From the IMG/VR virus record IMGVR_UViG_3300021963_000319, positions 1 through 37,639 of that record: a stretch of 37,639 nt of DNA, one strand, 5' to 3'. Of this stretch, positions 1 to 37,639 are shown piece by piece. The notes beneath the pieces were generated by a model, which saw only the letters and a program-made list of their open reading frames with translations, was not told the origin of the DNA and did not search any database. The position numbers and the translations under genes were made by a program. Every line of letters begins with the position of its first letter. The first letter of the stretch is position 1. This DNA is from a virus.

Positions 1-350
1 TTTACCTTGCTTGTCTTCCAGTCAACGACAGCACCAGTTTCAGGGATCCATAAATCGATATGAGCTTTCATACCGTTATGTTCCACTTCGCTTTCAACAA
101 CGAACCTCTTACCCGTAGGATCAGCAAGAGCCAATGCTTCCTCGATGGTTGCATGGATTGCAGTTCCCATAATCGCTGCGAGTTTTAGTTCATTGTCATT
201 GGTTTCGACCTGACCATTCAGGCGATACCAAACCTTTCGACGGCAGCCACCAAGTTCTGATGGACCTACCTGTGTTTGTACTGAGCGAGAGCGAGATGCA
301 TCTTTAGCTCGTAGTACATCAATGAGTAGTTGCTTTGGATCAATGCTCAT
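1..350 (-). CDS. Cas4/RecB-like PD-(D/E)XK exonuclease, C-terminus cut by window edge
   Basis: Only the first 116 residues lie in the window; the gene runs off the left edge. What is seen: SELGGCRRKVWY at about 31-42, GTAIH at 62-66 and HIDL at 97-100, then VVDWKTSK at 108-115. This matches the RecB/Cas4 nuclease order of His, Asp and D-x-K (here D99 and D110-W-K112). The lone Cys36 resembles the first cysteine of Cas4-type iron-sulphur enzymes, but the C-terminal cysteine cluster lies outside the window. Phage members process DNA ends during replication or recombination. The ATG at 350 overlaps the previous stop by 11 bases, so translation is probably coupled. Family assignment is good; the exact role is inferred. 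Confidence 0.8.
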   Translation of the reverse strand, partial: MSIDPKQLLIDVLRAKDASRSRSVQTQVGPSELGGCRRKVWYRLNGQVETNDNELKLAAIMGTAIHATIEEALALADPTGKRFVVESEVEHNGMKAHIDLWIPETGAVVDWKTSKV

Positions 351-585
351 CTACTAACTCCTTCTCAATAGCCTTAATAGTTAGGCAGGGATAAAGTGTG
401 TATATATCTTTACCACTCATTTCCGTACAATGGCTACAAAATTCTGCAATTAAATTATCAAGAGGCTTATGCAATTCCACTACTGACAACAAAGCCTTAA
501 CAGCAGGTGCTTCTTCTTGTAAATACTTTAACTCTGCACACTCAAGACGAAACTTAACCATCTCTAGTAATTCATTGTGTGTCAT
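340..585 (-). CDS. Small CxxC protein of unknown function
   Basis: An 81-residue protein. The ATG at 585 (MTHNELL) is preferred over an upstream in-frame ATG that would lie deep inside the glycosyltransferase gene; it still overlaps that gene by 14 bases. The N-terminal half is helical and acidic. The second half carries FCSHC at about 50 and a YPCLTIKAIEKEL tail. This pattern resembles short actinophage proteins of the type Cys-x2-Cys...YPCxTIxAI, which may bind a metal through three or four cysteines. It sits between the glycosyltransferase and the Cas4-like gene and overlaps both. No function can be assigned. Confidence 0.7.
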   Translation of the reverse strand: MTHNELLEMVKFRLECAELKYLQEEAPAVKALLSVVELHKPLDNLIAEFCSHCTEMSGKDIYTLYPCLTIKAIEKELVDEH

Positions 586-1312
586 TTGATTCCTCTGCTG
601 CTTTCTTCTCAGCTTCTCTTTGAACTGTTGCCCAGAACAATGAGTAGTAGCTAATATCAAATGGGAATATCTTCATGTGCTTTACCAATGCACCTGTATG
701 TGCATGCACTTTCACACCTGCTTGCTTGAGTTTACGGAAGAACACAATGTCCTCACCAACAAACTCAGTCATTGATTTATCTTCTTCATGGAAGAAGTTT
801 TGATTCGGATGTGCAGTACGAAGTGATTCTACAACTGACTTGTGCATTAACACAAGACCCATTCCTGCATGATCTATCTCAACGATCTTGTTCTCAGGTA
901 GTGGGTGTAGGTATTCAATCTCGTAGTAGCTACGACCCTCTTTGAATACTGCTGGCATTGGTACTGGTAGATCTCCAGCATGATCTTTGAAGATGAAGTA
1001 CACGCCAGTTACTACTGGGCGTGAGACCTTATCTGCTGTCTCCCATAGAAGCTTGAGAACTTCCTTGGTTAGAACAACATCAGAGTCAACCCACAGTAGC
1101 CAGTCAGTCTTTGCTTGATCGGCCCATAGATCAAACAACTGCATGCGTTGACGAGCAATCTGATTACCCTTCACACGGATAGCATTGTTAACTGGTACAC
1201 CAACTGTAGGTGCCATCATGATTGAGTACACAAGTCCTTCGTTGAACTTGCCATCGACCATGCCGTTATCACACCAGCCAATCGATAGTGTTTCCTTACT
1301 GCTGTGTGGCAT
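572..1312 (-). CDS. GT-A-fold glycosyltransferase (family 2-like)
   Basis: A 246-residue protein with the layout of a small GT-A glycosyltransferase. An N-terminal segment ends in QIARQRM, followed by WLLWVDSDVVL at about 71-81, giving the D-S-D (76-78) metal and nucleotide-sugar motif. HAGMGLVLMHK lies at about 148-158, GEDIVFFRKL at 186-195, and paired histidines at 203-212. Such phage enzymes transfer a sugar from a nucleotide-sugar; the acceptor could be modified phage DNA, a virion protein or a host surface glycan. Nothing here decides which. It overlaps the upstream gene by 17 bases and the downstream gene by 14, inside a tight four-gene minus-strand operon. Confidence 0.8.
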   Translation of the reverse strand: MPHSSKETLSIGWCDNGMVDGKFNEGLVYSIMMAPTVGVPVNNAIRVKGNQIARQRMQLFDLWADQAKTDWLLWVDSDVVLTKEVLKLLWETADKVSRPVVTGVYFIFKDHAGDLPVPMPAVFKEGRSYYEIEYLHPLPENKIVEIDHAGMGLVLMHKSVVESLRTAHPNQNFFHEEDKSMTEFVGEDIVFFRKLKQAGVKVHAHTGALVKHMKIFPFDISYYSLFWATVQREAEKKAAEESNDTQ

Positions 1313-1661
1313 TAGTCAACCCTTCTATGTATGTCTTAGCCATCTCGTAAATCTTTGCCTTACCGTGTTCTGGTTTCCAGAGGATCATCGTTCCCGGTAG
1401 TGTTAAGTTTTTTTCTTCAGGTAGTGGAATCAAAGCTGTAAATGAATCTGCAATGAAACCATTCTCGTGCATCCAATCAACCAAGTCAATCTTCGACTGA
1501 GAATATTTTATTGATTCATAACTGTGATCCCACCATACGGTAACTCCGCCTTCTTTCCCGTATTGAAAACCCATGACCCATGAGTGAGGGCGGAATGACT
1601 TGTCTGAAAACTCACACATCTGTGCATAGATTGTGTCTACTTCTACGAGCTTCTTTGTCAT
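1296..1661 (-). CDS. Conserved-looking hypothetical protein, first gene of its operon
   Basis: A 121-residue protein starting MTKKLVEVD; an in-frame ATG 18 bases upstream (1679) is the alternative. I chose 1661 because a plausible -10 element sits only six bases before it, which would give a leaderless message of the kind common in actinobacteria. The protein is mixed alpha/beta and rich in aromatic residues (SWVMGFQYGKEGGVTVWWD at about 34-52), with no catalytic motif I recognise and no membrane segment. It leads directly into the glycosyltransferase with a 17-base overlap, so the two are probably made together. Function unknown. Confidence 0.65.
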   Translation of the reverse strand: MTKKLVEVDTIYAQMCEFSDKSFRPHSWVMGFQYGKEGGVTVWWDHSYESIKYSQSKIDLVDWMHENGFIADSFTALIPLPEEKNLTLPGTMILWKPEHGKAKIYEMAKTYIEGLTNATQQ

Positions 1662-1667
1662 GGTGTA

Positions 1668-1696
1668 ACTATGACACAACCGGCCGACACGATCAA
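1668..1696 (-). promoter_or_regulatory. Candidate sigma-70-type promoter for the left minus-strand operon
   Basis: On the minus strand TTGATC (1691-1696) is followed by 17 bases and CATAGT (1668-1673), which ends six bases before the ATG at 1661. Spacing is canonical; the -10 matches TATAAT at four of six positions. There is no Shine-Dalgarno sequence before this ATG, which fits a leaderless transcript. A promoter is expected here because the terminator at 1901-1930 stops transcription from upstream. Confidence 0.4.
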
Positions 1697-1900
1697 TGCA
1701 TTTCCAAAAAGTGGGAGTGTCGTGCTATTGTCCCTCCACCTCGAAAGGGGTGGGGCAGAAACTTCAAGGCGACACTACACGGTGTAGCACCTAACCAACC
1801 ATAAGATTTTTTATGGGGGGTAGGGGGGCATTTCTTAAAGCTCTTCTGCCGGTGTAGTAAATGTACCGTAATGCTGGTTAAGGTACATTTGTTTTTGGCA
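1697..1900. other. Gene-free spacer with hairpins between terminator and next operon
   Basis: No convincing gene. The stretch holds several small inverted repeats: CCACC/GGTGG near 1737-1756, CTACAC-G-GTGTAG near 1776-1788, and the longer repeat listed at 1859-1890. It also has two G6 runs close together (about 1815-1828), and GGTGTAG occurs twice (about 1782 and 1851). This density of short symmetric elements beside a promoter suggests regulatory DNA or RNA, but no known riboswitch or RNA gene is recognisable. Confidence 0.4.
1859..1890. repeat. 9-bp perfect inverted repeat AAATGTACC/GGTACATTT
   Basis: AAATGTACC at 1859-1867 is mirrored by GGTACATTT at 1882-1890 with a 14-base loop. On the plus strand it is followed by GTTTTTGG, so it could act as a weak plus-strand terminator. 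No plus-strand gene reads into it, so an operator or a second hairpin after the late terminator is equally likely. Confidence 0.5.
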
Positions 1901-1930
1901 ACAAAAAAGAGGGCCCCGGTTAAGGGGCCC
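1901..1930 (-). terminator. Strong intrinsic terminator ending the late operon
   Basis: On the minus strand a perfect 7-bp GC stem, GGGCCCC / GGGGCCC (1911-1930), with a 6-base loop is followed by TCTTTTTTGTT. It lies just after the last lysis gene (stop at 1948) and is the only strong terminator seen for the roughly 30 kb minus-strand operon that begins at the terminase. Confidence 0.92.
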
Positions 1931-1947
1931 ATCTAGTTTGCAGACTG

Positions 1948-2160
1948 TTAGTCTAAGTCTTCTACATCCTCTGGCTCTGTGAATAGAGCTGCTACTGTCT
2001 TTCCGTTCTCAACCTTCTGAGCTGTGAATGAAAGACCTGTTGCTGCTGCAATTACACCAAGAATCAATTCTGTAGGTAGATCTGGTACATATACAACGAT
2101 CAAGGCAACCGCTGCCTGAATCAAACCTGCCCATGCGGCAGGAGCTTTTCCGAACTTCAT
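1948..2160 (-). CDS. Small two-helix membrane protein, holin-like
   Basis: A 70-residue protein with two hydrophobic stretches (about 8-25 and 31-47) separated by a short PDLPTE turn, and an acidic C-terminus (EPEDVEDLD). Short N-terminus, two membrane helices and a charged tail fit a class II holin or a holin partner. It follows the endolysin by nine bases, has a good AAGGAGATAAC ribosome site, and is the last gene before the terminator. Position and topology support a lysis role; no family signature proves it. Confidence 0.65.
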   Translation of the reverse strand: MKFGKAPAAWAGLIQAAVALIVVYVPDLPTELILGVIAAATGLSFTAQKVENGKTVAALFTEPEDVEDLD

Positions 2161-2169
2161 GTTATCTCC

Positions 2170-2679
2170 TTATGACTTGAAGACTGGCTTGCCAAATCCC
2201 ACGATAGTCACGGCTTGTGACTTGCGGAACTTAGATCCATTCTTCTTCTTGTAGGCACGAACCTTTAGGCATACCTGCCCACCGTTTCGCTGGTCGCCCT
2301 TTTTATCTGGGGCGGTGTTGCCCTCAATGCATGTCACAGTTCCGTCGCCATTGTCTTTTACAACAATGCCAACATGTGAGATGCGGTCAACCCCATCGTT
2401 GGGGAAGTCGAAGAACACAATGTCGCCGGGTAGTGGAATAGCTTCCTCTGCCTTCTCCCATTGGCCCTTCTTCATGAACGCAGTTGCACCAGCAACTGTT
2501 GATACGCAGCTAGGGATCTTTAACCCTACCTCGTTAGCACACCAGTTAACGAAAGAGCCACACCATGGCAAGAAGTTTGCCTTGGTAAATGCTCCATATT
2601 TCGTTTCGTTATCTTTAGGTCCCTCGATCACGCCGAGTTCCCCCTGTGCTACTGCAATAAAGTCTAAACGCTGACCCAT
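2170..2679 (-). CDS. Endolysin with CHAP-type amidase/endopeptidase domain
   Basis: A 169-residue single-domain peptidoglycan hydrolase. The CHAP triad is visible: Cys40 in PWCGSFVNWC, His102 in ISHVGIVV and the EGNT motif at 119-122. The LPGDIVFFDF strand before the His is also typical. The N-terminal segment resembles the GxxExxGxxExPxxxN lead-in of CHAP lysins. There is no signal peptide, so a holin is needed to release it. No separate cell-wall-binding domain is present, which makes it short for an actinophage lysin. It overlaps the stop of the upstream holin gene, and a membrane-protein gene follows. Confidence 0.9.
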   Translation of the reverse strand: MGQRLDFIAVAQGELGVIEGPKDNETKYGAFTKANFLPWCGSFVNWCANEVGLKIPSCVSTVAGATAFMKKGQWEKAEEAIPLPGDIVFFDFPNDGVDRISHVGIVVKDNGDGTVTCIEGNTAPDKKGDQRNGGQVCLKVRAYKKKNGSKFRKSQAVTIVGFGKPVFKS

Positions 2680-2921
2680 TAGTTGCTCGCTTTCTTGTCT
2701 ACCTTAGCAAAGGCTTGGTTAATCTCATCGGCTGATAGTGATCCATCGGCAAGGAAGAATCGAGCTAGAGCTTCTAGTACTCGAGCTGCACCTAATGCAC
2801 CAGCAAGTACTGCTGCCTGCCATACTTCGATGCCCACTAATGAGCCAGCACCGATTACTCCAAGTGCCTCTGCTGCAATGACTGCAAGGATTCGCATCAT
2901 TACATTCTTGAATGTATCCAT
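2679..2921 (-). CDS. Holin, actinophage type
   Basis: An 80-residue protein. A short N-terminus ([10 protein letters not shown]) is followed by hydrophobic helices at about 11-30 and 34-52, then an amphipathic segment and a polar tail, FLADGSLSADEINQAFAKVDKK. The G-x-G-S-L turn between helices and the DGxLxxxEIN tail are those of small actinophage holins. It would form the membrane lesions that let the CHAP lysin reach the wall. Start and stop are fused to the neighbours: its ATG overlaps the upstream stop (TAATG), and its stop abuts the lysin start, so holin and lysin are translationally coupled. Confidence 0.85.
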   Translation of the reverse strand: MDTFKNVMMRILAVIAAEALGVIGAGSLVGIEVWQAAVLAGALGAARVLEALARFFLADGSLSADEINQAFAKVDKKASN

Positions 2922-3091
2922 TAGTTATCTTCTTTCCTGATTGTGTTACGGGTTGCATCAATCACGATTGCGATAGCAATGGCATATGTGACGATGGTTC
3001 TAGCACTACCCTCAAGGACTACCCATGCCACGAACATGCCGAGCAAGGTGTATGTCTGGTCGAGGATTGCACCTATGAACTTCTTGATCAT
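2921..3091 (-). CDS. Small lysis-cassette membrane protein, 56 aa
   Basis: The ATG at 3091 is preceded by an excellent Shine-Dalgarno (TAGGAGGAACCC). That site is itself encoded by the last codons of the upstream Pro-rich gene, whose TGA overlaps this ATG. The product has a basic N-terminus (MIKKF), a hydrophobic segment [13 protein letters not shown] at about 16-28 and a second helix [11 protein letters not shown] at about 35-45, then a basic tail. The [16 protein letters not shown] motif recurs in actinophage membrane proteins beside holins. It may be a second holin, an antiholin or a lysis chaperone; the sequence does not tell which. Confidence 0.8.
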
Positions 3092-4488
3092 GGGTTCCTC
3101 CTATAGGCTGCGGCTGCTGCAGCTCCTGCTGCTGCCTGTGTTGCGATGTTGCCAGCGATAACCGCTGCAACAATTACATCTTCTGCTTTCTCTCGTACCT
3201 CTGGTGACATATCTGCACCCACATTGGCCAATGCCATAAGTGCTTGTGCAGGATTTGTAAAGATTGCAGTTACTAGATCTGCTGGATCTCCAAAGATTTC
3301 AAGTGCAATAACAACTTCTGCTGTAAGGATTACGCCGTTGTCTAACATGACTAGAGTTTCAGGATCCAATGATTCAAGATCCGTGTCGTCAGTAATAACT
3401 ACCACTTCGGGTGTAGCATTATCTGTATGCGTAGGTTCTTTAGCTGGCTCAGGTTCAGAAACGACTGGAGCTTCAGGTTGTGGTACAGGCTCTGGCTTGA
3501 CTTCCGGGGCTGGCTCAACTGGAACTGGTTCCTCTACAGGGGCAGGTTCTGGCTCTGGAGACGGCGGTAATGGCTCAGGTTCAGGAGCAGGAGCTGGAGG
3601 TTCTTCGGGTGCTGGAGCTTCTGGTTCAGGCTCTGGAGCAGGTGGTTCGGGTAACGGCTCTGGAGATGGAGCAGGTTCGGGAGCAGGTTCTGGAGCTGGC
3701 TCTGGCTGTGGGACTGGTTGAGGTTCCGGCTGCGGAACCGGTGCTGGCTCTGGTGCCGGAACTGGTGGAGCCACAGGAACCGGTGTTGGTTCAGGCTCTC
3801 TTACCGGATCAGGAACAGGATCAGGGCTAGGAGTAGGAGTCGGCTCTGGCGTAGGCTCTACGGGGCTTACAGGGCTTGTAGCAGTACTTGTATCTGAAGT
3901 TGCAGTAGAAGTATCTACGGAAGGTGTAGGCGATGGTGCAGTTGTTTCGGAAGGCTGAGGCGAAGGTTCAACAGGTGCTGTCGCGGTTGAAGTATCGGAA
4001 GCCGGAGTCGGACTTGGTGATGGGACAGGCTCTGCAGTCGGTTGTTCTGAGGGACTCGGAGAGGCTGAAGGTTCTGGAGAAGGGGTTGGACTTACTTCAG
4101 CTTCAGGTGTCGGACTTGGTGCAGGACTTGGCTCGGTTGAAGGCTCAGCACTTGGAGACGGAGAAGGCACCGGAGTAGGTGTTATTCCATTGTAATAACC
4201 CAATGACTGGTTACTAAGGTCATCACTTACATAAGTAGTAAACCCTTGAGCATAACCACCCTCGCAGAATAGGCGAGGGATGTATCCCTTATCTGCAAAG
4301 AACTGATTGCTGTTATCCCAACCGATTTGAAATGATTGGGTTGTTCCATCTGCCTTAGCACAAACTACATTGGAACCTGCTTGGTCAGCATAAGCAATCG
4401 CTGGAATCCAAAGAGATGTTCCGATAGCTAAAGTGATTGCACCGAGAAGGCTACTTATCCTTCTCACAGAGTAGAAGGTAGATGTCAT
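3088..4488 (-). CDS. Exported Pro/Glu/Ser-rich protein with long extended spacer
   Basis: A 466-residue protein in three parts. (1) [17 protein letters not shown] leads into a hydrophobic stretch ending AIAYA at about 30-34, which looks like a signal peptide; a small domain follows with two cysteines (43 and 75). (2) About 103-346 is almost entirely PSPSP, PEPTP, PAPEP and similar repeats, expected to form a stiff polyproline II rod. (3) The C-terminal 120 residues are helical and end in an Ala-rich hydrophobic helix and RRNP. The start is uncertain: ATG 4488 has no clear ribosome site and GTG 4467 is possible. It sits among lysis genes, so a wall-spanning lysis or envelope role is plausible; a virion role is not excluded. 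Confidence 0.75.
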
Positions 4489-4684
4489 CCACACGATTTT
4501 CAAGTCTTAGTAACCTCTCTGTATTTTGGTCAACTTTGTCTTTCATACTGGATCCACCATTGTTTGTAAGCTCATGCTTAATGGTGTGTACTTCATTGCG
4601 GATGATCCATCTAAGTATCATGAATCCTGCTGTTGCTAATGTTAATAGGGATACAGCAAACCCTGCCCATTCTGTCGGACTCAT
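4451..4684 (-). CDS. Membrane-anchored coiled-coil protein, holin/XhlA-like
   Basis: A 77-residue protein with one membrane helix at about 6-27 ([19 protein letters not shown]). A basic, amphipathic region with [17 protein letters not shown] follows, then a short coiled coil ([18 protein letters not shown]). The HELxxNGGSSxxD motif is frequent in small actinophage membrane proteins near lysis genes. Topology is like the hemolysin XhlA/holin-partner group. Its ATG overlaps the stop of the big tail gene, and its 3' end overlaps the Pro-rich gene by about 38 bases. It is thus the first gene of the lysis cassette. Confidence 0.8.
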
Positions 4685-6681
4685 CAGACTATCGTTCTCA
4701 TTGTGATAGTAATGATGCCGCCGAAGTTGTCATCATTGAAAGATGATGGAGTGGTACGAGCAAAAGAGATCTCTTCAATAACAGCATCAAAGTTTTCGCC
4801 TGAGTTAAAATCCTGTACAAGGACTGTTGCACCTAATGACTCAACTGTTTCTAATGAGCTAAGACGATACTTAGCACCACCCTTTGTACCAAAGCGAGTG
4901 TTGCGACGATCTGCTTCAAAGTCATAGCACATCAATGGCAACTGGATAAGACGAGAACGAGTAGGTGATGGGATCGCCTTGATGGCGTATCCTCTTAGGA
5001 TTCCACCTGTTGTGTTTGATGTTGTTGACTTGTATAGAACGAATGTCAACTGACCATTAACCTGAGTGGTTGGGTATGCAGTAGATAGATCAAAGTCTGT
5101 GTTGTATGAGTTACCTGTAGTTAAGGTAGCAATCTGTGTACGACCTTCATTTGAGTCTGCATAGATTTCTACATTGCCAGCAAGTTCACTTGTTTCTACA
5201 CGAACACGCTTCCATGCTTTCTTTTCTAGTGTACCCCAGTTGACAATAGCCGTAGTAACTGTTCCTTCATCTACAAGATCTGTTGCATGCTGTAACCACA
5301 CACCAGATGCAGAGATACCCATGAATAGCTGAGCTGTAGATGGGAAGAAACCAAGTGAGTTAACTGCACCGCTTGTACCAATAGCCCATACATCTGTTGC
5401 GTATGGGTATGAGCCGTCATCTAGTAATGCACCAAGGTAGATACGGTAGGTACCAGATGCCCCAGCTACACCAGACTTAACGCCAGCCCAGATGTAAGAG
5501 TCACGAGCTGCAAAGCATAGGACTGGACTATCTGTAGTAAAGATCAATGGACCGTAGACAATGGTTGCATCGTCGGCAATAGCTGCAATACGAACACCAC
5601 GGCTAGTGCCAATGGCTAAGAATGTACCAAGGTATCCGAACAACGCATGAACAACTTCACCACGAGGGATGTCAGCTACAGATACTGCAGCTCCAAGGAC
5701 ACCTGTGTTGTCTGGTTGTACACGGAAGATTGCAGACTTATCTCCGGCGTAACCGGAGAGATAGATAGCACCACGACCTTCTGCAATGTCAGACCAACGC
5801 CATCCGATAGGCACGGTGGTTGTATTGGCAATAGGTGTAATAGTTGAAAGGTTAGTAGCAGATCCATGGCTTCCAAATGGAAGTTCATACACAGCAGCAA
5901 TAGGTGTAGTACCTGTTACATAGCTGATGCCAAGGATGAAACGATTCTTCACATACTTGATAGCAGCAGTTGTAGCGTTAGCTGTGTTGATTGAATAGTG
6001 AGTATGAAGAGTAGGACTTGCTGCAGTTAGATCGTAGTCGTAGATATTTGTAGCAGTAACAAGTACTAGAGATGTACCATCTGTTTCAGCTGCGAGGATT
6101 TCAGCAGATAATGCAGATCCAAGTACAAGGGTTGTAGATGTTCCATCAGCCTTTACTCGTGCCACACGAACTGCAGATCCAGATGCTGCTGCACAATCGA
6201 TGGCTAGTACATAGTCAACGCCAGCGATAGTGGTTGGTAGTGCAAGTGTTTTATTAGATGTAGATCCAGATGATGGATAAAGTTTAGTTGTCTTCTTAAG
6301 AAGAGATAGCTGACCCGGAGTCCATGGGTCTACGCCTGTACCTGTGTAGTAGCGGAAGCGGAGTTGATCTGCGTTACCCTCTAACGCTTCCTGATATTGG
6401 ATACCTTGACCTAAGTGGAATGATGTCTGGCTTCGTACCCAGAGACCTGAGTCAAGTGTCTGCTCACCCGGTTCACGAGCTTGGTCAACACGCTCATACT
6501 TCCAACGGGCAGTAGATCTACGGTATGGAGTTTCATCTGTGATCTGATAGATGAACGGTAGACCACCGATGGCCACATCGAAGGCATAGGTATTAGGGTC
6601 ATAGTATTGAGAGCTTCGACCAGTAAGGTCGAGGATGACTGTCTCTGTAATGTCTGGTGACTTAGAGAACTTTAATACCAC
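4684..6681 (-). CDS. Large tail protein, possible nozzle/propeller type
   Basis: A 665-residue beta-rich protein beginning at GTG 6681, with an AAGGAG site five bases before it. It contains repeated blade-like segments (for example AIYLSGYAGDKSAIFRV, FLAIGTSRGVRIAAI and YIWAGVKSGVAGASGTYRIYLG across about 320-420), as in a beta-propeller. It ends with a conserved-looking block, FEADRRNTRFGTKGGAKYRL, then AVIEEISFARTTP near the C-terminus. Large propeller proteins close the tail tube of short-tailed phages (T7 gp12 is the model), and this gene lies between the fibre genes and the lysis cassette. Assignment to the tail is firm; the nozzle role is inference. Confidence 0.75.
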   Translation of the reverse strand: MVLKFSKSPDITETVILDLTGRSSQYYDPNTYAFDVAIGGLPFIYQITDETPYRRSTARWKYERVDQAREPGEQTLDSGLWVRSQTSFHLGQGIQYQEALEGNADQLRFRYYTGTGVDPWTPGQLSLLKKTTKLYPSSGSTSNKTLALPTTIAGVDYVLAIDCAAASGSAVRVARVKADGTSTTLVLGSALSAEILAAETDGTSLVLVTATNIYDYDLTAASPTLHTHYSINTANATTAAIKYVKNRFILGISYVTGTTPIAAVYELPFGSHGSATNLSTITPIANTTTVPIGWRWSDIAEGRGAIYLSGYAGDKSAIFRVQPDNTGVLGAAVSVADIPRGEVVHALFGYLGTFLAIGTSRGVRIAAIADDATIVYGPLIFTTDSPVLCFAARDSYIWAGVKSGVAGASGTYRIYLGALLDDGSYPYATDVWAIGTSGAVNSLGFFPSTAQLFMGISASGVWLQHATDLVDEGTVTTAIVNWGTLEKKAWKRVRVETSELAGNVEIYADSNEGRTQIATLTTGNSYNTDFDLSTAYPTTQVNGQLTFVLYKSTTSNTTGGILRGYAIKAIPSPTRSRLIQLPLMCYDFEADRRNTRFGTKGGAKYRLSSLETVESLGATVLVQDFNSGENFDAVIEEISFARTTPSSFNDDNFGGIITITMRTIV

Positions 6682-6706
6682 TATGGCTCCTTAGTTTTTG
6701 GGCAAT

Positions 6707-6735
6707 AAAAAGTGAGCAGTTTACCCTCATGCTCA
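6707..6735 (-). terminator. Probable intrinsic terminator or attenuator before the tail/lysis genes
   Basis: On the minus strand TGAGCA...TGCTCA (6-bp perfect stem, 11-base loop, 6713-6735) is followed by CTTTTTATT. It lies in the short gap after the 74-aa gene and before the GTG of the 665-aa tail gene. A six-bp stem is modest, so partial attenuation is likelier than a full stop. Confidence 0.5.
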
Positions 6736-6756
6736 GGAGGTAATGCGTGGTGTTAC

Positions 6757-6981
6757 TTAGAGTGCTGCGATCTCTTCTGCTGATAGACCAAGAGCTGCAA
6801 GCTTTGCTTCTGCTGATGCCTTAGCTGCAGCCTTAGCTGCTGCTGCAGCTGCTTCTTCTGCTTGCTGTGCTTCAAACGCTGCTTGGCGTTCTTCCATTGC
6901 TGTGATCTCTTCTGCTGTCATTGGGCGTTCAGTTGATACGCCAGTTGAACAGTCAACTTCGATGATTGTTGGTGTTGTCAT
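6757..6981 (-). CDS. Small Ala/Glu-rich protein of the tail-fibre region
   Basis: A 74-residue protein. The N-terminus IIEVDCSTGVSTERPMTAEEI (3-23) is a pattern I know from short phage proteins beside fibre genes (EVxxxTGExxxRPxTxxEI). An Ala/Glu/Lys-rich coiled coil follows (about 28-62), then a short LSAEEIAAL end. Such proteins may be fibre-assembly or tail accessory factors, but no biochemical role is established to my knowledge. It is the last gene before a probable attenuator. Confidence 0.7.
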   Translation of the reverse strand: MTTPTIIEVDCSTGVSTERPMTAEEITAMEERQAAFEAQQAEEAAAAAAKAAAKASAEAKLAALGLSAEEIAAL

Positions 6982-7011
6982 TTGTGTTACCTTTCGTTGT
7001 TGGTTGTTTAC

Positions 7012-7548
7012 TTAGCGGCTGATGCCGTATAGAGTAAAAGTAGATCCTGCTACATAGTTTGCAGGAGCCGGCAAATCTATTCTCGTGATCGGTGAATTAG
7101 CTTTAAACAATCCACCTCCAGTCGAAATACCATATGCGTTAGTAGTCATATTTGGTGCAGTAACATCAAATGTAATTTGTTTAAATTTGCTTGTTGTGTA
7201 CTCTGGTATAAGAATCTTAATTGTTGAAAACATATTAGATGTCCAATATGAACCAGATGAATTACAAGCAAGTCTAGCAAGACCAAAGTATGTTGTGTTT
7301 GTATTTCTTAAACCAAGAACAGATGTTCCGTAGTCTGTAATACTTTGATAAACATTTGTTTGGCTGTATACTGCAGTAGAATTGTTATTAAATACTGGAA
7401 GAATGTATGTTCCAGTTCCAGTAACTTGGTCACGAGTCGACATTAAAATCATAAGGTCTGTGTAGTTTTGAGGAATATTGTTGAATATAATATTACTTGC
7501 TGAACCACTAGCGACTTGTGTAAATATTGCTTGCATACCTTTAGGCAT
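7012..7548 (-). CDS. Paralogous beta-rich protein, copy C2
   Basis: A 178-residue protein starting MPKGMQAIFTQ, a start almost identical to that of copy C1 (9201). Landmarks shared with all six array members are NIPQNYTDLMI at about 24-34 followed by a beta-strand pair, IPEYTTSKFKQ in the middle, SPITRIDLP, and the terminal LYGISR. It is Ser/Thr/Asn/Gly-rich, has no cysteine pattern and no membrane segment, and is predicted beta-sandwich-like from the alternation of hydrophobic residues. Position among fibre and tail genes suggests a surface-exposed virion protein. Receptor binding is possible but not shown. Confidence 0.8.
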   Translation of the reverse strand: MPKGMQAIFTQVASGSASNIIFNNIPQNYTDLMILMSTRDQVTGTGTYILPVFNNNSTAVYSQTNVYQSITDYGTSVLGLRNTNTTYFGLARLACNSSGSYWTSNMFSTIKILIPEYTTSKFKQITFDVTAPNMTTNAYGISTGGGLFKANSPITRIDLPAPANYVAGSTFTLYGISR

Positions 7549-7550
7549 TG

Positions 7551-8087
7551 TTATGCTCCTGTCGCAATAGGGTTAGAGGTAATACCGTACAGATCCATAC
7601 GGGTTCCAGATGCCCACGCAGTTTCAGTAGTTAATGTAAGTCTATTAATAGCTGATGTCGAATTCCATGTTCCAGAAATTGTTCCAACTGTGTTAACACC
7701 AGTAGTTGTATTATTATCTAGTCCACCAATGCATTGTATGTTTTTGTTTTTAGCTGCTGTGTAATCAAGGAAATCATATATAAAACAACCAAATGTATTT
7801 GATAGTGCTGTGCTTCCGGATGGTCGAACATTGTATGTAGTAAATTGATTATTGACTGTTCCAGCCTGATATACAGTAGATCCATCACCATAAACATTGT
7901 GAATAAAGTAAGTTCCACTAGTTGTATCATTATTAAAATACAAACCAAGGCTTCCAGTTGTGCCAGCATATGCTGATCGAGCATACACATGTAGTCTTAA
8001 ATGAGAGAATGTTTGTGGAATGTTTTGAAAATCAATCGCTGGACTTGAGCCGTTACCGGTTCCAGTTGCTATCCAATGCATTGTCAT
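7551..8087 (-). CDS. Paralogous beta-rich protein, copy B2
   Basis: A 178-residue protein starting MTMHWIATG, pairing with copy B1 (MTMHFIGTS). Shared B-type marks are FQNIPQTFSHLRL at about 20-32, IHNVYGDGS, a DFLDYTAAKNK block, GTWNSTSAINRL and the ending RMDLYGITSNPIATGA. The same NIPQ and LYGI marks occur in A and C types, so all six descend from one ancestor. Two bases separate it from C2. Likely a structural, fibre-associated protein; no enzyme motif seen. Confidence 0.8.
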   Translation of the reverse strand: MTMHWIATGTGNGSSPAIDFQNIPQTFSHLRLHVYARSAYAGTTGSLGLYFNNDTTSGTYFIHNVYGDGSTVYQAGTVNNQFTTYNVRPSGSTALSNTFGCFIYDFLDYTAAKNKNIQCIGGLDNNTTTGVNTVGTISGTWNSTSAINRLTLTTETAWASGTRMDLYGITSNPIATGA

Positions 8088-8684
8088 TTACACACCTGCC
8101 TTAATTCCGTATAGAGTCGCAGTTGAACCAGCGACATATGCTGTTCCATATGACTGACCAATAGATATTGTGCTAATTGCTGATGTTTGTCTCCATAAAG
8201 AAACAGACATATCAATCTCACCGGCTCCATTGTAATCAGCAGAGCTTCTTCCAATCTGTGTTTTAAACCCAGTTGTATTGGTATAGTTCAAGATGTAGAT
8301 AACTCCAGAACCAAATGCTCCAGACAAAGCTGTTCCGCTTGGGGTTGAACCCCCGTATGTAAATGGCATGCCTGTTGACCTAGCAGATGTTGGAGATGAA
8401 CCATTACTACGAAGAATGGTATATGAGTAATCACTAGCACCATTGTTGTTATACTGTGGAATCATCTGACTAACGGTTACAGATGTACTTGTATTCCTTG
8501 CATTAAATACAAGCATTAGATCTGTAAATGTTTGTGGGATACTTGTAAACTGAAATGTTGTAGTGTTTGCATTATCAAGTCTAATAGTCTGAATAGGAAC
8601 TATTGCACCTTGTGCAGTATCCTGATCCCACATCTTGTTGGATTTTACTCCGGGTTCTGCTGTCGAGAATCGTCTAATCGCCAT
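8088..8684 (-). CDS. Paralogous beta-rich protein, copy A2
   Basis: A 198-residue protein starting MAIRRFSTAEPG with MWDQDTAQGAIVPI at about 18-31, an A-type N-terminal extension that B and C types lack and A1 shares. The core mark is SIPQTFTDLMLVFNARN, followed later by IYILNYTNTTGFKT, WRQTSAISTI and a terminal TATLYGIKAGV. The N-terminal extension could attach the array products to another virion part. B2 starts immediately after its stop. Low-complexity Ser/Thr content and AT-rich DNA distinguish the array from neighbouring genes. Confidence 0.8.
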   Translation of the reverse strand: MAIRRFSTAEPGVKSNKMWDQDTAQGAIVPIQTIRLDNANTTTFQFTSIPQTFTDLMLVFNARNTSTSVTVSQMIPQYNNNGASDYSYTILRSNGSSPTSARSTGMPFTYGGSTPSGTALSGAFGSGVIYILNYTNTTGFKTQIGRSSADYNGAGEIDMSVSLWRQTSAISTISIGQSYGTAYVAGSTATLYGIKAGV

Positions 8685-8691
8685 GTGTCTC

Positions 8692-9201
8692 CTACTTAGC
8701 TATTCCGTATAGAGTAAGTGTTGTTCCAATTTGAAATAGGTTTCCACCCATATCCATTGCTATGTGTGTAATTGGTGCATTGGTTCTGTTTAATCCAGAA
8801 ATCATCATAGCTTGTGCAGCAGAATTATTGCCTTCAGATACTGAATCAATTATCATCTGCTTCCATTTTCCAGATGTATATTCTGGGATATATATGCTGT
8901 GTGATGAAAATGTATTTGATGAATGAGTTGTATCGCTTACATTTCCAAAATTCTGATAAGCAGAATTTCTTGCGGAGAATGTAGAGGTTCCATTACCTCC
9001 ACCAGTTATCCAACTAGCTAACGCTGGATAACCTTCACCGCTAAAATAAGCACCAATAGATCCAGAGCCAGTTGAACTAGACGAACGAACACTCATTACA
9101 AGGTATAGATCAGTATAATTTTGCGGGATATTATTTATACCAATGTTGGTATTCGTTGATGTTAATGTTTGTGTAAATATTGCTCGCATACCTTTAGGCA
9201 T
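8692..9201 (-). CDS. Paralogous beta-rich protein, copy C1
   Basis: A 169-residue protein starting MPKGMRAIFTQTL. C-type marks are NNIPQNYTDLYLVMSVRS, SIYIPEYTSGKWKQMIID, NAPITHIAMDM and the ending LTLYGIAK. It is the partner of C2 and closes the first A-B-C triplet; copy A2 starts seven bases after its stop. The N-terminal ten residues are nearly the same in C1 and C2 while the middles differ widely, as expected if the exposed core varies and the assembly end is constrained. Function unknown, probably structural. Confidence 0.8.
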   Translation of the reverse strand: MPKGMRAIFTQTLTSTNTNIGINNIPQNYTDLYLVMSVRSSSSTGSGSIGAYFSGEGYPALASWITGGGNGTSTFSARNSAYQNFGNVSDTTHSSNTFSSHSIYIPEYTSGKWKQMIIDSVSEGNNSAAQAMMISGLNRTNAPITHIAMDMGGNLFQIGTTLTLYGIAK

Positions 9202-9203
9202 AA

Positions 9204-9731
9204 TTAAGCTCCTGTATTTGGGCTAGAAGTAATACCGTACAAATCAATTCTAGAACCAGATGCCATGTTTCCAGTACCAGCAGCAATCAAGAAAGATGAT
9301 ATTGCTGTTGTAGTTTGCCAAGAACCAGAGCCAATATGGATTTCCCCCGTACCATTGCAATCTGAACCACTTAAAGATTTAAATGTCTTATTCTTGGATG
9401 TATTTGCATAGTCAAATATATCAACTATTGCTACCCCAAAGACACCTGCTGGGTCACTTACGGTAGGTATTCCAGAAGCAATCCATAAATCTTGATTTAC
9501 AAAATTTTGAGATGCAGTTCCAGTACCACTTCCGTAAACTCTGTGAATAGATTTATTGGCTGTGCCATCGGAATTTGGATACATCAAAAATGATTGAAGA
9601 CTAGATGTGCCAGTAAATCGTGCAAACATTCTTATTTGAAGATGACTAAATGTTTGTGGGATATTGGTGAATGTATAGCCACTTGTACTTCCATTCATTA
9701 CACCACTAGTTCCAATAAAATGCATTGTCAT
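9204..9731 (-). CDS. Paralogous beta-rich protein, copy B1
   Basis: A 175-residue protein starting MTMHFIGTSG. B-type marks are FTNIPQTFSHLQI at about 20-32, IHRVYGSGTG, IFDYANTSKNKTFKSL, SWQTTTAISSF and the ending RIDLYGITSSPNTGA. The start overlaps the context TAAATG directly after A1, so the genes are tightly packed. It is the same family as its five neighbours, which points to a modular virion appendage rather than unrelated fibres. Confidence 0.8.
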   Translation of the reverse strand: MTMHFIGTSGVMNGSTSGYTFTNIPQTFSHLQIRMFARFTGTSSLQSFLMYPNSDGTANKSIHRVYGSGTGTASQNFVNQDLWIASGIPTVSDPAGVFGVAIVDIFDYANTSKNKTFKSLSGSDCNGTGEIHIGSGSWQTTTAISSFLIAAGTGNMASGSRIDLYGITSSPNTGA

Positions 9732-10331
9732 TTAAGCACCTGCCTTAACACCATAGATAGTTACTGTTGTTCCAATGCCAGGATAATTTGAAGTTCCACC
9801 AATAAACAATGCAGTTATTGCTGATGTTGTACGCATAGTTCCTACAGATAGCTGAGTAAGTCCAGCTGCTGCTTGTTTCTCAGCAGCGTTTCTCACTAAA
9901 AATGTTTTATATTGTGTTGTATTGGCATAATTTAAAATATGATAAATTGCAGAACCAAAGAGTCCGGGTTCCCATGCTGGTCTTGTTGCACCATAAATTC
10001 CATCTTGGTTTGTCCCTCTATCGGATGTTAATGATGTTCCATTTGCATGCATTCTTGTTACTGAATAATTAGTTCCAGTCGTTCCGCTTAATCCCATATA
10101 CATATAGTCATCTGAACTACCAGATTGTTGAGTGTTGTGAGATATAACAACCATCAAGTCTTGGTATGTTTGAGGAATATTTGTTATGGATATATTGGAA
10201 GCAGCTTCTAATGGCGTTGTTGCCACAAGAGGAACTAAAGCACCTTGCTGAACATTGTCCTGATCCCAAGCACTTTGATATTTAGGTAGACCTTGTGTCA
10301 ACCTTGAAGTAGATAATCTACTGATAGCCAT
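9732..10331 (-). CDS. Paralogous beta-rich protein, copy A1
   Basis: A 199-residue protein starting MAISRLSTSRLTQG with AWDQDNVQQGALVPL at about 21-35, matching the A2 extension. The core has NIPQTYQDLMVVIS, IYHILNYANTTQYKTF and MRTTSAITAL, and the end is VTIYGVKAGA. It is the first gene of the six-gene array in transcription order and follows a 107-aa structural gene by 21 bases. It is likely a virion surface protein; receptor or glycan binding is speculation from position and family expansion. Confidence 0.8.
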   Translation of the reverse strand: MAISRLSTSRLTQGLPKYQSAWDQDNVQQGALVPLVATTPLEAASNISITNIPQTYQDLMVVISHNTQQSGSSDDYMYMGLSGTTGTNYSVTRMHANGTSLTSDRGTNQDGIYGATRPAWEPGLFGSAIYHILNYANTTQYKTFLVRNAAEKQAAAGLTQLSVGTMRTTSAITALFIGGTSNYPGIGTTVTIYGVKAGA

Positions 10332-10352
10332 ATGACCTACCCAATCTATCTA

Positions 10353-10676
10353 TTAGAGTTCAGAACCGAAAGCTGAGAATGTAAGGTTTGCGTTTGATGC
10401 GTATGTACGGATTGCGTTGGTTGCTGCAAGGGTGATACCCAATGTCAACGCTGTTGAATCGTTAGCTGCGATAGGTACATCGTAGGCAATGTAGTGAACA
10501 TTTGCCAAGGTTGTAGCCGCTGTTGGCTTAACTGCAATGCGGTATGTAGCCGAGGTTGTTCCACGGTTTGCGATTACGATTGTTGATACTACTGCTGAAG
10601 AAGAAGCAGGTACTGCATATAGTCCTTCTTCAGTTGTTGCTGCAGCTGCAAGCTGTCCTAGTACTTTATATGCCAT
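10353..10676 (-). CDS. Small virion structural protein, neck/fibre-associated
   Basis: A 107-residue beta-rich protein: MAYKVLGQLAAAATTEEGLYAVP, then VVSTIVIANRGTTSATYRIAV, HYIAYDVPIAANDSTALTLGITL and a final TFSAFGSEL. This arrangement recurs in small proteins encoded with phage tail and fibre genes and has an immunoglobulin-like look. It has a methionine start with upstream TAACAAATGGC context, four bases after the stop of the 63-aa gene. The precise place in the virion is unknown. Confidence 0.75.
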   Translation of the reverse strand: MAYKVLGQLAAAATTEEGLYAVPASSSAVVSTIVIANRGTTSATYRIAVKPTAATTLANVHYIAYDVPIAANDSTALTLGITLAATNAIRTYASNANLTFSAFGSEL

Positions 10677-10679
10677 TTG

Positions 10680-10871
10680 TTATGCTCCCATAAGTAGAAA
10701 CGGATTGAGGTTTTCTTGTTCTGTAGCTAGAGGATACCCTCCGGCTTTTACACCGTCATGAACTACAACGGTTTCCTTGGTGGTATCAACTGTGATCTCA
10801 CCAGCCAAGCCTGTAAATGTAGAGTGTTCTGCTGTTGTACCTCTACGGAATTGAAGTGCAAATGCTGGCAT
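10680..10871 (-). CDS. Standalone Mtd-N-like fibre domain, 63 aa
   Basis: The protein is essentially one small domain: FALQFRRGTTAEHSTFTGLAGEITVDTTKETVVVHDG. This is the pattern of the N-terminal attachment domain found in major tropism determinants and many phage fibres (RRGTxxxxxxFxGxxGExxxDTxxxxxxxHDG). Normally it is fused to a longer fibre. Here it stands alone and ends in LNPFLLMGA, echoing the PDVLMMMGA end of the preceding fibre gene. It may be a trimer-forming adaptor to which the following proteins attach. Confidence 0.75.
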   Translation of the reverse strand: MPAFALQFRRGTTAEHSTFTGLAGEITVDTTKETVVVHDGVKAGGYPLATEQENLNPFLLMGA

Positions 10872-10874
10872 TTA

Positions 10875-12698
10875 TTATGCTCCCATCATCATCAATACAT
10901 CTGGGATTGGGTCAGTTACTACCACTCCCCATGATGTTGCTGTTCCATTGTTAGTTAAGAATTTGCCAGCGTTACCGGTCAAGCTTGGCACATATCCAGC
11001 GGCAGTAACTGCACTAGCCGCTGCTGATGTAGCAGAAGTTGCTGCACTAGATGCAGAAGTTGCTGCTGCTGTCTGAGATGTCAAAGCACTAGATGCCGAA
11101 GTCGAAGCTGAGGTAGCACTTGTAGCCGCTGCAGTTGCACTAGCTGCTGCTGCAGTTGCAGAAGTAGCAGCCGATGTAGCCGATGTGGCAGCGTTAGCTG
11201 CTGATGTTGAAGCTGTTGATGCACTAGCGGCAGCAGCTGTTGCTGAGGTTGCCGCATTGGATGCTGAGGTAGCCGCTGCCGATGCCGATGTAGAGGCACT
11301 AGAGGCCGATGTAGCCGCTGCTGTGGCAGAGGCCGAGGCTGAGGTTGCACTAGTGGCTGCTGCTGTCGCAGAGGCTGATGCACTCGTTGCTGAGGTAGCA
11401 GCTGCGGTAGCAGATGCAGCCGCTGCAAGCTTTGAGGTATTGGCATTAGTCTCGCTGATAGAAGCAGAGGATGCCGATGTCGCTGCTGCTGCAGCTACGG
11501 TAGCAATGTTGATGTAGGTGCTTGAAGTGGTATCGGTTTCTGTAATAGAACCCATATCACGGACAATGCCTGAACCGGTCAGACCAGTCACACTAGCAAA
11601 GCTTGCAGCTGCAGATGTTGCAGATGTGGCTGCAGAAGCTGCACTTGTTGATGCAGCTGTTGCTGAGGTAAGTGCTGATGCTGCTGATGTTGCAGCAGAT
11701 GAGGCACTTGTAGCAGCAGAGCTTGCAGACCCAGCAGCAGCTGTTGCACTTGCTGCAGCGGATGTCGTGGATCCAAAGACTGTATCGATGTATGTCTTAT
11801 TGACTGCATCAGAACCACTTGTTGGTGTACCCAAAGATGTGATCTTGTTGTTACCCATAGACAAGGCACCGGTCATAGAGTCGCCAGCCTTGGCGACCTT
11901 AGTACCGATGGATGTCGCTACAGTTGTAGCAAAGTTAGGGTCATCACCAAGGGCAGCAGCCAGCTCATCAAGAGTGTCAAGAGCTGCAGGAGATGAAGCA
12001 ATTACATTTGCGATTGCTGTATCTACATAAGCCTTGGTTGCTGCATCTGTGTTAGAAGATGGAGTTCCAAGTCCTGTTACCTTGTTACCACCTGCTGCTA
12101 GATCTCCACCCAAAATACCGGATGTAATTGTCTTAGATGTAAGGGTAGATGCAACCTCGTTAAGAGTTACAGTACCTGTCGCATCTGGAAGTGTAATCTG
12201 TCGATCTGCCGTTGGGTTAGTAACGGTAAGGGTTGTCTCGTTGGCATCATCAGATGATCCTTCAAACAAGATACCGCCATTGGCAACTACTGCACCGGAA
12301 AGAATCTTATTAGTAAGTGTCTGTGCATCTGTAGTACCAACCACATTGCCAGTTACTCCGTGGACTCCAGCCTTAGTTGGGTCTGCAGTTGATCCAGCAT
12401 GAGCTGAGAAATCGTTAAAGTCTTGACCTGAAACCACATGTCGAACTGTTGCACCGATTGAGTGAGCAATCGCTGTTGTTCCATCCTGACCACGGACTAC
12501 TGCAGCCACGGTACCGGAGATGTTAGTTACCTTAACAAGTTCTTCCTTGTTGGTATCCGGATCCACAACAAGTGTGAACGGATAGTTCGATGGGAAACCT
12601 GTTACGAGGTCTAGTGTGAAAGACTCAACAACGCTGTCGACTGATGCAGCAAGTGAGGCCTGTTTCGCCGTTGAGGCGTAGTATCTATTCTGTGCCAT
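10875..12698 (-). CDS. Tail fibre with Ala/Ser/Thr heptad repeats
   Basis: A 607-residue fibre. The N-terminal part (about 1-130) includes VTNISGTVAAVVRGQDGTTA and DFSAHAGSTADPTKAGVHGV. Next come fibre signatures ADRQITLPDATGTVTL, two GNKVTGLGTP/NKITSLGTP...YVDT/YIDT repeats and SPAALDTLDELAAALGDDP. From about 315 to 580 the chain is nearly all Ala, Ser and Thr with a clear 7-residue beat (SATSASA SATAAAT type), as in lambda-Stf-like coiled fibre shafts. A non-repetitive stretch at about 375-415 interrupts it. A short C-terminal knob ends PDVLMMMGA. It lies directly after the adaptor gene, so it is probably the main fibre attached to the tail. Confidence 0.88.
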   Translation of the reverse strand: MAQNRYYASTAKQASLAASVDSVVESFTLDLVTGFPSNYPFTLVVDPDTNKEELVKVTNISGTVAAVVRGQDGTTAIAHSIGATVRHVVSGQDFNDFSAHAGSTADPTKAGVHGVTGNVVGTTDAQTLTNKILSGAVVANGGILFEGSSDDANETTLTVTNPTADRQITLPDATGTVTLNEVASTLTSKTITSGILGGDLAAGGNKVTGLGTPSSNTDAATKAYVDTAIANVIASSPAALDTLDELAAALGDDPNFATTVATSIGTKVAKAGDSMTGALSMGNNKITSLGTPTSGSDAVNKTYIDTVFGSTTSAAASATAAAGSASSAATSASSAATSAASALTSATAASTSAASAATSATSAAASFASVTGLTGSGIVRDMGSITETDTTSSTYINIATVAAAAATSASSASISETNANTSKLAAAASATAAATSATSASASATAAATSATSASASATAAATSASSASTSASAAATSASNAATSATAAAASASTASTSAANAATSATSAATSATAAAASATAAATSATSASTSASSALTSQTAAATSASSAATSATSAAASAVTAAGYVPSLTGNAGKFLTNNGTATSWGVVVTDPIPDVLMMMGA

Positions 12699-12701
12699 TG
12701 A

Positions 12702-13604
12702 TTACCTCGTATAGTGGAGTTTAAGTGGATAAAGATCACGAAGTCCAGCAGCCTCTTGTTGAAGTCGCTGAGTGTATAGACCAAGGAAATAGCGAGATGC
12801 AGCAGATCCAGAGCCAATAGGCTTTGCACGATCTAGCATGTCTGCTTCTACTGCTGCTGTAGGTACTCGTGCAGCATCGGCTCCGGCAAGGAGACGGCTG
12901 ATAGCACCGTAGGTAATAACATCTATAGTGCTTGATGGAAGACCAGTTACAGTCTCGAATACATCATTGATACCAGACAAAGGTGTTGGTGCCTTAGCGT
13001 AGATAACCTGAACTGTTCGTCCAGCATCGATTCCATCGTAGATGTTAATTGCTCGGCCATTAGTAAATACTGATGTGTTAGCGTTCTTGTCGACTTCATA
13101 TCGACGAATGTCTAACCACTCCTTGGACGAACCAAGGGTCTGCCACTTAGCATCAAGAATATAATCAGCTGCAGCAGGTAAGGCGTATGTAGTAACTGAT
13201 GTGTTGAATGAGAAGGTGTGTGTACCTACTCCGAATAGCTCTGGGTATACAGCTTGAATAGTGTCGTTAATCGCTTGCTTAACCATGAAGCGTGGATACG
13301 ACGGAGCAATAGTTACCTTGGCTTCGTTAGCAGCAGATGCTGCTGATGTACCACGGAATCCACGACCCCAAGGTGCAAGGTATACCTGCTTGGTTAGGTT
13401 ATCTGTACGGTCTACATACATCAGCTCGTCGCCGATCTCGATAAGACCGCGACCCATCTGTGCTGTCTCGTTAACAACAAATGATGTTGCAGAGTTCGAG
13501 ATTCCACCGTTCTGGTTGATCCATGTAGCGGTGTCCTGTTGGGCCCCATAACCTTGAATCTGTCCAAGGACTCTTTCGATTAAATCGTTAAATGTTGTAC
13601 TCAT
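12702..13604 (-). CDS. Head-tail adaptor / tail tube A-like protein
   Basis: A 300-residue protein from ATG 13604, which overlaps the upstream TGA (ATGA). The first part has a helix (FNDLIERVLGQIQGYG) and a beta section ELMYVDRTDNLTKQVYLAPWGRGFRGT. The middle, YPRFMVKQAINDTIQAVYPELF followed by VTTYALPAAADYILDAKW, is typical of the connector or tail-tube proteins of podoviruses. The C-terminal helices end RFLGLYTQRLQQEAAGL-like (YFLGLYTQRLQQEAAGL). It would sit under the portal and carry the tail. Order (after capsid, before fibre) agrees. Homology to T7 gp11 is functional inference only. Confidence 0.7.
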   Translation of the reverse strand: MSTTFNDLIERVLGQIQGYGAQQDTATWINQNGGISNSATSFVVNETAQMGRGLIEIGDELMYVDRTDNLTKQVYLAPWGRGFRGTSAASAANEAKVTIAPSYPRFMVKQAINDTIQAVYPELFGVGTHTFSFNTSVTTYALPAAADYILDAKWQTLGSSKEWLDIRRYEVDKNANTSVFTNGRAINIYDGIDAGRTVQVIYAKAPTPLSGINDVFETVTGLPSSTIDVITYGAISRLLAGADAARVPTAAVEADMLDRAKPIGSGSAASRYFLGLYTQRLQQEAAGLRDLYPLKLHYTR

Positions 13605-13870
13605 GAAGTCCTCGCTCTGAGGGCTGCTGCTGCAGCCAGACCAGTCGTTCCACCAAGTTGATTGCAAACACCACGAAGGTCTTTCCAATTAGGACGGGTG
13701 TTACCAGCTTTGACATTCAAGGCACCAACGGTATCTAGTCCTGTAGTTCCAGCCCAAGTATTGGCAGCTTGTGCCATACCAACATATGACTGAATTGCAG
13801 GATATGTACCACCGTTAGCTAACCTATTAAGTTCTGCTTTAAGTGTACTTCCGTTCGTGCCAAGTGCCAT
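13601..13870 (-). CDS. Small hypothetical protein between basic genes and adaptor
   Basis: An 89-residue, Gly/Ala/Asn-rich protein starting MALGTNGSTLKAELNRLANG, with WAGTTGLDTVGALNVKAG at about 39-56 and a C-terminal VCNQLGGTTGLAAAAALRAR. No known motif. The start follows the previous stop by one base, and its own stop overlaps the adaptor ATG, so it is coupled to head-tail genes. This points to a minor virion or assembly role. Identity not recognised. Confidence 0.65.
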   Translation of the reverse strand: MALGTNGSTLKAELNRLANGGTYPAIQSYVGMAQAANTWAGTTGLDTVGALNVKAGNTRPNWKDLRGVCNQLGGTTGLAAAAALRARTS

Positions 13871-13871
13871 T

Positions 13872-14147
13872 TTACCATTTCACCTTATCTGCCCAATATG
13901 CCGCTGACATTTTGCCTTTAGCAATGTTTTTAGCATGACGAGCTTTGAATGATGCTTGTCTTGCTGTTGGCTTTTTATCGCCAGTTACACCCTGCTGACC
14001 GAATCTAATTGTCTTAACCTTTGATCCTTCTTTGGCTACTACAACATGAGACTTGGTTGGGTGTGATGGAGTTTTCTTTGGCTTGTTATAGCCAGATACT
14101 CCAGCGTTCTTAAGTCTTGGATCTGCCTTACTTTTTCTTTCCGCCAC
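13872..14147 (-). CDS. Basic phage protein (KSHxVVAKxGxxxKTIRFGQQGV type)
   Basis: A 91-residue, strongly basic protein read from GTG 14147, preceded by an AAGAAGGGC ribosome site. It overlaps the end of the upstream gene by 20 bases in another frame. Motifs are ADPRLKNAGVSGYNKPKKTP, KSHVVVAKEG and KTIRFGQQGVTG, then a Lys/Arg-rich end with SAAYWADKVKW. I know this motif string from small proteins of diverse aquatic phages (I recall the label DUF5872, not checked). High charge suggests nucleic-acid binding, for example packaging or internal DNA. The first ATG-initiated frame is longer but starts inside the neighbour and lacks the motif. Confidence 0.7.
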   Translation of the reverse strand: MAERKSKADPRLKNAGVSGYNKPKKTPSHPTKSHVVVAKEGSKVKTIRFGQQGVTGDKKPTARQASFKARHAKNIAKGKMSAAYWADKVKW

Positions 14148-14298
14148 TCTTCTTGCCCTTCTTGGACATTCCTGCCTCTGATAAAGCGATAGCAACTGCT
14201 TGCTTGCGGCTCTTAACTACAGGGCCTTTCTTGCCAGAGTGAAGAGTTCCTGACTTGAACTCCTTCATAACCTTCTTAACTTTGGCTGGCTTCTGCAT
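14128..14298 (-). CDS. DUF6496-like small basic protein
   Basis: A 56-residue protein. Its ATG at 14298 is fused to the previous stop (TAATG). It carries KVMKEFKSGTLHSGKKGPVV (9-28) and SRKQAVAIALSEAG (30-43), the hallmark of the small DUF6496-type phage and bacterial proteins, then a tail of Lys and Gly. Function of the family is unknown. With its two neighbours it forms a run of three overlapping, very basic genes in the head operon, which suggests DNA contact inside the capsid or in assembly. Confidence 0.75.
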   Translation of the reverse strand: MQKPAKVKKVMKEFKSGTLHSGKKGPVVKSRKQAVAIALSEAGMSKKGKKSGGKKK

Positions 14299-14435
14299 TA
14301 CTTCTTCTTCTTTGCTACGGCCTTCTTAGCCATCTTCTTCTTGCCGTATTCCATCATGCGTTCTTTAGGACCTTCCATCTTTTCGTGCTTCTTCATAGCC
14401 TTCTTAGATGTGTACTTCTCACCCTTTGCTGACAT
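14298..14435 (-). CDS. Very Lys-rich small protein, 45 aa
   Basis: Starts at ATG 14435 with an AGGGGAAACC site; a longer in-frame extension lies within the protease gene and is less likely. About 40 percent of the 45 residues are lysine (KKAMKKHEKMEGPKERMM, then GKKKMAKKAVAKKKK). No hydrophobic segment. It could be a histone-like or capsid-lumen peptide that neutralises DNA, or an assembly cofactor. The sequence is too simple for a family call. Its stop overlaps the DUF6496-like start. Confidence 0.65.
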   Translation of the reverse strand: MSAKGEKYTSKKAMKKHEKMEGPKERMMEYGKKKMAKKAVAKKKK

Positions 14436-14443
14436 GGTTTCCC

Positions 14444-15019
14444 CTATTCGTATTGGATCATTGTGATGATTGGTGGGCTGCAATATGCATCCCACTTTGT
14501 TGCTATCTCTACTGCTTTATAGACAAGCTTCTCTGCCTTCTCTGGGTCAGATACTTTCTCGATACCAAGAGCGACCAATGCACCAAGAGCTACATCACCA
14601 CCACTACCTGAGTAGTAGATGTTTCGTACTTCTCTATCCCATGAGTAATCATTAAAGATTGGGTAGATCACTCCATTGAAAGCAATCAATAGATTCGAGT
14701 CCTGCCATGCTGCTTCGCCATCTTCCTTGCCGTCGTATCCGGCTTTGATGAAGGTCTCACGAAGAGAGGGGATAAGCTTCTTAGTAACGAACTTATCCAA
14801 TGTCGTTCTGTTCCTGCTTGACGGTGGCTTAGGTGGAGTCCAGCCAAACTGGGCTATGTTTCCACCACGACTTGCACCTGATACGGCGATCATATACTCG
14901 CCGTTAATAACAATCTTCGGTGTTGCCAGATCCATGACTCGGCCACCCTCATCAGATGCACGAGAGTCACAACCCATTACAACCCATCCATCACCTTGGA
15001 TAGCAGCAAGTGTTGTCAT
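14444..15019 (-). CDS. Proteasome/HslV-like Ntn hydrolase
   Basis: A 191-residue protein that aligns by eye with HslV and proteasome beta subunits. After Met removal it begins TTLAAIQGDGWVVMGCDSRAS, like the HslV start TTI-V-----VV-AGDG-AT. Asp18 (mature 17), Lys35 in TPKI (mature 34, near the canonical 33) and GSGG at 138-141 sit where the catalytic Asp17, Lys33 and Ser129 region are expected. There is no propeptide: Thr2 would become the nucleophile directly. No partner ATPase is seen. It lies three genes after the capsid gene, and no other prohead protease is found in the late operon, so capsid maturation is an attractive but unproven role. Confidence 0.85.
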   Translation of the reverse strand: MTTLAAIQGDGWVVMGCDSRASDEGGRVMDLATPKIVINGEYMIAVSGASRGGNIAQFGWTPPKPPSSRNRTTLDKFVTKKLIPSLRETFIKAGYDGKEDGEAAWQDSNLLIAFNGVIYPIFNDYSWDREVRNIYYSGSGGDVALGALVALGIEKVSDPEKAEKLVYKAVEIATKWDAYCSPPIITMIQYE

Positions 15020-15022
15020 GGC

Positions 15023-15430
15023 TTAGTCCTTAAATGAGTTGTCGGTTGAGTCGAAGGCTTTACCTGCCAAGTTGCTGAGCTTCACAGCATCTTGAATGTC
15101 TTTCATATTGGTTGTTGCTGGTTCGATACCTTGACGAACTGCATCGCTGTATGCCTTGAGTTCTCCATCGTATGCCTTCGCTGACATAGTACGGCGACCA
15201 TTGGCATCTCCAGTACTGAGCTGGAGTCCCTTAGCCTTGCAACCAAAGCATGTCTCTGGATCACACTTGGTGTGATCTACTGCCACAAAGTCTTGGCTTG
15301 GATCGTACAAAGGTTCTGGTGATGTGACATCACACTTTGTACAACCCCATACTTCTACATATGATTCAAGGTTTCCATCTATTAACTTGTATCCGAACTT
15401 AACTACTTTACTTACATGGTCGCATGCCAT
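15023..15430 (-). CDS. Cys-rich head-operon protein, possible zinc binder
   Basis: A 135-residue protein. The first half has several Cys/His pairs (ACDH at 2-5, WGCTKC at about 28-33, CDPETCFGC at about 56-64). They could hold one or two zinc ions. The second half, GDANGRRTMSAKAYDGELKA then SDAVRQGIEPATTNMKDI, is a helical block I have seen in actinophage proteins next to capsid genes. A head completion or adaptor role fits its place between the 101-aa gene and the protease; direct evidence is lacking. Its start overlaps the upstream stop by one base. Confidence 0.7.
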   Translation of the reverse strand: MACDHVSKVVKFGYKLIDGNLESYVEVWGCTKCDVTSPEPLYDPSQDFVAVDHTKCDPETCFGCKAKGLQLSTGDANGRRTMSAKAYDGELKAYSDAVRQGIEPATTNMKDIQDAVKLSNLAGKAFDSTDNSFKD

Positions 15431-15735
15431 TAGATCTCCACTAGGAACCCATTATGTGCAGTATCTGAAAGAGCTACTGCTTCTGAACTTGTCTTAGTGG
15501 GGAATCCTAATGAAGTTAACATTGCTGCTTCTGTGTTTGAAACATTGTGTGTTCTACCGCCAAGGTAGAAATAATCTGCTTCGTTTGTTTCGTCCTGTGT
15601 TACTGCTCGTGATAACACAATGGATGATCCAGTAATAAGTACTGCTACACCTCGTGGAGAAACTACTCGCTTAAGAAGGCTATCCTTCAAAGGCCATGCT
15701 TCCATCACCTGTGGTGGATAAAATTCAAATGCCAT
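15430..15735 (-). CDS. Small head protein following the major capsid gene
   Basis: A 101-residue protein: MAFEFYPPQVMEAWPLKDSL, then SPRGVAVLITGSSIVLSRAV, YLGGRTHNVSNTEAAMLTSLGF and a short C-terminus. The layout (aromatic start, two hydrophobic beta strands, GGRTHxVSxTEAxxLxxxG) recurs directly after capsid genes of actinophages. It may be a head-tail connector or decoration protein. It has a good AAGGAG site and is preceded by a strong GC hairpin, which could reduce its expression relative to capsid protein. Confidence 0.7.
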   Translation of the reverse strand: MAFEFYPPQVMEAWPLKDSLLKRVVSPRGVAVLITGSSIVLSRAVTQDETNEADYFYLGGRTHNVSNTEAAMLTSLGFPTKTSSEAVALSDTAHNGFLVEI

Positions 15736-15752
15736 TATTCTCCTTTAGTAGA

Positions 15753-15778
15753 GAGGGGGCAGGTTGCCCCACCCCCTC
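15753..15778 (-). terminator. GC hairpin after the capsid gene, likely attenuator or 3' stabiliser
   Basis: On the minus strand GAGGGGG pairs with CCCCCTC (15753-15759 with 15772-15778); an alternative inner stem GGGGCA-ACC-TGCCCC also forms (15756-15770). No U run follows, so it is not a classical terminator. The position between capsid stop (15792) and next start (15735) fits an element that protects capsid mRNA or lowers downstream transcription. Confidence 0.5.
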
Positions 15779-15791
15779 AACTATGAACTGC

Positions 15792-16715
15792 TTAGAGAGC
15801 AGATCCGCCTGTTTCTAGACGAACGACTGCATCATCGCGGAAGATTCCCCAACCGCCGAAGTACTTCCAGCCGATGGCTGACTTACGGCGTAGGTAGTCT
15901 GTCTGAGGTGATACGACTGTTGTTACATCGTATACATTTGCCTCAAGTAGAGCTTCCTTACCAACTGCAACTGCCTTGTAAACATTTGCAGAAGATGCAC
16001 CCTCAGTTGTCTTGAGAACGCGGTTTGTCTGTACAACTTGGAATCCTTCTAGAACACCGATGGTGCCTGTAAGGATGTTACCCATGTTGTCAGTTGTGTA
16101 CTTGTGGATGTCTACGAATCCGCCAGCACCTGTCTCGGCACGAAGGTCGAAAGCTTGGCGTGGGTGGATGAATAGTGTGTACAAGTCACCTTGGCGAGGC
16201 TGAGCATTACCTTCTAGAAGTTCTGTCTGAGCCTTGCGTAGCATAGCTGTTGAAATAACATCTGTTGCTGTAAGTGTTGCTGTTGTTGTACGAGATCCAC
16301 CGAACTTAACCTTTGTACCTGCAACAAGTGCATTAGCTACAAGGGTATCGATTGTGTCTGCTGCGTTGTAAGCAAGTGCATCTGCAATCATTGTGTCGAT
16401 GTTTGAGAAAGAAGCAAGGTTAACCTTCTCTGTCTCTTCTAGTACATTACCGTACTCAGTAACAGTAACTGTTACCTGAGATGGGTTAGCAAGTGCAACT
16501 GGAGTTACATCTGATGCTTCTGTTAAAGCTGTAGTTGCCTTATCCAAGTTAGCGTAAACGCTGAACTTAAGTGAGGTTCCTGGGTTTGTTAGTGCTACTG
16601 GACGGAGATCTGCGATCTGACGCATGACTGGAAGTGAACGGAGTTGTGCCCGTACATATGTGTCGTATGCATTTTGGACGAGATTACCGAGACCAGAAAT
16701 TTGTGTAATTGCCAT
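15792..16715 (-). CDS. Major capsid protein (HK97 fold, N4-gp56-like)
   Basis: A 307-residue protein. MAITQISGLGNLVQNAYDTYV leads to LRSLPVMRQIADLRPVALTNPG, VTVTVTEYGNVLEETEKV (about 80-97) and DALAYNAADTIDTLVANAL (about 112-130), then YTLFIHPRQAFDLRAETGAGG and a C-terminal GWKYFGGWGIFRDDAVVRLETGG. This is the pattern of N4-gp56-type HK97-fold capsid proteins; length fits. The protein starts without an obvious cleaved N-terminal delta domain. It follows the scaffold gene and is trailed by a GC hairpin. Hundreds of copies would build the head. Confidence 0.9.
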   Translation of the reverse strand: MAITQISGLGNLVQNAYDTYVRAQLRSLPVMRQIADLRPVALTNPGTSLKFSVYANLDKATTALTEASDVTPVALANPSQVTVTVTEYGNVLEETEKVNLASFSNIDTMIADALAYNAADTIDTLVANALVAGTKVKFGGSRTTTATLTATDVISTAMLRKAQTELLEGNAQPRQGDLYTLFIHPRQAFDLRAETGAGGFVDIHKYTTDNMGNILTGTIGVLEGFQVVQTNRVLKTTEGASSANVYKAVAVGKEALLEANVYDVTTVVSPQTDYLRRKSAIGWKYFGGWGIFRDDAVVRLETGGSAL

Positions 16716-16737
16716 GAGGCAATACCTCTTTCCTTAG

Positions 16738-17223
16738 TTAGTAACCGGCTTTGCCCAGTTCTCCAAAGAGTTGCTTCAAAGCATCAGGACCCTTAGCAGC
16801 AGCTTCTGCCATCTGCTGTTCGATCACACGCTGGCGATCTGCAGGGATGGATTGATCTACTGTGGCCTGAGCCTTGCTGTAACTATCTAGAAAACCTTCT
16901 GGTAAGCCAGTAGGTGTCTGGTTTGGTTGTGGAGCTGATGCTGCACCGAATACATCGGCATAGCCTTCAACCCATTGTGACAACGATTCCTCCGTGAGGT
17001 CGATGTCCTGTGGAATAAACGAAGCAATCTTCGGATTTAAACCACGAGCTGTGAGGACTTCTGAAATTGTCCGTTCTCGTTTTTCTTTACGCAAATTGTT
17101 AAGCTCTTCCTGAATTTCCTTCAGTTGCTTTTCTTTTGCCTTATTGGCTTTGCGTAGTTGTTTGATTGGATCAGTTTCGTATTCGTTCTCGAAATCGTCC
17201 TCGTATAGCTCTTCATTGGACAT
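16738..17223 (-). CDS. Capsid scaffolding protein
   Basis: A 161-residue, acidic and helical protein placed directly before the capsid gene. The N-terminus is acidic (EELYEDDFENEYETDP). A long coiled coil follows, LRKANKAKEKQLKEIQEELNN and onward to about 55, then GLNPKIASFIPQDIDLTEESL and an amphipathic C-terminal end ALKQLFGELGKAGY. This domain order (charged coil, GLNPKxAxxxP, C-terminal helix that contacts capsid) is standard for actinophage scaffolds. It should guide capsid assembly and be lost or cut before packaging. Ribosome site AAAAGGGAG lies before the ATG. Confidence 0.88.
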   Translation of the reverse strand: MSNEELYEDDFENEYETDPIKQLRKANKAKEKQLKEIQEELNNLRKEKRERTISEVLTARGLNPKIASFIPQDIDLTEESLSQWVEGYADVFGAASAPQPNQTPTGLPEGFLDSYSKAQATVDQSIPADRQRVIEQQMAEAAAKGPDALKQLFGELGKAGY

Positions 17224-17385
17224 GTGTCCTACTCCCTTTTCTATGTTAGATCGCTGGCCTCAAGTTATTCGGGGAAAGTAACTTGGCTCCAACTACCGTC
17301 TGTACACACATTCAGATCCGGTCTTTCTGATGCGGAGTGGGTGCCGGGGTCTTGAACCCCGGAGATTGCCAATCACCCGATAGAA
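17224..17385 (-). other. 162-bp untranslated leader of the scaffold-capsid genes
   Basis: The longest gene-free stretch inside the late operon. It holds the tRNA-arm-like fold at 17339-17378. Downstream of that is a weak promoter-like pair on the minus strand (TTGGAG, 17 bases, AATAAC) that could boost scaffold and capsid expression. No open reading frame on either strand looks real. Confidence 0.5.
17339..17378 (-). other. tRNA T-arm/acceptor-like RNA fold
   Basis: On the minus strand GGGTG (17374-17378), 11 bases, CCGGGG, loop TTCAAGA, CCCCGG (17344-17362), then CACCC (17339-17343). The loop and closing pair obey the tRNA T-arm rule G-TTC-A-A-N-N-C, and GGGTG/CACCC can stack on it like an acceptor stem. 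No full cloverleaf can be built: the matching 5' acceptor, D arm and anticodon arm are missing. It is not a tRNA gene, but the likeness is close. Confidence 0.45.
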
Positions 17386-18735
17386 CTAGCTGACTTGGCC
17401 AGTAGTTCTTAATGCCTTAGATCCAACGCCTGATGTTCCGCCGAATCCTGCTAATGCAGTACTACGGATACGGGCTGCTTGGGATTGTGCTGCTACATCG
17501 CCAAACTCTGCAGCAACTGCTTCCTTGGCTCCGAAGTTCTCACCGTAAATCTTTGCAAGCGATCCAGTCTGCTCAAGATTTCTTGCAGCCTGTGAGTAAC
17601 GCTGACGGTTCTGCTCATATGTGAATGAACCTGCACCGTACTGCTGACCTACTGTTGCTTCTTCTTGTGATAGACCAGCAAGAAGTGCTGCAGCTGTATT
17701 CATGTTCTTGCCTGTGATGTTCTCAAGAACCTTCTGACCCTTTGCAGGATCTGTGTAGTAAGCAGTTAATGCTGCATCATCGATGCCGAAGAAGTTCTTT
17801 AGTTCTGCACGGATCGCTGGATCCTTAGATGCCACTAGATCTGCTGAAGCCTGTAGGGCAGATGCAACATCTGCCTTGCTGTAGTTGTTCTTGAGAAAAA
17901 CTTGGTAATCCTGTGGGCTGTCATAGAACCCTGCTGGTGCCTTGTAAGCCTGTAGTACCTGCTGGTACTCATCTTCCATTCCAATGATTGTTCGTTCATC
18001 TAGTGCTTTGAAGCCCTGTGCTAGACGATCTTCGTTCACCTTACCGAAGCGGTCGTAATAAGACTTGGTGTTGATAAGTGCTAGATAGAAACCTTCACCT
18101 GTTGTAGGGATCTCATCAAACTTCTTGCCAAAGCGGTCTACGCCGGTACCTTGATAGATAGCGGTGATTTCATCACCGAGTTCTTTGAGTCCTGCATTGG
18201 CAAAGCGTTCCTTAGTAATTTCAAATGCTGACTTACGCTGTGCAGCTAATGCATCTTTCTTCTGCTGTTCTAATGCAGCAGTCTGTGCCTTTAACGAATC
18301 TTCTATCTGCTTCTGAACCTGTGCTTGCATCTGAGCCATTTGCTGCTGGAAGGCTGCGTTCTGTGCATCAAGTAACTTCTGAATATCAGCAGCACTCATG
18401 CCAACCGCTGATGTTGCAGCGGTAGTAGCTGTAGTAGCAGTAGTGGTTGCAGTTGTTGCAGTTGTTGTAGCAGTAGTAGCTGTAGTACTAGCGTTAGTTG
18501 CAGCTGTCGCTGCTGAGTCTGTTCTAGATCCACCAAGTCCACCGGTAGGCGGTAAACCTAAAGCGACTCGTTCTGCTGAGGTTAGTGTCTGACCTCCGGT
18601 CAGTTTACTGAGTGCAGCTCGTGTATCAACTACTGGTTCAACTACAGTATTAGCGTTAAGTACAGCATTGGTAGCCGCAGAGTCTTCGGGAATATAGCTT
18701 CCACCGTCTACTAAAAAAACATCTGGATCTCTCAT
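17386..18735 (-). CDS. Internal virion protein candidate, 449 aa
   Basis: A 449-residue protein. A short N-terminal region is followed by a low-complexity Thr/Ala tract (about 72-110) and a Gln-rich coiled coil (QKLLDAQNAAFQQQMAQMQ to about 165). A long helical region follows, including FEITKERFANAGLKELGDEI and YDSPQDYQVFLKNNYSKADV, ending Ser/Gly-rich. It starts by an overlap with the stop of the 575-aa gene. Its place between portal and scaffold, large size and helical, Ala/Gln-rich character fit internal core or DNA-ejection proteins. No enzyme motif recognised. Confidence 0.65.
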   Translation of the reverse strand: MRDPDVFLVDGGSYIPEDSAATNAVLNANTVVEPVVDTRAALSKLTGGQTLTSAERVALGLPPTGGLGGSRTDSAATAATNASTTATTATTTATTATTTATTATTAATSAVGMSAADIQKLLDAQNAAFQQQMAQMQAQVQKQIEDSLKAQTAALEQQKKDALAAQRKSAFEITKERFANAGLKELGDEITAIYQGTGVDRFGKKFDEIPTTGEGFYLALINTKSYYDRFGKVNEDRLAQGFKALDERTIIGMEDEYQQVLQAYKAPAGFYDSPQDYQVFLKNNYSKADVASALQASADLVASKDPAIRAELKNFFGIDDAALTAYYTDPAKGQKVLENITGKNMNTAAALLAGLSQEEATVGQQYGAGSFTYEQNRQRYSQAARNLEQTGSLAKIYGENFGAKEAVAAEFGDVAAQSQAARIRSTALAGFGGTSGVGSKALRTTGQVS

Positions 18736-20462
18736 TAACCGATTACTCCGAATCTGCTCATGACATCAAGCGTGATGCCATCTAGTTTCTGTCGTGCATT
18801 TGATGTGTACTGCCAACGGCTATCCTTGTAGAGTTCTTGTTCGAACTCCCATAGTGGCTTAACTGTTGAAGTCGTCTTATCTCCAGCTGTTGTTGTCATA
18901 CCCATCATTGCCTTACGGATCGTTGGGTCCTCTAGATCGAGGGAACCTTCTGGAACCTCTAGGATGCGGCTTACTGCACCGATGTATGGGCTTGCGATGG
19001 ATAGTGGAGACTCTCCATTAAGGATGCGGTCTTTGAACGCAGGGAACAATTTGATTGCTTCCTGACGAAGGTTCTCGTCAATTTGCTCGGTTGTTGTATC
19101 TCCAAGGTAGGCGTTCTTACCAAGGTTAGATGCAGCTTCGGCAGTAAGGTTCAATCCATACTGACGGTACTTCTGCTTCACCATGATGGTGTTTTGATTG
19201 ATAGCCTGTTGTACCTTTGGAAGGGATAGGTACTGATCTGTACGCTTTACCTTTTTATCAAAGTCACCAAGAGATGTTGATGACTTGAATAATGCTTGGA
19301 AGTTCTTGTCAGCAAGGCTGAACTGAGATGCTGCCATCTCAAGGTTAGTGGTGTATGCATTGATGTAGTCAGCTGCTGCTGTGGCAAAGTCTTTGCCAGC
19401 CATCATTTGCTTTGCTACTTCAGGCTTTGTAGTCTGAAGCTGATACTCACCGATAGCCTTAAGACGAATGTCATATGCAATCTCGTCTGCTGTCTTTACC
19501 TTACCAAGGATCTGGTCACGGAAAGAGTCACGAGTTGCAGTATCCAATGTAATACCGTTGGCTAATGCAGATGCACCAATGACGGCATATGTTCTTTCGT
19601 TGACATCCTTGTACCAAGTGGTATCACGAAGGTATGCCTCTACATTTGCACCTGATGCATTTTGCTTAGCAAAGGTAACAAGCTTGTCATAGATAGTCTT
19701 ATACTTGCCGTTTTCAGCGGTCTTAAAGTATTCAATAAGAAACTTAGATCCATAGGTACCAAGCTTTGCTTCCTGCTCTGCAGTTAGCTTGCCAGCTCCG
19801 GTCTTCTCTGCTTCTGCTTTCTTGGCAGCTGCTGCTTTATCTGCAGCAATCTGTGCAGCTGTCTTACCACCAGTACCACCAGCATTTGGCTTAGGAGTTA
19901 CTGGAGGTGTAGCACCAGCAACTGTTCCTCCAGCAGCGGCTGCTGCTTTAGCAGCATCTGCTGTGGCTGCTGCAGCTGCAGAAGTTGTAGCACTTGTAAC
20001 ACTCATAGGTGTCATTCCCGGTCCGGGAGACTGTGGTGCTGTTCCTGCTGCAGGAGTAGTACCCTTTGGCTTAATCTTTCCTTGCTCGTCTACATCGTAC
20101 TTTCCAGCGGAAAGATCTGTAGATTGCTTAAGAAGCTTCTGCTGCTCTGCGATAGATGCGTTGTAACGAGTTACATAAAACTTTAGATCGCGTTCCTGAG
20201 CAGAGTTAACTTTTCCGCCTTGGTCAATGATTGCACGGTTAATCATTTTGATCTGTACAAGATCATCCTGAATGGTTGTCTCAATCATTTCTGCACGATC
20301 AGATGCAGACTTAGCCATTGTCTTTACACGCTGTTCAACAGCGTTAGTTGCCTTAGCTCTATCTGCTGCTAACTTAGCTGCTTCACGCTGAGCCTTGTTA
20401 ACTGCTGCTTGCTTCTTTGCATCAGCAAGAAGCTTGTTAATATCAAGAGTGCCTTCAGCCAT
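18735..20462 (-). CDS. Internal virion protein candidate, 575 aa
   Basis: A 575-residue helical protein. It has a Lys/Ala-rich N-terminal coil (about 10-60), a Pro/Ala/Gly linker (about 130-225) and a long helical C-terminal part. That part has RDTTWYKDVNERTYAVIGA, repeated helix pairs and a C-terminal block KPLWEFEQELYKDSRWQYTS ending in MSRFGVIG. Gene ends overlap both neighbours by one or a few bases, forming a coupled block with the 249-aa and 449-aa genes. The general form is that of podovirus core/ejection proteins; no sequence family recognised. Confidence 0.65.
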   Translation of the reverse strand: MAEGTLDINKLLADAKKQAAVNKAQREAAKLAADRAKATNAVEQRVKTMAKSASDRAEMIETTIQDDLVQIKMINRAIIDQGGKVNSAQERDLKFYVTRYNASIAEQQKLLKQSTDLSAGKYDVDEQGKIKPKGTTPAAGTAPQSPGPGMTPMSVTSATTSAAAAATADAAKAAAAAGGTVAGATPPVTPKPNAGGTGGKTAAQIAADKAAAAKKAEAEKTGAGKLTAEQEAKLGTYGSKFLIEYFKTAENGKYKTIYDKLVTFAKQNASGANVEAYLRDTTWYKDVNERTYAVIGASALANGITLDTATRDSFRDQILGKVKTADEIAYDIRLKAIGEYQLQTTKPEVAKQMMAGKDFATAAADYINAYTTNLEMAASQFSLADKNFQALFKSSTSLGDFDKKVKRTDQYLSLPKVQQAINQNTIMVKQKYRQYGLNLTAEAASNLGKNAYLGDTTTEQIDENLRQEAIKLFPAFKDRILNGESPLSIASPYIGAVSRILEVPEGSLDLEDPTIRKAMMGMTTTAGDKTTSTVKPLWEFEQELYKDSRWQYTSNARQKLDGITLDVMSRFGVIG

Positions 20463-21211
20463 TATTGACCAGCCGCCAATCTAGCGATGATGTCGCCATA
20501 GCCGTTGAGTTGATTGTTAATAGCTTCTGGAAGAAGTTCTTCATCCTTCATGATGCTTTCCTGAATAACCTCACCCTTGCCAGCCATATCTAATCCACCG
20601 GTTGTACGAGTGGTGTATGAGCTGCCCTGTTGTGTTGTAGTTGAGATAGATGGGTTTGCTTCTTCTGCTGCGGTTAATGCACCACGAAGACGAGCCTTCT
20701 CAGCTGCTGACATATCACGGCCAAGTAATGCTCGACCTGCTGTGTCAATGATTGCGTTAGCAGTCTTTGGATCTGAAATGTTGAAAGACTTCTGGACCTG
20801 AGTTTTGTCCTGACCTGCCATACCACCTTGCTGATATACCTGAGTCATCTCTTCCCAAGAATAACCTCCAGCAGAGTTTGCTTCCTTTAGTAAGTCAGCA
20901 AATGCTGCTGTGTCTGCAGTACTCCAGAAAGCGGTCTGGAACTCTTGCTTGTTTCCATACAGACCTGCTTGATACATAAGAGTCTTGAGGTAGTTCTGGT
21001 CGTTAGGTGTACGCAACTTAGTGTTCTTGATTTCGATTGCTTCTGCATATGTACCGTTGTATAGAGCATTAAATACCTGACCAGTAGTTGTTATCTTTTT
21101 ACCGTTAGCATCTACTGTTGTTTGACCCGGACGGTATACCTCTGTGTTCTTAAGTGGATACTTAACCTGAGACGAGGACGAAGCCCCGGCTACTGGTGCA
21201 ATAATTTCCAT
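20462..21211 (-). CDS. Virion protein candidate, 249 aa
   Basis: A 249-residue protein: a flexible start (VAGASSSSQVKYPLKNTEVY), a helical middle with LMYQAGLYGNKQEFQTAFW and ANAIIDTAGRALLGRDMSAAEKARLRGAL (about 150-178), then a Ser/Thr linker and a helical end. The ATG at 21211 is fused to the stop of the 1953-aa gene (TAATG). It belongs to the four-gene block of large virion proteins. The GRxMSxxEKAxLxxAL block resembles helical segments found in phage tail-tip or injection proteins, but I cannot name a family. Confidence 0.65.
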   Translation of the reverse strand: MEIIAPVAGASSSSQVKYPLKNTEVYRPGQTTVDANGKKITTTGQVFNALYNGTYAEAIEIKNTKLRTPNDQNYLKTLMYQAGLYGNKQEFQTAFWSTADTAAFADLLKEANSAGGYSWEEMTQVYQQGGMAGQDKTQVQKSFNISDPKTANAIIDTAGRALLGRDMSAAEKARLRGALTAAEEANPSISTTTQQGSSYTTRTTGGLDMAGKGEVIQESIMKDEELLPEAINNQLNGYGDIIARLAAGQ

Positions 21212-24200
21212 TAGTTATTCCCTGTCTCGGTGGCGAATACACGCCAGTACATAACGCTGAACTCTGGATATTGAGCAATGATTCTGTAAGCCTCTGTGTC
21301 TAACCATTCAGCTACATTGGCTACTGACTTAGCAGTTAGTGTCTTGAAACCTGCAGCTGCTGCAGAATCCATTGCCGCCTTGCGATACTGCAAGAACTCA
21401 GCAAGACCCTTACCAGCTTCAGTTGCTGCATACTTCTTATCGTTGACTGCTTGTTCAAGTTCCTTGACCAAAGTCTCACGAGGTACACCGGCAGAACGGA
21501 AGTCAGGCTGACCACCGAAGTCATCATCCAATGCAGCCTTACGAGTCATGTAAACTTCATGAGCAAGCTTTGGATCTTCGCCATCACGAATGGCGATTGC
21601 TTCGTCAGATTGCAACTTAGCCTTACGAGCTGTGTATACATAACGAGCTGCTTCCATTTGCATTTCTGCTGGAGTCAACTTGAAACGCTTACCTGATTGT
21701 TCCTGCCACTTAGCAAACTCTGTTGAGTATTGTCCACCGGGGAAGAAGAGGGCAAACGCATTTGCATACTTAGTCGCTTCTTCACGGTTATTTGTGTAGA
21801 ACTTCCAAGCATCATCAGTAGGTTGGATACCACCACGGGATCCAGATACCAATGCAAAGAGTGCTGAGTCACCGTACTTATCTGCCCACTTGGCAACTGC
21901 TAATGCATAGTTGTCTGGGTTGTTAGCACGGATAGTCAGGAAGTCATTGACCATCAAAGACTGAACATGTAGCTCGCCTGTCTTATCCTTAGCAAGGATC
22001 TGAGGTGCAATAGAACCCGGAGCAATGTTAGCTGTGATACCACGCCACAAAGCAAGGACTCGGTTGAGCTTTGATGCATCATCAAGCAACTTCTCAGTTG
22101 CTGTGTTGTCCAATGGGAACTCACCGTACTTACCTGTGGTAGCAAGGTAGGTCATCAATGGACGAAGGGTAGATAGATTCTTACCCTCATAGGAGTCGAT
22201 TCCAAGGCCATAGAGCAGTCTCTGGGCCCATGCTGGTGTGAATGTCTCAACGATTCCAGTCTTGGTCTCAGGGGCCCCGAATGGGTAAATAATGTCACGC
22301 AGTTGATCTGCGATCCAACCATTCTGGTTCTGAATGACCTTACCCAAAGAAAGCTGAATAGCAGGTCCTACACCCGGAAGGATCTCGTTAGAGAAGGCCA
22401 TGTTCATCGAAGGAATAGAGATCGATGTAGGCATGCCCGGAACCTTGGTGCCAGATGTAATCGATAGCATGCCACCGAGGATGTCTCCGGCCAACGGAAT
22501 AATCATGCGAGGATCACCGTAGGTTGGATCCTTGTAGATAAAGCCTTGGCTTGGGTCATCCCAGTTAGCGTTAGTCCACTCGTAGATTACGCCAGTCTCA
22601 GGATGTGTTAGGAACTCGTAAGCATTAGATGCCTTGTAAACACGAGCCTTACCCTGTAGACGGAATGTGTTAGCCACATCCTTTGTAATCAACTTAGACC
22701 AAGTGCCAAGTGTGTTAGACCATGCTGAGATAAACGGTGCTACCAAACGGAAAGCTGCTGCATACTGCTTCTGTCGCATTGCATCGTAGTAGAGCTTGCC
22801 TACTTCATCAGCTGCTAATCCTTGTGCAAGTTCATCCATCTTTGCTAGATCGAATCCTCGATCATCAAGAGTCTTGATTCCCTCACGCATACGAACTAAC
22901 GCAGGGTTAGGGAACGATGCTGGCTTACCAAAGAATGTAAGTCCACGAAGTTCCTTCTCAGCCTGAGCAAGAGCCTTCTCAGCATCTGCCTTGTTCATAA
23001 GGTTGATGTTCTCTGCGATCTTCTTCCAGTACTGCTGACGGTACTCAGGACCCAAAGACATACGCTTTTCAACTGATCCAGAGAAACGGAAGAACGCAGA
23101 TGCTGCCTTATCCCAAGTTCCCTTGAGTAGTGGTGCTTGTGCAAAGTCTTCTGCTGGCAAACGAAGCTGACCGATAACACGGCTAACATCTTCTGTTGCA
23201 CGGTACTCGTTAAGAATACGACCAAGCCAGACATCCTTAGATGTCTTACCTGCTGGATCAAATGACTGACGAACACCCTTGGTATCTACCATTGGACGAC
23301 CAGCAATAAAGTCAAGAATCTCTTTGCGACCAACGCTTACTTCATCGATACCCTGCTTAGCAGTATCTAGATAGAAACGAACGGCTTGCTTAGCAAGATC
23401 AATATCATCTGAGAGCATGATTGCACGATCGACTTCGTTGACCTTAGCAATCTGTTCACGAAGGGCATTACCCTTCTTAGTCTCAAACATAAAGTCTGTA
23501 ACGATGTCTGTGTAGTTGTCAGCAAGGGTCATGCCCTGTGCTTCCTTCATTGCAATAAATTCTTTTGCTTCAGGGAACCATGGCTTGAACTTACCGTTAG
23601 CCATTACGCCACCGTCCAATCCACCTGCAGCCAAACGAGCTACCTGTGATTCACGGTACTGCAAGATTGCAGATCCCCATGCACGGTTGAACTGGCGTTC
23701 AGTAGATTCGACGAAACGCATACCTGTAGGTAGTAGACCTGTACGAGATCCTGCACCAACACCCTTACCCATTGAACGAGCCATCATCAAGGCATATTTG
23801 TCAGCATCTGCAAGGGCTGCACCCTTGAATCCTGCTGAGTCAGTTTCCTTAACTAAGTCACGGAATGATGTATTAAAGATGTTGTTGTCTACTCGTGAGA
23901 ACTTAGTTAAGTACTGACGAGCTGCAGACCCTTCAGGGTTAGCCATCATCATCGCAATAAACTGCAATGGGTGTGAGAACAATGTCGTCGATCCTGCAAG
24001 GAACGAACGAATCTGCATATCGAGAATGTTTCGCTGGATGTATGAAATACGACCAACGAGAACTGTCTGCTTGAAGAAAGAGTCTAGTGCTTCTGTTGTG
24101 AAAGCTCTGAACTGCTGAGCAGTTTCTGATTTCGATAATATGTTTCGAGTGGTTCCGGTAAGTTGCCGCATTGCGTTAGTGTCCGGCCACTTGACAAAAT

Positions 24201-27072
24201 TTGTAAGTTGAGAATCAAGGAACGGATCCAAACTTGAGAAAGTAATCTTCTTTCCATCGAGAACCATTTCCGCAGTAGTTTGTCCGTCACGAAGAGCTTG
24301 AGCCAAGAAGTTGCGATGCATATCTTGTTCACGCTTAAATACACGAGCAGCATCCTGAAGTAGTCGAGCCTGTTCCTCATTGAGGTTTGGTAACTGCTCT
24401 TTGACGATACCTTGGATGGTGTCGATAAAAACATTGAAGCGTTCTGATGTGGTTGTTGAATCCATCATACGCTTAGTCATTGTTGCACGAAGCTTCTCAG
24501 ATCCACCGAGGAATGGGATGTTATCGTGCAGCTGCTTTGTTAGCTTGTCTACATCGTCAAGATGTAGCAGATCCTTCTCAGGAGCAAAGCGAGTAAACTG
24601 TGAAAGAACCTTGTTATCACGGAAAGCTTTAACAGTTGCTTCTGCAGCCTTAGATGTGTAGAACTTATTCATAGTTCCCCACATGATGCCAAGCTCACGA
24701 GGCTGGTATACTCCAGGATTATGTGAGATTGCACGACCTGCTTCTGCAGCAAATGTCAGCTTTGTACCACGAGATAATTCAAGTCCTACTTCACCAGCAA
24801 GGATACCGACAACTTCTTTTTCGGTCTTAGCTGCTGCTAGTAGACGAGCAGTATTGATGGAGATGTCTCCATTCATTGCTCGCCATAGATCGTAGTACTG
24901 GTTATCGTCATAGTGGTTAGCAATAAACTTAGCAACATTCTGGCCAAGCTTTCCAAACATCGCATCTGATGCAGCTTGGAAGTTGATGATCTGCTTGCCA
25001 TCGATGGTTGTTAAACCAAAGAGTGCTTCTGTTGCTACTTGCTGACGACCCTTTGCTGTCTCGAGCATAGCCTTAGCTTCTGCCTGAGTCTTAGCATGAT
25101 CCTTAACAAACTGTAGGTTAGATTCGTATACAGCATTAACACGATCGTATTCAGCCTGAGCTGCGTTCTTTAGCTTGCCAGCTTCTTCGATCTGCTTATC
25201 AATCTGTGCAATGCGTTCACGAGCAGTTAGCTTAGGTGCTACTGCACCTTGGCTAAGGTTCTGTACCTGCTGCATAATTGCTTCAGGTGTAGTCAAAGGC
25301 TGAACACCTAAGTCACGAATATCAGGAGATGCAATCGCTGCTTCTCCACGCTTAGCAAACTCAGATACACGAGCAGGGAATGGATCTACTGCACGAGGGA
25401 AGTATGCGTAACCTACTGTGCCTACGGCACCACGAGTTCCGCCAATGTTCTCAAAGCCTTGGAATCCAAGCTTCTCGTATGCTGCATACAAGTTATCAAT
25501 CAAGCCAGCCTCTTGTGCCGCCTTAACGATCTCTGCATGAGTTGCACCGGGTACATCGATCTGATCGATTACACGCTGGATGACATCATCTGATGCACCA
25601 GCTGCAGTTGCTTCATCAATAAACTTAGAGCCAAGTTCATTACCAAGACGAGTAGCCTGTGGTGAATCTCCAGCCTTAACAAGTGCAGTCCACTTAACTA
25701 ACTGTGGCTTCTGCTTTGCAGCTACACGAACAACAAGTTCTTCTCCACCACGAACACCAAGTGTTGCAGGACGATCACCCTTCTTAAGGGCAGCCTCTGC
25801 AGTTGTGTGAATCAATCCCGGTGCTAGTGCTTCTTGCTTGCGAAGTTTGTCTGCATCGGCAACGATGTTGTCGAAAGATGTTGAGTCAAGTACACCTTGA
25901 ACTTCTGCTGCTCGTTGAGAGTTGTTCAACTCCAAGCGATACTGCATGAACTGTTCTTCGGCTCGCTTCTCACCAACAAGACGAGCAGACTCTTGGTCTC
26001 CACGCTTTAGTTCTGTGAGATAAACATTACGGCGTTGATAGAGTTCACCGAACTCTGCTTCAACTAAATCTGCAGATGCCTTTGCATTGTAGACAACATC
26101 AGAGAGTCTTTCGATTTCTGGCATCATCTCTTCTACATCTAATGCATGCTTTGCTATATCGCCTTCAAGCATTGCTGCATTGCCAGATGCAATACGCTGT
26201 TCTGCTCTCCACTTGTTAATGTCTGCAGCTACATCTTCGTACTCACGACGAACTGCCTTAAGTGGTGCAGCCTTTGCTTCTGCTGCACGAGCTGCTGCCT
26301 TTGGACCGATACGAAGTGCTGCACCCTCTTTACTAATCTTGATAAGACCAACACCGGGTACATAAGTCAATGGGTCAGCAGCAAGGTTAAGAATGAATCC
26401 AGATACAGCTTGGAATGTACGAGCTGCTTTAGTTTCTGGGTTATCGTAAAGCTTCTGTGTTAATGCAGATGCATATGTCCATGGGACATTGCCCTTCATC
26501 TTTGGCCCACCAGCAATTTGAGACTTAAGCATGGCTTTGCCAACTGCAGAGTTAAGGTCTACACCAAGGAAGCCTGAACCTAGATCTACCTTACCTGTTG
26601 TAAGGAGTGACTTTAATGCCTGACCTGATTGTGTTTCATCATATGTATTGAAAACGGTTGGTACACGACCAGCGGCAATATTACGAAAGGATGCTTCAAG
26701 CAACTCAAACGGAGTTGATAGTGCCATGAAAGCAGTACGAGTAAGCGGTGCTAAGAAGTCAGCAGGTGAATCCTTCTTTGTCTTTCCTGCTTCTTTAATT
26801 TTTGCAGCAGCCTGAATAGCAGCGTTGCGTTGCTGATCTAGATAAGACTCAGCATCTAATGTTGCAGCTGCGTTAGCAGTAGGCCCATAAGGTGCAGCGT
26901 TTGATTTAGCCAACGCTAATACAGTACCTGCTCCTGCTGCTGGATATGTCTTAGCAAGTGTAGATACCTGCTTAGCAAACTGTGGGTTTAAGTATTGCGA
27001 CTCTTGTGCTTTACGCCAAGCATCGTACTCTGGAGTTCCTTGCTTCGGAACTGCAAATGGAGACTCTGCCAC
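21211..27072 (-). CDS. Giant internal virion / DNA-ejection protein, 1953 aa
   Basis: The largest gene in the window, about 16 percent of it, starting at GTG 27072 inside TAGTG. Early parts include a predicted helix pair around 105-130 and FILNLAADPLTYVPGVGLIK (226-245), a phrase I know from very large phage virion proteins. A coiled-coil zone follows (about 255-400), then a largely helical body. A later segment has amphipathic and hydrophobic stretches (PLAGDILGGMLSITSG and nearby). Giant helical proteins packed near the portal, used to build a channel and help DNA cross the envelope, are known in podoviruses (T7 gp16 is the functional model). No lysozyme or other enzyme motif was recognised by eye. 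Confidence 0.72.
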   Translation of the reverse strand: MAESPFAVPKQGTPEYDAWRKAQESQYLNPQFAKQVSTLAKTYPAAGAGTVLALAKSNAAPYGPTANAAATLDAESYLDQQRNAAIQAAAKIKEAGKTKKDSPADFLAPLTRTAFMALSTPFELLEASFRNIAAGRVPTVFNTYDETQSGQALKSLLTTGKVDLGSGFLGVDLNSAVGKAMLKSQIAGGPKMKGNVPWTYASALTQKLYDNPETKAARTFQAVSGFILNLAADPLTYVPGVGLIKISKEGAALRIGPKAAARAAEAKAAPLKAVRREYEDVAADINKWRAEQRIASGNAAMLEGDIAKHALDVEEMMPEIERLSDVVYNAKASADLVEAEFGELYQRRNVYLTELKRGDQESARLVGEKRAEEQFMQYRLELNNSQRAAEVQGVLDSTSFDNIVADADKLRKQEALAPGLIHTTAEAALKKGDRPATLGVRGGEELVVRVAAKQKPQLVKWTALVKAGDSPQATRLGNELGSKFIDEATAAGASDDVIQRVIDQIDVPGATHAEIVKAAQEAGLIDNLYAAYEKLGFQGFENIGGTRGAVGTVGYAYFPRAVDPFPARVSEFAKRGEAAIASPDIRDLGVQPLTTPEAIMQQVQNLSQGAVAPKLTARERIAQIDKQIEEAGKLKNAAQAEYDRVNAVYESNLQFVKDHAKTQAEAKAMLETAKGRQQVATEALFGLTTIDGKQIINFQAASDAMFGKLGQNVAKFIANHYDDNQYYDLWRAMNGDISINTARLLAAAKTEKEVVGILAGEVGLELSRGTKLTFAAEAGRAISHNPGVYQPRELGIMWGTMNKFYTSKAAEATVKAFRDNKVLSQFTRFAPEKDLLHLDDVDKLTKQLHDNIPFLGGSEKLRATMTKRMMDSTTTSERFNVFIDTIQGIVKEQLPNLNEEQARLLQDAARVFKREQDMHRNFLAQALRDGQTTAEMVLDGKKITFSSLDPFLDSQLTNFVKWPDTNAMRQLTGTTRNILSKSETAQQFRAFTTEALDSFFKQTVLVGRISYIQRNILDMQIRSFLAGSTTLFSHPLQFIAMMMANPEGSAARQYLTKFSRVDNNIFNTSFRDLVKETDSAGFKGAALADADKYALMMARSMGKGVGAGSRTGLLPTGMRFVESTERQFNRAWGSAILQYRESQVARLAAGGLDGGVMANGKFKPWFPEAKEFIAMKEAQGMTLADNYTDIVTDFMFETKKGNALREQIAKVNEVDRAIMLSDDIDLAKQAVRFYLDTAKQGIDEVSVGRKEILDFIAGRPMVDTKGVRQSFDPAGKTSKDVWLGRILNEYRATEDVSRVIGQLRLPAEDFAQAPLLKGTWDKAASAFFRFSGSVEKRMSLGPEYRQQYWKKIAENINLMNKADAEKALAQAEKELRGLTFFGKPASFPNPALVRMREGIKTLDDRGFDLAKMDELAQGLAADEVGKLYYDAMRQKQYAAAFRLVAPFISAWSNTLGTWSKLITKDVANTFRLQGKARVYKASNAYEFLTHPETGVIYEWTNANWDDPSQGFIYKDPTYGDPRMIIPLAGDILGGMLSITSGTKVPGMPTSISIPSMNMAFSNEILPGVGPAIQLSLGKVIQNQNGWIADQLRDIIYPFGAPETKTGIVETFTPAWAQRLLYGLGIDSYEGKNLSTLRPLMTYLATTGKYGEFPLDNTATEKLLDDASKLNRVLALWRGITANIAPGSIAPQILAKDKTGELHVQSLMVNDFLTIRANNPDNYALAVAKWADKYGDSALFALVSGSRGGIQPTDDAWKFYTNNREEATKYANAFALFFPGGQYSTEFAKWQEQSGKRFKLTPAEMQMEAARYVYTARKAKLQSDEAIAIRDGEDPKLAHEVYMTRKAALDDDFGGQPDFRSAGVPRETLVKELEQAVNDKKYAATEAGKGLAEFLQYRKAAMDSAAAAGFKTLTAKSVANVAEWLDTEAYRIIAQYPEFSVMYWRVFATETGNN

Positions 27073-27485
27073 TAAGCACGACCTTCTGCTTTAAGTCTTT
27101 GTGCAAGACGGGTCAAATCAGGATCTGGATAAAGAGCTGCTAAAGAAAGAACTAACTTTGCAGTCTCATCTTGTGCCTGTGGTGGAATAGGTAGGATAGA
27201 TGAATCACGACCAGCACCCCAGTCTGCACCATCTTCGATAGGTGTTTCACGGTTAGGGTTTGGTTTATTGAAATCTGTACGGCTTGGAGTAGCACCTGCA
27301 CCCATGGTTCCCATAGATACTGTGCCACCTTCGGTGGCTGCTAGTGGTGCTGCTGTTTGATTCTCGTACATTTCTTTTCCAGCACCATACTGGTCTGCTG
27401 GAATCTGCATCGCAGCTTGGCGACCTGTGTATCCATCTGGTGTGGAGTAAACGCCGGGTCCTGAGACCTTAATGCCATCAGCCAT
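27072..27485 (-). CDS. Hypothetical protein upstream of the giant virion gene
   Basis: A 137-residue protein from ATG 27485 with GGAGAAGAAC as ribosome site; the start lies inside the end of the upstream gene (8-base overlap). The N-terminal two thirds are Gly/Pro/Thr-rich and probably unstructured (VSGPGVYSTPDGYTGRQAA; TVSMGTMGAGATPSRTDF). A helical end follows: DETAKLVLSLAALYPDPDLTRLAQRLKAEG. The gene is coupled to the giant gene (TAGTG). A small assembly partner or packaging accessory is likely, without motif support. Confidence 0.65.
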   Translation of the reverse strand: MADGIKVSGPGVYSTPDGYTGRQAAMQIPADQYGAGKEMYENQTAAPLAATEGGTVSMGTMGAGATPSRTDFNKPNPNRETPIEDGADWGAGRDSSILPIPPQAQDETAKLVLSLAALYPDPDLTRLAQRLKAEGRA

Positions 27486-27717
27486 TGTTCTTCTCCATCT
27501 TCTCAATATCTCTAATTAGTTCATCTCGCAAGTAAACTTTCTTCGCTTCGTTTACTCGGTGTCCGTGGATTAACCACGCTATTGATTCTAAAAAATTTGC
27601 AAATGTATTTGCTATGTTCAAAAATAAAACTACTGCTGAATAAATAAAATCAATCTTTTTAGCAGGACGAGCTAGTGCAAAGCGATCTTCTGAATCTTCA
27701 AAACATTCTTTGCACAT
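27478..27717 (-). CDS. Small membrane-associated CxxC protein
   Basis: A 79-residue protein starting MCKECFEDSED, so a Cys-x2-Cys lies at the very N-terminus. A hydrophobic stretch FIYSAVVLFLNIANTFANFLES (about 24-45) could be a membrane helix, followed by an amphipathic basic tail VYLRDELIRDIEKMEKNNG. Membrane segments are unusual in a packaging/head region, apart from ejection components. A small membrane-active virion protein is one reading. Unassigned. Confidence 0.65.
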   Translation of the reverse strand: MCKECFEDSEDRFALARPAKKIDFIYSAVVLFLNIANTFANFLESIAWLIHGHRVNEAKKVYLRDELIRDIEKMEKNNG

Positions 27718-27733
27718 AGCCCGTCCTCTCTAA

Positions 27734-27880
27734 TTACTTAGCCTTCTTACCACCGGCTGAAGCTGGCTTACCCGGCCCACCGATCTTCTGCATTGCTGCC
27801 TTACCTGATGCTGACATCTTTCCCATGATTGGGCCAAGAACTGGAGCCTTAGCTACAGCACCCTTTTTTACTCCGAACAT
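27734..27880 (-). CDS. Small basic Gly/Lys/Ala protein, 48 aa
   Basis: A 48-residue protein with a strong AAGGAGAACAAT ribosome site before ATG 27880. The sequence MFGVKKGAVAKAPVLGPIMG then KMSASGKAAMQKIGGPGKP and a GGKKAK end is basic and flexible. It resembles neither a membrane anchor nor a known motif. It follows the portal gene directly. Like the Lys-rich trio near 14 kb, it could contact DNA or help assembly at the portal vertex. Real because of ribosome site, spacing and conserved packing of genes. Confidence 0.7.
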   Translation of the reverse strand: MFGVKKGAVAKAPVLGPIMGKMSASGKAAMQKIGGPGKPASAGGKKAK

Positions 27881-27897
27881 ATTGTTCTCCTTAGTGA

Positions 27898-29625
27898 TTA
27901 AGCAGCACCAAGTGCTGCCATTAGTTGTGCCATTGCTGGCTGTCCACCACCGGGTTGGCCCTGTGGGGAAATAGAACCTGCAGCCGGGGCCGCTCCCGGA
28001 ATCCCCATCTCGGGAGATTGCGAAGCACCGGGGGCCATCTCAGTCGCTGCAGGTTGTACCGGAGGCGTGAACGCTTTAGCGACTACAGCCTCCAATGATT
28101 CACCCTTCTGACGACCTTCGAGGATCATTGCTAACTTAGCAACTGCATCTGATGGATCTCCACCTTGTGATGCGATCATCGGGATCGTAGTAGCAAACTG
28201 TGAGACGGCTACACGAAGAGCATCTCGCAACTCTTCTGTATCTACCTTCTGCTCTTCTTGTGTGACATTGATATTAAATGGCAAGTTACGGCGTAGGAAG
28301 TCACGAGAGATCAACTTATCTCCACGAAGCTGCAATCCAAAGATTGCTGCACGGTTAGGATCAAGCCCTGCCATAAGTCCGTACTGAACATCTACTGTGT
28401 AATCACCATTGATTGCTGTAGATGGTGTGTATGTAAGCTCGTATGGTGTTCCATCATCGGAACCACGAATCTTCTTCTTGATATTTCCAAAGACTTTCTC
28501 ATCCATGCAGAATGAGATACCAATAAGGTTAATAAAGAAGCGAGCAAATACTGATTGTGCTGCTTTAATCTGTGAGTCAAAGCCACCCATAAGTGCCTGA
28601 ACACCACGACCTGTAACGATAGATGCATCGATCTGACCTGTACGGCCTTCAGGATAACGAGATCCCATACGAAGCTCACGCTCTAAGTTCTGTGTTTCTG
28701 CAAATACTCCACCCGGAAGTTCAATAGGAACTCGACGGATACGCTCTGGTGTGTTAGAACGAAGCAATGCATCTGGTCCAAGTGTAAATTCTTGTACATC
28801 AGGTGGGATAGCAATCGGTGCATTGACTGACTTCTTAGCTGCTTCTAGCTGTAGAAGTGCAAATCGTGCCTTAGCCATCTGTACTGGGATGACATCATCG
28901 AACTGACCACGAACTTGACCATCAACTGTAGGGCGTTCTGCAACTTCTGCAAGGATCTTACCCACCAAGTTAGGTGTATTTGATAGTACTGCGTTGTCTA
29001 ATTCAGGTACATAGATCGTATCTTGGTCTTTATCGTGGTAACGAACTACTGAAACAGTAGCCTTCTGACGATACTTACGGTCGATCTGTGCTGAATACTC
29101 TGGGTACTGAGCCTTCAAAGTATCTGTATCGATAGTAGATACTGATGAAATTGATACTAAAGAACCGAAACGGTCCTTCTCGTAGTAGCAACCGAAGGGT
29201 GAAAGTACTCGTGTACGAGGGTTATTAGTATCAAAATCGTACTCAACGATAGCTGCTGCAAAGCCGTATGTGTAGTAATGATCTGCAGCTTGGTACATCT
29301 GTAGCTGCATATCGGATAATGCCATGTAGTGATTAGCAATACGGGTACGAAGTTCAGCCTTACGACGGTCTGAATCCTTTGTCATGTTGCTAGATGAGCA
29401 GTTGATAGCAGGTAGTGGTGCTGTTACCTCTGATAGATCACGAGCTGCAATATCGATCATGTTAGCGATGAGTGGCTTCGGATACTCATCAGAGAACTGA
29501 CCAAAGAAGACATCTTCCAAGCGACCTTGACGGACGGCAAGTACATCTGCCATCTTGCGGTCACGGTCAACGGAAGCAGCCTTAAGCCGCTCTACCTTTG
29601 CCGTAATTTCTAGTGTTGAAAGCAT
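27898..29625 (-). CDS. Portal protein
   Basis: A 575-residue protein from ATG 29625, chosen because AAGGAGTAAC lies directly before it and it clears the terminase stop. Marks of a podovirus-like portal are QFSDEYPKPLIANMIDIAARD (about 54-74), an acidic/aromatic region YTYGFAAAIVEYDFDT, SPFGCYYEKDRFGSLVS, and YPEGRTGQIDASIVTGRGVQ followed by the long helix region MGGFDSQIKAAQSVFARFF. The end is a Pro/Gly/Gln-rich tail (about 520-565). As a dodecamer it would form the DNA gate at one vertex, docking the terminase encoded just upstream. Confidence 0.85.
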   Translation of the reverse strand: MLSTLEITAKVERLKAASVDRDRKMADVLAVRQGRLEDVFFGQFSDEYPKPLIANMIDIAARDLSEVTAPLPAINCSSSNMTKDSDRRKAELRTRIANHYMALSDMQLQMYQAADHYYTYGFAAAIVEYDFDTNNPRTRVLSPFGCYYEKDRFGSLVSISSVSTIDTDTLKAQYPEYSAQIDRKYRQKATVSVVRYHDKDQDTIYVPELDNAVLSNTPNLVGKILAEVAERPTVDGQVRGQFDDVIPVQMAKARFALLQLEAAKKSVNAPIAIPPDVQEFTLGPDALLRSNTPERIRRVPIELPGGVFAETQNLERELRMGSRYPEGRTGQIDASIVTGRGVQALMGGFDSQIKAAQSVFARFFINLIGISFCMDEKVFGNIKKKIRGSDDGTPYELTYTPSTAINGDYTVDVQYGLMAGLDPNRAAIFGLQLRGDKLISRDFLRRNLPFNINVTQEEQKVDTEELRDALRVAVSQFATTIPMIASQGGDPSDAVAKLAMILEGRQKGESLEAVVAKAFTPPVQPAATEMAPGASQSPEMGIPGAAPAAGSISPQGQPGGGQPAMAQLMAALGAA

Positions 29626-29633
29626 GTTACTCC

Positions 29634-31487
29634 TTATGAGATACGACGATCTGCGGCCCATTCATCAAGGTTGATGACTTGTCGTTTCGCAGCATCTGCT
29701 CGTGTTAAGAATTCGTTCTTTACGAACTTTCCACCGTACTCACCAAATTGGCAAATCTCTCTAGCTCTGATTTCACAGAACCACATTGCCATTACTAAGT
29801 CGGTCTTGTTCTTTGTTTCCGGAGACCAAGTGATTAACTGGTCAATCAGTAACCGAATACCCTCGGTTCTATCTGATGGAAGATGTAGCAAGTTATCTCT
29901 ATGATGCTTGCCATTAGATTCAATCGTTCCGAATAAAGCAGCCATAGCTGCTACACCGAAACCGACATCCCACTTGTTTCGTGTTGTTGTGTGTTCCCTA
30001 AGAAGCACACCACGGTTTGCCATCCATTGCCGTAGATTCTCATCCTGTGTCAGGTAGCCCTGAAATGCATTACGCTCCACGATCCATTCGGACGGGTTGT
30101 ATTTTTCGGTCATTGTAGTGATGAGATCACGGATTGCTTGTGGCGATGGGCGAGTAATAGTTGCCGCATCCAAGATATATCTTTTCTTGCGACGACGGTC
30201 AATAGCCATTACTACCGCTGCCGTGTCACCAACGATTGCTGGATCGAGTCCGGCAACGATAGTGAGACCTTCTGTTGTTTCGGGATGACCCGGATTGCCG
30301 GGGATCAATGGCCCGACCATACGCATGCGATCGATAGATCCTCGAACGCACTCTTGTGAGAATACTGAATCTTCGTCGGTGTCCGCTTGCTGGTAAACCA
30401 TCGACCAAGTTTTAGGATCCAGAGCTGCTCTACGCATTGAGAGGTTCTCGCCATCCCAACGAGGGTAGAGACCGTTCTCATCTGGTTCTTCATCTGAGCC
30501 CTGCCAAGGGCGATCAGACTTAGGCCATAATGTCTTCCAGTCTTTTTTGTCCTCAGCGAACTCTAAGACTGCTGGCATCGAAAGATATGTCCATGGTGAC
30601 TTACCGGTTGGGTAGCGTTCACCGTTACGCAGTTCACGGTACAGATCGATTGAATCAACTCGAGTACCTAGAACCAAAAGCTTGCCTGTAGGCCCCAGAC
30701 GGGTCAGGACTTCCTGTTGAATCCAACGAATATGCTTCTCGTACTCATGAGCATTTGACATGGTAACGCAGTCGTCGAGAATGATTAAGTCGGCACGGGC
30801 ACCGTAAACCTGACCACCAATACCGATGGCTTGGATAGTCGGATCTTTCTGATCTGAGTCACGGAGTTCGTCACCTAGATAAACCGTGGTTGCTTGCCAA
30901 GTAGCAGACTTGGACTTGAAGCCTGAACCAGCCGCGTAAGCGAGCTGGAGCTTCTGCCAGCCCGGGTGGGTTAGTCGCTGCTTAATGGCGTAGATAAATT
31001 CTGTTGCTTTAGATTGAGACTTGGAGACGATCATGATACGGACATTTGGATCCATACAGATTCGATACACCGGGTAGTCAATCGAGGTGGTCATTGACTT
31101 GGCATGCTCGGGAGGAACATTGACCAGTACATACTGTTGACGGCCTTGCTCAAAGGTCATGGATGGGTGCATCCATTGTGGCTCGTTACCCTCTAGCAGA
31201 TCAATGATGTTCTGCTGGTGAGGGAAGGTTTCAGCCTCTAGGTATTCCTTACGGAACTCCTTGAAAGGTAGGGTGAGTGACTCCGCACTCTGTATTCTCC
31301 CCTTTGAAGTACGGGCAGCTCTAACCTTGTCTACGGTCTCTTTGAACTCTTTGTCCGTAGAACGGTAGTAGTCAAACAGCTTGTAGCTACGACCGACCTG
31401 CATCATGGCATCTTCGACCGTACAGCCCTCAGTCAGAAGGCGTATGACCTTCGACTTGATCTTGGCTGTCTCTTCTCTTTTGCTCAT
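29634..31487 (-). CDS. terL: Terminase large subunit with N-terminal HTH-like region
   Basis: A 617-residue packaging motor. The ATPase shows a Walker-A-like VNVPPEHAKSMTTS (122-135, Lys130), Walker B DLIILDD (233-239) and a coupling motif LVLGTR (271-276). The nuclease part begins with VAGLDPAIVGD (Asp415), followed by later conserved acids (IVERNAF; TDLVMAMW). The first 60 residues, KVIRLLTEGCTVEDAMMQVGR then YKLFDYYRSTD, look like a helix-turn-helix of small-terminase type. No separate small terminase was found beside it, so DNA recognition may be built in. The ATG is preceded by GAGAGG and by a hairpin. Confidence 0.92.
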   Translation of the reverse strand: MSKREETAKIKSKVIRLLTEGCTVEDAMMQVGRSYKLFDYYRSTDKEFKETVDKVRAARTSKGRIQSAESLTLPFKEFRKEYLEAETFPHQQNIIDLLEGNEPQWMHPSMTFEQGRQQYVLVNVPPEHAKSMTTSIDYPVYRICMDPNVRIMIVSKSQSKATEFIYAIKQRLTHPGWQKLQLAYAAGSGFKSKSATWQATTVYLGDELRDSDQKDPTIQAIGIGGQVYGARADLIILDDCVTMSNAHEYEKHIRWIQQEVLTRLGPTGKLLVLGTRVDSIDLYRELRNGERYPTGKSPWTYLSMPAVLEFAEDKKDWKTLWPKSDRPWQGSDEEPDENGLYPRWDGENLSMRRAALDPKTWSMVYQQADTDEDSVFSQECVRGSIDRMRMVGPLIPGNPGHPETTEGLTIVAGLDPAIVGDTAAVVMAIDRRRKKRYILDAATITRPSPQAIRDLITTMTEKYNPSEWIVERNAFQGYLTQDENLRQWMANRGVLLREHTTTRNKWDVGFGVAAMAALFGTIESNGKHHRDNLLHLPSDRTEGIRLLIDQLITWSPETKNKTDLVMAMWFCEIRAREICQFGEYGGKFVKNEFLTRADAAKRQVINLDEWAADRRIS

Positions 31488-31497
31488 TGTTTCCTCT

Positions 31498-31512
31498 CGC
31501 GGCTTCGCCGCG
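31498..31512 (-). promoter_or_regulatory. Hairpin at the terminase ribosome site
   Basis: The minus-strand leader has CGCGGC-GAA-GCCGCG (6-bp stem, GAA loop) directly before the GAGAGG ribosome site (31493-31498) of terL; the two overlap by one base. Such a stem would influence ribosome access and could act as a translational switch or a site for a regulatory protein. Confidence 0.5.
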
Positions 31513-31645
31513 TGAAAGCGAAAGATTTTTTCATTGGGTTATGCGGTTCGATTTAGAACAGACTACTGGGCAAAAACTAGGCTCTAGGATCGCCTTCGCT
31601 CCCATGGGGTCGCTCCGGCTCCCTAAGAGCCGGGCTGTAGTCGTC

Positions 31646-31666
31646 TATATTCCTTGTCGGAATATA
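31646..31666. repeat. 8-bp perfect inverted repeat TATATTCC/GGAATATA
   Basis: TATATTCC (31646-31653), TTGTC, GGAATATA (31659-31666). AT-rich symmetric arms with a 5-base centre look like an operator for a dimeric repressor, or a hairpin. No transcript end is implied. Confidence 0.5.
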
Positions 31667-31679
31667 TCCTCCTACTATA

Positions 31680-31715
31680 GATAAGCCGGGAAATGGGGTG
31701 CTTATCCCGCTTTTT
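31680..31715 (+). terminator. Possible plus-strand terminator-like hairpin
   Basis: GATAAGC (31680-31686) pairs with GCTTATC (31700-31706), followed by CCGCTTTTT. There is no plus-strand gene to its left, so it may instead block stray antisense transcription or be part of a control structure. Confidence 0.3.
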
Positions 31716-32029
31716 GCCCTGTGATCTGTGACACATCTACTGTATATAGTAAAAGTGCAGGTCAGACGGCATGTCGCGGAGCTAAATCCTATCAAAAATT
31801 TTTAAGTGGGTACATATAAGGGGTCCCCTGCGGCATTTATAGCACCCGGGTCAATTTGCAGGGGGGTGTGTTGCAGGGCTTACTTTACATAATGGTTATT
31901 ATCGGCGGTGCTTAATGTCCGTTTTGTACCGGGCTCGCGGCCATGCATGCCGGCCGGTACTAGGTAGCTTTTAAAGATCGGCCGTTAAGTAATCGCCTAG
32001 TAATACGGGCTAGATCTCGGGGGATGATC

Positions 32030-32160
32030 GGGGGCATGGCATGAGATCGGGAGGGCATGAGCTAGGCCATGGAATGGGATAGCTATCGAGGGGCAAGGGA
32101 TCCGGTGGGATAGCTCGAGGATCTGCCGGGGTCATGGGATCCGGTAGGCCATGGATCCGG
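32030..32160. repeat. Cluster of 10-11-bp direct repeats
   Basis: Exact pairs: TAGGCCATGGA at 32063-32073 and 32145-32155; TGGGATAGCT at 32075-32084 and 32106-32115; GGGATCCGGT at 32097-32106 and 32136-32145. GGGCATG also occurs twice near 32032-32058. The mixture of tandem-spaced short words about 40-70 bp before a promoter fits iterons or repressor sites. The extreme word bias of this region makes chance repeats more likely than usual, so this is tentative. Confidence 0.45.
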
Positions 32161-32198
32161 GCCATATTTACCCGGTAGAAATTCCCCGGTTTCAATAG

Positions 32199-32227
32199 TT
32201 GACATTGCAGAAATTCGGAGGATAGTT
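32199..32227 (+). promoter_or_regulatory. Promoter of the plus-strand island operon
   Basis: A perfect TTGACA at 32199-32204, 17 bases, then ATAGTT at 32222-32227 (TAGTTA with 18 bases is the alternative). It lies about 50 bases upstream of the first island gene and is the best -35 element seen in the window. Confidence 0.55.
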
Positions 32228-32278
32228 AGCTAGTGAGCCGGGATCTAGCTCGGCCGCTTATTAGATAAGGATCAGATT

Positions 32279-32662
32279 ATGAGCGAGAATAAAGAAGAAT
32301 TTAACGGGTGGCATAACCGCGAGACATGGGCCGCCGCTTTACATATTGGTAACGATGAGGGGCTTAACGATCAAGCGATCGAGCTAATGGAGGCCGCATT
32401 CGATCGCGGATCTCTCGAGGGTGAAACCGTAACCGATCGCCGCCGGGCCGGGATCGCTAGGGCCGGGGCTCGCCTCGATGAATGGATCGAGTCTCTATTT
32501 ACTCGCAAGGGTTACGAGGGAGAATTTGGGGGAGATTGGCCGGCCGCATTGGCAGACATGGCCTCCGATATTGGATCTCTCTATCGTGTCGATTATTACG
32601 AGATAGCCGAGGCATTACTCGAGGATAAGCTCGCCGCATTCGATACCGAGGCCGCCGCATGA
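32279..32662 (+). CDS. DUF7249-like early protein
   Basis: A 127-residue acidic protein starting from the repeated leader AAGGATCAGATT. The motif NGWHNRETWAAALHIGNDEGL (9-29) is the signature of small phage proteins with GWxNxETWxxxLxIxNDExL, which I recall as DUF7249. The rest is helical (IELMEAAFDRG; ARLDEWIESLF; YYEIAEALLEDKLAA). Function is unknown; such genes are usually in early regions. DNA usage is striking: eight GATC sites in 384 bases, no CTG triplet in any frame, and Asp written GAT in ten of eleven cases. The next gene starts in its stop (ATGA). Confidence 0.8.
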   Translation: MSENKEEFNGWHNRETWAAALHIGNDEGLNDQAIELMEAAFDRGSLEGETVTDRRRAGIARAGARLDEWIESLFTRKGYEGEFGGDWPAALADMASDIGSLYRVDYYEIAEALLEDKLAAFDTEAAA

Positions 32663-32832
32663 GGGCCGCCCGTAGGATCTTAAGCTCGCCGGTATATCGT
32701 CGCCGGTGGGCCTACCTAATCGCCGGGATAGCTATCGCCGCCGCGATCCTTTATCTATCGGGCCGCATATGGTGGACGGGCTCGGGCTATTGTTTCGGTA
32801 CCTTGCTCGAGTGCATGGGGCCGCAGCTGTGA
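32659..32832 (+). CDS. Small single-pass membrane protein, 57 aa
   Basis: Begins at the ATGA that ends the previous gene. The product has a strongly basic N-terminus (MRAARRILSSPVYRRRW), a hydrophobic helix YLIAGIAIAAAILYLSG at about 19-35, and a short outside part with two cysteines (45 and 52). Inside-positive topology is clear. Its TGA in turn overlaps the GTG of the next gene. An alternative reading frame here gives a longer protein with no features; the coupled starts, membrane helix and uniform codon style favour this one. Function unknown. Confidence 0.65.
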   Translation: MRAARRILSSPVYRRRWAYLIAGIAIAAAILYLSGRIWWTGSGYCFGTLLECMGPQL

Positions 32833-32981
32833 GCGAGTCTAGGGGTAGCCTACGCCTCGCCTTGGTGATCTATTACCCGGCCGAGCAGATCCCTAACGGG
32901 GATCTAGCTCGCCGCCTCGAGGGGCTCGAGTGGTGGATCACCGATCGGGAAACCATCCCACCGATTACCCGGGAGAATTAG
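32829..32981 (+). CDS. Small hypothetical protein with GTG start, 50 aa
   Basis: Starts at GTG 32829 within CTGTGAGC, overlapping the upstream stop by four bases. The 50-residue product has a beta start (LRLALVIYYPAEQIPNGD) and an amphipathic helix DLARRLEGLEWWITDRE. A longer version in the same frame starting at 32706 is possible but would run under the membrane-protein gene. No family recognised. It ends in an intergenic segment with a strong hairpin. Confidence 0.55.
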   Translation: MSESRGSLRLALVIYYPAEQIPNGDLARRLEGLEWWITDRETIPPITREN

Positions 32982-32998
32982 GGCCGCCGGCCCGGTGG

Positions 32999-33020
32999 GG
33001 CCTCGAGATAGCTCGGGGCC
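32999..33020 (+). promoter_or_regulatory. Hairpin before the second island gene group
   Basis: GGCCTCGAG-ATAG-CTCGGGGCC forms a 9-bp stem with one wobble pair. CTTGCC follows, then the palindrome GGTTACCGTAACC (33030-33042) and the AAGGATCAGAAC leader. A similar block precedes the gene at 34064. No U tract, so a control or processing element is likelier than a terminator. Confidence 0.5.
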
Positions 33021-33029
33021 TTGCCGGGT

Positions 33030-33042
33030 GGTTACCGTAACC
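33030..33042. repeat. 13-bp palindrome GGTTACCGTAACC
   Basis: Six-bp arms GGTTAC/GTAACC around a central C, 31 bases before the next ATG. The size and symmetry suit a dimeric DNA-binding protein. Confidence 0.4.
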
Positions 33043-33073
33043 GCCGCAATACTTAACCGATAAGGATCAGAAC

Positions 33074-33436
33074 ATGACAATAACACGCGATCAATTCGAG
33101 ACTATCGCCGAGGCTAACGGGGTGGGAGATATCGCCCGATCATTACTCGATAGCGGCAAGCTCGAGATCATAGGGGTATCAGATACCGGGCCGCGATCAA
33201 TTAGCTTGATCGCCCGGGATATTATGCGATCAGATTGGTACCGATCTAACGCCTCTATATATGCTCGAGATTATGTCCAAGCGATGGAATTTTTAAACCG
33301 AGTAACCGATCAATATTTCGCCGATACCGCCGAGAGTGTGATCCGCTACGCCTTAAGCAACATGTCAACATGGCGAGGGGATCAAGCTCGAGCGATTAAG
33401 GCCGAGCTTAAGGATCTACTTAAGGGGGTTAAGTAA
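33074..33436 (+). CDS. Hypothetical island protein, 120 aa
   Basis: A 120-residue, mostly helical protein with leader AAGGATCAGAAC directly before ATG. Segments: ITRDQFETIAEANGVGDIARSLL, then a beta hairpin LEIIGVSDTGPRSISLIARDI, RDYVQAMEFLNRVTDQYF and a basic C-terminus IKAELKDLLKGVK. No cysteine cluster, membrane segment or enzyme motif. It shares the island word bias. It is the first of four coupled genes ending at 33969. No family recognised. Confidence 0.7.
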   Translation: MTITRDQFETIAEANGVGDIARSLLDSGKLEIIGVSDTGPRSISLIARDIMRSDWYRSNASIYARDYVQAMEFLNRVTDQYFADTAESVIRYALSNMSTWRGDQARAIKAELKDLLKGVK

Positions 33437-33437
33437 C

Positions 33438-33719
33438 ATGGGCCTTAATTTTGCCACCGATCTAGCCGATACCATGCCGCTACGCGATGCGATCGGTATC
33501 CATCTACGCAATAACCACTATCCACCGGTACCCCTATCGATGGTAACGCCTTGCATTCGAGCGATCGAGGCATGCATCGAGAGAGATTGGGAAAGATTGA
33601 TCGAGCTACCGGATGGTATTAAGTGGCGTAACCAGATAACCGCCCCGGCTAATGCGATCGCCGAGGCTCACCATCTAGGGCCATGGATAGATCTCGAGCC
33701 TTGGGAGATTGAAGAATGA
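33438..33719 (+). CDS. Conserved actinophage small protein (GLNFATDLAD type)
   Basis: A 93-residue protein: MGLNFATDLADTMPLRDAIG, HLRNNHYPPVPLSMVTPCI, AIEACIERDWERLIELPDGI and AIAEAHHLGPWIDLE. The HLRxNHYPPxP...AIxA...W-x-x-I-E-LP-G...EAxHL pattern recurs in small mycobacteriophage and related actinophage early proteins as I remember them. Function is unknown. It has an AAGGGGG ribosome site and its stop overlaps the next ATG (ATGA). It supports an actinobacterial host range for the source of the island. Confidence 0.75.
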   Translation: MGLNFATDLADTMPLRDAIGIHLRNNHYPPVPLSMVTPCIRAIEACIERDWERLIELPDGIKWRNQITAPANAIAEAHHLGPWIDLEPWEIEE

Positions 33720-33859
33720 GAGATCGATGGAGAATTACGATTGAGATCGATACATATGATGGAGATCCCCGGTATTGGGATTGGTCTAAGCTGATCGATG
33801 ATCCGATCAAGGTTACCGATAGCTCATTCGCCGGCCGAGTATTGGAGGATAAAGAATGA
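33716..33859 (+). CDS. Small hypothetical protein, 47 aa
   Basis: Starts at the ATGA ending the previous gene and ends in an ATGA that starts the next. The product MRDRWRITIEIDTYDGDPRYW followed by DWSKLIDDPIKVTDSS has a beta strand and a mixed tail. It is too small for a family call, but the four-base overlaps on both sides, uninterrupted island codon style and a TIEIDTYDGDP start like other small phage proteins support it as a real gene. Function unknown. Confidence 0.6.
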   Translation: MRDRWRITIEIDTYDGDPRYWDWSKLIDDPIKVTDSSFAGRVLEDKE

Positions 33860-33969
33860 TGCCGCTTAACGCTTATCTATCCGGCAAGGTAGTACCGATC
33901 TGCCGCGAGTGTGATAAAGAATTATCACCGGATGAAATTGGTTATGGCCACGATTGCGAGGCAGCTTAG
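33856..33969 (+). CDS. Mini zinc-finger-like protein, 37 aa
   Basis: Coupled by ATGA to the gene before it. In 37 residues it has CREC (16-19) and GHDCEA (31-36), with PDEIGY between, giving three cysteines and one histidine in zinc-ribbon-like spacing. Very short CxxC...HxC proteins are common in actinophage early regions. It may bind a host protein or nucleic acid. It is the last of four coupled genes before a hairpin-containing gap. Confidence 0.6.
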   Translation: MMPLNAYLSGKVVPICRECDKELSPDEIGYGHDCEAA

Positions 33970-33987
33970 CCGATAGCATGATGGTGG

Positions 33988-34012
33988 GGCCCGGGGCTAG
34001 ATCCTCCGGGCC
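33988..34012 (+). promoter_or_regulatory. Hairpin before the third island gene group
   Basis: GGCCCGG (33988-33994) pairs with CCGGGCC (34006-34012), 11-base loop, then TTGCC, echoing the block at 32999-33030. About 40 bases on comes the leader GAGGATCAGATT and the ATG of the Gp88-like gene. No U run follows. Confidence 0.5.
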
Positions 34013-34063
34013 TTGCCATGGTGGGATCGGCTCACCTATTTACCCCCATGAGAGGATCAGATT

Positions 34064-34885
34064 ATGGGATCATTAATTCAGACACGAGAGAGGGATCCGC
34101 TTAAGGATCCGGGAAAGATATCGGCCACCGATATCGCATTCGCTAGATCGGCCGCCGCTGATAGCTTTAAAGAATACGGGCTCGGGGTACCAAGCTACTT
34201 AATCCGGCCATCTAGTACCGAGAAATTAGGGCTCGATGTCCCCGGGTTTAACGCGATCGCCGGGTTAACCTTAACGCCGGCCACCATGGGCCCGGCTACG
34301 ACATGTCAATTTTTTAAACATTGCCAAGCCTTATGCGTGTTAACGCATGGCCGAGGGGCATTCGATAGTGTGATCCGAGCTAGATCCGCAAGGGTTAAGC
34401 TATTGATGGATCAACCCGAGGCAGCAGCTATCCTATTAGCTCATGATGTAGATCGATTTGCTCGGACATGGGATCGATGGGGCCTCCGATTGAATGTCGC
34501 CTCCGATCTAGCATGGGAGAAGGTATCGCCATGGCTTATCGATCGAGCGATCTCCGGTGGTGGCGTGATCTACGATTACACCAAGCGATGGGATCGAGAT
34601 CCCGAGCCTATGCCGGGATACCGTCTAACCTTTTCCGCCGCCGGCCATTCGATCGATCAGATTAAGGACCGAGTATCTTCCGGGGGTAATGTCGCCATGG
34701 TTTTACCCGTAGCTAAGGGATCTCCGGTACCTAATACCTTGCATGGCCTACCCGTAATCGATGGGGATATCCACGATCTCCGGGCCTTAGATCCGCAAGG
34801 GGTTATCGTAGCTTTACGGGCCAAGGGTAAGGCTATTAACACCATTGGATCCAAGCTTATCTATGAGATTGGGGTACCGGCATGA
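34064..34885 (+). CDS. Gp88-like actinophage protein
   Basis: A 273-residue protein of the group known from mycobacteriophages as gene product 88-like (I recall DUF7227). It shows FNAIAGLTLTPATMGPATTCQ, then C81, C87 and C91 in a C-x5-C-x3-C arrangement, RSARVKLLMD, LRLNVASDLAWEKV and VIYDYTKRWDRDP, then GYRLTFSAAGHSIDQIK and GDIHDLRALDPQGVIVALRAKGKA near the end. The clustered cysteines suggest a metal or iron-sulphur site. Biochemical role is unknown to me. It is the largest gene of the island and shows its full word bias. Ribosome site is the repeated leader GAGGATCAGATT. Confidence 0.85.
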   Translation: MGSLIQTRERDPLKDPGKISATDIAFARSAAADSFKEYGLGVPSYLIRPSSTEKLGLDVPGFNAIAGLTLTPATMGPATTCQFFKHCQALCVLTHGRGAFDSVIRARSARVKLLMDQPEAAAILLAHDVDRFARTWDRWGLRLNVASDLAWEKVSPWLIDRAISGGGVIYDYTKRWDRDPEPMPGYRLTFSAAGHSIDQIKDRVSSGGNVAMVLPVAKGSPVPNTLHGLPVIDGDIHDLRALDPQGVIVALRAKGKAINTIGSKLIYEIGVPA

Positions 34886-35028
34886 CATATGGATGCGGAT
34901 CTTATACATGCGTTACTTGCTACCCGTACACCTATCGATGCGAGCATCTAATAGATTACGCTGAGCCTATTCCTAACGGTCAACCGATCCCCGAGTGCGA
35001 GCATGAGGAGATAGAATGCCTACCGTAG
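34882..35028 (+). CDS. Cys-rich mini protein, 48 aa
   Basis: Starts at ATGA overlapping the Gp88-like stop. Cysteines at 5, 10, 13, 20, 39 and 45 with two histidines (22, 41) give a pattern GCGSYTCVTCYPYTYRCEH...CEHEEIEC, suited to one zinc site. The next gene begins 13 bases before its end. It probably cooperates with the Gp88-like protein or is a small host-interaction factor; this is inference from coupling only. Confidence 0.6.
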   Translation: MTYGCGSYTCVTCYPYTYRCEHLIDYAEPIPNGQPIPECEHEEIECLP

Positions 35029-35141
35029 CCCTGTTCATATTGACATTCTTCACGCTACCCTTGGGCATGAGTGAAGGTCAACCATTACTAGTCATGATCC
35101 CGGTACTCGCTTGGATCTTATCGATATTAACGAGGGGATAA
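35016..35141 (+). CDS. Small hydrophobic membrane protein, 41 aa
   Basis: A 41-residue protein with two hydrophobic stretches: TVALFILTFFTLPLGM (3-18) and LLVMIPVLAWILSIL (24-38), ending TRG. It overlaps the Cys-rich mini gene by 13 bases and ends one base before the Rpf-like gene. Being next to a wall-active, possibly exported enzyme, it may be a holin-like or export partner. It is too short for a family call, but coupling and clear hydrophobicity support it. Confidence 0.6.
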   Translation: MPTVALFILTFFTLPLGMSEGQPLLVMIPVLAWILSILTRG

Positions 35142-35142
35142 C

Positions 35143-35553
35143 ATGAAACCAAATATCATCATCGCTATTGTATCTCTCGGGGCCGGCCTAGTGCTGGCCC
35201 CGGGGGATATCTCTCCGGCTATCATTCCACCGATCACCGTTACCGAGAGGATCGAGGTACCCGTATCTCATGATCCTACTCTTGAAGATCTTCCTTTAGC
35301 TTGGCAGAAAGTTGCTAAGTGTGAATCCTCGGGTCGCCTTAATGCCGTAAGCGGCAAGCGTGGTCAGTTCCAAGGGCTATTCCAAATTGAATACCCTCGA
35401 ACATGGGTAGCACATGGTGGATCAATGACAGTACCGCCGAAAGCGGCATCCATGATGGAGCAATTCTGGGTAGCTCTTCACATCTATGTTGATCGTGGCT
35501 CTAAGCCATGGCCATACTGTGGTAAGTTTCTTAAAGAACATTATGGTAAGTAA
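35143..35553 (+). CDS. Rpf-like transglycosylase (lysozyme fold) with N-terminal anchor
   Basis: A 136-residue protein. Residues 4-20 (NIIIAIVSLGAGLVLAP) form a signal peptide or anchor. From 54 on is a resuscitation-promoting-factor/transglycosylase domain: WQKVAKCESSGRLNA with catalytic Glu61, FQGLFQIEYPRTWVAHGG (76-93) and the closing KPWPYCG. It would cut glycan strands of actinobacterial peptidoglycan from outside the membrane. The DNA changes style inside the gene: codons before about 35275 have the island bias, and those after look like the rest of the phage. It may serve as second lysin, virion wall enzyme or superinfection factor. The plus operon ends just after it. Confidence 0.85.
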   Translation: MKPNIIIAIVSLGAGLVLAPGDISPAIIPPITVTERIEVPVSHDPTLEDLPLAWQKVAKCESSGRLNAVSGKRGQFQGLFQIEYPRTWVAHGGSMTVPPKAASMMEQFWVALHIYVDRGSKPWPYCGKFLKEHYGK

Positions 35554-35606
35554 TGCCTAAAGCGGCATGCTAGAATAATCTTAGTGGATCTGATCCTCCA
35601 CTCGGT

Positions 35607-35642
35607 CAATAGCCCTCGAGTCTTCGGACTTGGGGGCTATTG
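35607..35642 (+). terminator. UUCG-tetraloop terminator between convergent operons
   Basis: A 16-bp stem (two G-T wobbles) capped by TTCG: CAATAGCCC...GAGTC-TTCG-GACTT...GGGCTATTG, followed by TTATTTGTT. It closes the plus-strand island operon. The minus-strand operon ends at 35643, one base away, so the hairpin may serve both directions, although the minus side lacks a T tract. A smaller AGTGGA/TCCACT hairpin precedes it (about 35584-35603). Confidence 0.9.
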
Positions 35643-35819
35643 TTATTTGTTATCAGTAGAGTAAAACCCACCACCATTAAAGATCACAGGGTTGGCAGAC
35701 CACACTCGTGCCATCATCTCACCGCAGTCGCATCGAGGAATGGATTCCTCAGCAGTCATTGATCTTTCAACGGTTACTTCAATCCCACACTTGCTACATT
35801 TGTAGTCGTAACTTGCCAT
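35643..35819 (-). CDS. FmdB-type zinc-ribbon protein, 58 aa
   Basis: A 58-residue protein: MASYDYKCSKCG, a helix-turn part, then RCDCGEMMARVWSANPVIFNGGGFYSTD. This is the FmdB/CxxC_CxxC_SSSS pattern: two Cys pairs (8/11 and 30/32; the second is C-x-C, where C-x2-C is usual) and the F-x-G-x-GFY-xTD end. Bacterial relatives are called putative regulators, without a proven reaction. Its ATG overlaps the previous stop (TAATG). It is the last gene of the right-hand minus operon. Confidence 0.85.
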   Translation of the reverse strand: MASYDYKCSKCGIEVTVERSMTAEESIPRCDCGEMMARVWSANPVIFNGGGFYSTDNK

Positions 35820-36295
35820 TAGTTGTTATAGCTTCCTCTGTATTTGCGTAGCTTCTCTTCAGGTACACAGTAGATCTCAGGTCGTTTCCAATCAGGCTTG
35901 TCTAAGAACTCAGGTTGCATTGCATCTGCACCCCACATCCAGCCCATGATTTCGTAGGTAGGCATGCCACCTCGTACCAGTACGAACTTAGTTTGTGGAT
36001 CAGCACCCGGCCTTACCAGTAAGCGACCCTTCTCATGCTTTGTAAACTTCACATCTATGTTGGGTTCAATGTCCACTCCACCTTGACCGAAGGCACCACC
36101 CCAGTACACGCCAAGATTCTTAGCTACTGCAATCTCTGCACCGCAACCATCTACATCTAGCAGGATCCGTTGCCAAGGATCTAAGTCACCAAGGCCACGC
36201 ATCTGTTGATTCTTCATGGTAGATACATAGCGTTCGACCGCAGTATTAACTGCCATCACCACCTCGTATCTTTCGAGTGTGATCTTTAAGCCCAT
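35819..36295 (-). CDS. PD-(D/E)XK-nuclease-like phage protein
   Basis: A 158-residue protein. GCGAEIAVAKNLGVYWGG (51-68) provides a Glu54, and IDVKF gives Asp81-x-Lys83, the core of PD-(D/E)XK enzymes. LLVRPGADPQTKFVLVRGGMPTYEIMGWMWG follows in two pieces. This arrangement (GAExAVAK...DVKxT...Pxxxxx-FVLV...GW) is widespread in phages beside replication genes. A resolvase, repair or Holliday-type nuclease role is possible; activity is not established. Ten-base overlap with the sigma-like gene, with GGAGGG as ribosome site. Confidence 0.65.
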   Translation of the reverse strand: MGLKITLERYEVVMAVNTAVERYVSTMKNQQMRGLGDLDPWQRILLDVDGCGAEIAVAKNLGVYWGGAFGQGGVDIEPNIDVKFTKHEKGRLLVRPGADPQTKFVLVRGGMPTYEIMGWMWGADAMQPEFLDKPDWKRPEIYCVPEEKLRKYRGSYNN

Positions 36296-36921
36296 GGGCT
36301 TGGCCCTCCAAGGTTGTCAATGATCTTTCGCAGGGCTGACTGAATCCAGCGATCGACTGTTGAATCGGATACATTCCAAGCAATAGCTATGTCAGATAAG
36401 ATCAATGGGTTAGCACCATAGCGTTGCTCTAGTAGCAACTGATCGTCATCTTTGAGTAGCTCATAGGCTGACCTAACATCAATGACCATACCTAACACAT
36501 TGCCACCCTCACTTGGAACCGGTGGCTTGCGTGGTGTGCCGTCATCAATCTGATTAACCAGTACTGCACCTTGAGTTTCAAACTGCAAGGCTACGGGTAG
36601 AAGGGTTGCAATCAGGTTAGTGTCATAGAAGAACTCATCTCCCATGTTGTAGCCTAACTTGGCGGCCTTCTCCCTACGGGATATCTTCTCTATATGTCTA
36701 CGGAATCTGGCCATGAGCTTTCGTGCAACCCACTTAGTCTCATCCTTGCTGACTGTGTATGACTTCTCAAGGTCATCTGCCAACTTAGGCCGTTGCAGTA
36801 CATAGATCTGTAGCTCTTGAACTAAGTCCTCATACTCCACATAGTTTGAGAACCTACGGTGGATAGCGTAAGCACTAGCCCGTACAAGATCTTGTACATG
36901 TTCCTCAACGCGACTAGACAT
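36286..36921 (-). CDS. Sigma-factor-like transcription regulator
   Basis: A 211-residue protein from ATG 36921, chosen over 36939 because GGGGAG lies at the right distance. YVEYEDLVQELQIYVLQRP (27-45) resembles sigma region 2 (the EDLxQE motif), and LILSDIAIAWNVSDSTVDRWIQSALRKI (173-200) is a region-4-type helix-turn-helix. The middle linker (120-150) is Pro/Gly-rich. Phage sigma-like factors redirect host RNA polymerase to phage promoters. It may serve the late operon, although promoter specificity cannot be read here. It overlaps a small membrane gene and the nuclease-like gene. Confidence 0.75.
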   Translation of the reverse strand: MSSRVEEHVQDLVRASAYAIHRRFSNYVEYEDLVQELQIYVLQRPKLADDLEKSYTVSKDETKWVARKLMARFRRHIEKISRREKAAKLGYNMGDEFFYDTNLIATLLPVALQFETQGAVLVNQIDDGTPRKPPVPSEGGNVLGMVIDVRSAYELLKDDDQLLLEQRYGANPLILSDIAIAWNVSDSTVDRWIQSALRKIIDNLGGPSPWA

Positions 36922-37039
36922 CTTCTCCCCATTGGTCATCTTCTATCTCAATGATCGCATCCATTACGAACTGTGTCACAAAGTACATGGCTGTAATTAC
37001 AAGAGTTGGAATCAAAAAAATAATAAGCTTCTTCTTCAT
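36914..37039 (-). CDS. Small membrane protein, 41 aa
   Basis: Starts at ATGA that ends the DUF1599 gene and overlaps the start of the sigma-like gene by eight bases. The product is MKKKLIIFLIPTLVITAMYF... : basic N-terminus, one hydrophobic helix (5-25), and acidic tail EIEDDQWGED. Typical of tiny phage membrane peptides; function unknown. An anti-sigma or host-envelope role is pure speculation. Tight overlaps on both sides make a real gene likely. Confidence 0.65.
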   Translation of the reverse strand: MKKKLIIFLIPTLVITAMYFVTQFVMDAIIEIEDDQWGEDV

Positions 37040-37449
37040 TGCTTATTCTCCGGCCACTTCCCACGCTGTACCATCATGGCAATGATGCAATAGTTAGCTA
37101 GATCCTTGAATGAATCCTCAATGGATTCGTGTTCAGGGTTGTGACCTGATGCCAGTAGATTCTTCAAGCGTTCCCACTTGTCACCCATACGAACCATCAG
37201 TCCATTGATCGGGCCACCGTATGCGTTGTTGATATTGCCCGGGCCGTAGTCTCTTTGCTTAGAGATCAACAGGTTGCCAAGCTCATCAATGATGTCCCAA
37301 GAATCGGCGATGAACTTATCCATCATCGGGTCTTTGGTAACTGCACCTTTATCCATAGGTCCAAAGGCGTTTGCTTTATCTCTAGCACTTGGATTCCGGA
37401 TGATTCGATTAAACTCTTCATTAACTCCATGTCGCTCATACTCACTCAT
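37036..37449 (-). CDS. DUF1599/MazG-like nucleotide-modification-associated protein
   Basis: A 137-residue protein whose helical core has KQRDYGPGNINNAYGG (64-79), MVRMGDKWERLKNLL (85-99) and ESIEDSFKDLANYCIIAM (108-125). This order, K-x-x-DYG...R-x-x-DK-x-x-R-L...ES-x-x-D-x-x-x-DL, is that of DUF1599 (also called nucleotide modification associated domain 1), an all-alpha group related to MazG/dUTPase-like pyrophosphohydrolases. It may hydrolyse or sense a nucleotide during phage DNA synthesis. It overlaps the Toprim gene by eight bases. Confidence 0.82.
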   Translation of the reverse strand: MSEYERHGVNEEFNRIIRNPSARDKANAFGPMDKGAVTKDPMMDKFIADSWDIIDELGNLLISKQRDYGPGNINNAYGGPINGLMVRMGDKWERLKNLLASGHNPEHESIEDSFKDLANYCIIAMMVQRGKWPENKQ

Positions 37450-37639
37450 TTATTCCTAACCTCTTCCGTAGTCCGTCTAGTCCTTCTTCCATTACAACAG
37501 AGTTCACATCACTACCCGGTGGTAGTGTGATTAGCTCTGCATGTTCTACTTCTTGTAGCACCTTCTCTGCTAACTCCATGCCGGGGTTAGATCCATCTTT
37601 CTTATCGTCGTTATCTGCTAGTACTAACACCCGTCGGTA
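37442..37639 (-). CDS. Toprim-domain protein (primase/primase-helicase), N-terminus outside window
   Basis: Only the C-terminal 65 residues are inside; the frame is open to the window end. RVLVLADNDDKKDGSNPGMEL then EKVLQEVEHAELITLPPGSDVN is a Toprim fold: hydrophobic strand, ADNDD acid motif, helix, and LPPGxDVN as in DnaG-like primases and phage primase-helicases. It ends VMEEGLDGLRKRLGINE. A role in priming phage DNA replication is likely. An internal GTG at 37630 should not be taken as the start. Confidence 0.82.
   Translation of the reverse strand, partial: YRRVLVLADNDDKKDGSNPGMELAEKVLQEVEHAELITLPPGSDVNSVVMEEGLDGLRKRLGINE

Follow-up and report, generated by a model that had tools for sequence, protein, structure and literature searches.

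A phage gene cassette with its own conserved, palindrome-rich DNA spelling

One cassette in the phage genome analyzed here (the window, 37,639 nucleotides), from a lake virus that probably infects abundant freshwater actinobacteria, is written in DNA words that set it apart from the rest of the genome. Palindromic tetramers are enriched, CAG/CTG and GAC/GTC are depleted, and this cassette, spelled in the same way, recurs in at least 10 non-redundant related IMG/VR phages. Because this spelling has been kept over long evolutionary time, we conclude that selection acts directly on short DNA words and not on the encoded proteins, and this conclusion is well supported. Restriction-type palindromes are expected to be lost from phages, yet several persist here throughout the clade at 2-7 times expectation and are the cassette's most conserved words.

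Extent, word content and genes of the island

An order-3 model trained only on the islands of other phages placed the maximum-scoring segment at 31,930-35,290 (863 bits); the best backbone segment of that length scored -791 bits. The sharp island proposed in the initial annotation at about 31.9-35.28 kb is therefore real. Over this span, the tetramer palindromes GATC, CATG, AGCT, GGCC, TCGA and CCGG together occurred 287 times, versus 129 in dinucleotide shuffles. The individual counts were GATC (83 versus 33.0±4.7, z 10.7), CATG (38 versus 11.8, z 8.9), AGCT (30 versus 10.2, z 6.6), GGCC (46 versus 24.2, z 5.1), TCGA (41 versus 21.9, z 4.7) and CCGG (49 versus 28.0, z 4.6). Two hexamers, CTCGAG (11 versus 1.1, z 9.2) and CCATGG (7 versus 1.2, z 5.6), were also in excess. 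These counts bear out the enrichment first claimed for GATC, CTCGAG and CCGG, but GGATCC (6 versus 3.2, z 1.6) and CTAG (1.4x), named in the same list, were only weakly raised. CTG, described as almost absent, occurred 8 times versus 33.9 expected (z -5.6) and CAG 15 times versus 33.2 (z -4.2), with the pair jointly at 0.21x. The backbone (1-31,500) had GATC at 1.44x and no depletion of CAG/CTG (1.61x). Recounting reproduced the eight GATC and no CTG noted in the first gene, as well as the two GATC in the first 385 bases of the capsid gene, which lies on the minus strand outside the island.

To the left, the island's neighbor is the terminase large subunit gene (TerL; 29,634-31,487, minus strand), which defines the clade; its product matched annotated Streptomyces phage terminases at 43-44%. 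Between them lies a non-coding stretch (31,488-31,929) with blocks kept across all cassette types, as seen when the regions upstream of TerL were aligned for 9 phages (types A-D); judged from sequence, it is a candidate packaging site and/or TerL leader. The island itself, which we term the type A cassette, opens with a non-coding plus-strand leader (31,930-32,278) in which the word bias is at its strongest (98 bits per 250 bases at 32,000 under the order-3 island model) and the dyad excess at the second base pair reaches 2.04x. A repeated gene-start leader of family D4, AGGATCAGATTATG, lies at 32,268-32,281 on the plus strand, with more copies at 33,063-33,076 and 34,053-34,066.

We counted about eleven plus-strand genes in the island, not twelve as first listed, and in the last of them only the first third has island character. 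The first encodes an acidic DUF7249 protein of 127 aa and net charge -16 (32,279-32,662; PF23907, E 2.4e-10), followed by a small membrane-like protein (32,659-32,832) with differently spelled homologues in cassettes B and D, and a protein carrying the peptide LEGLEWWITDR (32,829-32,981). Next come a phrog_13953 protein (33,074-33,436; E 2.1e-15), a small acidic protein with no assigned function (33,438-33,719), a small protein weakly matching phrog_12516 (33,716-33,859; E 3e-4) and a small Cys-containing protein with a NinF-like match under the cut-off (33,856-33,969; E 5e-4). A Cys-rich GP88 family protein of 273 aa (34,064-34,885; PF17338, E 2.3e-24; phrog_1617, E 1e-50) is followed by a small Cys-rich MTYGCG protein common to cassette B (34,882-35,028), a small, putatively holin-like membrane protein (35,016-35,141) and a transglycosylase-like protein (35,143-35,553; PF06737, E 4.3e-12). 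On the right, the island ends within the transglycosylase gene, upstream of its conserved domain. No anti-restriction family was recognized in this cassette, which holds the DUF7249 protein and proteins without assigned function.

GP88 belongs to its family with 87 bits against a curated cut-off of 24.4. Its predicted structure (pLDDT 84) weakly resembles a TIM barrel; the best structural match, a viperin-like enzyme (Z 5.1), was not clearly above unrelated TIM barrels, and Foldseek returned no match at E below 0.001, so the fold gave no confident function. A search of 16 acI genomes, probable hosts of this clade, found no GP88, and control genomes gave no match either.

Conservation within the clade and exchange at the locus

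Counting the window, the spelling is kept in 11 non-redundant type A cassettes across the clade. Among these carriers GP88 falls to 70-75% protein identity and 4-fold synonymous sites of distant pairs are about 42-48% identical, and each GP88 gene still holds 16-26 GATC. In diverged islands TCGA (0.73), GATC (0.71) and CCGG (0.70) had the highest retention of all tetramers (median 0.48); in backbones GATC retention was 0.41 against a median of 0.40. All type A cassettes that we found belong to this TerL clade and have the same neighbors. Sister phages with TerL 85-96% identical carry other cassettes (B, C and D) at the locus, and none of these has the palindrome bias. Since cassettes A-D alternate at one locus beside nearly identical terminases, the locus must have been exchanged. 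Genes with homologues in both A and B/C/D differ in spelling between them; LEGLEWWITDR is encoded by different DNA words in each of the four.

The initial annotation had suggested recent transfer from a phage with another mutational or modification regime. Given conservation near synonymous saturation and confinement to the clade, recent transfer is not supported. We found no donor with the island's word profile among acI host genomes, Planktophila phage E7, Gordonia phage Waits and two mycobacteriophages: Spearman's rho was -0.17 to 0.12 against acI genomes and -0.41 against E7, and the profiles of Waits and Xena did not match. The carriers thus showed neither low divergence nor a matching donor. 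The idea of another regime was nevertheless right in spirit, since the cassette obeys a DNA-level rule of its own. A literature search found no description of such cassettes.

Every cassette type lacks some words that its own backbone tolerates. TTAA is absent from two cassettes (L010 and L011) versus 47-50 copies in their backbones, TGCA is absent from another (L014), GCWGC is purged in cassettes B/C/D, and CCTTC and GANTC are nearly absent from type A. The clade backbone in turn lacks a set comprising ACGT, GCGC, CACTG, CCWGG, CCCGC, GACGC and GWGCWC, a pattern that would be expected of restriction avoidance. Neither GCGC nor ACGT occurs anywhere in the window.

Level at which the bias operates

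The bias is nearly equal on both strands and is present in coding and non-coding DNA. Although codon usage in the island is strongly unlike that of the backbone, an origin in tRNA supply, RNA structure, RNA-cleaving toxins or any other codon-, RNA- or protein-level cause is already largely refuted, and we regard it as extremely improbable. The bias extends across codon boundaries, with GATC occurring 55 times versus 32, and CTG 3 times versus 23, when codons were shuffled among synonymous positions; this result and the peak of the bias in the non-coding leader rule out codon usage as the cause. Strand symmetry also speaks against such causes. RNA structure gave no consistent signal, the folding energies of tested stretches lay within the control range, and an Rfam scan gave no match. 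GP88 is likewise rejected as the cause, as its homologues in other phages are without the bias.

The dyad excess was confined to the inner two base pairs, with a slight excess at the third, which rules out a general dyad or hairpin signal. In a maximum-entropy test, the palindrome excess and the CAG/GAC depletion were two separate signals: with all depleted asymmetric words removed, the model yielded GATC at 1.6-1.8x, not 6.8x. The excess is therefore not a by-product of purging, nor the reverse. A rule that all asymmetric sites are purged also failed. Known asymmetric restriction motifs, taken as a set, stood at 0.97x overall in type A, with GAAGA and GAATGC enriched; since such motifs are not uniformly depleted, the simple rule is wrong. 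Vocabulary in type A was compressed to 0.64-0.71 of that of shuffled sequence versus 0.80-0.94 elsewhere. Cassettes C and D also had vocabularies below those of their own backbones, while compression was weak in B and absent in phages E7/F5.

Possible explanations and known systems

Our leading, still tentative, explanation is that the island is an early, divergently transcribed anti-defense and take-over cassette whose spelling is selected by sequence-reading host defenses. First entry and early expression are suggested by its orientation, by its position next to TerL and the conserved non-coding stretch, and by ArdA and GP88 homology; host defenses are the likely selecting agent. The cassette would be the part whose survival is needed first once the DNA has entered, and restriction-modification and related defenses would therefore set it stricter limits than the remaining genome, which would be exposed once early proteins already work. 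Words forbidden in type A would be mainly non-palindromic or W-centered (CAG/CTG, GAC/GTC, CCTTC, GANTC, ACTGG), and palindromic tetramers that the hosts do not restrict would form the permitted vocabulary. As palindromes are identical on both strands, their use would leave a new defense specificity fewer distinct double-strand words to hit. This vocabulary-shrinking step, which may explain the direction of the palindrome excess, is the weakest link. Two results speak against the leading explanation: purging alone does not yield the excess, and compression is weak in B and missing in E7/F5.

A further reading, which we consider possible but doubtful, is that the clade keeps exchangeable early cassettes in actively maintained DNA dialects, the palindromic one being selected through a defense or protective factor that reads double-strand symmetry or word identity. 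If so, spelling would be an anti-defense trait independent of gene content.

The clade consists of siphophages that probably infect freshwater Nanopelagicales (acI), and the Planktophila phages LanE43-AprE7 and AprF5 (OX376640/OX376641; PMC10202952) are informative relatives. Their TerL is 50% identical to that of the window and they have a small-gene locus upstream of it, poor in ACGT and CAG/CTG, which in E7 encodes ArdA (PF07275, E 1e-8). Unlike the type A cassette, their genomes contain zero GATC, CCGG, CATG, GGCC and AGCT. Although E7 lacks these five palindromes, its host LanE-43 has none of PF00145, PF01555 and PF02086, and among 16 acI genomes these methylase families occurred in 4, 2 and 0, respectively; this scarcity counts against our leading explanation, as do the Lake Biwa acI (hgcI) genomes, in which no methylated motif was seen (PMC6329791), and the failure to recognize an anti-restriction family in the type A cassette of the window. 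Restriction-type genes are nonetheless present in acI genomes, among them one for an M.HhaI-like methylase and type III-like Mod genes whose targets are asymmetric. The contrast between this cassette and its differently spelled sisters makes a long-standing question testable, namely whether host defenses act on how early phage DNA is spelled, apart from which genes it carries. Cassettes A to D together with E7/F5 make a ready comparison set for probing the defenses of one of the most abundant freshwater bacterial groups.

Protection by modification, also raised in the initial annotation, is conceivable, though we judge it unlikely. Host or phage enzymes would modify the palindromic tetramers, and the early region, being densely modified, would withstand nucleases; sites could additionally accumulate through biased repair at methylated palindromes, an idea put forward for HIP1. 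The favored words are self-complementary 4-mers such as methylases use, the maximum-entropy test calls for a positive cause of the excess, and family scans of the window identified a glycosyltransferase along with a DUF1599 protein ("nucleotide modification associated"). HIP1, a highly iterated 8-base palindrome of cyanobacterial genomes, has been linked to orphan methylases (PMC4390886) and provides a precedent, as it and related cases are unexplained excesses of palindromes, some of which incorporate GATC or CCGG. Here, however, the excess involves several 4-base words in one 3.4-kb phage cassette, with no single long palindrome iterated genome-wide, and scanned window proteins included no DNA methyltransferase family. 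Six different tetramers would require several enzymes, genome-wide modification alone would not limit the excess to one cassette, and hosts with few methylases, including Lake Biwa acI (hgcI) genomes in which no methylated motif was detected (PMC6329791), also argue against modification.

Slightly less probable is repeated import of a cassette whose main evolution takes place elsewhere, in some phage or plasmid lineage that has this bias but has not been sampled. Swapping of A-D beside nearly identical terminases and an island profile unrelated to those of backbone and hosts are consistent with such import, but the confinement of all type A cassettes found to this clade and the re-spelling of homologous genes are not. 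Neither the mycobacteriophage and Gordonia phage homologues of GP88 and phrog_13953 nor the GP88 relatives from viral contigs (27-41%) show the bias. A context-dependent mutation or repair bias on the region, such as biased mismatch repair, would account for strand symmetry and for bias in both coding and non-coding DNA; we consider it improbable, as sister cassettes at the same position are unbiased and lost GATC mostly became GATA, a transversion, in islands but GACC, the common transition, in backbones. The difference in transition/transversion ratio was modest (0.67 in islands versus 0.84 in backbones).

Several known systems share features with the cassette. The first-step-transfer, early region of phage T5 is free of restriction sites. 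The leading regions of conjugative plasmids place anti-restriction genes in the part that enters first (PMC11602122). The cassettes of this clade have likewise purged words that the rest of the genome tolerates (TTAA in L010 and L011, TGCA in L014, CCTTC and GANTC in type A), and the equivalent locus in E7 encodes ArdA, but type A adds a strong palindrome excess that avoidance alone does not predict. Cluster A (L5-like) mycobacteriophages carry adjacent GP88 and phrog_13953 homologues in the early region at their right end, but have no word step there. In subcluster B3 mycobacteriophages, GATC and GGATCC are in more than four-fold, unexplained excess (PMC4841201), but genome-wide and not in one cassette. 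A further likeness is the last 5 kb of cluster E mycobacteriophage 244, a genome-end outlier segment with its own tetranucleotide usage that does not stem from repeats (PMC4841201). That segment is more than 97% identical in all members (PMC4841201), too little divergence to show whether its usage is maintained, whereas the type A profile persists although synonymous sites are close to saturation. The cassette further differs from these mycobacteriophages in that six palindromes are raised jointly and the alternative cassettes are spelled otherwise.

The word step beside TerL

The 37,639-bp window, an IMG/VR virus record, carries its structural genes, including TerL, portal and major head protein, on the minus strand, and about eleven small genes as a block on the plus strand, beginning beside TerL. 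Word composition changes abruptly over 31,930-35,290. The edges of this island were set with an order-3 model trained on other phages' islands versus the backbone of the window phage; 31,930-35,290 was the single maximal segment, at 863 bits, and no backbone segment of island length exceeded -791 bits.

Measured against dinucleotide-preserving shuffles, the island held 83 GATC versus 33, 287 versus 129 for GATC, TCGA, CCGG, CATG, GGCC and AGCT together (z 15), and 8 CTG versus 34. Relative to base composition, GATC stood at 6.3x in the island and 1.44x in the backbone, and CAG/CTG at 0.21x and 1.61x. The ratio of distinct double-strand 6-mers to shuffled sequence was 0.66-0.68 in the island and 0.80-0.94 in other parts of the genome. 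When only the depleted asymmetric words were imposed in a maximum-entropy 4-mer model, GATC reached 1.6-1.8x, versus 6.8x observed in pooled islands, and therefore the palindrome excess requires a separate cause; palindromes imposed alone brought CAG to 0.88x, versus 0.23x observed. The palindrome excess and the asymmetric-word depletion are thus two independent signals.

The bias is a property of double-strand DNA. Trinucleotides depleted in the island were low on both strands, and the highest order-3 score per base fell in a non-coding leader. Synonymous-codon shuffling erased much of the bias (GATC from 55 to 32, CTG from 3 to 23), indicating that words across codon junctions are chosen. 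The dyad excess lay at the two innermost base pairs and extended only slightly to the third, which identifies tetramers rather than hairpins as its unit; RNA folding gave no consistent signal.

Conservation and re-spelling of the cassette

Scans with TerL and with three proteins of this cassette, GP88 (PF17338), phrog_13953 and DUF7249, collected more than 70 loci. Ten more non-redundant cassettes carried the same island, designated type A; a further flagged locus, L064, was excluded from the count because its profile differs. Wherever a type A cassette had flanking genes in its record, these were those of this clade (TerL 84-96%, same right-hand neighbours). Type A word profiles correlated with each other (rho 0.73-0.84), versus rho -0.17 to 0.13 with host genomes and about -0.1 with backbone. 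Among distant members, GP88 was 70-75% identical, 4-fold synonymous sites were about 42-48% identical, and each GP88 gene held 16-26 GATC. The best-retained tetramers in aligned diverged islands were TCGA (0.73), GATC (0.71) and CCGG (0.70; median 0.48), versus ordinary GATC retention in backbones (0.41, median 0.40). Lost GATC became mainly GATA in islands and GACC in backbones. Selection on words predicts such retention and replacement; neither mutation bias nor decaying imported DNA does.

Phages with near-identical TerL carried other cassettes at the same locus: type B (L002, L029), type C (L011, L017) and type D (L014), with GATC unenriched (0.3-0.5x where listed). Certain genes are common to type A and these alternatives and are re-spelled between them; for the peptide LEGLEWWITDR, the window has CTCGAGGGGCTCGAGTGGTGGATCACCGATCGG and L002 has CTAGAAGGCTTAGAATGGTGGATAACCGACCGA. 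Purging was cassette-specific, each word being tolerated by the cassette's own backbone: TTAA in L010 (type A) and L011, TGCA in L014, GCWGC in types B, C and D, and CCTTC, GANTC and ACTGG in type A. GANTC was low in A and high in B, C and D, and CCSGG the opposite. GANTC reached 2.4-2.9x in cassettes C (L011, 5650-9750) and D (L014, 100-4200) and was nearly missing from type A.

The GP88 of the window (34064-34885, plus strand) shares with other GP88 proteins invariant Cys and DYxK/VIDGDIHD motifs. Its predicted fold is TIM-barrel-like, with a viperin-like radical SAM enzyme as top structural match at low Z.

Missing words and host defences

The entire window has zero GCGC and zero ACGT. Across window and clade backbones, ACGT, GCGC, CACTG/CAGTG, CCWGG, CCCGC, GACGC and GAGCTC/GAGCAC/GTGCAC (which jointly cover most of GWGCWC) were completely or nearly absent. 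Some ten restriction-like words are purged within a single phage clade, a pattern that restriction avoidance would be expected to leave. Among isolates, the nearest are Planktophila phages E7 and F5 (OX376640, OX376641; PMC10202952), whose TerL is 50% identical to that of the window phage; they had zero GATC, CCGG, CATG, GGCC and AGCT over 39 kb. These are five of the six words enriched in type A; by our own post hoc calculation, the chance of all five falling in the type A top six of sixteen palindromes is about 0.0014. The locus upstream of TerL encodes ArdA in E7, and in both phages ACGT and CAG or CTG are scarce there relative to their own genomes; because the two are closely related, this is one independent case. 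Two GP88-bearing contigs (L046, L047) had GATC at about 3x throughout, zero AGCT, CATG, CCGG and ACGT, and near-zero GCGC.

The phage's relatives suggest acI (hgcI) as host. Among 16 genomes found with an acI 16S probe (one titled Omnitrophota was excluded), four had PF00145 methylases, two PF01555 and none PF02086; the nearest solved structure to one methylase was M.HhaI, and two genomes had type III-like Mod genes. LanE-43, the host of E7/F5, had a PF02384-type match only and matched none of three orthodox methylase families, although E7/F5 lack five palindromes. No methylated motif was reported for hgcI bins in the Lake Biwa metaepigenome (PMC6329791). Defences in acI therefore exist, yet are sparse and strain-specific.

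Explanations and known systems

The analysis demonstrates the word step, its conservation, its DNA-level character, purging particular to each cassette and the re-spelling of homologous genes. Most likely, the island is an early cassette with an anti-defence role, and selection maintains its spelling. The cassette would enter and be expressed early, sequence-reading defences would be the selecting agent, and palindromic tetramers would form the permitted vocabulary of type A; why they are positively favoured we can only infer. Modification of the palindrome-rich cassette is a serious rival that supplies a natural reason for the palindromes, but no enzyme for it was found.

Cluster A mycobacteriophages have adjacent GP88 and phrog_13953 homologues at the right end, an early-transcribed region, but that end has no word step. 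For mycobacteriophages, published work describes outlier end segments as well as genomes rich in GATC/GGATCC, and leaves both without an explanation (PMC4841201). HIP1 shows that enrichment of palindromes can be connected with methylases (PMC4390886). A limited, open-access literature search yielded no description of an actively maintained cassette dialect that favours several palindromes and has alternative spellings at the same locus.

Elsewhere in the window, a 1,953-residue protein between the portal and capsid genes (21211-27072, minus strand) had no Pfam or PHROG match. A conserved, possibly structured non-coding leader precedes TerL (31488-31760); it had no Rfam match, and blocks of it are identical across cassette types. 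A glycosyltransferase and a DUF1599 "nucleotide modification associated" protein (572-1312 and 37036-37449, both minus strand) could hint at DNA base modification.
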